Positions 1 through 40,199 of a stretch of 40,199 nucleotides of DNA are shown here, one piece after another. The DNA comes from Candidatus Woesearchaeota archaeon (lineage in GTDB: Archaea > Nanobdellota > Nanobdellia > Woesearchaeales > GW2011-AR9): contig JAGVZN010000024.1 of the NCBI GenBank assembly GCA_018302605.1, forward strand, positions 1 through 40,199, in the 5' to 3' direction. The notes under the pieces are model-generated. The model worked only from the letters and a program-made list of their open reading frames with translations, was not told where the DNA came from and did no database searches. How positions within the stretch are numbered: position 1 is the first letter of the stretch; every line of letters starts with the position of its first letter. Made by a program: the position numbers and the translations under genes.

Positions 1-139
1 TTATAGACCATTCGGCGACTAATTTTCTGAATTAGTGCTATTGAAGTTGCACCTCGCCCCATTCGAAATTGTTGAACAATCCACTTTCTTTTTTTTTCCC
101 GTTAATTTAGCCATAAGACATCACCGTAACGGTGAGACT

Positions 140-889
140 ATGGCTTCTTTAAAAAGAAAGTGTGAACCAATTTCGGAATTGAACACTAAATACGTACATA
201 AAAAGCTTTTTAAAAGAAAGAAGAATAGGTCTTCTATGGAACCGCAGCTGAGAAAAGCGATCAAGAAAGCATGGAAATACTTCTGGAATAATGATTCCAT
301 CGGCAGCTGGCTGTTGAACATTATCGTTGCTTTCCTGCTCATCCGTTATATTATCTATCCCGTCCTGGGAATTGTGCTGGGAACCAGTTTCCCCATCGTC
401 GCCGTGGTCAGTGAAAGCATGGAACACAGCACGTTCAATGGCGTGATCTGCGGCAAGACTATTCCGGAATACAAGGAATCATTCGATAATTACTGGCAGG
501 CCTGCGGCAATTGGTATGAACAGCAGGGTATCTCCAAAGAACAGTTTGGAACGTTTCCCTTCCGCGATGGATTCGATAAGGGAGATGTCGTCATTTTGTG
601 GAAAGCACATCAAGATAATCTGGATGTCGGCGATGTTCTTGTCTTTCAGGCAAAACGACCGCAGCCGATCATCCATCGGGTAGTTGCCGTGCGGGAAGAG
701 GAGGGAGAGATCTGGTATCAGACGAAAGGCGACCACAACAGCGACAGCATTGAATCAGTTTTGGGGGAGTTAAAGATCGATCCTGACCGGATCGAAGGGA
801 AAGGACTGATTCGTATTCCATATTTAGGTTGGCTGAAGATTCTGTTCGTGGAAGCACTAAAGCCGTTTGGGATTATTATTGAGAGATGA
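140..889 (+). CDS. Signal peptidase I, archaeal/ER type (S26B)
   Basis: Membrane-bound serine protease that removes signal peptides from secreted preproteins. One hydrophobic segment (about SWLLNIIVAFLLIRYIIYPVLG) is followed by the catalytic-serine motif VVSESMEHS, then GDVLVFQ, IIHRVVAV and the TKGDHNSDS box typical of S26 peptidases. In the S26B type the general base is a histidine (IHRV) rather than lysine. The ORF track starts at a GTG at 35; I prefer ATG 140 because GGTGAG lies 3-9 nt before it. A further in-frame ATG at 236 would still keep the membrane segment. Its likely clients here are the secreted proteins and lipoproteins at 8315, 25056 and 39844, although lipoproteins may use another peptidase. 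Confidence 0.88.
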   Translation: MASLKRKCEPISELNTKYVHKKLFKRKKNRSSMEPQLRKAIKKAWKYFWNNDSIGSWLLNIIVAFLLIRYIIYPVLGIVLGTSFPIVAVVSESMEHSTFNGVICGKTIPEYKESFDNYWQACGNWYEQQGISKEQFGTFPFRDGFDKGDVVILWKAHQDNLDVGDVLVFQAKRPQPIIHRVVAVREEEGEIWYQTKGDHNSDSIESVLGELKIDPDRIEGKGLIRIPYLGWLKILFVEALKPFGIIIER

Positions 890-915
890 TTGAGAAAGAT
901 ATTTACTCCGGCTCA

Positions 916-1002
916 TCACTCTCTTCTCATCCCCCATTTTCTCCATAATAGTAAAAATTCTTCTTTTTCTTCCAATAGAGGCAGTTCGTCAATAGTGGTC
1001 AT
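916..1002 (-). CDS. Vestigial fourth cistron of the MTTIDxLP kinase-like array (28 aa)
   Basis: Too short for the ORF track. The frame opens with MTTIDELP, matching the first residues of the three upstream kinase-fold genes, and its ATG overlaps the stop codon of the preceding gene as ATGA, exactly as at the other junctions. After about 20 more residues (acidic, then WRKWGMRRE) it stops. It has none of the kinase motifs, so it is either a remnant of a fourth paralogue or a short peptide made by translational coupling. Recognition rests on the shared N-terminus and the shared coupling geometry. Confidence 0.5.
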   Translation of the reverse strand: MTTIDELPLLEEKEEFLLLWRKWGMRRE

Positions 1003-1622
1003 TCGTTGCCTCTCCAGAAATTTCTTATTCTCGCCAGAAATCCAGGTGTTGATTTTAGTTTTTTAAATTTCTCCTCCTCCGCACGCATCCATCGTTTTAA
1101 ATTTTCATGCTTCCATCCGCCAAAATCATGAAGATAGACTTTGATGTCCTTTTCTGTGGGGACATATAATACATTATGATCAATGGAAGAATCTTTTATT
1201 TCAAATCCTGCCCGTGCAGCTTTTGCTGTTTCCTCGTGAAATTTGTCTCTGACAGAAAGACGCTCAGAATATTCCAGATCACGATACGAAACTCCTGTGA
1301 TCAATTCCATCAGAAAAGCCGGAACAAGGTGTTCATTCTCGAATAGACGAAGAGCAAAAACGCCCTCCGGCTTGGGGACGGAAACACCTGCCTGATAAAG
1401 CCTGTCTGCTATAGTTGCTTCCCGCAGGGCGTACTGGACGGTTCGGGGAGACCAAAGTTCAGCTTCTACTAAATTAGCTACATCATCCCAATGCCTCCTC
1501 CGATATACTTTCGCCGCTAGATTCTGTTCTGGAATACGGTAAACACTGCTTTCTGTACAAACTTTCAGCGGTTTCGGTTCAATTACGCCAGTAAACACCG
1601 GTAATTGATCGATAGTGGTCAT
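999..1622 (-). CDS. Small kinase-fold protein, third of three tandem paralogues
   Basis: About 207 residues, resembling a reduced Bud32/RIO-like kinase fold. It begins MTTIDQLPVF, then has a glycine-loop-like stretch (ESSVYRIP), an AAKVYRRR segment with the candidate ATP-binding lysine, a possible helix-C glutamate in REATIADRLYQAGVSVPKPEG, a hinge-like FLMELITG, a degenerate catalytic loop (KDSSIDHNVLY) and a DFG-type motif (LHDFGGW). The ORF track adds ten residues; the start at 1622 is preferred because all paralogues begin there, AGGGTG lies just upstream, and the ATG overlaps the previous stop as ATGA. The catalytic loop lacks HRD, so activity is uncertain and the substrate is unknown. 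Confidence 0.6.
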   Translation of the reverse strand: MTTIDQLPVFTGVIEPKPLKVCTESSVYRIPEQNLAAKVYRRRHWDDVANLVEAELWSPRTVQYALREATIADRLYQAGVSVPKPEGVFALRLFENEHLVPAFLMELITGVSYRDLEYSERLSVRDKFHEETAKAARAGFEIKDSSIDHNVLYVPTEKDIKVYLHDFGGWKHENLKRWMRAEEEKFKKLKSTPGFLARIRNFWRGNE

Positions 1623-2134
1623 CGAGACACCCTGGTTTGTCTTCTGTCCCATTGTCCAAAATCAAACATGATCACTCTCTTTTCCTCTAGTCGATAGAGA
1701 CAGTTTTTTGAGGGCTTTTGATCATCCGGGACAAAACCAAGTTCCCAAACCTTGTCTAATTCCAAAGCATGAAGTTGGCGCGCTGTTGCTTGTTCTGAAG
1801 CTGATAATTGCTCATAGTTCTTACCTTTGACGTGTTCCATCACCAAAGCCGGAACGCAGTGATAGATTGGCAGGGTAAGAGCAAAAACACCTTCCGGTCT
1901 TGGAACAGAGATGCCTGCGCTATAGAGTTCAACAACAACTTGATATTCATCATTTAAAAGTAAGATGTGCTCTGGACGAAAAACATACGCCGAATCATAC
2001 CAAGCTTTCAGAAATTTCGCTGCTAATCCTCGTTCTTGATTAATTGCGTAGACTGTCCCAAATTGACCATTACCGATGAAGTGAGCGTTGGAATCTACAT
2101 CCGTAAATACTGGCAATTGATCAATAGTCGTCAT
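1619..2134 (-). CDS. Small kinase-fold protein, second of three tandem paralogues
   Basis: About 171 residues starting MTTIDQLPVFTD. A clear glycine-rich loop (GNGQFGTVYAI) and AAKFLKAW give the nucleotide-binding lobe; LYSAGISVPRPEGVFAL and ALVMEHVKG are shared with its neighbours; the C-terminal part has PSKNCLYR and MFDFGQWD in place of the catalytic loop and DFG. The track start at 2188 would overlap the upstream gene by 58 nt; the start at 2134 gives the same ATGA junction seen at the other borders. The family looks like an atypical kinase, but no substrate can be named and a regulatory pseudokinase is an alternative. Confidence 0.6.
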   Translation of the reverse strand: MTTIDQLPVFTDVDSNAHFIGNGQFGTVYAINQERGLAAKFLKAWYDSAYVFRPEHILLLNDEYQVVVELYSAGISVPRPEGVFALTLPIYHCVPALVMEHVKGKNYEQLSASEQATARQLHALELDKVWELGFVPDDQKPSKNCLYRLEEKRVIMFDFGQWDRRQTRVSR

Positions 2135-2679
2135 TCTGCCGGCCCCCAGCAGGCGTTCAACCGTTCTTCTAATTGAGGATGTTCCCAACCGCCAAAGTCT
2201 ATGAGACAGACGTTTATCTCGTTTCCTTCCATCCGATACAGCCTATTGAATAACACGTCCTTTAGTTCAAAGCCTGCAAGTCGTGCTTTTTCTAATTCAG
2301 CTTTACGAAGCGCATCGGCTTCTTCGAATGGTGGCACCAACCCCTCTACAAATTCCATCACAAACGCGGGAAGATGCGGGGGAATAAGTGATCCTTTTTG
2401 GGGGTCGTGTAAAGCGAATATTCCTTTCGGCTGGGGGACAGAGATTCCCGCTTCCCGAAGCATCTCAGCAACCATTGCTTCCCGCTGGACGTAACGGATC
2501 GTTTGTGGTGAATAGAGTTCTTCACCGCCCAAAATTTCTTTATCCGTCCACAACCTTCTCCAAAACGTCTTGGCAACGATACCGCCCTGCTGATGGCGGA
2601 ACACGGTGCTTTCTCCCCCTTTATTATAAAGAGAGAACCCATTCCAGTCCAGTACCGGCAATTGGTCAATAGTCGTCAT
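2131..2679 (-). CDS. Small kinase-fold protein, first of three tandem paralogues
   Basis: 182 residues and the first gene of the array, with its own TATA box. Visible motifs in order: MTTIDQLP N-terminus, GGESTVFRHQQGG loop, IVAKTFWRR with the candidate ATP-binding lysine, QREAMVAEMLREAGISVPQP, FVMEFVEG hinge, KDVLFNRLYR catalytic-loop equivalent and CLIDFGGWE. The order matches Bud32/RIO-like kinases, but the protein is short and HRD is absent. The three genes differ strongly in sequence yet keep the same N-terminal decapeptide, which suggests that segment is under selection. Confidence 0.62.
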   Translation of the reverse strand: MTTIDQLPVLDWNGFSLYNKGGESTVFRHQQGGIVAKTFWRRLWTDKEILGGEELYSPQTIRYVQREAMVAEMLREAGISVPQPKGIFALHDPQKGSLIPPHLPAFVMEFVEGLVPPFEEADALRKAELEKARLAGFELKDVLFNRLYRMEGNEINVCLIDFGGWEHPQLEERLNACWGPAE

Positions 2680-2699
2680 GATCTCTTCAAAACAGTCCT

Positions 2700-2711
2700 C
2701 TTTTATAAATT
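2700..2711 (-). promoter_or_regulatory. TATA box of the kinase-like array
   Basis: TTTATAAAAG on the reverse strand, centred about 26 nt before the ATG at 2679, so transcription should begin at or next to the start codon. No strong Shine-Dalgarno site precedes this first gene, whereas downstream cistrons are coupled by ATGA. Confidence 0.55.
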
Positions 2712-2761
2712 TTACTACTTATAAGTAATCTAAAATGTGTAATTGGTTTCAGCACAACAAC

Positions 2762-2771
2762 ACATATAAAC
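2762..2771 (+). promoter_or_regulatory. TATA-like box for the tfs gene
   Basis: ACATATAAAC about 50 nt upstream of the TFS start codon. This leaves a leader of about 25 nt that contains AGGCGGT as a possible ribosome binding site. Confidence 0.4.
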
Positions 2772-2817
2772 CCCCTCGCGCTTTCCTCAAAAATTACAGT
2801 TAAGGCGGTAAATATCC

Positions 2818-3132
2818 ATGTTTTGTCCAAAATGCGGCTCCATCCTGCGCCCGAAAGATAAAAGCGGTAAAAAAGTTCTCTATTGCAGCTGCGGCTTTAC
2901 CAAGAACCTTGCCGGAGAAGAAACAGCCCAGATCAAAGAGACGGTTACCGGTGCAAAGAAGATCGAGGTGATGGAAACTCTGGAAGTTCATCCCAAAGTC
3001 AAGATTCTCTGCGAAAAGTGTAGCAACAAGATAGCCTACTATTGGACACAGCAGACACGCGGTGCAGATGAACCAGAAACTCGTTTCTTTAAATGCACGA
3101 AATGCAACCATACCTGGCGGGAGTATTCCTAG
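2818..3132 (+). CDS. tfs: Transcription elongation factor TFS (TFIIS/RpoM-like)
   Basis: Archaeal TFIIS homologue of the usual length (104 aa). It enters the secondary channel of RNA polymerase and stimulates transcript cleavage in backtracked complexes. The N-terminal zinc ribbon has CPKC at residues 3-6 and CSC near 23-25. The C-terminal ribbon has CEKC (65-68) and CTKC (93-96), and between them lies RGADEPETRFF with the acidic pair D84-E85 that acts in cleavage. One N-ribbon ligand spacing (CSCG) is shorter than the usual CxxC. The next gene begins 1 nt after the stop codon, so the two are probably co-transcribed. Confidence 0.93.
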   Translation: MFCPKCGSILRPKDKSGKKVLYCSCGFTKNLAGEETAQIKETVTGAKKIEVMETLEVHPKVKILCEKCSNKIAYYWTQQTRGADEPETRFFKCTKCNHTWREYS

Positions 3133-3133
3133 G

Positions 3134-3646
3134 ATGGATACACCGCAGCAATTACTCAACCTGCTGCAGAAAGAGATGCTCTTCCAAAATTGGCAGAAAC
3201 AGCATGGAAAAGGCTACCTTACCCATTTCTTCTGTCCTATTTCGGCACAAGGAGAATTAAAATCAGCCTGGGAGATCGGTTACTTTACTCCGTCATCGCA
3301 AAAGATGACCATTTTTGTCCAGCTTCCACAGAATGGCTTTGAAATAAAACCGGAAGATGATGTTTTCAAAAAACCTGATGCCACCATTGAGGCATTAGAA
3401 ATGAATAACGTAGCAGTATCGTACGAAGCGGTATTGAAACTATTTCTAGAAAAAGCACCCACTGAATTTCCCAAAGAAATCCTAGGTGATGGATTTATTA
3501 TTATTCAGACCTTGCAGAAAAAAACAGTGTGGAATTTTACATTTGTGACAAAAGCATTAAAATTTGTCAATTTGAAGATCAATGCTAAAGATGGAAAAAT
3601 TGCGGATAAACAAATTGTTGAACTTGTTGATAAAAGCGGAAAGTAA
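3134..3646 (+). CDS. Hypothetical protein downstream of tfs
   Basis: About 170 residues with no family I recognise. The ORF track start at 3062 lies inside tfs; the ATG at 3134, directly after the tfs stop and preceded by GGGAG, is more likely. There is no signal peptide or membrane segment. The composition is mixed alpha/beta with hydrophobic strands (MTIFVQLPQNGF, GFIIIQTLQ, VWNFTFVTKALKFVNLKI), suggesting a soluble globular protein. The tight junction argues for translational coupling with TFS, but a link in function is only inference. Confidence 0.7.
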   Translation: MDTPQQLLNLLQKEMLFQNWQKQHGKGYLTHFFCPISAQGELKSAWEIGYFTPSSQKMTIFVQLPQNGFEIKPEDDVFKKPDATIEALEMNNVAVSYEAVLKLFLEKAPTEFPKEILGDGFIIIQTLQKKTVWNFTFVTKALKFVNLKINAKDGKIADKQIVELVDKSGK

Positions 3647-3656
3647 AGAGAATTTC

Positions 3657-4028
3657 CTACCGAAGATAACCAAGATAGAATTCACTACTTGGACAATAGA
3701 TTAAATCGAAACGAGTCCCTTTGTATTCAAATTCAACCCAATCTCGGACCCATGTCGCAGCAACATGATTTCGAGTGTGATCGGTAACTCCTAATTCAAG
3801 AAAGAGATTCTTAACCACATCACCTACATTCCCTCTTCCTCTTTTATTCCATGCCCCGATATCAATATCATCATAATCTGTTCTGTTTAATGCACTGCCT
3901 GCAAGACGTACGTTCACACCAGCAGTATCTAAAAACCGCAGAACATCACGAACATTAACTTCATCGTCTATTCCAATATGAGGAAATTGATGTTTGACAG
4001 AATGATGAGAATCATATTTTTGCGGCAT
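3657..4028 (-). CDS. Minimal nucleotidyltransferase-like protein (MNT/pol-beta fold)
   Basis: 123 residues. The motif GSALNRTDYDDIDIGAW matches the GSxxR...DxD signature of pol-beta-fold nucleotidyltransferases, and the later FDLIY supplies a candidate third acidic residue. Such proteins occur as antitoxins or AMP-transferring partners of HEPN toxins, or as free antibiotic-type nucleotidyltransferases. No HEPN partner is visible beside it. It stands alone, convergent with the upstream gene (10 nt between stops), and has its own TATA box with a perfect 16-bp palindrome just inside it, suggesting tight regulation. Confidence 0.7.
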   Translation of the reverse strand: MPQKYDSHHSVKHQFPHIGIDDEVNVRDVLRFLDTAGVNVRLAGSALNRTDYDDIDIGAWNKRGRGNVGDVVKNLFLELGVTDHTRNHVAATWVRDWVEFEYKGTRFDLIYCPSSEFYLGYLR

Positions 4029-4031
4029 TTC

Positions 4032-4047
4032 AGAAGGAATTCCTTCT
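4032..4047. promoter_or_regulatory. Candidate operator palindrome at the nucleotidyltransferase promoter
   Basis: AGAAGGAATTCCTTCT is a perfect 16-bp palindrome lying between the TATA box (4051-4060) and the start codon (4028). A dimeric repressor bound here would block initiation. Inference from position and symmetry only. Confidence 0.4.
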
Positions 4048-4050
4048 CTA

Positions 4051-4060
4051 ATTATAAAGA
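4051..4060 (-). promoter_or_regulatory. TATA box of the nucleotidyltransferase gene
   Basis: TCTTTATAAT on the reverse strand, centred about 27 nt before the ATG at 4028. The spacing fits a leaderless transcript. Confidence 0.5.
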
Positions 4061-4136
4061 TTATTAAACTAAAGTAGTATCACTAACTATCATTCCTATG
4101 TCTCATTTCATCTCCTATAGTTTCAATGGCAACAGT

Positions 4137-4146
4137 CTTTATATAG
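4137..4146 (+). promoter_or_regulatory. TATA box of the 39-aa small gene
   Basis: CTTTATATAG about 60 nt upstream of the ATG at 4204. The expected transcript has a leader of about 35 nt carrying a strong GAGGTGAT ribosome binding site. Confidence 0.45.
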
Positions 4147-4203
4147 CTCATCTATTTCTCAAATTCTCGATAGATGTTACAAAAAAGAGGTGATGGATGT
4201 CCC

Positions 4204-4323
4204 ATGTCCAGCAACAATACTAAAGATAAGCCGAAGATTTCCTATAAAGCAAAGATGAGTTCGCAAGATCTGAATTCTTTTTTTACGAAAGAGGAGAGAG
4301 AGAAAAAAGAAGAAGAGGAATGA
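4204..4323 (+). CDS. Small highly charged protein (39 aa), unrecognised
   Basis: Below the ORF-track cutoff. The reading frame ATG TCC AGC ... GAA TGA encodes 39 residues ending in a charged stretch (TKEEREKKEEEE). Support for it being real is a near-perfect Shine-Dalgarno GAGGTGAT 9 nt before the ATG and a TATA box at a sensible distance. It has no cysteine or membrane segment, is probably disordered or helical, and shows no family that I know. It is convergent with tmk, with 11 nt between the stops. Confidence 0.55.
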   Translation: MSSNNTKDKPKISYKAKMSSQDLNSFFTKEEREKKEEEE

Positions 4324-4334
4324 ACCGCCACCAA

Positions 4335-5024
4335 TCATTCTTTCGGCGAGAAATACTCTTCCAGAAACGGCGTTAATTTCTTAATGATGTAATCTTTTTT
4401 CTGCGCAATCTGCTCCTCAGCTGTTTCCATTTCGTCAAAGGAAGGGACAAGACAGATTCTTCGTTCTGGATATAAATCAGGTATAGCGCGATAGCCGTTA
4501 CGCACCCGTCTATGAAAATCCAGATCCTCTTGTTCAAACCGATCTGCTTCGCCACTTTTTCCACTGGCAAACAATGCCCGCTTTACCGCCTCTTCAACAC
4601 AATCAACATCAAGAATAAAACTGATATCCGGATGATGACCAGAAACCGCATCGTGATTATACCGCTTGATCAAATCAACATCAACGCCGTGGCCAAACCC
4701 CTGAAAAGCGACAGTGGAAAAATAAGAACGGTCGGTGACGATGGTAACCCCGTCTCTGAGTTGAGGAATGACAAACTTTCCATGATATTCGGTCCTCGCC
4801 GCTTCAAACAGCAGCACTTCCGTCAATGGTTCCATGCCTGTGCTTGCCGGAGCAAGCAACAATCTCCGAATGTCCTCGGCGAGATCAACCCCGCCGGGCT
4901 CGCGCCCATAACAATGCCGTATTCCCCAGAGGACAAGTTCGGCAGTAACCAGCGGAACCTGTGTTGATTTTCCCGAACCAACCATCCCTTCCAAAACAAT
5001 AAATGCGCCTCTTGGTTTTGCCAT
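4335..5024 (-). CDS. tmk: Thymidylate (dTMP) kinase
   Basis: Phosphorylates dTMP to dTDP with ATP. The P-loop GMVGSGKST is near residues 13-21, followed by the family's YGREPGG motif and the DRSYFSTVAFQG stretch that corresponds to the DR(Y/F)xxSxxAYQG nucleoside-binding segment. Length (229 aa) is normal to slightly long. A strong Shine-Dalgarno AGGTGATTT precedes the ATG. It lies 69 nt downstream of the ThyX-like gene on the same strand, so the two probably form an operon that makes and phosphorylates dTMP. The usual C-terminal lid is present but divergent. Confidence 0.9.
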   Translation of the reverse strand: MAKPRGAFIVLEGMVGSGKSTQVPLVTAELVLWGIRHCYGREPGGVDLAEDIRRLLLAPASTGMEPLTEVLLFEAARTEYHGKFVIPQLRDGVTIVTDRSYFSTVAFQGFGHGVDVDLIKRYNHDAVSGHHPDISFILDVDCVEEAVKRALFASGKSGEADRFEQEDLDFHRRVRNGYRAIPDLYPERRICLVPSFDEMETAEEQIAQKKDYIIKKLTPFLEEYFSPKE

Positions 5025-5093
5025 AAATCACCTCTCTCTCTCTCTTCCCACTCTTCTCCATTCTCTGGCGATTATTTCATTTTTTTCTGCTAT

Positions 5094-6767
5094 TCAGGCA
5101 TGCCAGCCCGTATCACCAAGATAAGGTCTTAAAACTCCTTTCAATGGCGCATCACGAACAACATCTTCAATTTTCTTACCCTTTGGATATTCTTGCAGCC
5201 CTAACAGCCACGGATGTACTTTACAAACAGCTTCCGCTAAATTATAGGCATCTTCTCTATAGGAAAAATGCCCTTGCGGTGTTGTTCTTGTCGCGACAAA
5301 ATATTGCAATTGATCTAATCCTCCGCTCATCACCAGAGGATGAAAAGCGGCCATCGGAACAACATATTGCGCTTCATGAGGAAATTCTCCCCGAAGTGCC
5401 CTCTCCATCTCGCCTGCTTTTTCCATGACTTCGTTATACAACACAACTGCATCTGAACCAATGTCGCGCACAACTTCCGGAAGATAGAATCCATTATCCA
5501 ATGTATAAAGACCTTCATTTCGATCCCACTTCTGATGCCTTCGTAAATCACGAGCGGCGCCAATATCAGTCCGAACCTGCGCGGTGATTCGTACACAATC
5601 AAACGCCTCTTCAATATCAACCCACTCGTCATACTGGCCTCTCTTCTCTGTCACTCTTTGCAGGACAGCTACTTTCTCTTCGAAGCCCATTCCCTGAGCG
5701 TGTTGTAAGAATTGGGTAAAATCATGAGAACGATTAGATCTCATCAAAAGCATCGCCACTGCTTTATCAAATGCCTGAGAGTCATACGACAACACATCAA
5801 CTCCTTTCGTCATTTGTGATGGTTTCAGATCAACACGCAATGCCTCATTAAACCCAGTATATTGATCTTTATAATACACATTCTCATCAGTATATTTTAA
5901 CAGAGAAGGAGCAATCATACCGCCTGCTTTTTCAATCAGTCCCGCACTCTCTCGAATCTCGGAGAGGGGATGTCCTTTCCATGCTCCAATGTCAAATTCA
6001 GTTGAACGGGCATCTAAAATCCAGGCAATATTTGTGCGCACGGCCTGGGGCAATAAGAAACGAGCAACATCAAATGCTTTTGCACGTAATTCCCGGCGAT
6101 ATTTTATTCTCTGCTGCTTCTCTTTCATCCCCGCCGTCACCTCATCTTGTTTGGGTAACCATTCCTCAAAGGGTAATAATTCTCCATAATGGCCTGCCGC
6201 TTGCTCCGTAAAAAGCTCATATACTTCTGCTGCTCTGCGGAGAGTGCCGACAAAAGCATCCCGATGAGAACTCGCCATCACGTTTTCATCAAGATACAAA
6301 TTTGCAACATCAAATTTCACAAAGCGTGTTGATTGTTCAATAAAAAAAGCTAATTGATCATATGCCAATTGCCGAGCGAAGAGGTGGCTCACATTTGTCC
6401 CCACAAACGGGATCCAGACTACATTGGCGATACTCTTGTGGCTGTATTTTCCATACCAAGTACGAAAAAAATCCTGCGCTTTCGCAACACCACTCTTCAA
6501 CGCTTCTGCCGGACTCACAAATTCTCCGGAAGCTAACCGCTCTAAATTCTCTTGTCCAGCGGCTTCATCGCTTTCATGACTGGAGATTTTTCCACGGATC
6601 GCATCTAATAAATGCCCACGTAAATCTTTCGGATTGCGACTAAAAAAAGAACCAAATGCGCCAACAACTTCCGGAGGAAGCTCGGCCTTGCAGGCATAAA
6701 TCCGATCTGTAGCACTCGTCACAAAAACTTCTAATGCTCTCCTTTCAAGATCACTAAACTCTCCCAT
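5094..6767 (-). CDS. Divergent long ThyX-like (flavin-dependent thymidylate synthase family) protein
   Basis: About 557 residues, more than twice a normal ThyX subunit (200-250). The N-terminal half carries YSHKSIANVVWIPFVG...LARQ-like and EQSTRFVKFD segments, reminiscent of the H..R..S.NEQS.RY core. The second half carries VRTDIGAARDLRRHQKWDRNEG and VATRTTPQGHFSYRE, reminiscent of the RHR motif and a second ThyX unit. Neither half has an intact RHRx7S signature, so catalysis is not assured. Its position upstream of tmk and divergent from a dCMP deaminase supports a role in dTMP supply. ATG 6767 is preferred over the GTG at 6770; GGGGGG lies just upstream. Confidence 0.7.
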   Translation of the reverse strand: MGEFSDLERRALEVFVTSATDRIYACKAELPPEVVGAFGSFFSRNPKDLRGHLLDAIRGKISSHESDEAAGQENLERLASGEFVSPAEALKSGVAKAQDFFRTWYGKYSHKSIANVVWIPFVGTNVSHLFARQLAYDQLAFFIEQSTRFVKFDVANLYLDENVMASSHRDAFVGTLRRAAEVYELFTEQAAGHYGELLPFEEWLPKQDEVTAGMKEKQQRIKYRRELRAKAFDVARFLLPQAVRTNIAWILDARSTEFDIGAWKGHPLSEIRESAGLIEKAGGMIAPSLLKYTDENVYYKDQYTGFNEALRVDLKPSQMTKGVDVLSYDSQAFDKAVAMLLMRSNRSHDFTQFLQHAQGMGFEEKVAVLQRVTEKRGQYDEWVDIEEAFDCVRITAQVRTDIGAARDLRRHQKWDRNEGLYTLDNGFYLPEVVRDIGSDAVVLYNEVMEKAGEMERALRGEFPHEAQYVVPMAAFHPLVMSGGLDQLQYFVATRTTPQGHFSYREDAYNLAEAVCKVHPWLLGLQEYPKGKKIEDVVRDAPLKGVLRPYLGDTGWHA

Positions 6768-6803
6768 CACAACCCCCCATTTATTATTACAGAGAGGATC
6801 ACT

Positions 6804-6814
6804 CTTTTAAATAG
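6804..6814 (-). promoter_or_regulatory. TATA box of the thyX-like/tmk operon
   Basis: CTATTTAAAAG on the reverse strand about 42 nt before the start at 6767. It would give a leader of about 15 nt carrying the GGGGGG ribosome-binding stretch. Confidence 0.4.
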
Positions 6815-6854
6815 ATTCTTGACTTCCAACGTAGGATATTCAATTACCATAATC

Positions 6855-6864
6855 ATTTTAAACC
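6855..6864 (+). promoter_or_regulatory. TATA box of the kinase-dCMP deaminase gene
   Basis: ATTTTAAACC centred about 26 nt before ATG 6885. This spacing implies a leaderless mRNA and supports the start at 6885 over the ORF-track start at 6819. Confidence 0.5.
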
Positions 6865-6884
6865 AATCCACTCCAAAGTACTCC

Positions 6885-7892
6885 ATGATCATCGGAGTTA
6901 CGGGTTTAAATGGCGCGGGCAAAGATGCCGTCGCCGCGCTGCTGAAAGCGATGAACTTCTATCACGTTTCTTTCTCGGATCTCCTCCGAAAAGAATTAGA
7001 ACAACGAAAACAAAAAATTACGCGCGATGCCCTGATCAAGATCGGCAACGAACTCCGCGAGAAAGATGGGGCAGATGTTCTGGCCAGAAAAGCGTTGGAA
7101 ACTGTGAAAGATGGAGAGAATTATGTTTTTACTTCGATCCGTAATCCGCAAGAGGTACGCCTGCTCCAACATCGAAAAGATTTTCTCTTGATCAATGTCG
7201 TCGCGCCGGAAAAAATGCGTTTACAGCGGCTCACCGAAAGAAATCGTGAAAATGATCCAACAACGCTGGCAGAATTACGCAAAAAAGAGAACGAAGAAAA
7301 GAGCGGTAATCCGCATGCCCAGCAACTGCATACCGTCGCCAAAATGGCCAAAATAACACTTGTTAATGATCGCACGATTGAGAAATTGCAAGAGAAAATT
7401 GAGAGATTAGTGAGTGATTATCTCTACAAACTGCATGAAACCCGCCCCGATTGGGATCACTATTTCATGAACATTGCCGAGCAAGTTAAATTACGAGCAA
7501 CCTGCCTTTCGGCACGCAAAGGCGCGCTGATTGTCCGGGATAAAATGATCATCTCTACCGGCTACAATGGCACGCCAAAAGGAATCGGCCATTGCGTTGA
7601 TGGCGGCTGCCGGCGCTGCACGGCTCGTCATTTGGGGAAATTTAAATCCGGATCCTATCCCGAACCATGTACTTGCTGTCATTCTGAAGAGAATGCGATT
7701 GCCCAGGCAGCGTATAATGGTGTCTCCACCCGAGATTCGATCATTTATACAACGTTTACTCCTTGTGTCAATTGCGCCAAGATGATTATTAACGCTGGAA
7801 TTAAAGAAGTAGTCTGTAAAGTGGTGTATCCTGATGACGAAGGGACAAAGCTGTTGGAGAAAGCGGGAGTGAAGTTGCGGGTTTTGGGGTGA
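6885..7892 (+). CDS. Fusion of a P-loop (deoxynucleotide kinase-like) domain and dCMP deaminase
   Basis: 335 residues from ATG 6885. Residues 1 to about 175 form a nucleotide-kinase-like domain with P-loop GLNGAGKD, VSFSDLLRKEL and the FTSIRNPQEV strand. The rest is a zinc dCMP/cytidine deaminase: ARKGALIVRDKMIISTGYNGTPKG, then an extra Cys-rich insert (CVDGGCRRC...CTCCH), catalytic SEEN following the zinc ligand, and TPCVNCAKMI with the other two zinc ligands. It would convert dCMP to dUMP, feeding the ThyX-like enzyme and dTMP kinase encoded divergently. The architecture resembles yeast DCD1, whose N-terminal domain, as I remember it, has a broken P-loop; here it looks intact. Confidence 0.88.
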   Translation: MIIGVTGLNGAGKDAVAALLKAMNFYHVSFSDLLRKELEQRKQKITRDALIKIGNELREKDGADVLARKALETVKDGENYVFTSIRNPQEVRLLQHRKDFLLINVVAPEKMRLQRLTERNRENDPTTLAELRKKENEEKSGNPHAQQLHTVAKMAKITLVNDRTIEKLQEKIERLVSDYLYKLHETRPDWDHYFMNIAEQVKLRATCLSARKGALIVRDKMIISTGYNGTPKGIGHCVDGGCRRCTARHLGKFKSGSYPEPCTCCHSEENAIAQAAYNGVSTRDSIIYTTFTPCVNCAKMIINAGIKEVVCKVVYPDDEGTKLLEKAGVKLRVLG

Positions 7893-8099
7893 TTGAATTA
7901 GACGATTTATCTCTTTAGTCGAAATCTCTGAAGAGTGCAGTTCTTCAAAAGAAGCAAGTATTTTCTGTCTCCGTTTGAACGTGTTAGCATTTTTGGCATG
8001 AGCACACCAGCCTTCCATGAGATTATTCCGAACCACTTTTAATGGATATTCAAAAAGGTCCCACGAAATCCCCCCGACAACTTGAGTACAAAGAGAAGA
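7893..8099 (-). pseudogene. Possible truncated coding remnant
   Basis: On the reverse strand a frame is open from just after a TAA at 8100-8102 and runs into the antisense of the deaminase gene. The intergenic part reads VVGGISWDLFEYPLKVVRNNLMEGW and then HAKNANTFKRRQKILASFEEL, which looks protein-like. It has no convincing start, promoter or natural end, and lies 30 nt from repeat C1. Most likely a decayed gene fragment; a chance open frame cannot be excluded. Confidence 0.3.
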
Positions 8100-8132
8100 T
8101 TATCTTCGGATTGACTTTCAAACAATTAGTCT

Positions 8133-8280
8133 ACGTCATAAAAGTGCGGGAAAGCGTCTCACCTCGCTCTTAAGAGCGAGGCTTGAACAGAGACGCTTTC
8201 TAATCCCCGCACTTTGTGACATAAATAGGCTATTCATCCTCATCTTAAAAGAAGAGGCTTTCTGGTCTATTTAATGTAAT
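8133..8280. repeat. Nested palindromic repeat, family C, copy 1
   Basis: The first 99 bp are identical to 12511-12609. The sequence forms three nested stems: GTCATAAAAGTGCGGG with CCCCGCACTTTGTGAC, AAAGCGTCTC with GAGACGCTTT, and a perfect CCTCGCTCTTAAGAGCGAGG palindrome at the centre. A flanking ACATAAATAG...CTATTTAATGT pair follows. This copy has about 24 extra bases (ATTCATCC...) between the core and the CTATTTAATGTAAT tail compared with copy 2. It has no coding capacity. A MITE-like element, a structured RNA or a termination signal are all possible. Confidence 0.8.
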
Positions 8281-8283
8281 AAT

Positions 8284-8293
8284 CTTTAAAAAG
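8284..8293 (+). promoter_or_regulatory. TATA box of the transglutaminase-like lipoprotein gene
   Basis: CTTTAAAAAG centred about 26 nt before ATG 8315, immediately after repeat C1. A leaderless transcript is expected. Confidence 0.5.
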
Positions 8294-8314
8294 TCTGCCC
8301 ACATTTCTTTCTCG

Positions 8315-9052
8315 ATGAGAAGAGGAATAGTAACACTCTATGTCAGCCTTGGCCTGATCTTATCCGGCTGTCCCGACAAAGGAAATGACGAAAATAAAAG
8401 AGCCGAAATGTATGCTCACCTCGTCTGCGGAAATACCGCTTCCGACTTGGCCGTCGGCTTGCCGCCGGAACGCAATCTCTCAGAGGAAAGAGAAGATTCA
8501 AATATCTGTCTTGAGCCTTTGCCTCTTTCGGTACAGAAATATCTCGCTCACGTCAAAACGAATGGATTTGCCTATGCCCGCTGCAGTGAGCCGGAGTCCC
8601 ATTTTGACGCGTATCCTGGCGGGTATCTGGAAGCGACAAAACGAGGAGTGTGTGATGAATTTGCCCTCAATGCTGCACGCCATCTGCTCTTTGCCGATGA
8701 TCTTAGACATCTCGTCCTCGTCGGCTATGACGGCCTGCTCACAAAACCGCTAAAGAAATGTGATGGTAGTTTGACGATGATGGCCGGGCATGCAATCTTA
8801 GCATATCAAGTAGAGAATGGAACGTGGGGAAGCATTTGCAACGGACAAGCTGAAGAAGTGGACATGATGTCATTGAATGAATTGATCATGTCTTCCGCAG
8901 AAAAGCATGACTTTAGGGCATTGACCACAGTGGAAGCGATTCCGCGCACAGTTCTGGTGGAGAAAAGATCCTTTTTATTGGAACCAAGCGGTGGCAGCAT
9001 CTCTCAGGAATTAAAAGCTCTTTGGGGGCAGTATCCGTTTGCGGTGTATTGA
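8315..9052 (+). CDS. Predicted lipoprotein with a transglutaminase/cysteine-peptidase-like core
   Basis: 245 residues. The N-terminus MRRGIVTLYVSLGLILSGCPD is a signal peptide ending in a lipobox (LSGC), so the mature protein should be lipid-anchored outside the cell. The core has RGVCDEFALNAARHLL and, about 45 residues later, AGHAILAYQVENGTW. The Cys followed by a His in a strand is the arrangement of transglutaminase-like and related cysteine peptidase folds; an acidic third residue was not identified. The function may be peptide or cross-link cleavage at the cell surface. It has its own TATA box and is followed 5 nt after its stop by repeat A1. Confidence 0.6.
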   Translation: MRRGIVTLYVSLGLILSGCPDKGNDENKRAEMYAHLVCGNTASDLAVGLPPERNLSEEREDSNICLEPLPLSVQKYLAHVKTNGFAYARCSEPESHFDAYPGGYLEATKRGVCDEFALNAARHLLFADDLRHLVLVGYDGLLTKPLKKCDGSLTMMAGHAILAYQVENGTWGSICNGQAEEVDMMSLNELIMSSAEKHDFRALTTVEAIPRTVLVEKRSFLLEPSGGSISQELKALWGQYPFAVY

Positions 9053-9057
9053 TCTCT

Positions 9058-9213
9058 GTAGAAAAAGTCGTCCGCTTGGCCTAAAGATTGACCGTGAGAA
9101 GCGATTTCCAGGAACATGTGCGAAAACCAGCGACGAGAATAGCTCGTACGCAACCCTCAACACAACCGGTTTTCGCCACGGTCAATGGCTAGGAGGACTT
9201 TTTCTACAGAGCC
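9058..9213. repeat. MITE-like repeat, family A, copy 1
   Basis: 156 bp with imperfect terminal inverted repeats: GTAGAAAAAGTCGTCC at the left and GGACTTTTTCTACAGAGCC at the right, followed inward by ATTGACCGTG / CACGGTCAAT and GCGAAAACC / GGTTTTCGC stems. It is present again at 23474-23629 (inverted) and 28991-29147. It has no reading frame. It starts 5 nt after the lipoprotein stop codon. The outer GGCTCTG end resembles that of element D. Confidence 0.8.
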
Positions 9214-9274
9214 GGTGTATTGAGAAGTTGAATAATTGTATTTGGTTAGAGAACTATGCATAATCCATTGTCAA

Positions 9275-9398
9275 AGAAAACTGACCACCACTGGCCAATA
9301 GACCAGTAGCATGCTCGCCTGCGGGCTCGGGTCGGTTTTCTGACCCTGCTTTTTCCATCGAAGTTAACTTGTTGGTTCACCACCGGTGGAAAAAGCAG
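9275..9398. repeat. Two adjacent strong inverted repeats (structured intergenic region)
   Basis: Stem 1 pairs AGAAAACTGACC (9275-9286) with GGTCGGTTTTCT (9330-9341) and encloses a CTGG...CCAG hairpin. Stem 2 pairs CTGCTTTTTCCA (9346-9357) with TGGAAAAAGCAG (9387-9398) perfectly. It lies between the lipoprotein and the small gene at 9467. It may be one more palindromic element, a bidirectional terminator or an RNA. No second copy was seen in the window. Confidence 0.5.
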
Positions 9399-9466
9399 AT
9401 TTTAGGTGTAAAGTTCTCAAGAAGAGGTGGATCTGGCGCTATCACTCACTTTTTTGATTGTGCCTC

Positions 9467-9691
9467 TCAAATTGGAGTTGGTTGGATTCGACTACACTTC
9501 TCCCCCCTCATCTCTAAATATTGCTTAGCACTAAACGGATAAGACTTAGCACTTTGCAATTGAGAATTGATCAATACATTCTGCTGGCAACTCCAATCTT
9601 TATCTGAATGCGTTCGAACATAGTGTGCCCAGTATTCAACGAACAATAAACGGGATGTTCTATTATCTGCTGAACCAGTAAGTTTATCCAT
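9467..9691 (-). CDS. Small protein coupled to the nucleotidyltransferase (74 aa)
   Basis: Its ATG lies inside the last codons of the gene at 9684 (8-nt overlap), with AAGAAGGA just upstream, so translation is probably coupled. The sequence FVEYWAHYVRTHSDKDWSCQQNVLINSQLQSAK...AKQYLEMRGE looks like a compact helical soluble protein. I do not recognise the family. Pairing with a nucleotidyltransferase suggests a toxin-antitoxin-like or substrate-enzyme pair, which is inference. Confidence 0.55.
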   Translation of the reverse strand: MDKLTGSADNRTSRLLFVEYWAHYVRTHSDKDWSCQQNVLINSQLQSAKSYPFSAKQYLEMRGEKCSRIQPTPI

Positions 9692-10262
9692 ATTCCTTCT
9701 TAATCAGATCTTTATACTTTTTAATTGTATCGTAATCCAAATGATCTTTAAACAGTTCTTCAATATGTTTAGCATCTTCCAAATCTTTATCAGAGCCAAG
9801 ATAATATTTCTTAAATGCAACTTGGCGTTCCAATGAAGAGATTTTTATCGTTCCTTCGCTTGTTTCTACTTCAATGGCATCGGAGAATGTCGCCAAAGAT
9901 AAGATATTTTTAGCAATCTTTACTTCAAAATTAGGAATAGCTTCGCCGGATCTCGCGAAACGAATAGCTATCCCCTCACCAAGATAGCTATAAACTTCAT
10001 CATCGCTTTCAGCATTTAAGCACCAAAAACCGTCTTTCTGCAAATGATGATATAATCGTATAAATTGTTCTCTGTCAATCGGCTTGATAAAAACATCGAC
10101 ATCTTCCGTTGCTCGTGATCTGCCAAAAAGAATCGCAATATACCCACTAATGATAACATAATCAACATATTTCTCTAAAACTTTTAGAAATTTCAGAACA
10201 AAACGATCAAGATCATTCAGTTCTCGTTCGAGTTTGATAGTATGATCGTTTAGAAATCTCAT
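9684..10262 (-). CDS. Nucleotidyltransferase-fold protein (AbiEii/DUF6036-like)
   Basis: 192 residues. VIISGYIAILFGRSRATEDVDVFI contains the G-(x)n-R-x-T-x-D-(V/I)-D signature of pol-beta-fold nucleotidyltransferases related to AbiEii-type antitoxin/toxin proteins. A later strand (FEVKIAKNIL) and SSLERQVAFKKYYLGSDKDLEDAKHIEELF fit the helical C-terminal domain that these proteins share (K...D..D). Proteins of this kind modify tRNA or proteins by nucleotide transfer. The downstream 74-aa gene overlaps its 3' end. This is the second nucleotidyltransferase in the window, not close in sequence to the one at 3657. Confidence 0.7.
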   Translation of the reverse strand: MRFLNDHTIKLERELNDLDRFVLKFLKVLEKYVDYVIISGYIAILFGRSRATEDVDVFIKPIDREQFIRLYHHLQKDGFWCLNAESDDEVYSYLGEGIAIRFARSGEAIPNFEVKIAKNILSLATFSDAIEVETSEGTIKISSLERQVAFKKYYLGSDKDLEDAKHIEELFKDHLDYDTIKKYKDLIKKEYG

Positions 10263-10294
10263 TTAAAAATTAAAGAGCGCCCTTCTATTAAAAC

Positions 10295-10531
10295 CTATCG
10301 CACAACTTTCAACACTTTCTCCCGGCTCGTCATTCCGGACTTGATCTCCACAACCAACCCATACTCTTTCTTGAAAAATGTAATCAATTCCCGATTCGCT
10401 TTATTCTTTTCCGGCGGAGCTTTAAGATAGAGCTTCAGTTTCCCATTCTCTTCTTTTAGTTCTGTACGGCCGGAATGGGGGACGACTTTGATGGTGAGAA
10501 GATTACTGTGAATAAAAGAGGAAATGTCCAT
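10295..10531 (-). CDS. UPF0235/DUF167 (YggU-like) protein
   Basis: 78 residues: LTIKVVPHSGRTEL, then KLKLYLKAPPEKNKANRELITFFKKEYGL and IKSGMTSREKVLKV. This is the complete DUF167 pattern (PxA/S..., A.P..G.AN.el...l, G..SR.K). The family is widely conserved with no settled biochemical role. It has its own TATA box (10551-10560) and is divergent from tgt. Confidence 0.9.
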   Translation of the reverse strand: MDISSFIHSNLLTIKVVPHSGRTELKEENGKLKLYLKAPPEKNKANRELITFFKKEYGLVVEIKSGMTSREKVLKVVR

Positions 10532-10550
10532 AGAAGATCAATATTCCTCT

Positions 10551-10560
10551 TGTTTAAATA
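10551..10560 (-). promoter_or_regulatory. TATA box of the UPF0235 gene
   Basis: TATTTAAACA on the reverse strand, centred 25-26 nt before ATG 10531. It stands back to back with the tgt promoter, about 20 nt away. Confidence 0.5.
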
Positions 10561-10571
10561 ATCATAGCATA

Positions 10572-10581
10572 TTTTTTAAAA
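10572..10581 (+). promoter_or_regulatory. TATA box of the tgt gene
   Basis: TTTTTTAAAA centred about 26 nt before ATG 10603; a leaderless transcript is expected. Confidence 0.5.
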
Positions 10582-10602
10582 CACCAACCTTTTTACCATT
10601 CA

Positions 10603-11742
10603 ATGACTCATTTTACCATCACCCACCAGGACGGAAATGCCCGCATCGGCCAATTACAAACCGCCCACGGCATCATCGAAACGCCATTCTTCATGCCCGC
10701 TGCGACGAAAGCAACCGGAAAGATCATTACTACTGACGACTACAAAAATCTCGGGAAGGATACAACTACCAAAGCGCTCATTGCCAACGCCCTTATCTTA
10801 AGCCTCCGTCCTGGCATAAACATTATCGCCGAAGCCGGAGGATTACACAAGTTCATGAATTTTCCCGGCGTCATCTTCACCGACTGCGGCGGCTTCCAGA
10901 TGTCGCGCAGTATCTTTGACACCAAAAGCAAGAAAGGCATCCATTTCCGCAACCCTTATGACAATAGTAAAGTCATCCTTACCCCACAAAAGATCATGGA
11001 GATAGAACTCACTTTAGGCAGCGACGTGGCGATGATGCTCGACGATATGTCGGGCTGGGGCGCAACCAAAGAAGAAGCGATTCTTGCCATGGACAATACT
11101 CATCGCTGGGGTGAAGAAAGCCTGAACCACCATCGGCGTTTGAAACAGGATCATCAGCATAAAAACCAGCTTCTCTTTGGTATCATCCAGGGAAATTTCT
11201 ATCCCGATCTGCGTGAACAAAGCGCGAAATTCATCAATTCCCTTGATTTTGACGGCGTGGCTATCGGCGGCGTGGCCATCGGCGAGCCAAAAGAAGAGAT
11301 GTATCGGGCTGTTGATGCCGCTCTACCCCACATTACCAAAGACAAGCCGCGCTATGTCATGGGCGTCGGCAGTCCAGAGGAATTACTGGAGCTGATCAGC
11401 CGCGGCATCGACTGTTTTGATTCTGTCTATCCCTCGCAAGTTGCCCGCCATCACACTTTGTTCACCAGGGATGGCAAGATCAGTATCGACCGCAAGGAGT
11501 ATGCTCATGACTTCACCCCAATAGAACCAGACTGCCAATGCCACACTTGCCAGCATTATACTAAAGCGTACCTCCAGCATCTTTGTAAAGTCAGAGAGCC
11601 GATCGTCAAGAGGTTAAAATCGATCCATAATCTTTATTTCATCCAACAGCTGATGGAAAAAACGAAAGAAGCGATCAAAAGAACAGAATTTCGCCGATTC
11701 AAAGAGGAATTTCTCCAACAATGGAACAGCAAAAGACAATAA
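10603..11742 (+). CDS. tgt: tRNA-guanine transglycosylase, bacterial (queuine-type) length
   Basis: 379 residues. TGT enzymes swap a guanine in tRNA for a 7-deazaguanine. Family motifs include TDCGGFQMSRS (usual TDSGGFQ), GIIQGNFYPDLR, AIGGVAIGEPKEEMY, FDSVYPSQVARH with the candidate nucleophile aspartate, and the zinc site CQCHTCQHYTKAYLQHL. Archaeal ArcTGT acts at G15 and usually has C-terminal domains including PUA, giving more than 480 residues; this protein ends right after the zinc domain like bacterial Tgt, which acts at wobble G34. Substrate and tRNA position are therefore open. The last 22 nt overlap the next gene. Confidence 0.85.
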   Translation: MTHFTITHQDGNARIGQLQTAHGIIETPFFMPAATKATGKIITTDDYKNLGKDTTTKALIANALILSLRPGINIIAEAGGLHKFMNFPGVIFTDCGGFQMSRSIFDTKSKKGIHFRNPYDNSKVILTPQKIMEIELTLGSDVAMMLDDMSGWGATKEEAILAMDNTHRWGEESLNHHRRLKQDHQHKNQLLFGIIQGNFYPDLREQSAKFINSLDFDGVAIGGVAIGEPKEEMYRAVDAALPHITKDKPRYVMGVGSPEELLELISRGIDCFDSVYPSQVARHHTLFTRDGKISIDRKEYAHDFTPIEPDCQCHTCQHYTKAYLQHLCKVREPIVKRLKSIHNLYFIQQLMEKTKEAIKRTEFRRFKEEFLQQWNSKRQ

Positions 11743-12182
11743 AAAAGAGAGCGCTAAGTCTTTCTTTTGAACAGGGATTAGAGATGGTCGTTGATCGTAT
11801 TGCCGCGGCGCACAGTGGACAGACAGCTTCAAGACCTTACTTTGTGGCCGTACACGGCTGGCCCCATGCAGGAAAATCAACATTCTGCAGAAGAGGCAGA
11901 GATATTCTTTATCAGCGCGGCCTGCGCGGAGTCGTGGTCATGAATGAGGATAACAACCAGCCATTTTGGAGAGAGTATGCAGAAGATTTTCTCTTCATCG
12001 AAGACCAGCCCGGGATTATCGGTGTACAGAGATTTTGTGGGAAATATTATCAGCGCCATCCCGATAAGCATTTTCTGATTGTCGGAAATCTAAAGCAGTT
12101 GGACGTACTTTATAATCCAGCAGACAGTGAGTATGACGCAGTCATCTTTAACCCCGAAGCCCGCAAAAAACCTGGCTGGTAA
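11721..12182 (+). CDS. P-loop NTPase, small uridine-kinase-like
   Basis: 153 residues. A signature Walker A sits in VAVHGWPHAGKSTFCRRG, after a short helix, and resembles the first strand and helix of uridine kinase/phosphoribulokinase-type proteins. LRGVVVMNEDNNQPFWREY could hold the substrate-binding acidic residues. It is shorter than uridine kinase (about 210), so it lacks a full lid region. It starts inside the 3' end of tgt and is probably translationally coupled. The substrate is unknown. Confidence 0.65.
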   Translation: MEQQKTIKKRALSLSFEQGLEMVVDRIAAAHSGQTASRPYFVAVHGWPHAGKSTFCRRGRDILYQRGLRGVVVMNEDNNQPFWREYAEDFLFIEDQPGIIGVQRFCGKYYQRHPDKHFLIVGNLKQLDVLYNPADSEYDAVIFNPEARKKPGW

Positions 12183-12192
12183 AGGGGAGTTC

Positions 12193-12510
12193 TTAACGGA
12201 GAATAAGCTGTTTACGGTCATCTTCATCATTCAATTTCTCGCTCAGCGCACGGAACCCCAGAGCGCTGCGGAGGCAATAATCATCCAATACTTTTGCAGA
12301 AATATCGGGAAGAGATGAAAAATAAGCGGGACCAGGAGAAGACTCAAGGGAGTACATTAGATCGATACCGGCGTCGAACGAAGATTGGCTAAGCAAACCC
12401 CGTACAGTCAATGTTGCTGAATCTCGAACACGATGTTTTATGAGCACAGCCATTTCTGCGGCATCAGGCAGAAAGAACGGTTCGGCACCCAGTGCTACAG
12501 TAAAAGAACC
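12193..12510 (-). pseudogene. 5'-truncated reading frame ending at repeat C2
   Basis: The ORF track shows 12193-12453 with an internal ATG, but the same frame continues upstream as coding-like sequence (GSFTVALGAEPFFLPDAAEM) to the very edge of repeat C2, where a TGA inside the repeat closes it. This looks like a gene whose 5' part was lost when the repeat arrived, or by later deletion. The remaining 105 codons (LLSQSSFDAGIDLMYS, VLDDYCLRSALGF) belong to no family I recognise. Use of the internal ATG at 12453 remains possible. Confidence 0.45.
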
Positions 12511-12632
12511 ACGTCATAAAAGTGCGGGAAAGCGTCTCACCTCGCTCTTAAGAGCGAGGCTTGAACAGAGACGCTTTCTAATCCCCGCACTTTGTGACAT
12601 AAATAGGCTCTTTCTGGTCTATTTAATGTAAT
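12511..12632. repeat. Nested palindromic repeat, family C, copy 2
   Basis: Bases 12511-12609 are identical to 8133-8231, in the same orientation, including all three nested stems. The tail CTTTCTGGTCTATTTAATGTAAT follows directly, whereas copy 1 has an extra segment there. It lies 44 nt downstream of the rps7 stop codon, at the 3' end of the RNA polymerase operon, and abuts a truncated reverse-strand frame. Confidence 0.8.
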
Positions 12633-12676
12633 CTCTTTCCAGAGAAAATTCTTGATCCTGATTCATGGTTGTAACC

Positions 12677-13276
12677 CTACTTACTGCTGGCTGCCTGTCT
12701 TTCCAGATCCCGTTTCTTGGCAACGGCATTGCTTTTGGCGCTGACCTGATATGCACCAATTAATTCTTCAGCAAGCGCATCTTCAATCTTTATTTTCTTA
12801 TTGAACGATTTTGTATAAGCGCCTTGGGTCATGAAACGTAAAGCTAAATCGATTCGGCGCTGCGGGGCGATGTCAACTGCTTTGGGATAGCGCGCGCCGC
12901 CGTATTCGATGGCGATGACTTCCTCGCGGGGAGCGGCATTCTCGATCGCTTTCGTCAAAACGATCAGTGGATTCTGTTTCAGACGCTGTTCTGCTTTAAG
13001 AAGTGCTTTTTCCACGACGTGCAGCGCCCGCGTTTTCTTTCCGCCGTTATGACCGGAACTCATCACATGCTTCTTGCCTTTATGCCCGGAACCCATGATC
13101 TTTGCTGCCAAGCGCTCAACGATAAAAGTATAAGATTTATGAAAGCGGTTGCCCGCATAGCGCGCACCGGTCTTGGGAGCAATCCGTGGGCTAACGGTAA
13201 GATAGCGTGACAACCCGGGATCTTCTACTGTAACTCCTTCTGTTCCCCAACGATTAAAAAATTTGATTGTATTCAT
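12677..13276 (-). CDS. rps7: Ribosomal protein uS7
   Basis: 199 residues, the last recognised gene of the RNA polymerase/ribosomal operon. It binds the 3' major domain of 16S rRNA in the small-subunit head. Recognisable stretches are NPLIVLTKAIENAAPREEVIAIEYGGARYPKAVDIAPQRRIDLALRFM and the basic C-terminal tail. An insert of basic residues (KKHVMSSGHNGGKKTRAL) sits in the middle. Archaeal operons of this type often continue into EF-2 and EF-1A; here they are absent and repeat C2 follows. Confidence 0.93.
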   Translation of the reverse strand: MNTIKFFNRWGTEGVTVEDPGLSRYLTVSPRIAPKTGARYAGNRFHKSYTFIVERLAAKIMGSGHKGKKHVMSSGHNGGKKTRALHVVEKALLKAEQRLKQNPLIVLTKAIENAAPREEVIAIEYGGARYPKAVDIAPQRRIDLALRFMTQGAYTKSFNKKIKIEDALAEELIGAYQVSAKSNAVAKKRDLERQAASSK

Positions 13277-13317
13277 GTAGGCATTTGCTCTCTGTTTTTA
13301 TCTCTGTTTTTATCTTT

Positions 13318-13737
13318 CTATCTGCGTGCTTTCTCCAACTTGCCTCTCAATAAAGCATCAAGGCTTTGATCATTTACCCGAATGACCTGCCAACGGATAC
13401 AAGGCAGATCTCCTTTAGACCTTCCCATCTTTCCGCCGATCTGCTCAATGACTACCTCGTCGTGTTCATTGATTAACTTTTGAGCGCCGTCGCCAGGCAT
13501 GAATGCCGTGATCTGTTTCCCGTTCTTCACCAGCTGGACGCGGGCGCACTTGCGCATCCCGGAACAGGGCTGCTTTGCCTCGACCTGAATCTTTTCCAGG
13601 ACGATCGCTTTTGCTTGTGAAGAGCCTTCTAAAGGATCAACTTTAAAACGCAATTTTGAGCGTGAAACGAGCTTATACTTTGCCCGGCGTTTTTTTAGTT
13701 TTTTCGCCGTCCCTAATCCGTTTGATTTTTTTCCCAT
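13318..13737 (-). CDS. rps12: Ribosomal protein uS12
   Basis: 139 residues from ATG 13737 ([18 protein letters not shown]), the normal archaeal uS12 start; the ORF track extends 32 residues into the spacer. The decoding-site loop region is seen as [41 protein letters not shown]. It contributes to decoding accuracy at the A site. It lies between nusA and rps7 in the standard archaeal order. Confidence 0.93.
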
Positions 13738-13810
13738 GATTTTGGTATGACTCTCAATACATGCTTTTAATACATGCTTTTGGTTATCAATCTCTCTCCT
13801 CTTTCTACAC

Positions 13811-14224
13811 CTATTCCACCCGAACATCGACATTAAAGAAGCGTTTGACCGCCCGCTTAATGAGTTGAAGGTTCTTTCCCTCCCTCCCTATTAATAAACT
13901 TTTTGTTTTTTTATTGGTGTCTTTAAGCGTTACCACGCTTTCACCAGGGATAATTTCTTCCACCCGCAGTGGATAGACGACGTTGCGGACAAAGCTCACC
14001 AGATCATCAGCATGTTCGATCAATTTAACCCGCTTCCCGAATTCCTGCTCTGCCCGCCGGAGATGCACTGCCCCTTTGCCCAAAGCTTTGCCCATCTCCC
14101 CTTGAGCGACGACAAAGTAAAGGACCTCTTTATCCTGAAAACAGTCCACAACCCGGGCATTGGTCAACCGCTCAAATACCAGCGACAAGCCCAGCGTTTC
14201 CTGATCGAGGATGACTTTTCCCAA
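13811..14224 (-). CDS. nusA: Archaeal NusA-like transcription termination/antitermination factor
   Basis: 137 residues made of two KH-like RNA-binding domains, as in other archaeal NusA proteins, which lack the bacterial N-terminal and S1 domains. [29 protein letters not shown] and [28 protein letters not shown] are the two GxxG-type KH signatures. It begins 2 nt after the eL30 stop codon and precedes rps12, the conserved archaeal position. Confidence 0.92.
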
Positions 14225-14226
14225 TG

Positions 14227-14523
14227 TTATGCTCCTTGTGTTCCCAAGACAGAGACAAAGAAATTCTTCTTGCAGAAAACACCCAACTCCTCATTTGTTT
14301 GTTGCAATTGAACTACCGGAACCCCGGCCAGCTTTGCATGATGTTCAACATCGCTGCGCAGCCGAGCAGGACAATTCTGGGCGAGATATACTTTCTCCAA
14401 TCCTTTCACCCGCAGGAGTTTCAGTACACGCTCTCCCCCGACGATGATTGTGCCATGCTGGACTTCCGTCTTTAGCCCGGTTAACTCTGTTTCTGTATTC
14501 AGTTCTTTCAGTTTTTTTGCCAT
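14227..14523 (-). CDS. rpl30e: Ribosomal protein eL30
   Basis: 98 residues, L7Ae/L30e fold. HGTIIVGGERVLKLLRVKGLEKVYLAQNCPARLRSDVEHHAKLAGVPVVQ matches the family (GxxxvlkllrkgkaklviiA.ncp...). A large-subunit protein that binds kink-turn-like RNA. It lies 18 nt after rpoA'' and 2 nt before nusA. Confidence 0.92.
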   Translation of the reverse strand: MAKKLKELNTETELTGLKTEVQHGTIIVGGERVLKLLRVKGLEKVYLAQNCPARLRSDVEHHAKLAGVPVVQLQQTNEELGVFCKKNFFVSVLGTQGA

Positions 14524-14541
14524 GATCTTCCCTCGATACTC

Positions 14542-15684
14542 CTAACGCATTTTTGTCACTAAGCCCGGCAGGCCTGTTCCCAAAGGGACCGGCTGATTGA
14601 TCATGACATTCTCAACAACAGATGTTAAGTAATCAATCTCCCCTTCCAAAGCCGCATTGATGATATGCTTGATCGGTGTTTCAAATGATGCCCGAGCCAA
14701 GACGCTGGCTTTCTCGCTCACGACACCGTAGCGTGTAATCCCTTTCATCAAGCCGCTGACACACATGATATCAGCGACGAGCATGATATGGCGGATATCG
14801 ATGTTTAATCCCTGCTCTTCAATAACCCTAAAGACTTCTCTGATGATCAAAGAACGCGCCGCTTCCACACCTAACACCGCCAACGTTTCGTGAACATCGT
14901 TGCAAAATGTTCTGGTGCCATCAACTTCGGCTAGATCTAAGACATCTTTAAGATTTGACCCCGACGTCAAGATGATATACTCCTCGTCACGCTTGACCGG
15001 GAGAACCTGCTTGATCCCTTTTAGACCGCGCACTTTGACGAGGCGGATCTTTTCTTTAAGATTATACAGGGCTTTGATCTCTTCCGGCTTGCCTTTCTGG
15101 ATGAGCGTGATGCTTCCCGCCGTATTCTCGACAACAAAGCCTTTTAGCTTCGTCTTCATCAACTTGATCAGATCAGCAGTGGAAAGGCCATAATCGGCCA
15201 ACAATGCCGAATTGAATGTAATCGCCAAACACTGGTTAAAGATGTCCAGTGCGTATTCTGAAACGAGGTCTCCTAACAGCGTCTCTTTGATCTTCGTCGC
15301 AAATTTCTTGACCTGTTCCAGCTGGTTGTGGGGTGATTTGAGATAGATCTCCATCATCGGTGTCTTGATCTCTTTTCGTGCATCAAAGATCTCAATGATC
15401 CGCGGCAGACCGGTCGTAACGTTCATTTCCGCAACACCCGCAAGGTGGAATGTATTCAGAGTCATCTGCGTTCCCGGTTCGCCGATACTCTCGGCACTGA
15501 CCAATCCAACACATTCCCCAGCGTTCACCCTGGCTTTTTGATACGTTTCGACAACACGATCACAGATCTTGATCAGTTTATCTTTTGCTATCCCCGCAGG
15601 GAGAGAAGCAGCTATTTCTTGGATGAGAGCTGGAGGCAGACGATCTTCGTATTCTTTCATCGTATCTTCAGAGAGCTTGCTCAT
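14542..15684 (-). CDS. rpoA2: DNA-directed RNA polymerase subunit Rpo1C (A'')
   Basis: C-terminal part of the largest polymerase subunit (380 aa). [49 protein letters not shown] is the trigger-loop and bridge-helix-adjacent region, and the protein ends with the conserved [20 protein letters not shown]...GLPGL segment. Its start codon overlaps the rpoA' stop by 4 nt (ATGA), which would help keep the two halves of subunit 1 in equal amounts. Confidence 0.95.
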
Positions 15685-18254
15685 TCTATCCCCTCCATTA
15701 CCTGTTCGACGATTTTCTTCACGTCGATGGTGCCGTTTTTTGTTTTGGAAACATCAAGACCATCCTCTCCGTAAGAAAACTGAACAATCTTACCGCTGGC
15801 ATCGCGGACTGTTCCGTCGTATTCCACTTTTAAGTCCTGCATGGCATTGGAAAGCCGGCGATAAAGATACCCCGATTTGGGAGTACGCAAGGCAGTATCC
15901 ATCAGCGCATCTCTTCCGGTCATTGCCCCAAAGAAGAATTCGTGAGGCAGCAATCCTGTCTTGAAATTGCTGCGGATAAAACCACGTGCTTTGGGCGAGA
16001 CATCTTTACGTTTAAAGTAAGGCAATGTCCTCTCGTGGTAACCTTTTTCGATGCGTTTCCCGCGCAGCGCCTGCTGTCCGACGATAGCCGTCATCTGCGC
16101 AATTTGTAAGGGGTTTCCCCGTGCTCCACTGCGCGCCATGACTAATGCGGAGCTATCTCGCACCTGTTTCATAGCGATGTCACCGCTCTTGTTCCTCGCC
16201 CGGTTCAACGCTTCCAGGATACGTACTTCTAATGTCTCCGTAGCCGTTCTTCCCGGCAGTGATTCCAATTCCCCCGCATAAAATGAGTCAATCAATTTTA
16301 GAGCATCTTCTTCCGCTTTGTCGATGACCAAGCGAATTTCCTCTTTCGTCTCTTTGCTCAGATCCATGTCTCCCACGCCGATGGAAAATCCCCGGCGAGC
16401 AAGGACCGTAATGCCCAGCTTGGAAATTTTACCAAGTACATCCGCAGTAAAAGATGGGCCATACTTCTCAAAGATATTACGCAGCATCAGACCGCTTTCT
16501 TGCCCAAGGTTGGCTTTGTCCATAAACCCCGCTTTCAGCTGCCCATTGACGATGCGCACTTCATTCCCCCCTTTATCCTTGCCGACAAAATTGAAATCGG
16601 CAGGGAGGAGGACGGAAAAGACTTCTTTCCCATCGATCTTTTCTTTGTGCGGAAGACGCGAAAGGTCATCGGCTCCGCACGTGAAGAGCAAGTCAGCCGC
16701 TTCCGGAAACGATAAGATCAATTCTTTGGTCAGGAGATAGTTGCCCGTGATCGCATCATGGATACAACCAACAACACTCAGTCCGTAGCGCGGGCTGATG
16801 ATCTGTGTTTCGACCAGCATCAGGATTTTTGCCTCAGCCCGTGCTTCTTCTGTCTGCGGGATGTGCAGATTCATCTCATCGCCGTCAAAATCAGCGTTGT
16901 AGGGGTTGCAGACGGCAGGATTAAGCCGGAATGTTTTTCCGGGAAGTACTTTGATCTTGTGGCACATCATGCTCATCCGGTGCAGGGAAGGCTGCCGGTT
17001 GAATAGAGCAATATCTCCATCGATCAGATGACGCTCGATAATATATCCCACTTCCAATTCCAGAAGAATTTCCTCTTTGGTTTCTGAAGTGATCGTCTTC
17101 CGCTTTCCATCGGGCTTGAGGATATAATTCGCCCCCGGATATATCTTTGAGCCATTCTCGACAAACGCGCGCAGAAATTCTTTATTCCACTCCGTGATCC
17201 GTTCCGGAATCGTCAACGTCATGGCCATGCTCTGCGGAACGCCAACTTCATTTAATTCGATCAGTGGATCCGGGCTGATGACCGTCCTCGCCGAGAAATC
17301 CGTACGCTTTCCGGCAAGATTATGGCGGATGCGCCCTTCCTTGCTGCCGATTCTGTTTGCCAATGTCTTGAGAACCTGACCACCGCGATGGCGGGCGGGA
17401 GGAAGCTGCGGGATGCTATTATCAAAATACGTTGCCACATGATACTGAAGGAGGTCCCAGAGATCTTCGATAATCACTTCCGGCGCCCCAGCGTTGATAT
17501 TTTCAAAGAGACGTTGGTTGATCCGAACAATATCTCCTAACTTGTGGGTCAGATCATCTTCACTTCGCTCACCAGATTCCAGCGTAATGCTCGGCCGCAT
17601 AGTCACAGGGGGGATGGAAAGGACAGTCAAGACAAGCCATTCCGGCCGGAATCCTTCCATGAAACCAAAAACAAACAGATCTTCCGCGGGAATCTTCTCC
17701 AGACGGGCGCGGAGTTCGATTGAGCTTAATCTTGTTTCACCTTCGTAGAAATTATAAGGTTTTTCAATCTTGATCTTTTCCTGTTTTGCATCGCAATGCG
17801 GGCATTTGTCTTTTACTTTATAGCGAGCGACGATCCCTTTGATCTGCTGGCGGCGGGCTTCAAACCCTTCTTCTTCCCCGACTTGAGAGAGCAGGGCGAG
17901 ATAGCGTTTGATATTGACGTCGGGGATGAGAATCCGGCAACAGGCACGGCAGGTTGATTTTAAGAGATCTAAAATCTGCCGGACAAATTTGACATGGATG
18001 ACCGGCCGGGCAAGCTCAATGTAGCCAAAGTGACCAAGCGTGTCTTTCAATTTCAGGCCGTCCGTCTTACAGACGAGACCCGGATCAATAACGCCCAACC
18101 GCGTATCCATCAAACCGCCATCGACGGGATAGCCTTCTTTATCGTAAAGCTCAGGGGTGACAATTTTTGCTGCCGACATATTCCTGATCGTCGCTGGCGG
18201 CAAAATCCCAAAGTGGATTGCTTTGATTTTTTTGGAAACGATTGGCGTTTTCAT
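15681..18254 (-). CDS. rpoA1: DNA-directed RNA polymerase subunit Rpo1N (A')
   Basis: N-terminal part of the largest polymerase subunit (857 aa, near the usual 870-900). [18 protein letters not shown] is the catalytic motif whose aspartates hold the active-site Mg2+. The N-terminal clamp zinc site usually reads CxxC...CxGHFG, but here it reads [16 protein letters not shown], so two cysteines are missing. A second zinc site (TCRACCRI ... KCPHC) looks complete. The catalytic features argue that the enzyme is active. Confidence 0.95.
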
Positions 18255-18323
18255 GGTTTATCTCCGTGATTAGTTCACGATATTGGTGTTTATGATAATG
18301 TTGTTTACTTGTTGGTTGCGTGT

Positions 18324-20126
18324 TTAGTATTTATTTTCCAATTCCAGTTGAGGGTAGATACCCAGTGACAATAACTCATCCATCAGCAGCTTAAAGGCAT
18401 AACTCATCTCTACGTAGGACAACTGTGAGTCTTCTCCGAAGACCGGGGAGATCAACTTATTGGAACGGGCATCAAAGTAGCCCAGCAAACCAGATTTCAC
18501 ACAAACGGGAACCGTAACCCGGTCAGAATCAAACCGCTCTTTTAAGAGCAGCGAAGCACCATGGGCGATCAAAGTATCTTTCTCCATCTCTCCCAGACGT
18601 AATCCGCCCTCTTTTGCTTTCCCTTCCGTAGGCTGCCGGGTAAGCAGCTGGATCGGACCACGCGCCCGAGATTGCATCTTGTTTCCGACCATGTGGCGCA
18701 GGCGGAGATAGTACATATTACCAACGTAGATGCGCGCAAGCATCTGCTTGCCTGTTCTTCCGTCGTAAAATACTTCCGTACCATCGTCACGAAAACCTAA
18801 CCCCTGCAATTCCTGACGCAATGATTCTTCGGTTTCAGCCTCAAATAAAGTACCATCGACAAAACGACCGTTAAGCGCTCCCACTTTTCCTCCGACAATC
18901 TCGATCAGATGAGAGATGGTCATCCGCGAAGAGATACCATGCGGGGTAAAGATCAGATCGGGAACGATTCCTGAAACGGAAAACGGCACATCCTGCGGCG
19001 GAACTAATATTCCCGTGACTCCTTTCTGACCATGCCGGGAAGTGAATTTGTCTCCGATCTCTGGGATGCGTTCTTCACGCAGGCGCACCTGGACCAGCCG
19101 GTTTCCCTCTTCATTTTCGGTAATGATCACGAGATCAGCAACGCCGTGCTCACCATGTTTCAAAATAACGGAACTTTCCCGGCGGGTGGCTGCTGAAAGA
19201 TTATATTCATCTAATCCACTGAGGAAGCGCGGAGGACTTGTCCGACCGATGATCACATCCCCTTCCTGTACTTTTGCTTCAGGAGAGACGATCCCATCGC
19301 CTTCCAGATGGCGGTAATCGTGCTCCGTTCGGTAGCCTTTGACATCTTTATCCGGAACACTGATCTCATCAACGAGACCGCCGGAATAACGCAGCTCTTC
19401 AATTCCCATCGGGCGAAGATAGGTACTGCGGGCCAGACCGCGCTCTACGGAACCTTTATTGAGGATAACACCATCCTCCATGTTATAACCATCGTAACAC
19501 ATCACGGCGACAACCATATTTTGACCCGACGGATGTTCAGCATAATCAACCACATCATGGATCTTGGTCTTCACCAGGGGCAATTGTGGATAATGAAGAA
19601 TATTCGCATCCATATCCATACGGATGTGATAATTAGAAGCATAAAATCCTAATGCTTGCTTCTGGTTCTTACTTCCGATGATGATTCTGGAAGACGGAGC
19701 ATAATTAGCGAAAGGAACAAGAGCGGTGGTAATCCCGGAGATCACGCCGGAACTGATTTCCGCGTGCGTATGTTCTAGTGTAAGATCTGCTTCATCGTAG
19801 GCAATAAGCGCATTTTCCTCTTCGGCCGCATCTAAATATTCGATCACTCCTTGCCGAATAAGGTCGTGCCAGCTTAATTCACCCTGAGCAAGCTGCTGCA
19901 GCTGCTTTTCCGTCAGTAGTGATTTGCCGTCGCGGACAACGATCAAAGGGCGGCGGGCGCGGCCTTCATCAGTGAACAGATGGACTTCTTTCGCTCGATC
20001 GTCGGCAAAGATATTAACATCCTCGGAAAGAGAGCCCTTGCGGCGCAGATCTTTAACATCTTCAACGAAAGCCTGTATATTTTCCACTACTCCGAGATAA
20101 CGTGAATTAAGATAGACGTCTGCCAT
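18324..20126 (-). CDS. rpoB1: DNA-directed RNA polymerase subunit Rpo2C (B')
   Basis: C-terminal part of the second-largest subunit (600 aa). It includes IIGSKNQKQALGFYASNYHIRMDMDANILHYPQLPLV, YDGYNMEDGVILNKGSVERGL, IPEIGDKFTSRHGQKGVTG and GLRLGEMEKDTLIAHGAS, all core catalytic and clamp segments. The C-terminal zinc ribbon is eroded: where relatives have CxxC...CxxC this protein has CVKSG and SPVFGE, keeping one cysteine of four. It starts 1 nt after rpoB'' ends. The split B''/B' arrangement is archaeal. Confidence 0.95.
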   Translation of the reverse strand: MADVYLNSRYLGVVENIQAFVEDVKDLRRKGSLSEDVNIFADDRAKEVHLFTDEGRARRPLIVVRDGKSLLTEKQLQQLAQGELSWHDLIRQGVIEYLDAAEEENALIAYDEADLTLEHTHAEISSGVISGITTALVPFANYAPSSRIIIGSKNQKQALGFYASNYHIRMDMDANILHYPQLPLVKTKIHDVVDYAEHPSGQNMVVAVMCYDGYNMEDGVILNKGSVERGLARSTYLRPMGIEELRYSGGLVDEISVPDKDVKGYRTEHDYRHLEGDGIVSPEAKVQEGDVIIGRTSPPRFLSGLDEYNLSAATRRESSVILKHGEHGVADLVIITENEEGNRLVQVRLREERIPEIGDKFTSRHGQKGVTGILVPPQDVPFSVSGIVPDLIFTPHGISSRMTISHLIEIVGGKVGALNGRFVDGTLFEAETEESLRQELQGLGFRDDGTEVFYDGRTGKQMLARIYVGNMYYLRLRHMVGNKMQSRARGPIQLLTRQPTEGKAKEGGLRLGEMEKDTLIAHGASLLLKERFDSDRVTVPVCVKSGLLGYFDARSNKLISPVFGEDSQLSYVEMSYAFKLLMDELLSLGIYPQLELENKY

Positions 20127-20127
20127 T

Positions 20128-21618
20128 TTAAAGTGCTTCTTTCAAGCCGACCCCCTTCAATTTATCAATAACATCTGCGTCTTCCACACGCTGGGACAAA
20201 GAACAGAGCATCGCTAAGTTCTTACGCAGCCCAATGTTTGTCCCTTCGGGAGTTTCGATCGGGCACAATCTTCCGAGGTGGGTGCAATGAAGCGCACGGG
20301 CTTCAAAGTTCTCCTGAGAGTTAGAGAGAGGACTGGCCACGCGCTGCAGATGCGAAATCATATCAAGGAAATTCGTTCTGCTCATGCGCTGAGAAACACC
20401 TTGTCTTCCACCGACCCATTCACCCGTCGCCATAGATGAGTACAGGCGGGAAGTCAGAAGCTTGTCACGGATGATCACGCGGATAGAAGGCAATTTGCCC
20501 CGCTTGATGATCCTTTGGAAGTTATAGAGGATGTCCCCAACGAGGACTTTAAAATTGACCCGGAAAAGATCGAGCAAAAGATCACCGCTCATCCGCACGC
20601 GCTTATTCATGTAATGGTCCTTGTCATCCGGCTCACGCACACCGCGCTGGACATCGATATATTTCTTGAGCATCTTTGCGATATTGCGCCCTTTCACCAG
20701 ACGATCCTGCGTCTCCAGACCGATGTTCGGGAGCAGATATTTGTCCAGGATCTCTTTCGTCCGTTCCACGCGAATCTCTTTTGCCTGGCCGACACCAACC
20801 CGCTTGGCGATAAAATCGATGGCATCATCCTGCGTCTTGAGGTCCACGAATTCGTAGAGGTTCAAGAGCAGTTCTTCGTAAGTTTCATCAAGAGAAACTG
20901 CTTTCATGATCTCTTCATCTTTAACCAAGCCCAACGCTTTGAGGACAACAACTAACGGCATCTGTTTGACCCGCGTGAAAGTGAGATAATAGAGGCCATC
21001 TTTCTTGCGCTCAAAAGTATGGGGAATCTTATACGATCCCCGCGCAGCAAAGAACCGGCCGGAACAAGAACCATCGGAACTTCGATCAACCATGAAATTA
21101 TTCGCGGCCAAATCCTCGATATTGACAATCACGCGTTCTGTTCCGTTGATGATGAAGTAGCCGCCGGGATCACTCGAATCTTCGCCATGCTTGATCAATT
21201 CTTCTTTATTGATCTTACTGAGATGACAGAATTTACTTTTTAACATGATCGGCATCTTTCCGATTTCAGCGACAAAATTCTCTCGTTGAACATCGTTGAT
21301 GTAGGTGCTGACTTCTAAGAAGATCGGGGCGTGGTAGGAAATCTTCCGCAGACGAGCCTCGACGGGATAGATCGGCCGCTTACTTCCGTCAGCCTCCGTT
21401 ATTTCCGGCTTGCCTACGGTGATTCGGCCAAAGCGAATTTTAAATTTTTCAATATTGTGAGGAATGATCGTTGGCTCTGCCTCTTTATTTTCTTCAATGA
21501 CTTCTTGCAGCCCTTTTTCGATAAAATGATTAAACGACTGAATGTTGCTCTCGACAAATTTCTTTTCTTCAAAGTATTTTCGGATCAGGATTGATCGATC
21601 TTGTTTTTGGTTATCCAT
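20128..21618 (-). CDS. rpoB2: DNA-directed RNA polymerase subunit Rpo2N (B'')
   Basis: N-terminal part of the second-largest subunit (496 aa): protrusion, lobe and fork. Signatures are FEIKFGRITVG-like KIRFGRITVGKPEITEADGS, PIMLKSKFCHL, DPGGYFIINGTERVIVNIEDLAANNF and SRTNFLDMISHLQRVASPLS...ARALHCTHLGRLCPIETPEGTNIGLRKNLAMLC. The start overlaps the end of rpoH by 8 nt. Everything expected is present, ending just before the natural split point. Confidence 0.95.
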   Translation of the reverse strand: MDNQKQDRSILIRKYFEEKKFVESNIQSFNHFIEKGLQEVIEENKEAEPTIIPHNIEKFKIRFGRITVGKPEITEADGSKRPIYPVEARLRKISYHAPIFLEVSTYINDVQRENFVAEIGKMPIMLKSKFCHLSKINKEELIKHGEDSSDPGGYFIINGTERVIVNIEDLAANNFMVDRSSDGSCSGRFFAARGSYKIPHTFERKKDGLYYLTFTRVKQMPLVVVLKALGLVKDEEIMKAVSLDETYEELLLNLYEFVDLKTQDDAIDFIAKRVGVGQAKEIRVERTKEILDKYLLPNIGLETQDRLVKGRNIAKMLKKYIDVQRGVREPDDKDHYMNKRVRMSGDLLLDLFRVNFKVLVGDILYNFQRIIKRGKLPSIRVIIRDKLLTSRLYSSMATGEWVGGRQGVSQRMSRTNFLDMISHLQRVASPLSNSQENFEARALHCTHLGRLCPIETPEGTNIGLRKNLAMLCSLSQRVEDADVIDKLKGVGLKEAL

Positions 21619-21847
21619 CGATGACCACCCGATAGTAATATGCCGTTCCTGCCGTCGGACTCTTACGCTCTACTTTGATGACATCTCCGGCTTGCGGCTT
21701 TAAATGAATGATTGCCGGATCCGTCTTGGTAATCCGTGGAAGTCGTTTCGAAGCAAGGCCATGTTCCTGCAACAGTTTTTCCTTGTCAGAACTCGTTAAT
21801 TTTGTATGGTGCGGTACCAAAGAGTGGGAGGTTACGTCGAATGCCAT
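21611..21847 (-). CDS. rpoH: DNA-directed RNA polymerase subunit Rpo5 (H)
   Basis: 78 residues from ATG 21847 (MAFDVTSHSLVPHHTKLT). The ORF track start at 21919 would run into the tRNA-Lys gene and is rejected. The motif LVPHHTKLTSSDKEKLLQEHG...LPRITKTDPAIIHLKPQAGDVIKVERKSPTAGTAYYYRVV is the Rpb5 C-terminal domain, which is all that archaeal H contains. It leads the polymerase operon, 32 nt after tRNA-Lys. Confidence 0.95.
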   Translation of the reverse strand: MAFDVTSHSLVPHHTKLTSSDKEKLLQEHGLASKRLPRITKTDPAIIHLKPQAGDVIKVERKSPTAGTAYYYRVVIDG

Positions 21848-21879
21848 CGTGTTTGTTTGGTTTTTGATTAAAGGGTGAG

Positions 21880-22029
21880 CGGGCCGGACGAGACATTCAC
21901 CGTTATGCAGGCTCTGCATAGACGAGTTTGAACTCGCGACCGCTTGATATCTTCCAGAGGACTTTGCCCTCTGCCGTTTTGACTTTTTGCTTAAAAGTCA
22001 AGCGCTCTACCAAGCTGAGCTACCGGCCC
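21880..22029 (-). tRNA. tRNA-Lys(UUU) with two introns
   Basis: The 7-bp acceptor stem GGGCCGG/CCGGCCC closes a 150-nt gene with discriminator G and no encoded CCA. D arm GCTC-AGCTTGGTA-GAGC and anticodon stem CTTGA...TCAAG with loop CTTTTA|A give anticodon TTT. A 43-nt intron (AGCAAAAAG...GGAAGAT) sits at 37/38. The T arm GCGAG TTCAAA must be joined to T CTCGT across a second, 33-nt intron (CTCGTC...GTGAATG) near 59/60, which has its own TATGCAG/CTGCATA hairpin. Removing 76 nt leaves a 74-nt tRNA. The second boundary is ambiguous because CTCGTC occurs at both junctions. Confidence 0.88.
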
Positions 22030-22034
22030 GCAAA

Positions 22035-22181
22035 CGCCCTGGCCGGGAAAGTCATCGGGATTCAGTCTTCGAGCACACTGCTCAGCGTTCCGGATTCCGA
22101 TTTTGAACCCGGGTCGAAGCCTTTATGTGGTGATCTCACACCTCGACAGGGCTTCATGCTAGGCCGCTACACTACCAGGGC
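22035..22181 (-). tRNA. tRNA-Asp(GUC) with two introns
   Basis: Acceptor stem GCCCTGG/CCAGGGC, discriminator G, no encoded CCA. Anticodon stem AAGCC/GGCTT with loop CTGTCG|A gives anticodon GTC. A 21-nt intron (AGGTGTGAG...CACATAA) at 37/38 folds through GGTG/CACC. The T arm CCGGG TTCAAA continues only after 53 nt, in T CCCGG; this insert has nested pairs ATCGG/CCGAT and GAGCA/TGCTC. Removing 74 nt leaves a 73-nt canonical tRNA. It is 5 nt upstream of tRNA-Lys on the same strand. Confidence 0.88.
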
Positions 22182-22218
22182 ACTTTTTCAGACAGCACTC
22201 TTTCTGATGATCACGACG

Positions 22219-22228
22219 ATTATAAAAG
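22219..22228 (-). promoter_or_regulatory. TATA box before tRNA-Asp and probably the polymerase operon
   Basis: CTTTTATAAT on the reverse strand about 42 nt before the tRNA-Asp 5' end. No other TATA box was seen between here and rpoH, so this may start a transcript carrying both tRNAs and the polymerase genes. Confidence 0.4.
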
Positions 22229-22368
22229 AAATTGCGCTGCCATTTTTCTCATAGAAAAGCAATTTGTTTATAAAGCTTGCGGTTTGGACGAGGGTAATGT
22301 CTGCGAAACTAACTCTTCTCCTCTTTTTTCCAACGTTTTCGTAGAGATACTGCTGGAAGAAAAGCGAA

Positions 22369-22378
22369 CTATAAATAG
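22369..22378 (+). promoter_or_regulatory. TATA box of the candidate structured RNA
   Basis: CTATAAATAG, the best TATA match in this spacer. The base 26 nt downstream falls in the G-rich start of a strongly self-complementary stretch that has no reading frame. Confidence 0.5.
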
Positions 22379-22390
22379 TTTGTCAAAATA

Positions 22391-22590
22391 GGCAGGGGGC
22401 CGGTCGGCCTGCCTCGTCTCGCTCAAAAAAGGGTTTCAACTTCTCTCCCAAAATATTCCCAAGGATAAGCGAGACTCTGAATTTCTTGCTCAAAGCCAAC
22501 GCTCGGCAGGCCATCTTGACCAAGCCCACACAGACTTAGCTGAATACCTACGAAACAACAGCACAATCTAGGAAGAAAGATCAGGAAAAT
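22391..22590 (+). ncRNA. Candidate structured non-coding RNA
   Basis: A TATA box is followed at the right distance by GGCAGGGGGCCGGTCGGCCTGCC. An 8-bp stem GGCCTGCC (22406-22413) pairs with GGCAGGCC (22505-22512), and inside it GTCTCGCT (22416-22423) pairs with AGCGAGAC (22468-22475). The 3' part (AAGCCCACACAGACTTAGC) is unassigned. I looked for RNase P, SRP and H/ACA signatures and found no convincing match. The ends are approximate. It is convergent with tRNA-Tyr on the other strand. Confidence 0.4.
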
Positions 22591-22593
22591 GAG

Positions 22594-22756
22594 TCCCCCC
22601 TCCCAGAATTTCTGAGATCCACAATTCATTCTATGACATCTGTTCGAACCGGGGATCCCTCGGTGACTATGGCTGATTGTTTTTCATCTGCCGTCATCAA
22701 GACGCCCATCAAACAACTGCTACAGCCGAGTGTTCTAGCCACTAAACTAAGGGGGG
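22594..22756 (-). tRNA. tRNA-Tyr(GUA) with two introns
   Basis: Acceptor stem CCCCCCT/AGGGGGG with discriminator A; C1 is typical of archaeal tRNA-Tyr. Anticodon stem CTCGG/CCGAG and loop CTGTAG|A give anticodon GTA, with a 55-nt intron at 37/38. The T arm CCCGG TTCGAA resumes as T CTGGG after a 35-nt insert (CAGATGTC...CAGAAAT). Removing 90 nt leaves a 73-nt tRNA. A TATA box (22781-22790) lies 29 nt upstream, so the gene has its own promoter. An ORF-track entry (22423-22629, reverse) overlaps it and is rejected. Confidence 0.87.
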
Positions 22757-22780
22757 ATTAGTGTGGGAAAAAGGGAATTA

Positions 22781-22790
22781 TTTTATAAAG
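22781..22790 (-). promoter_or_regulatory. TATA box of tRNA-Tyr
   Basis: CTTTATAAAA on the reverse strand, centred about 29 nt before the tRNA 5' end, between the gene and repeat B1. Confidence 0.5.
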
Positions 22791-22803
22791 GTTTGTATGG
22801 GTG

Positions 22804-22966
22804 GTATTTGTTTAGCTTCTCCGGCAGGCCGTGCATCCGAGCGGAAATATGCAAAGATATTTTCTGCTTTTCGCTGTGAAACAAAAGATTTCCGCACCAA
22901 GCACCAAGCTAGGAATAAAGCATCTTCGGATGCACCTCTTGGCCTTGCCGCCAGCTAAACAAATAC
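22804..22966. repeat. MITE-like palindromic repeat, family B, copy 1
   Basis: 163 bp bounded by GTATTTGTTTAGCT and AGCTAAACAAATAC, a perfect 14-bp terminal inverted repeat. Inside it GTGCATCCGA pairs with TCGGATGCAC and GCGGAAAT with ATTTCCGC. It is non-coding. The second copy is at 33500-33655. Paired changes between the copies keep the stems. Confidence 0.82.
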
Positions 22967-23066
22967 TATGGGTAAAAACAAAAAGATTATAAAGAGAAAA
23001 ATATTCTTTCTGTCATAACAGCTTTGGTTTTCAGTTAAACCAAAAACAAAAAAGAGGTGAAAAAGA

Positions 23067-23438
23067 ATGGCGAAAGCATTGAGAATAGCAGGCGTAAATA
23101 AAGCAAACCTTGTTGGCAGCTGGGCTTTTCTGGGAGGTCTGGTTCTGGCAGTATTGTTAGGGCTGGGATTTACGGGAGCGTACCAAGCCACCATGCTCTG
23201 GGTCGTATTCCTTCTCGGTCTGGTCGTTGGTTTGCTTAATATTGCCACGGACGAAGTCTCTCCTTTCCTGACGAGCGGGACGGTACTAGTACTGGTATCA
23301 TTCCTCGGCGTTGAGGTAGGCGTGTTTGACGAAGTCGCACCAGTTATCGGCAATGTATTGCGTGGTGTCTTGACGTTGTTTGTCCCAGCGACAATCATCG
23401 TTGCTTTGCGGGCAGTATTCGTTCTAGCACGACGATAG
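23067..23438 (+). CDS. Small integral membrane protein, unrecognised
   Basis: 123 residues with about four hydrophobic segments (SWAFLGGLVLAVLLGLGF, ATMLWVVFLLGLVVGLLNIA, FLTSGTVLVLVSFLGVEVGVF, VLRGVLTLFVPATIIVALRAVFVLA). The short N-terminus is basic and the C-terminus ends RR, suggesting cytoplasmic ends. A strong Shine-Dalgarno GAGGTGA precedes the ATG, and a TATA-like GATTATAAAG lies about 75 nt upstream. No catalytic residues stand out. It sits between repeats B1 and A2 with no gene partner. Confidence 0.75.
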   Translation: MAKALRIAGVNKANLVGSWAFLGGLVLAVLLGLGFTGAYQATMLWVVFLLGLVVGLLNIATDEVSPFLTSGTVLVLVSFLGVEVGVFDEVAPVIGNVLRGVLTLFVPATIIVALRAVFVLARR

Positions 23439-23473
23439 GTGCTTTTTTTTTATTTTTTTTTATTTTCAATTTC

Positions 23474-23629
23474 GGCTCTGGAGAAAAAGTCCTCCTGGCC
23501 ATTGACCGTGGCGAAAACAGGATGTGTTGATGGTTGCGTACAAGCTATTCTCGTCGCTGGTTTTCGCACCTGTTCCTGGAAATCGCTTCTCACGGTCAAT
23601 CTTGAGGCCAAGCGGACGACTTTTTCTAC
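23474..23629. repeat. MITE-like repeat, family A, copy 2 (inverted)
   Basis: 156 bp, the reverse complement of the copy at 9058-9213 with scattered substitutions. It runs from GGCTCTGGAGAAAAAGTCC to GGACGACTTTTTCTAC, with ATTGACCGTGGCGAAAAC and CACGGTCAAT inside. It begins 35 nt after the stop of the membrane-protein gene. ORF-track entries here are shadows. Confidence 0.8.
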
Positions 23630-23648
23630 CAAGCGAATACTTCCAAAA

Positions 23649-23659
23649 AATTAATAAAG
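23649..23659 (+). promoter_or_regulatory. TATA-like box of tRNA-Gly
   Basis: AATTAATAAAG about 30 nt upstream of the tRNA-Gly 5' end. Confidence 0.35.
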
Positions 23660-23684
23660 AAGAAGCGAGGCTCTCTCAAATTGT

Positions 23685-23861
23685 GCGGTAGTCGTATAGT
23701 GGTTAGTATGCGGCCTTGCCAAAAGCAAGGGACTAACAAATGGCCTTGAACGTAAAGAGGCTGTGACCGGGGTTCGAAAGAAAAAGTTTGCGCAGTGAAA
23801 TCCAATTGGTTCGCGTCCACGTGATGTGGTAAAACTTGTCTCGAAAGTCCCCGCTACCGCA
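23685..23861 (+). tRNA. tRNA-Gly(GCC) with two introns
   Basis: Acceptor stem GCGGTAG/CTACCGC, discriminator A, no encoded CCA. Anticodon stem CGGCC/GGCTG and loop TTGCCA|A give anticodon GCC, with a 36-nt intron at 37/38. The T arm CGGGG TTCGAA resumes as T CCCCG after a 69-nt insert, the longest T-loop intron in the window, with AAGTTT/AAACTT pairing near its ends and TCGAAAG repeated at both junctions. Removing 105 nt leaves a 72-nt tRNA. A GGGTAGC/GCTACCC hairpin follows at 23867-23902 and may end transcription. Confidence 0.87.
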
Positions 23862-23866
23862 TTCAT

Positions 23867-23902
23867 GGGTAGCAGGTAACGAGGTCTTCTTATCCGCTAC
23901 CC
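23867..23902 (+). terminator. Hairpin just after tRNA-Gly
   Basis: GGGTAGC and GCTACCC form a 7-bp stem 5 nt after the tRNA. CCTTTTC follows, but there is no long T run, so a terminator or 3'-processing role is tentative. Confidence 0.3.
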
Positions 23903-23915
23903 ACCTTTTCTGTAA

Positions 23916-24114
23916 GGCTCTGTCAAAAATCTCAAAAAAGTCAGCCTGGCCGTTGCCTTCGCGCTTCTCCAGTTGCGGAGATTACAGCCAAGAAGCACCA
24001 ATATAGCAAATGTGTTAAGTAATCGAATATTTGAATCACACATTTGCTATTAGTAATTGTGAAAAAAAGTACGAAAATATCTCACAATCAGGCGGCTGAC
24101 TTTTTTGACAGAGC
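23916..24114. mobile_element. MITE-like element D with target-site duplication
   Basis: 199 bp with ends GGCTCTGTCAAAAA and GACTTTTTTGACAGAGC, and a central TAGCAAATGTGT/ACACATTTGCTA stem. It is flanked on both sides by TTTTCTGTAA (23906-23915 and 24115-24124), the direct repeat expected when a transposase inserts DNA. It encodes nothing. The GGCTCTGT end resembles that of family A and, from memory, the ends of IS6-family elements. Confidence 0.7.
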
Positions 24115-24141
24115 TTTTCTGTAAAGAAGATTAATAACCTC

Positions 24142-24756
24142 TTGCCAGATCGGAAAGATGTGGATCTCGAAGACAGAACAAAGGCTGAAGCCTTGATTGG
24201 AAGAGGTATTAAACTCTATAGCAATTACGTAGACATTCTTCTCGATCATGATAATATTGTATTTGTGCAGCAAGGAGAACAACTGCGTGCTGACTTCCCC
24301 CGCGCTTTGTTTGAATTGGCTTTTTTTTCCGGCCGAAAAGAATGGCTGGAAGCAGCCGTGGAGATCAGGCCCCACATTGCGCCAGAGCGGGAGACAACAC
24401 TGCATCTCCTCACAGAAATCGACCAGACCAGTTTTGCAATGGTTGAGATCAGCTACCAAAAACCGCCAGATGAAATTGCCTGGCAGCGATGGCGGATGAA
24501 TACTTTGGCCTCCCAAGAATATGCCCATCCTTATTTTCCAAACTATGTTTCATCCCTCTTAGTGTCCGCCGCGGCGGGGGAAGGGAAGATCCATTCCAAT
24601 AACTATCTGGAGATCGGAGAAGAGGCTAATTATCGAGATAAAAGCTCAGAAATACAATTTCCATTTTGGATAAACCGGCGGAAGGGGCTGGGCAATTCAG
24701 CGGACCACCGTTTTGAATATGACATTCAGTTTTCTAAAGGGAAGTTTGAAAAATAG
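24142..24756 (+). CDS. Hypothetical protein with an unclear 5' end
   Basis: About 204 residues and soluble-looking, with no family I recognise; stretches such as LFELAFFSGRKEWLEAAVEIRPH and DEIAWQRWRMNTLASQEYAHPYFPNYVS look like real protein. There is no ATG near the beginning: the ORF track uses TTG 24142, and the next candidate is GTG 24160. The frame is open back to a stop in element D, whose right edge is at 24114. The gene may use a rare start, or its 5' region may have been disturbed by the insertion. No Shine-Dalgarno site is evident. Confidence 0.5.
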   Translation: MPDRKDVDLEDRTKAEALIGRGIKLYSNYVDILLDHDNIVFVQQGEQLRADFPRALFELAFFSGRKEWLEAAVEIRPHIAPERETTLHLLTEIDQTSFAMVEISYQKPPDEIAWQRWRMNTLASQEYAHPYFPNYVSSLLVSAAAGEGKIHSNNYLEIGEEANYRDKSSEIQFPFWINRRKGLGNSADHRFEYDIQFSKGKFEK

Positions 24757-24854
24757 TAATTTTGGCAGATTGATTTTGACTATAATCGGATTATTCAAAC
24801 TTCTCCAAACCATTACCAGAAGAAATACTCCGCCGCTCCCGGCATTGAAAATCT

Positions 24855-24974
24855 TTATGCCGAAAGACAGAAATCTCCTTCACAACAGGGCTTGATGTAC
24901 TGGCAGCGCGGGCAGATGTATTTTTGTTTGATGAGATCCATCTCGTGCTGGCAGATTTCACAGGGAAAGGACAT
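24855..24974 (-). CDS. Small zinc-ribbon protein (39 aa)
   Basis: Below the ORF-track cutoff. The reading MSFPCEICQHEMDLIKQKYICPRCQ continues into a CCEGDFC end. CxxC at residues 5-8, CPRC at 21-24 and later cysteines form one or two zinc-binding knuckles. No Shine-Dalgarno site is seen; an AT-rich TTATTAA stretch about 26 nt upstream fits a leaderless transcript. Its role is unknown; short rubredoxin-like ribbons of this type often bind nucleic acid or proteins. Confidence 0.6.
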   Translation of the reverse strand: MSFPCEICQHEMDLIKQKYICPRCQYIKPCCEGDFCLSA

Positions 24975-25024
24975 GGTCGGGGGAGGAAAAAAGAATTAAT
25001 AAAGTTATCGAAAATAAAAAAAAG

Positions 25025-25034
25025 ATTTAAAAAG
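25025..25034 (+). promoter_or_regulatory. TATA box of the 25056 gene
   Basis: ATTTAAAAAG centred about 27 nt before ATG 25056. It decides the start over the ORF-track start at 24924 and implies a leaderless mRNA. Confidence 0.5.
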
Positions 25035-25055
25035 AAAGGCCTTTCTGATATAAAC

Positions 25056-25460
25056 ATGGAAAAAATGTCGATATATGCTGTTGCTGCATTTATTGCCATA
25101 AGCGGAACAGTTGCCTTAGGAGGTCGTGCTTGTAATTCTCATTATAACAATCGCACGGAAACAGAACAGGGTTACGAATTAATCTCTTATACAACCGGCT
25201 GGTTAGACGGCCACACTGAATGTGTTTTTTATGATGATAGAACATTAGATGTCAGGGTACAAAGTCCATTTTCAGATGGTGTAACTTTCATTCAAGATCT
25301 TGATGGAGACGGACAAGCAGATCGTATCCGCAAACAAGGAAGCAAAGCCAAAAGTCATGCTTTAGATTCTCTATTAATCAGAGGATACGGCCAAGAATCA
25401 AATCCCACAGAATTTGAAGAAGCGGATAGAGCAATAAAAGAATGTCTCGCTAAAAGATAA
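25056..25460 (+). CDS. Predicted secreted or membrane-anchored protein with an EF-hand-like loop
   Basis: 134 residues from ATG 25056. MEKMSIYAVAAFIAISGTVALGGRAC is a signal peptide or N-terminal anchor. The mature part has strands and the segment FIQDLDGDGQADRIRKQ, a DxDGDGxxD calcium-binding loop (dockerin/EF-hand-like) frequent in secreted proteins. Nothing more specific can be said. It is convergent with alaS, 12 nt between stops. Confidence 0.65.
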   Translation: MEKMSIYAVAAFIAISGTVALGGRACNSHYNNRTETEQGYELISYTTGWLDGHTECVFYDDRTLDVRVQSPFSDGVTFIQDLDGDGQADRIRKQGSKAKSHALDSLLIRGYGQESNPTEFEEADRAIKECLAKR

Positions 25461-25472
25461 AATCAAACATTC

Positions 25473-27593
25473 TTAGCCTCTCTCAACAATCGCTTTAATC
25501 CTTCTCACGCCAGCCGCACAGGCTTCTTCTTTGGTAATCGTAAACTTACCGATCTCTTTCGTATTCGTCACATGCGGGCCGCCGCAGAACTCTTTGGAAT
25601 AATCACCGACGAAGTACACCGAAACACGATCGGGATACTTAACGCCAAATTCCATCTCTGCGCCCAATAGTTTTGCTTCCTGAATGCTCATCTCTTCCCG
25701 ACGCACCGACAGCCCCACGCGAATCACGCGATTGACTTCGTCTTCCACTTTTTTTACTTCTTCCAGAGTCAATTTCCGATCAAAACTAAAATCAAAGCGC
25801 AAGCGTTCCGCGGTGATATTACTGCCGCGCTGATGGATATCTTGAGAAATCACTCTGCGCAGCGCCTCATTCAATAAATGTGTTGCGGTATGTAAACGTG
25901 TCGTCTGGGGAGAATGTTCGCTCAGGCCGCCTTTAAACAGGCCTACAGATGCCGTCCGAGATAATTCTTGATGTTTTTCAAATTCCTGCTTGAATTCGGC
26001 TTCATCAATCGTAATTCCCTGTTCCATTGCCAGCTCCTGCGTCATTTCCAAAGGAAATCCATAACTTTGAAAGAGAAGAAACGCATCTTTTCCTGAAATA
26101 AGGCCTGTTTGCGCAGCCATCTTATTGAATTCTTTCAGCCCCATTTCCAGGGTTCTGTTGAATCTCTCTTCTTCTTTTTCCAGCTCAGATACGATGCGGT
26201 TTTTGTTCTTCTTCAATTCAGTATAATAATTGCCATAATCCGCAATGATTATTTCAGCAATTCTAGACGTAAAATTAACATTGATACCAATCAATTTTCC
26301 ATAACGAATCGCCCGACGAATTAATCTGCGCAAAATATAACCCCGATCAACATTGGAAGGTGTCAGTGCAAAATCATCACCCAAGACAAACGCTGCTGCT
26401 CTAAGATGGTCAACGACAATGCGCATCTCGCGAGTCTTTTTTTGATAGGGTAAACCACTTAATTCTTCCAATCTGGAGATACTCCGAGAAAATAATTCTG
26501 TCTCGTAGGCACTTTTCTTGCCAGAAAGGACCGCCAAAGCTCTCTCAAAGCCCATGCCTGTGTCCACATTCTTTTGGGTAAGAGCTTTAAATCCAAAAAG
26601 ATTTTTCTCGATGAATTCTTTAATTTGTGTAGGACTTTGATATACTTCAGAAATGATCCCTAGTTTCTTCGCAGTGTCTACGTTCTCTTTTTTGTGATCA
26701 AAATAGAGGACTTCATCGGCAGTAAGATGATATTTTTTAAAAAGAGTACCAAAGAACAGTGGGTTATCTTTATTCACTTTTTTTTCTTCCATTGAAAAAG
26801 CTTCAAAGCCGTGCTGCTCAAGAAGTTTCTGTCCTCTCTCTCTAAAACCATTAACGACTAATATTTTCTGAGCGTTAAAAGAATTTAAAACAGTTAATAT
26901 TTCAGAATTGACATTAAACTCAGAATCATAAATAGTGAACATACCATCGACAAGAAGCACCCTTTTCAGTTTATGATAAGTCATAAATACATCATTCCAG
27001 ATTTCTACCCAACGATTATCTTCTGGATCAAATTTTTTTGGCGCGGCGCCGCCGCCTGTCCAATAAAACATTTCTGAACTCGGACCGCAAGGCCCGGTTT
27101 CTCCCGCAGACCAGAAATTATCCTCGCCCAGAAAAGCAATCCGTTCAGGAAGGACGCCTAATTCCTGCCAAAACTCGGCTGCTTCCGTATCGCGTTGAAC
27201 TTGTGCATCACCTTTGTACACCGTAAAAGCTAATTTTGTCAAAGGAATATGCAGCCATTTTTTCCCAGTAAGGAATTCAAAACTCCAGGCAATCGCTTCT
27301 TTCTTGGAATAATCACCCAAAGACCAATTTCCCAGCATTTGAAAAAAAGTGTGATGGGTGTTATCTCCGATATTTTCAAAATCGACTGTGCGCAGGCACT
27401 TCTGGATATTTACCAGCCGTTTCCCGGCAGGATGCTTTCCGCCCAAGAGATAAGGGACGAGAGGCTGCATCCCTGCCGTATTAAATAAGACAGAAGCGTC
27501 ATTTGTCGGGATGAGGGAAGCAGAGGGAATGAGAGTATGCTCTTTACTCTGAAAGAAGGCAAAATAGAGATCCCGCAGTTGTTTTGGCTTCAT
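25473..27593 (-). CDS. alaS: Alanyl-tRNA synthetase with a HAD-like insertion and no C-Ala domain
   Basis: 706 residues. Class II core: FNTAGMQPLVPYLLG, KCLRTVDFENIGDNTHHTFFQMLGNWSLGDY, GEDNFWSAGETGPCGPSSE and NVDTGMGFERALAVL. Between MTYHK (about 208) and ALTQKNVDTGMG (about 337) lies an extra domain: VLLVDGMFTIYD, KILVVNGFRERGQ, DNPLFFGTLFKKY and EVLYFDHKKENVDTAKKLGI, the order of HAD phosphatase motifs in degenerate form. The C-terminal editing domain keeps HTATHLL and CGGPHV and should clear Ser- or Gly-tRNA-Ala. The dimerising C-Ala domain is missing; usual length is 850-900. Leaderless TATA at 27616-27625. Confidence 0.9.
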   Translation of the reverse strand: MKPKQLRDLYFAFFQSKEHTLIPSASLIPTNDASVLFNTAGMQPLVPYLLGGKHPAGKRLVNIQKCLRTVDFENIGDNTHHTFFQMLGNWSLGDYSKKEAIAWSFEFLTGKKWLHIPLTKLAFTVYKGDAQVQRDTEAAEFWQELGVLPERIAFLGEDNFWSAGETGPCGPSSEMFYWTGGGAAPKKFDPEDNRWVEIWNDVFMTYHKLKRVLLVDGMFTIYDSEFNVNSEILTVLNSFNAQKILVVNGFRERGQKLLEQHGFEAFSMEEKKVNKDNPLFFGTLFKKYHLTADEVLYFDHKKENVDTAKKLGIISEVYQSPTQIKEFIEKNLFGFKALTQKNVDTGMGFERALAVLSGKKSAYETELFSRSISRLEELSGLPYQKKTREMRIVVDHLRAAAFVLGDDFALTPSNVDRGYILRRLIRRAIRYGKLIGINVNFTSRIAEIIIADYGNYYTELKKNKNRIVSELEKEEERFNRTLEMGLKEFNKMAAQTGLISGKDAFLLFQSYGFPLEMTQELAMEQGITIDEAEFKQEFEKHQELSRTASVGLFKGGLSEHSPQTTRLHTATHLLNEALRRVISQDIHQRGSNITAERLRFDFSFDRKLTLEEVKKVEDEVNRVIRVGLSVRREEMSIQEAKLLGAEMEFGVKYPDRVSVYFVGDYSKEFCGGPHVTNTKEIGKFTITKEEACAAGVRRIKAIVERG
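26586..26963 (-). other. HAD-like domain inserted in AlaRS (residues about 211-336)
   Basis: The segment follows the HAD order: motif I-like hhhhDxxxT (VLLVDGMFT, second Asp replaced by Met), motif II position (ILVVNGF, Asn in place of Ser/Thr), a Lys-containing segment (NKDNPLFFGTLFKKY) and motif IV-like YFDHKKENVDTAKKLG. The loss of the second motif I aspartate suggests it no longer acts as a phosphatase. Boundaries were placed by comparing the flanks with ordinary AlaRS from memory. Confidence 0.65.
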
Positions 27594-27615
27594 GAACGAG
27601 ATGAGTAAGAATGAA

Positions 27616-27625
27616 GTTTTTAATG
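27616..27625 (-). promoter_or_regulatory. TATA box of alaS
   Basis: CATTAAAAAC on the reverse strand, centred about 27 nt before the AlaRS ATG at 27593. Confidence 0.45.
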
Positions 27626-27640
27626 TTTTTGGTTATGTTC

Positions 27641-28936
27641 TCATCGGATTACTTCTCTCCGGATTACTTCTCCCCGCAGATCAAATGTTGTCGTTTTGAT
27701 GATCTTAACATCAAGCCTGTCTCCTAATTTGAAATTGCCGTCTACGAGCACGGGCTTGTAGGCAAAGTTGCGGCCGATCCACTGGTTTTCCTGAGTCCCT
27801 TTCTCGTCGATGATGATCTTGCCTTCCCAGCCCTGCCAGCGTTCATTCTGCATTTGAGATATGTTCTGGAAAATTGCCGTCAGTGTTTTAGAGCGATGGT
27901 TGACAATCTCGCCGGGAAGCGGCTCCAATTTCGCGGCTTTTGTTCCCGGACGCGGCCAGAAACGGGAAATATTGATGCAGGCGGGCGTCGTTTTTCGCAT
28001 CACCTCGATCGTGGCCTGATATTCTTCATCAGTTTCCGTAGGATAGCCAACGATAATATCGGTCATGATCGTGATTTCGGGGATTTCCGCCCGGAATTCC
28101 TGCACTGCTGAGACAAAATCTTCGACGGCATAGCGGCGTTTCATTTCTTTTAAGGTCTCATCATGGCCAGCCTGCAGTGGCAGGTGGAGGAACTTGAAGA
28201 TCTTGGGATGTTGATAGATCTCAAGCAGGCCTTGCTTGATCTTGGGCAGGTGATCAGGATTGCCCATACCAATGCGAATCATGTACTCTCCCGAGACGGT
28301 GACCAATTCTTTTAACAACGCCACAAGATCTGTCCCCAGATCAAAACCGTAACAGAAAGTGTCCTGCGAAGTCAGCCAGATCTCGCGTACGCCATCATTC
28401 AAAGCATGCTCGACTTCGCGTTTAATGTCGGCAATTGGATAAGATTGAAGCGTAAAGCGTGCGGACTTTGTCTTGCAGAATGTGCATGCGCCCAAACAGC
28501 CAAGACTGATCGGAATGACACCGACAACAGGATTCCGTCTGACTCGCGGCAGATTCAAAGGCGGCATCTCTCCCGTCTCCAGCAGACGGACAACATTATT
28601 ATTCAACGCTTCCTCCACCACTTCCACAATCTTATGGATCTGCCGCGTTCCCAGAAGGCAATAGTCTTTTAATTTTGGATTTAAAGGGTCAGCCTGAGGG
28701 ATACAGCCGGCAATGACGATTGTCTTGTAAGGGTGTTGTGTTTTTATCTTTTCCAGATTGGTAAAGAAAGCCGATTCACTCGGTGACTTTACCGTGCAGG
28801 TATTGAAGATGATGATGTCTGCAGTTTCCACATCCTGGATCAGATCAAATTTTGCTTCTTTCAACAACCCAGCCATCTGTTCCGAATCAGAGAAATTATG
28901 AGCACAGCCGCTGGTCAGAATGGTAAATGTGGTCAT
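27641..28936 (-). CDS. tRNA t6A37 methylthiotransferase, CDKAL1/MtaB-like (radical SAM)
   Basis: 431 residues. It converts t6A to ms2t6A at position 37 of ANN-decoding tRNAs. Order: MTTase domain with TSGCAHNFSDSEQ, FNTCTVKSPSE and IAGCIPQADP (three cysteines of one Fe-S cluster); radical SAM domain with CLGACTFCK (CxxxCxxC) and LTSQDTFCYG; a C-terminal TRAM-like domain near GKIIIDEKGTQENQWIGRNFAYKPVLV. GCAHNFSDSE is characteristic of the archaeal/eukaryotic e-MtaB branch rather than MiaB. TATA at 28960-28970. Confidence 0.9.
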   Translation of the reverse strand: MTTFTILTSGCAHNFSDSEQMAGLLKEAKFDLIQDVETADIIIFNTCTVKSPSESAFFTNLEKIKTQHPYKTIVIAGCIPQADPLNPKLKDYCLLGTRQIHKIVEVVEEALNNNVVRLLETGEMPPLNLPRVRRNPVVGVIPISLGCLGACTFCKTKSARFTLQSYPIADIKREVEHALNDGVREIWLTSQDTFCYGFDLGTDLVALLKELVTVSGEYMIRIGMGNPDHLPKIKQGLLEIYQHPKIFKFLHLPLQAGHDETLKEMKRRYAVEDFVSAVQEFRAEIPEITIMTDIIVGYPTETDEEYQATIEVMRKTTPACINISRFWPRPGTKAAKLEPLPGEIVNHRSKTLTAIFQNISQMQNERWQGWEGKIIIDEKGTQENQWIGRNFAYKPVLVDGNFKLGDRLDVKIIKTTTFDLRGEVIRREVIR

Positions 28937-28959
28937 GTTTACTATTGGCAGAAATGATT

Positions 28960-28970
28960 GTTTAAAAAAG
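28960..28970 (-). promoter_or_regulatory. TATA box of the methylthiotransferase gene
   Basis: CTTTTTTAAAC on the reverse strand, centred about 29 nt before ATG 28936. Confidence 0.5.
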
Positions 28971-28990
28971 TTGTGGGGAAAAAAAGCTTA

Positions 28991-29147
28991 GTAGAAAAAG
29001 TCATCCGCCTGGCCTGAAGATTGACCGTGAGAAGCGATCGGCAGGAACAGGTGCGAAAACGATAAGATTAAATGGCCTGTTCTGCGACCAGGAACACGGC
29101 CTGATTTCGCCACGGTCAATGGCTGGGAGGATTTTTTCTCCAGAGCC
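28991..29147. repeat. MITE-like repeat, family A, copy 3
   Basis: 157 bp, GTAGAAAAAGTCATCC to TTTTTTCTCCAGAGCC. The outer thirds match copies 1 and 2 closely; the centre differs (GATAAGATTAAATGGCCTG...), so the ends are better conserved than the middle. It lies 20 nt downstream of the small zinc-ribbon gene's stop. Confidence 0.78.
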
Positions 29148-29166
29148 CGGAAAAAAAGAAAAAAAA

Positions 29167-29352
29167 TTAGATATTTTTCTCCTCAGCAGGCTCCTCGCTG
29201 GACGGACTTTCTTCAGCCGGCGCACTTTCTTCAGCTGCTTCAGCTTCGGCAGTTTCCTCAACAACCGGGCAGGTACATTCTTCGGGTAGAAGACCACACG
29301 CAACACATTTTCCTTCTTCTGATACTTCTTGATTACATTTACTACAAGCCAC
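29167..29352 (-). CDS. Small zinc-ribbon protein with an acidic tail (61 aa)
   Basis: The N-terminal MACSKCNQEVSEEGKCVACGLLPEECTC has CxxC pairs for one zinc ribbon, followed by an Ala/Glu/Ser/Pro-rich disordered tail (AEAEAAEESAPAEE). The ORF track starts at a GTG (29361), but GAGGTG lies 6 nt before the GTG at 29352, which is therefore chosen. TATA-like CTTTTATAAG lies at 29398-29407. Probably a protein- or nucleic-acid-binding adaptor; no family name can be given. Confidence 0.65.
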   Translation of the reverse strand: MACSKCNQEVSEEGKCVACGLLPEECTCPVVEETAEAEAAEESAPAEESPSSEEPAEEKNI

Positions 29353-29397
29353 TATATACACCTCATTTTTATTTTATAGTTAAACCATTTGACTAAT

Positions 29398-29407
29398 CTT
29401 ATAAAAG
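29398..29407 (-). promoter_or_regulatory. TATA box of the small zinc-ribbon gene
   Basis: CTTTTATAAG on the reverse strand about 50 nt before the start. It leaves a leader of about 25 nt with a GAGGTG ribosome binding site. Confidence 0.45.
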
Positions 29408-29521
29408 TATTTCGGTACTCAAAGGATAGTTTAAAATTCTCGCGGAGGGAATTTGGCGCTTGAACCTGAAAATCCAATTGATTTTCTTACGACTGATGGA
29501 TACGCCAATAAGATTCTCTGT

Positions 29522-31087
29522 TTAAAACCCCAATCTCTTGACGATCACGTCGGCATTAAACTCTTCAAAGTCGTCATAGGTCTGCCCGACGCCTAAGAAC
29601 AGGATCGGCTTCTTGATCGTATAGGAAATAGACAAAGGCGCGCCGCCTTTCTCATCGACGTCGGCTTTGGTCAGGATGACACCGTCCATCTCCACTAGTT
29701 CGTTGAATTTACGCGCCTGTTCAACACAGTCGTTGCCGGTGATGCTCTCACCGACAAAAATCTTCAGGTCCGGCTTGGTCACCCGGAGGATCTTCCCTAA
29801 TTCACCCATCAGGTTCGTGTTCGAATGTAATCTGCCGGCAGTATCGATTAAGACAACATCGAGATTATTCTTTTCGGCATATTTGACAGCATCAAAAGCA
29901 ACAGCAGCAGCATCAGAACCGTAATCATGCTTGATCATCTTCACGTTCAGCTTTTGCGCATGCTCTTCCAATTGCTGGATCGCTGCCGCCCGGAAAGTGT
30001 CGCAGGCCGCGAGGACGACGGAGAGCTTCTGCTTCTGAAGATAGTAAGCTAGTTTGGCGATGGAGGTCGTCTTTCCCGCGCCGTTGATCCCAAAAAAAGC
30101 GATGACAAAAGGCTTCTTTTCTTTCTCTTTAATGCGCTGAAGCAGATCAACTTTCTCGAGGGAGAGGATGTCTTTCAGTGTTCGTTTTAATGTATCTTCG
30201 ATCCGGCCCAGCACATCCCGCGGAAGCGGCTTGTTCACTAACTCTCCTGCCAGATCTTTCTTGATCTTGTTGATCACTTCTACTGAGACATTATTTTCCA
30301 ATAAAACCAGTTCCAATTCCCAGAACAATTCTTCATATTTTTCGGGGGAGATTGTTCTGGTTGTCAGCGTCTGCTTGATCTTGCCGAAAAAACTTTTTTT
30401 CTCTATGGCTTCTTCAGAAACAGCCTCTTTCGCCGCAAATTTCTTCTCCTCTTCGGCGGCATGTTTGCTGCGGACAATAATCGGCTCTGTTTTTACTTCT
30501 TGTGGTGGTTTCTGTTCCTCTCGTTGATGTTCCTTTTGTTTCTGTTCTTTTTTCCGTTCTTCTTCTGGCGTTTCTTCTTTTTCAGCGGCAACCTCTTCTT
30601 TCTTCCGGGAAAATAATCGTCCAAAAAATCCTTTCTTCTCTTCTTTTGCTCTCTCTTTCTCTGCTTCCTTTAACTCTTCATTATCGGCGGTCAGGGGAGC
30701 AAGATGCTCTTCTTCTGATTGTTTCTCCAACACTTTTTCCGGCTCTTCTGCTTCTTCCGGTTCTTCCAACTCCTCCGGCTCTTCAGAAACGATAATTTCC
30801 GGTTCAGATTTTGCTTTTGATTTAGAACTAACTGGTGATTTTGATTTTTTTTTTGTTGTGGACTTTTCTGCCAGCTCTTTCACTGCTGGCTTATTTTCTG
30901 CTGGCTTCTTCTTTTCTGCCGACTTTTTCTCTTTTATTTCCTTCGTCTTTTTAACTTCCCTTTTCTTCTCTTCTCTGGGAATCTCCACTTCGATTGGTTT
31001 TACTTCTGCTACTTCTGCTTCTTCTACTGCTTTACTCGAGAAGACGGATAATGCCCCCTTCAGTTTTTCTTTCAGTTTGCCGAACAT
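29522..31087 (-). CDS. ftsY: Signal recognition particle receptor FtsY
   Basis: 521 residues. The C-terminal NG domain has GINGAGKTTSIAKLA (P-loop), CDTFRAAAIQQLEEHA, LIDTAGRLHSN, LTKADVDEKGGAPLS and ends FLGVGQTYDDFEEFNADVIVKRLGF. It docks SRP-bound ribosomes at the membrane through paired GTPases. The N-terminal 230 or so residues are unusual in length and almost entirely Lys/Glu (EEPEELEEPEEAEEPEK and similar), longer than in typical archaeal FtsY. It starts 2 nt after the prefoldin stop, with GGTGA as ribosome binding site; the prefoldin-FtsY order is common in archaea. Confidence 0.93.
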   Translation of the reverse strand: MFGKLKEKLKGALSVFSSKAVEEAEVAEVKPIEVEIPREEKKREVKKTKEIKEKKSAEKKKPAENKPAVKELAEKSTTKKKSKSPVSSKSKAKSEPEIIVSEEPEELEEPEEAEEPEKVLEKQSEEEHLAPLTADNEELKEAEKERAKEEKKGFFGRLFSRKKEEVAAEKEETPEEERKKEQKQKEHQREEQKPPQEVKTEPIIVRSKHAAEEEKKFAAKEAVSEEAIEKKSFFGKIKQTLTTRTISPEKYEELFWELELVLLENNVSVEVINKIKKDLAGELVNKPLPRDVLGRIEDTLKRTLKDILSLEKVDLLQRIKEKEKKPFVIAFFGINGAGKTTSIAKLAYYLQKQKLSVVLAACDTFRAAAIQQLEEHAQKLNVKMIKHDYGSDAAAVAFDAVKYAEKNNLDVVLIDTAGRLHSNTNLMGELGKILRVTKPDLKIFVGESITGNDCVEQARKFNELVEMDGVILTKADVDEKGGAPLSISYTIKKPILFLGVGQTYDDFEEFNADVIVKRLGF

Positions 31088-31089
31088 GA

Positions 31090-31530
31090 TTATTTCACCG
31101 GTTTCAATTCTTCGGCTTCCGCAATTTCTTGGTATATTGATGAAAGCTGTTCCTGTATCTGCTGCATGATCGCTTCCATTTCGCCGGTTCTTGCTTTGAT
31201 CTCCGTCTGCTGCTTTTCCAGTAGCTGCAAGACATCCGCCAGAGAATGCTCAACTGTCGTATCCGAACCAACGTGGACGATCAATTTTTGATTATCTTTT
31301 AATTCAGCTTTGAAAAAAATACCATCGGCGATCGGTACGAGAACTTCATGAAGCAGCGGTGTCTCACCGAGCTCGACAACCGCATGCTGGGAGATATCTA
31401 ATTCACTTTCCTGCTGGTGCAGGAATTCAACATGCTCATTTATCTTTTCCAGTTGTTGCTGTAACATCTGGAATTGCATGTACTTCTCCTGCCAATTGGT
31501 TTTATCCATCAATGAATTTGTTTCAGCCAT
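31090..31530 (-). CDS. pfdA: Prefoldin subunit alpha
   Basis: 146 residues. The two long coiled-coil arms are visible (QEKYMQFQMLQQQLEKINEHVEFLHQQESEL and VLQLLEKQQTEIKARTGEMEAIMQQIQEQLSSIYQEI) on either side of two beta hairpins (VVELGETPLLHEVLVPIADGIFFKAELKDNQKLIVHVGSDTTVEHS). It forms the alpha2beta4 jellyfish chaperone that delivers unfolded proteins to the thermosome. It is directly upstream of ftsY and probably co-transcribed with the small gene at 31550. Confidence 0.92.
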   Translation of the reverse strand: MAETNSLMDKTNWQEKYMQFQMLQQQLEKINEHVEFLHQQESELDISQHAVVELGETPLLHEVLVPIADGIFFKAELKDNQKLIVHVGSDTTVEHSLADVLQLLEKQQTEIKARTGEMEAIMQQIQEQLSSIYQEIAEAEELKPVK

Positions 31531-31549
31531 CGGTAAAGAAAGGCCGAAC

Positions 31550-31753
31550 CTACAATTTTTTCAACAGCTGTTCCAAGAACTGCTGATAGAGCAGCTCGCT
31601 CTTCAAGAACGGAAGATCGGCCTGATCATCAACGACCTTATTCAAAAAAGGGGAATTGACGATAACCAGTCTTTTCGCATCATTTTTGACATGGGCCAGT
31701 TCTTTCAGCAGCAGTGCTTTGAGGACCACTGTTTCTTCTTTTGTTAATGCCAT
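31550..31753 (-). CDS. Small helical protein upstream of pfdA (67 aa)
   Basis: The ATG at 31753 (MALTKEETVVLKALLLKELAHVKND) is chosen over the ORF-track start at 31873, because TATA-like ATTATAAAAG is centred 25 nt before it. The protein is alpha-helical and charged, with no cysteine. In other archaea a ribosomal protein often precedes pfdA; this sequence does not look like eL20 or eL31. Nineteen nt separate it from pfdA. Confidence 0.6.
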   Translation of the reverse strand: MALTKEETVVLKALLLKELAHVKNDAKRLVIVNSPFLNKVVDDQADLPFLKSELLYQQFLEQLLKKL

Positions 31754-31773
31754 GAAAGAATGGAGATACTGCT

Positions 31774-31783
31774 CTTTTATAAT
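31774..31783 (-). promoter_or_regulatory. TATA box of the 31550-pfdA-ftsY operon
   Basis: ATTATAAAAG on the reverse strand, centred about 25 nt before ATG 31753. It probably drives the small gene, pfdA and ftsY together. Confidence 0.45.
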
Positions 31784-31857
31784 ACTTTTGCTGACATTAT
31801 AGCTTTCTATTAGTAAATCGCAATGATTTCTAAACTTTTTTAGGGTGATTTGCCATT

Positions 31858-32256
31858 CTAGCAAATCTCCCAAATGTTCCTATACAACGTAGCCTGAAGT
31901 CCAAGCTCTTCCGCTAAGCCTTCGATGTCTTTCTCAGGCATCTTTTCCGAAGCATAAATATTAATCGAACGATCCATTCTTGTTACGGGATGGTCAAAAT
32001 CCTGATGCCAGGGGAAAAGAACCGCCACGCGAGCACCACGACGATTGAAATACAGCCGTCCGAACCACGTGTAGTCATCTTCTGTCGTTCCATGTATTGC
32101 GTGGGAAACATAACCGTTGACACCTTTCCCGATCTGTTCAAGATCGTGATTACATAAAGAAAGACGATTAATCACTTCATTCAGATGCTGAACAACATCT
32201 AACCCGTACTGGTGGGTAAATCCTTCAAGTTTTACTATTGTCATTTCGTAGGTCAT
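31858..32256 (-). CDS. Hypothetical protein downstream of taw1
   Basis: 132 residues. The predicted fold is alpha/beta with YTWFGRLYFNRRGARVAVLFPWHQDF as the most distinctive stretch; no family is recognised. A strong GGAGG lies 8 nt before ATG 32256, so the longer start is supported over the internal ATG at 32244. It follows taw1 by 45 nt on the same strand and is probably in the same transcript. Confidence 0.7.
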   Translation of the reverse strand: MTYEMTIVKLEGFTHQYGLDVVQHLNEVINRLSLCNHDLEQIGKGVNGYVSHAIHGTTEDDYTWFGRLYFNRRGARVAVLFPWHQDFDHPVTRMDRSINIYASEKMPEKDIEGLAEELGLQATLYRNIWEIC

Positions 32257-32301
32257 GTGTAATTCCTCCAGACAAGAAATCCCTCCTGAGAATTCCTGTG
32301 T

Positions 32302-33456
32302 TTATTTCTCATAAAATTCCAATTCCTGCGTTTTTTCATCGACAAATGCATACGCTTCTGGATGCTCCTGTAAAAATTTGGTCTTGACATGCTCGGGCAT
32401 GTTGTCAATCGTCCCTTTGCCGCTTAAGCCGACCTGTGGTGTTTTTTTGCAATAGTCATCAGTAGTAAACTCTTGTCCGGAATTGACTAACTGGTCATAT
32501 TTTGGAAAATCAATCCACGTCTGCCAGACTCCATCTTTCTTGTATTTTTTCTTCGCAAACATCACGACACGCGAAGGAATATGTTCAGAAACAATCTCGT
32601 ATTCCGGCAGATACTTGACCAGCGCTTTGGAAAAGACAACGATTTCTTCATGCAAAGGCATATTTCCTTTGGTCAGGCGCTGTGTCGAGGGACCGACGTG
32701 CATGTACGCCTTGACTTCGATGAAATCCGGACTGCCTTTCTGGATCATCTCAGCATATTGCTGGTGTGAGGTATCGTTGATCTTTTTGATGATCGTCAGG
32801 CGAATGCATGTCCGCTGTTTTTTCTGCGCCAAATATTCCAGGCTCTGATTTAATCTCTCCCAATAATCGGGGAAGAGTGGGACATCGACTTCTTTCAATA
32901 ATTCTTTTTCCGGCGCATCCAGACTGATGTATAATTGCGTGACAGGCTGAAGATCTCTGATCTGTTCAGGATACTGGGCATTGGTCACAAGAAATGTAGA
33001 GACGCCGTTCTGATTAAATAAGTCCAGCAATTCATTGATCCGCGGATAGATGATCGGCTCGCCAGTAAGAGAAAGGGCGACGTGCTTCACTTCTTTGGAT
33101 CTGGCAAACGCCGCTTTGTTGGCTTTGGCCGAACCGCCGAAGCCGACGAGTAGTCCATGATGCGCTTTCACGCTTTCATCAAAGATCATCTGCGGATCAT
33201 CAACAGCCCATTTCCATTCTTTGGACACTGGCGCTTTATATCCCCGCCAGCAGAACGTACAGCGGTTGGCGCAGCTGATTGACGTGGTCATCTGCATACA
33301 CTGATTGCTCATGATCCCGTAGAACTTGAGCTTGTAGCACCCGCCTTCCCCGTTGATCATGTTTTTCGTCCAGCCGCAGGTCTTGACGGCAGAATGTTTC
33401 CCGACGATACGGTATTGCTGTTTTTCCAGTTCAGCTTTGGCGGCAGGGGTGAGCAT
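32302..33456 (-). CDS. taw1: tRNA 4-demethylwyosine synthase Taw1 (radical SAM)
   Basis: 384 residues, normal for archaeal TYW1. It builds the tricyclic 4-demethylwyosine on m1G37 of tRNA-Phe using pyruvate. KLKFYGIMSNQCMQMTTSISCANRCTFCWRG holds both clusters' ligands: the radical SAM CxxxCxxC and an upstream cysteine (with KTCGW near residue 27) for the second Fe-S cluster. SLTGEPIIYPRINELLDLF, FLVTNAQYPEQI, LYISLDAPEKEL and FIEVKAYMHVG are family-specific. Taw1 occurs in archaea and eukaryotes, supporting the lineage. Leaderless TATA at 33475-33486. Confidence 0.94.
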   Translation of the reverse strand: MLTPAAKAELEKQQYRIVGKHSAVKTCGWTKNMINGEGGCYKLKFYGIMSNQCMQMTTSISCANRCTFCWRGYKAPVSKEWKWAVDDPQMIFDESVKAHHGLLVGFGGSAKANKAAFARSKEVKHVALSLTGEPIIYPRINELLDLFNQNGVSTFLVTNAQYPEQIRDLQPVTQLYISLDAPEKELLKEVDVPLFPDYWERLNQSLEYLAQKKQRTCIRLTIIKKINDTSHQQYAEMIQKGSPDFIEVKAYMHVGPSTQRLTKGNMPLHEEIVVFSKALVKYLPEYEIVSEHIPSRVVMFAKKKYKKDGVWQTWIDFPKYDQLVNSGQEFTTDDYCKKTPQVGLSGKGTIDNMPEHVKTKFLQEHPEAYAFVDEKTQELEFYEK

Positions 33457-33474
33457 GCGCTGTGAAGAAGGGAG

Positions 33475-33486
33475 TTATTTAAAAAT
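33475..33486 (-). promoter_or_regulatory. TATA box of taw1
   Basis: ATTTTTAAATAA on the reverse strand, centred 25 nt before ATG 33456. Confidence 0.5.
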
Positions 33487-33499
33487 TGTTTGGTGAGTT

Positions 33500-33655
33500 G
33501 TATTTGTTTAGCTTTTCTGGCTGGCCGTGTATCCAAGCGGAAATTTGCAAAGATATTTTCTGCTTCTCGCTGTGAACCAGAAGATTTCCGCACCTAGCTA
33601 GGAACAAAGTCTCTTCGGATACACCGCTTGGCCCAGCCGCCAGCTAAACAAATAC
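33500..33655. repeat. MITE-like palindromic repeat, family B, copy 2
   Basis: 156 bp with the same 14-bp ends as copy 1 (GTATTTGTTTAGCT / AGCTAAACAAATAC). The inner stem GTGTATCC/GGATACAC replaces GTGCATCC/GGATGCAC of copy 1, and GGCTGG replaces GGCAGG with the matching change opposite. It lies between the taw1 promoter and the 3' end of the next gene (stop 34 nt away). Confidence 0.82.
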
Positions 33656-33689
33656 GGTGGGTTTTCTGAGACAATGAGGAATGAGAGCA

Positions 33690-34460
33690 TTAAGCTTGAG
33701 ACATATCAAAGCCAAGTGCTACGTTCATCGAACCATGCCGAACATTTTTATCTCTGATTTTTTTCCGCCAGGAATGATTCCAAAAAACATCGTCCAGGTA
33801 GCTTTCAGAATCTGCACGATTAATCCCCCCTATACTCCCCAGAACCAGTGACTGGTCGTAGGTGATTATTTGTCTGGAACAGAGAGGAATTGTATTACCG
33901 ACAAGTTCTCCGGAAAAACCGTAGCCGCAGTTTCTCAGATCAAAGAGGTAACAATCTCTTTCATATCCTATTTCATTTCCAAACGGCCTCGGTTTGACAA
34001 GTTCACCACGTTGGAGAGCGGTATTGACATATTCTTTAATGCCACCGTCAGTGAGAAGAGTATGGTCTGCATCCACGCCGCGCGATTCTAACACTTTACC
34101 AGTCCAAGTACGACCGCTGGTGTATTCCCGGTAAGGCCGGACGAGGTCGGCAAGCTCTTTGGTACAGTTAAAAAAAGCATTGCTGGTTTGACCAAGAAGA
34201 TGAAATCGGCGATCAGAAATCCAACCATCCATCGGTCGAGCAAAATCAAAAGCACGATTTAAAATTAATCCACCGACTTTATAAAACGTCCCTTTATGTT
34301 CTTTCAAGATTAGCGGGTTGCTATCCCCACAATAAAGAGGAGATTCTCTGGGCATCGGAACTATGATTACACCAAACCGCTCCATGTATTGAAATATTCT
34401 CTCGGCCGTATTCTGGGGAGCAGCGGTCTCTTCAGTGGGAGTTGGATCGTGTTTCTTCAT
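33690..34460 (-). CDS. Hypothetical protein (256 aa)
   Basis: No recognised family. The N-terminus is polar (MKKHDPTPTEETAAPQNTAE), followed by a globular part with IIVPMPRESPLYCGDSNPLILKEHKGTFYKVGGLILNRAFDFARPMDGW and SLVLGSIGGINRADSESYLDDVFWNHSWRKK. There is no signal peptide or membrane segment. It follows the 94-aa gene by 19 nt on the same strand, so the two are probably one transcript. Confidence 0.65.
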   Translation of the reverse strand: MKKHDPTPTEETAAPQNTAERIFQYMERFGVIIVPMPRESPLYCGDSNPLILKEHKGTFYKVGGLILNRAFDFARPMDGWISDRRFHLLGQTSNAFFNCTKELADLVRPYREYTSGRTWTGKVLESRGVDADHTLLTDGGIKEYVNTALQRGELVKPRPFGNEIGYERDCYLFDLRNCGYGFSGELVGNTIPLCSRQIITYDQSLVLGSIGGINRADSESYLDDVFWNHSWRKKIRDKNVRHGSMNVALGFDMSQA

Positions 34461-34479
34461 TGTATCAGTTTTTGATTGT

Positions 34480-34764
34480 TTACTCGTCTTTCGTCTTCTG
34501 ATGATCTAAAAAATATTCACGAACGAGAGTATCGACGCTAACGCGTCGAAAGGGGTCACCGCTGTCACTGTTTACGGTTAATTGATCATGCCTCGTTTTG
34601 ACAACATATACCCCACAAGGAGGAAGACCATTTTGTACTTGTGCTTTCGATGTTTCAATGTAAAGCTCATGTCCAACCGGCAAATCTAATAATACATCAT
34701 CGTAGACTAGGGCATTATAACAATCAGCATATAACCAAGTTTCAGTTTTTAATCTATCTGTCAT
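34480..34764 (-). CDS. Hypothetical small protein (94 aa)
   Basis: No recognised family; mixed alpha/beta with WLYADCYNALVYDDVLLDLPVGHELYI and CGVYVVKTRHDQLTVNSDSGDPFRRVSVDTLVREYF. Start supported by GGAG 8 nt upstream and by TATA box GATTTATAAATAA at 34811-34823. First gene of a probable two-gene operon with 33690. Confidence 0.65.
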   Translation of the reverse strand: MTDRLKTETWLYADCYNALVYDDVLLDLPVGHELYIETSKAQVQNGLPPCGVYVVKTRHDQLTVNSDSGDPFRRVSVDTLVREYFLDHQKTKDE

Positions 34765-34810
34765 TTTGAGTCTCCGTCGTTAAACTTTGTTATCACTTCA
34801 GAATAGTGTT

Positions 34811-34823
34811 TTATTTATAAATC
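34811..34823 (-). promoter_or_regulatory. TATA box of the 34764/34460 gene pair
   Basis: GATTTATAAATAA on the reverse strand, 47-59 nt before ATG 34764. It leaves a leader of about 25 nt with a GGAG site. Confidence 0.5.
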
Positions 34824-34891
34824 TTTTGGTAGAAGTGACCTTGAACCGTCATTTCTGAAAAGGAAACAATCCATTCTTGTTCCCAACCCCC

Positions 34892-35572
34892 TCATCCCGG
34901 AACGATCATTGGAAGAGCTGTCTTTCCATCATAGACACCGATTCGGCAGCCATTATTTTGGGGATCATGGGTAAACGTCAGCGGCAAGAGCAGGACTTCG
35001 TTCTCACCTACAAAACGATGGTAGTGTGCGGCAATCCCCTCCGTTCCGGGTAGCCTCGTCTCAACGGCGACATACGAGCGTAAACGAAGAGAAGAGAGAC
35101 ACTGAAAAAGTCTTTCTCGCAGGTAGGCAGCAGCACTACCGCCCAATACTGGACTCCAGCGACATTCAGAGAGTTCTTGGTCTACTTTTTTCGGATCAAA
35201 AACATGGAGTGTTTCCCAAACTCTTTCCCGAAGCAGACGCGCCGGTAATTCTCGTACACGAGGAGCATCGATTAGATTTGCCTGTGGGCCAGTAAAAACA
35301 TGTTCGTTATCCGTGGGAGAAAGATCAACCGCATCTTTTCCCGAAAGAAGAGCAACATTCAGCCAAACGGGAAGCTCGGGATGAGTATAACCACGCAGAT
35401 GATAGACGGCAAAATCTCCGGTCGCATACGTTTTTCCTTGCATCGCCTCTTCCATCTGTGGAGACCGGACGAGATCCGTGACAAGATCTTCGATAGATAA
35501 AATGCCAGCATGCTCCCGGGCGAGATCTAAAAGATTCTGTCCGGGTTGGATTAAGATCTCTTTATGTTTCAT
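34892..35572 (-). CDS. Hypothetical protein (226 aa)
   Basis: Starting at ATG 35572 (MKHKEILIQPGQNLLDLAREHAG), because TATA box CTTATAAAAG is centred 27 nt before it; the ORF-track start at 35629 lies upstream of that box. It is a soluble mixed-fold protein; stretches such as GDFAVYHLRGYTHPELPVWLNVALLSG and GIAAHYHRFVGENEVLLLPLTFTHDP look enzyme- or barrel-like, but I recognise no family. Leaderless expression is inferred. Confidence 0.65.
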   Translation of the reverse strand: MKHKEILIQPGQNLLDLAREHAGILSIEDLVTDLVRSPQMEEAMQGKTYATGDFAVYHLRGYTHPELPVWLNVALLSGKDAVDLSPTDNEHVFTGPQANLIDAPRVRELPARLLRERVWETLHVFDPKKVDQELSECRWSPVLGGSAAAYLRERLFQCLSSLRLRSYVAVETRLPGTEGIAAHYHRFVGENEVLLLPLTFTHDPQNNGCRIGVYDGKTALPMIVPG

Positions 35573-35594
35573 GATAGGATACAAAAAGAGAAAT

Positions 35595-35604
35595 CTTTTA
35601 TAAG
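35595..35604 (-). promoter_or_regulatory. TATA box of the 34892-35572 gene
   Basis: CTTATAAAAG on the reverse strand, centred 27 nt before ATG 35572. It decides the start codon. Confidence 0.5.
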
Positions 35605-35655
35605 CTTTGTGGTTTTTAACCCCTGCCAAGGAAGAACAAATTTGGTGTTTTTTTC

Positions 35656-36426
35656 CTACTTTCCAAAGCGTTTAATTATGTCGCGCAGATCGATTTTGTT
35701 CTCCCGGATCAAAGTCAATGAATTATACGGGCAGAGGAATATGCCGCCAGGCGGAGGGATATACTTTTCTCTATTTCCAAAGAGGACGCTAACCGGTAGT
35801 TCGGCAGAATCGTCTATCTTCTGAACAATGCCCCGCGTGCCAAGCGGAAGATAGTGTGCATAGGTAAATGTTACTTCTGTCGGTTCAACCAGACTCCCCG
35901 GTTCGGCAGCTGCCAACAGTTCAACCTTCCGCGTAATTTTTTTCCGTGAAAGACGATCTTTGGAAAGAAGAAGTGCCAGGCCAGAACCATCATGCTGTCG
36001 TTCAACATCATGGGGAATTTCCGGGCATTGTTCCCAAAGGATAGTCAGCGGTGTCTGGTTCTGAAGATCAACATCAGTAATTATTCCCCGCATTCCCGGC
36101 CGGAGATATGTTGCATACTTGACAACCGGCCGTGGGCCAGAAAAATCCACAAAATCGCAGCGTTGAAGATATCTGCGCACTGCATCCTCGCCACTGACTG
36201 CAAATTCCCTCTGAAGATATGTTTCCCGCAAGAAAGAGCCGAGATCACCGCTGGTAAGTTCGCGCCGCTCGGGCGGGACGTTGTAATCAAAGAGAGGATC
36301 GTGTGTAGCCAGATAAGCAAGCAGCCGACGTAAAGTCTGATCAGAGAAATCTGAAGGGAACAAGGGGATTACTTTTCTATTTCCACCAAAGATCAATCTT
36401 AACTCCGGTTTTTTGTCATCGCTCAT
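35656..36426 (-). CDS. Hypothetical protein with an internal repeat, downstream of ileS
   Basis: 256 residues. Two similar segments stand out: KYATYLRPGMRGIITDVDLQNQTPLTILWE and TYAHYLPLGTRGIVQKIDDSAELPVSVLFG, about 85 residues apart. The N-terminal LRLIFGGNRKVIPLFP echoes the VLFGNREKYIPP that follows the second copy. The pattern suggests two or three small beta-barrel (SH3/KOW-like) units. Function unknown. It begins 28 nt after ileS stops, on the same strand, so it is probably co-transcribed with it. Confidence 0.68.
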   Translation of the reverse strand: MSDDKKPELRLIFGGNRKVIPLFPSDFSDQTLRRLLAYLATHDPLFDYNVPPERRELTSGDLGSFLRETYLQREFAVSGEDAVRRYLQRCDFVDFSGPRPVVKYATYLRPGMRGIITDVDLQNQTPLTILWEQCPEIPHDVERQHDGSGLALLLSKDRLSRKKITRKVELLAAAEPGSLVEPTEVTFTYAHYLPLGTRGIVQKIDDSAELPVSVLFGNREKYIPPPGGIFLCPYNSLTLIRENKIDLRDIIKRFGK

Positions 36427-36454
36427 TTTTCAAAATGCGGCACAATCCCAAAAG

Positions 36455-39400
36455 TTATGCTTTCCTCAACCATAATTTAAGCTTCTCGTTCTTTACCGAG
36501 AATTCATGGACATGTTCGTATGCTTTTGTCGGATCAGCTGTAACCAGATCAAACGCTACTGCACCGACTTTCTCTTCCATCTCATTAATCCAGGGCTTCA
36601 ATGACGATGCTAAACCCACACTCATTTTCAAGACCAATTCGATCTCATCTTTCTTCAGCAGCCCGGCATTTTTCCGCGCATTCTGGATTGCCCGCGTAAT
36701 CTCCCGAGCATAGCCCTCCGCTTCCAGTTGAGCATTCCGTTCAGTATTGACATATACCGTTCCGCATTTACATTCCACCGCAACATAGGGTGACGGCACG
36801 GTCATTTCCACAGCGATCATCTCACGAGTCAGGCGAACTTCCTGTCCTTCAACGGTAAAGACATATACACCTTCCGTCTCAAGATGTCCAAGGATGGTTT
36901 CTGGACTATCCATAGTCAAGCGCGTAATGATGCCCGATGACAATTTTCCATACGCCGGACCGATCAGGGCATATTCCGGCTTGATCTTTCGTTGCACGCC
37001 TTTCACCGCAGCACTCAGCAGAACGCTTTTTGTATTGATCTGTGATTTAAGGATATCATTCAATGAATGTACTGCGTCAAGGACCTCTTTCTGTACACTT
37101 CCCACAACTACTTCTTTTATCGGCCAGCGTAAACTTAACTTTGCTTTTTCCCGGGCCGCAGACGCCCCAGTGATCACCGTCTGCACGATCTCCATCTGTG
37201 CTTCTAAAACGGGATTGATCATCTTCACGTCGGCTGCCGGCCAAGCGTAATGGCCGATACTTTCTTCTTTCAGCTTCCATGCTTCTTTCAGATTCAGATA
37301 TATCGCTTCGGTAATAAATGGTGCGACAACATGAAACATCTTCAGACATTCCAGCAAGACACGGCCTAAGGTATACACACAGGCTTCCCGCTCATCACCC
37401 GTGCCGATCGTACTCTTATCCCGCACGATTTGTACATACGTTCTGCTCAAATCCAAAAATAATTTTTCCAATGGCTCGATGATCTCATCGAGGCGATAAT
37501 TCTCCATTAATTGTGTCACAGACACAATGGTTTCATGCATTCTTGAAAAAATATACTTTTCTTCTGGACCAAGTTCTGGTGGTTTCTTCGCTGTCAATGG
37601 ATTATAGTTAATCTCATCGGCGAGATGTAAGACTAATTTGTGCAAGTTCCAGAGAATCATCAGGTTGCGCTGTTTAACCACACATTCTTCCCAGCTGAAA
37701 TTAAAATCCTCACCGGCATTTGTCTGTCCCGTGTAATAGCGTAAGACATCCGCCCCGTATTTATCAATAACCTCATCGGGAGAGATTATATTGCCTAACG
37801 ATTTTGACATCTTCACACCCTCGACATCCGTTACAAAGCCGTGCATATAGACCGCTTTAAAAGAGGGCTTATCAAATGCCAAAAAAGAAGCGACCATCAA
37901 AAGATTATACCAGCCGCGGACCTGATCTTTCCCTTCCAGAATAAAATCGGCGGGAAATAACTTTTCGAAAGTCTTTTTATCCGTCGGATAATCAAGACAA
38001 TTCCACGAGGCAGTACCGGCATCAATCCAAACATCTAAAATATCCGGCACGCGCCGATAGACTTTGCCGTCTTTGGTAATCGTGATCACATCAATCTCGG
38101 GGATGTGCATCCCCTTGACTTTTGAACCAGACAATTTCTCCAGTTCTGCGGCGCTGCCGACAACAATATAATCTCCATCGGCTGCCTGCCAGATTGGGAC
38201 AGGCGTTCCCCAATAGCGCTGTTTCGTAATTGAATTATCTCGTAAATTGTCTAACCAAGAAGTAAAAGCGTTCTTTCCACTTTGCGGATTCCAGTAGATC
38301 CCCTCGTTGGCAGAGAGCATCTTCTCTTTCAAATCCTCTACTTTGAAGAACCATTGTTTCGTCGTCCTGAAGATTACCGGCTGGTGGCTTCGTTCACCAT
38401 GAGGATAATCGTGGACGTATGATTCTTTCGCCACAAGCGCACCAGCATCTTTAATCGCAGTAATAAATTTTGGATCATCCGTTTTCGCTTTCCACCCATT
38501 AAACGGCCCAAAGTCCGCAAACAAGCCTTCTTCATTGACGCAATTAAACGGTGGAAGATGATTGAGATGCCCGACTTCGTAATCCTCCGGCCCGCAGCCC
38601 GGGGCGCAATGGACCAATCCTGTTCCGGCAGAGTCATCAACATATTCGCTACTTAACAAAACAGAGAATAATTTTGGATTCTTTTGCAACTCTTTAGGCA
38701 GATATTTCTCAACATGCAGGGGATGGACATACTTTTTTCCTTCCAATTCTTTTCCACGATATTCTTTAACGATCGTTACTGTAGCAAATCCCGCTTTAGC
38801 CAATACTTTCTCAGCCCATGATTTGGCGACGATCCAATGTTCTGCACCTGCCTTAACTTCAACATATTCCAGTTCCGGATGGACCATGACCGCCAGATTA
38901 AGAGGAATTGTCCAAGGTGTTGTTGTCCAGACAATCAGGAATTGGGCGGGATTATCAGCAGATTGCAGCTTGACATAGATGGATGTATCTTTGATAGATT
39001 TATATTCAAGTTCATGCTTGGCCACAGCCGTCTGCGTTGCGGCATCCCAATGCATCGTGCGCAAGCCCTGATACAGGCGCTTTTTCTCATGCGCTTTCTT
39101 GATCAGCCACCATTCTGCTTCCATAAATTCTTTGGTGATCGGTTGATAAGGATTAGTGAAATCTAATGTACTTCCTACTCGCTGGAAATCCTCATTCATC
39201 TTTTCCATCATTTCCAGGCAGAATTTCTTGCATTCCTTTGTAAATTTCCCCACGCCAAACTTCTCAATATCTTCTTTATTCTTCAAGTTCAGTTTGGACA
39301 TTGTCTTCTGCTCTGTCGGCAGGCCATGCATATCATAGCCCATTCGATCCCAGACATTAAAACCATTCATCCGCTTGTAGCGCAGAACAAGATCTTTCAA

Positions 39401-39580
39401 AGCCATATTCCAGGCGTGACCTAGATGGATATGGCCCGACGTATACGGTGGCCCTTCCAAGAAATAGAATTTTTGGCCTTGTTGGTTGCGCTTGCGCAGT
39501 TTCTCAACGGTCTTATTTTTCTTCCAGAATGCGAGGATTTCCGGTTCCAGTACTTGTGGATTGTATTGTTCGAAGCGCAT
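36455..39580 (-). CDS. ileS: Isoleucyl-tRNA synthetase
   Basis: 1041 residues, a normal length for the archaeal/eukaryotic IleRS. Class I signatures are GPPYTSGHIHLGHAWN (HIGH written as HLGH) and GVKMSKSLGN; the tryptophan-rich catalytic and editing regions are seen as QFLIVWTTTPWTIPLNLAVMVHPE and DSAGTGLVHCAPGCGPEDYE. The anticodon-binding helices and a C-terminal domain follow. It charges tRNA-Ile and edits Val. TATA box CTTTTTAAAC at 39603-39612 lies about 27 nt before the ATG (leaderless). Confidence 0.96.
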   Translation of the reverse strand: MRFEQYNPQVLEPEILAFWKKNKTVEKLRKRNQQGQKFYFLEGPPYTSGHIHLGHAWNMALKDLVLRYKRMNGFNVWDRMGYDMHGLPTEQKTMSKLNLKNKEDIEKFGVGKFTKECKKFCLEMMEKMNEDFQRVGSTLDFTNPYQPITKEFMEAEWWLIKKAHEKKRLYQGLRTMHWDAATQTAVAKHELEYKSIKDTSIYVKLQSADNPAQFLIVWTTTPWTIPLNLAVMVHPELEYVEVKAGAEHWIVAKSWAEKVLAKAGFATVTIVKEYRGKELEGKKYVHPLHVEKYLPKELQKNPKLFSVLLSSEYVDDSAGTGLVHCAPGCGPEDYEVGHLNHLPPFNCVNEEGLFADFGPFNGWKAKTDDPKFITAIKDAGALVAKESYVHDYPHGERSHQPVIFRTTKQWFFKVEDLKEKMLSANEGIYWNPQSGKNAFTSWLDNLRDNSITKQRYWGTPVPIWQAADGDYIVVGSAAELEKLSGSKVKGMHIPEIDVITITKDGKVYRRVPDILDVWIDAGTASWNCLDYPTDKKTFEKLFPADFILEGKDQVRGWYNLLMVASFLAFDKPSFKAVYMHGFVTDVEGVKMSKSLGNIISPDEVIDKYGADVLRYYTGQTNAGEDFNFSWEECVVKQRNLMILWNLHKLVLHLADEINYNPLTAKKPPELGPEEKYIFSRMHETIVSVTQLMENYRLDEIIEPLEKLFLDLSRTYVQIVRDKSTIGTGDEREACVYTLGRVLLECLKMFHVVAPFITEAIYLNLKEAWKLKEESIGHYAWPAADVKMINPVLEAQMEIVQTVITGASAAREKAKLSLRWPIKEVVVGSVQKEVLDAVHSLNDILKSQINTKSVLLSAAVKGVQRKIKPEYALIGPAYGKLSSGIITRLTMDSPETILGHLETEGVYVFTVEGQEVRLTREMIAVEMTVPSPYVAVECKCGTVYVNTERNAQLEAEGYAREITRAIQNARKNAGLLKKDEIELVLKMSVGLASSLKPWINEMEEKVGAVAFDLVTADPTKAYEHVHEFSVKNEKLKLWLRKA

Positions 39581-39602
39581 AACCGAGTGGGAATGGGTGG
39601 TT

Positions 39603-39612
39603 GTTTAAAAAG
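39603..39612 (-). promoter_or_regulatory. TATA box of ileS
   Basis: CTTTTTAAAC on the reverse strand, centred about 27 nt before ATG 39580. Confidence 0.5.
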
Positions 39613-39624
39613 ATTCTGGCGGTG

Positions 39625-39815
39625 AGGCACAATCCATTTTCTGAGTGATAACTCTGGAGTCTTCGAGAAGCATCGCTCACATCTGGTTTTCGCCAGACCG
39701 AACGGCCGGCAGCACTCCTTCTTTAGAATTATCACACATTCACAAAATGTGGGAGTAACCACATTTGTGCACCAGTGAAGTGTCGTCTCTTCACTGAGTG
39801 TTTCGGATTGTGCCT
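39625..39815. repeat. MITE-like palindromic element E
   Basis: 191 bp with ends AGGCACAATCC and GGATTGTGCCT (perfect 11 bp, with weaker pairing extending to CTGAGTG/CACTGAG). Internal hairpins: TCTGG/CCAGA, CACAAAATGTGG/CCACATTTGTG and CAGTGAAG/CTTCACTG. No second copy in the window, but the plan (outer inverted repeat, inner hairpins, no coding) matches families A-D. It lies 28 nt beyond the stop of the small lipoprotein gene and just upstream of the ileS promoter. Confidence 0.65.
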
Positions 39816-39843
39816 GCTGGAAAAAGAGAAAAAAAAGAAAAAA

Positions 39844-40167
39844 TTATTCCTTTTTTGCCCCGGGTGCATAGACAAAAGAACACTCATTTTTGTCAAAAAC
39901 TCTTCCATCACCACAGGTAAAGTTTGGATAACTTTCGTCTACTCTTGTTATACTTCCCATAGAGGAGAGATAAATATCACCTTCTTGAATAGTGATATAG
40001 AGATTACACCCATCTTTGGCCATCGTCCTACTAACGTATTCCGCTTCGAGAACAATATTATCCTTCAAAACACATTTGTCTTTGATCCACTTTCCATCAC
40101 CATCACACCCACCCAACAATCCCGCCAAGCCGAGCATGGCCGCTCCCGCAACAAGTGTTTTTTTCAT
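39844..40167 (-). CDS. Small predicted lipoprotein (107 aa)
   Basis: MKKTLVAGAAMLGLAGLLGGCDGDG is a signal peptide with a lipobox (LGGC), so the mature protein of about 87 residues should be lipid-anchored. It has four further cysteines (DKCVL, DGCNL, FTCGD, NECSF), suggesting two disulfides outside the cell. The family is not recognised. GAGGTATTAC upstream gives a ribosome binding site. It is the last gene of the window and is complete. Confidence 0.7.
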   Translation of the reverse strand: MKKTLVAGAAMLGLAGLLGGCDGDGKWIKDKCVLKDNIVLEAEYVSRTMAKDGCNLYITIQEGDIYLSSMGSITRVDESYPNFTCGDGRVFDKNECSFVYAPGAKKE

Positions 40168-40199
40168 GTTATGTAATACCTCACTAATTGATATTACAT

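Follow-up and report, generated by a model that had tools for sequence, protein, structure and literature searches.

A tandem array of minimal kinase-fold genes with a shared N-terminal tag in a Candidatus Woesearchaeota genome

Three small, diverged kinase-fold genes and a short stub with the same N-terminal tag lie in tandem on a contig of a Candidatus Woesearchaeota archaeon (genome of 1.16 Mb in 32 contigs). The window, that is, the whole stretch of DNA analyzed here, is this entire contig of 40,199 bases. It is fairly probable that the array arose by tandem expansion of a small, uncurated DPANN kinase-fold family from the Bud32/RIO part of the kinase superfamily, with the mode of action proposed below. 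The family forms a small, new branch within a known superfamily and combines, in an unusual way, minimal size, a catalytic loop without His, a fixed N-terminal cap and tandem turnover; literature searches of partial coverage found no description of this kinase family.

The array is encoded on the minus strand. The first gene, w1 (2131-2679), encodes a minimal kinase-fold protein of 182 amino acid residues, and w2 (1619-2134) encodes one of 171 residues that retains the GxGxFG loop. The third, w3 (999-1622), was identified by a match to the family profile and encodes a kinase-fold protein of 207 residues with a longer basic C-terminal tail. The last, w4 (916-1002), is a 28-codon stub beginning MTTIDELP; short-word blastn against the other copies found nothing convincing beyond its start, and no kinase body is recognisable past the tag. 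The tag reads MTTIDQLPV in w1 (2653-2679), w2 (2108-2134) and w3 (1596-1622), and MTTIDELPL in w4 (976-1002). The open reading frames and their translations agree with a preliminary description of this DNA, which had noted three genes and a 28-codon remnant starting with MTTID(Q/E)LP, and the coordinates bear out its statement that every junction is an ATGA overlap, since w1 and w2, w2 and w3, and w3 and w4 are each joined by a 4-nt stop/start overlap. Upstream starts would lengthen the w2 and w3 frames, and the ATGA starts were preferred because they yield the common tag. Overlaps of 4 nt were found in 4 of 28 co-directional gene pairs taken from a hand-chosen list for the window, three of them in the array and one at rpoA2/rpoA1. 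The ATGA overlap fits co-translation, yet it is an ordinary arrangement and by itself proves nothing.

The array is flanked on one side by a gene for a signal-peptidase-like membrane protein (215-889, plus strand), which was named by eye from its sequence, had no Pfam match at 0.001 and is syntenic in both genus relatives with 72-74% identity. On the other side, divergent from the array, lies a gene for a TFIIS-type zinc-ribbon (TFS-like) protein (2818-3132, plus strand; PF01096, E 3.6e-18), whose identity in the genus relatives is 83-88%. It is adjoined by a gene for a 170-aa protein (3134-3646, plus strand) that is likewise syntenic, with 85% identity in one of these relatives (G002) and no Pfam match at 0.001. 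Elsewhere in the window, one open reading frame (6819-7892, plus strand) combines a P-loop nucleotide-kinase-like domain (AAA_17/AAA_18) with a dCMP deaminase domain, apparently a fusion of two nucleotide-metabolism enzymes. Within 14542-21618 (minus strand), two frames encode the B subunit of RNA polymerase (Rpb2 domains 4-7 and 1-3), and two more, joined by an ATGA overlap, encode the A subunit (rpoA2/rpoA1).

The kinase fold claimed in the preliminary description was supported by profile comparison and by structure prediction. Single sequences matched the Pfam and NCBIfam kinase families weakly. When the family profile was compared with a profile of eleven archaeal Bud32 proteins, a match of 98.8% (E 4e-17) was obtained, in which the HGDLTTSN loop lines up with the catalytic Asp and Asn; against PDB sequences, the family profile matched RIO2 (3e-8) and CK2 (2e-6). 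AlphaFold2 models were predicted with a pLDDT of 91.5 and a pTM of 0.88 for w1, and of 91.1 and 0.87 for w2. The best solved matches of the two models were Rio2 and Rio1 of A. fulgidus, as found by Foldseek (Rio2/Rio1 at E 2.8e-6 for w1; A. fulgidus Rio2 at E 1.1e-6 for w2), with moderate TM-scores of 0.50-0.62. The family has the kinase fold with the β3 Lys, αC Glu, catalytic Asp, Asn and DFG Asp that characterize the superfamily. Against the curated models, w2 scored 13.6 bits for TIGR03724 (Bud32; cut-off 125), 12.9 bits for PF01163 (RIO; cut-off 22) and 14.1 bits for PF01636 (APH; cut-off 23.2), and the HGDLTTSN catalytic loop of Bud32 is absent from the family; the true Bud32 of the genome scored 185.8 bits with TIGR03724. 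Given that the genome carries its own normal Bud32 and RIO genes, the array is additional to the standard kinases. On these profile matches and predicted structures, the family is assigned to the Bud32/RIO part of the protein-kinase-like superfamily, where it is without a curated model.

Bud32 and RIO are universal kinases, and Bud32, the kinase/ATPase of KEOPS (TIGR03724), is represented in eukaryotes by PRPK. The array family shares with Bud32 a small kinase fold, the same N-lobe, the VPxP and ME..G core, the catalytic Asp and Asn, and DFG, whereas the HGDLTTSN loop, the DFGLS...EDKAVD segment and the RGRxK tail are missing and the scores lie far under the Bud32 cut-off. The atypical kinases RIO1 and RIO2 are the best solved relatives by both sequence profile and fold, and the variable insert between β3 and αC that is known from Rio and KdoK (PMC1821047) is also present in the array family; the latter is, however, shorter, lacks the HGDxSxxN loop, falls under the Pfam RIO1 cut-off and is separate from the RIO gene of the genome. 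HopBF1, a minimal kinase of 175 aa (PMC9950578), is similar in size and was matched by w1 in Foldseek (E 3.6e-5, TMt 0.55), but it is bacterial and only 12% identical; the likeness is one of fold and size only. KdoK/WaaP kinases and APH phosphotransferases belong to the same protein-kinase-like superfamily and gave weak matches; they differ in their catalytic loop and in their larger C-terminal part, and the array family falls under their cut-offs.

In an alignment of 38 members, in which mean column identity was about 20%, the β3 Lys was found in 37, the αC Glu in 32, the catalytic Asp in 35, the Asn in 36 and the DFG Asp in 37; Trp followed DFG in 35, and the first Pro of VPxPxG was present in 34. 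In w3, the conserved Lys is K38 and the conserved Asp is D144. The P-loop lysine and DFG do remain, as had been noted earlier. The catalytic loop, which had been called degenerate in all copies, has lost the HRD His/Arg in the window copies, and the His is not conserved in the family; the catalytic Asp and Asn are nevertheless kept, and both are present in all three window copies, where they are 4 to 7 residues apart instead of 5. The domain ends about 3-40 residues past DFGxW, so that most of the C-lobe is absent. Ten key kinase residues (G52, K72, E91, P104, H158, H164, D166, N171, D184 and D220) were listed by Kannan et al. (PMC1821047), who report that all but one of them can be dispensed with in some family. 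Mapped by alignment rather than by superposition, 7 of the 10 are kept in most members of the present family, and there is no conserved counterpart of H164, D220 and, apparently, H158. Judged from these residues, the catalytic loop appears altered rather than dead.

An ATP-using enzyme is likelier than a pseudokinase on this sequence evidence, because 35-37 of the 38 members retain the Lys, catalytic Asp, Asn and DFG Asp, although such retention is no proof of catalysis. The Asp-Asn spacing, which varies in the window copies, leaves some probability to the pseudokinase reading. In that reading, the copies bind ATP or nothing and serve as scaffolds or allosteric partners, and phosphotransfer was abandoned when the HRD His and the remainder of the C-lobe were lost. 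The variable spacing is in keeping with it, as are the loss of the HRD His/Arg in all copies and the absence of most of the C-lobe; pure scaffolding, however, is not expected to preserve all four catalytic residues in 92-97% of relatives that are otherwise so diverged, and we regard the pseudokinase reading as unlikely. Still less probable is that the proteins are small-molecule phosphotransferases of the APH type, with tandem copies modifying different metabolites. The weak Pfam match common to most members is APH (11 of 32 members, best 3.4e-5), and a fast-changing body would suit shifting small-molecule targets. In APH-type enzymes, however, a large C-terminal part serves the substrate, and this part is missing here; both the profile and the structure comparisons favor Bud32/RIO.

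The tag is conserved at the level of the peptide. Codons 2-9 are invariant in residue across w1, w2 and w3, compared with 18% invariant columns in the body alignment (hypergeometric 2.7e-6), and 24 of 24 residue comparisons were identical in the tag versus 37% in the body, counts that are small and non-independent. Pairwise body identity is 36-40%, and the longest invariant run outside the tag is 3. Synonymous sites are near saturation at this protein identity, and codon identity among identical residues was therefore used in place of dN/dS. Different codons were found in 12 of the 24 same-residue comparisons of the tag; codon identity was nearly equal in tag (0.50) and body (0.49), and the six sites that vary among the w1-w3 tags were all third positions. 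The amino acids, not the DNA, have thus been kept, in line with the earlier suggestion that the peptide itself is conserved although codons differ. A DNA pattern for the tag had exactly four matches in the 1.16-Mb genome, all at the array starts; the reversed control pattern had none, and the same scan found the tag on no other gene of the genome. In the w1 and w2 models, residues 1-10 were predicted with a pLDDT of 94-95 and form a helical turn at positions 4-6 followed by a strand, in which Thr3-x-x-Gln/Glu/Asp6 reads as a helix N-cap.

Since the models place the tag within the folded domain and it is also found in single-copy, unlinked relatives, it need not be an address of the array. The search for tag-like N-termini in other genomes that had been suggested earlier did find such relatives, in other lineages, with N-termini of the LPx(F/Y) type (QLPVY, ELPVY, ELPLY and RLPDF). 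With w1 and w3 dropped, an N-terminal LPx[FYLP] occurred in 7 of 38 sequences, whereas 2,000 shuffles gave an expectation of 0.25 and never more than 3, the pattern having been picked after the sequences had been viewed. The tag is probably an ancestral folded element of the N-terminus, strictly preserved here in a lineage-specific form, and not an array-specific address. The earlier proposal that it directs the proteins to one partner or place is accordingly not upheld: a docking peptide that takes all copies to one place could be combined with the main explanation of the body, and conservation of the peptide in three such diverged paralogues and its near-conservation in the stub speak for it, yet its predicted place in the fold, its occurrence in single-copy relatives of other lineages and its absence from every other gene of the genome make this function rather doubtful. 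The likeness of the tags might also be a by-product of recent gene conversion or of RNA-level selection on the translation start region, given that the tag lies at the start codon and adjoins the ATGA overlap. Equal codon identity in tag and body and the confinement of all six changes to third positions make such a by-product highly improbable, and gene conversion as the origin of the tag was rejected on the codon test.

The close syntenic relatives are groundwater genomes of Candidatus Woesearchaeota. At the same syntenic place, the sister species (G002) has one copy, beginning MKTIDDLP, and the other genome (G001) has two ATGA-coupled copies, beginning MTKYPYLP and MTHYPSLP. In the phylogenetic tree, the three window genes w1-w3 cluster with the G002 gene in a supported clade, and a second clade holds the G001 pair; the duplication in the window lineage therefore predates the split from G002, and copies have since been lost or gained. 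Identity to G002 is 36-42% for the kinases versus 74-88% for the flanking genes, a gap that mixes fast evolution with paralogy because the duplication is old. The tree and these identities support the earlier view of a diversifying array, as far as turnover is concerned. An independent ATGA-coupled tandem was found in a Pacearchaeote (L047), in which the second copy, beginning MTKIELPVPKF, ends after the β3 Lys by a deletion into a methyltransferase gene, a fate resembling that of w4. In G001 (locus L044), a gene for a 291-aa metalloprotease-like membrane protein, named by eye, lies between the second kinase and the signal-peptidase-like gene and is absent in the other two genomes.

The distribution of the family is sporadic: about 5-7% of the genomes in Woesearchaeota, Pacearchaeota and related groups carry it. 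In the order, 38 of 353 genomes matched the first wide profile at E ≤ 0.001, with Bud32 and ABC1-type kinases in the weak tail, and inspection left the family proper in about 16 genomes (5%). In the phylum, 61 of 371 genomes matched at 1e-6, the tail once more including Bud32; with a border set by eye, the family proper was found in about 26 genomes (7%). When 84,980 species genomes were scanned with a narrow pattern from a 7-row alignment, eight loci were obtained, each of them in Woesearchaeota, Pacearchaeota or unplaced Nanoarchaeota; wider occurrence is possible. When the neighborhoods of relatives were compared, nothing recurred outside the genus, so that the neighborhood gives no pointer to the substrate. 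One member with an ELPLY N-terminus (L010, 1513-2184, in G033) is broken by stops and is a pseudogene, and in a Woesearchaeote (L050, 5815-7585, the same region as L020) two opposite-strand members flank one unrelated gene. No relatives were found in viral contigs (searched with w3 and a genus-level alignment) or in phages and plasmids (searched with w2), and PHROG gave one weak match; a viral or plasmid origin was rejected. Membership in a defense system was also rejected, as the PADLOC kinase matches were weak (best 8.4e-5 among all members, to PD-T4-6) and were read as generic kinase similarity.

In the proposed mechanism, ATP-metal would bind in each protein between the complete N-lobe and the reduced C-lobe, and phosphate would pass to a protein or small target in the manner of RIO and Bud32, which manage without an activation segment. 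The tag would be a folded N-terminal cap (a helical turn with Thr-x-x-Gln/Glu, followed by Leu-Pro and a strand) on which the fold depends; it may also dock one partner, while the bodies would diverge in target preference. Through the ATGA overlaps, translation of the copies would be linked and they would be produced jointly. Tandem duplication would add copies and deletion would remove them, with stubs such as w4 as remnants. A further-reaching version, in which these are fast-diversifying minimal kinases specific to DPANN, with a fixed folded cap docking a common partner, bodies changing under conflict with a host, competitor or virus, ATGA-coupled tandem birth and death as tag-bearing stubs, is conceivable and at present quite unlikely.

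With this array, the Bud32/RIO part of the kinase superfamily gains an uncurated branch. Its proteins come close to the minimum size of a kinase domain, and they occur in archaea whose very small genomes nonetheless keep several diverged copies. Which catalytic residues a kinase can do without, how much of the C-lobe is expendable, and what an invariant N-terminal cap does can all be tested on this natural example.
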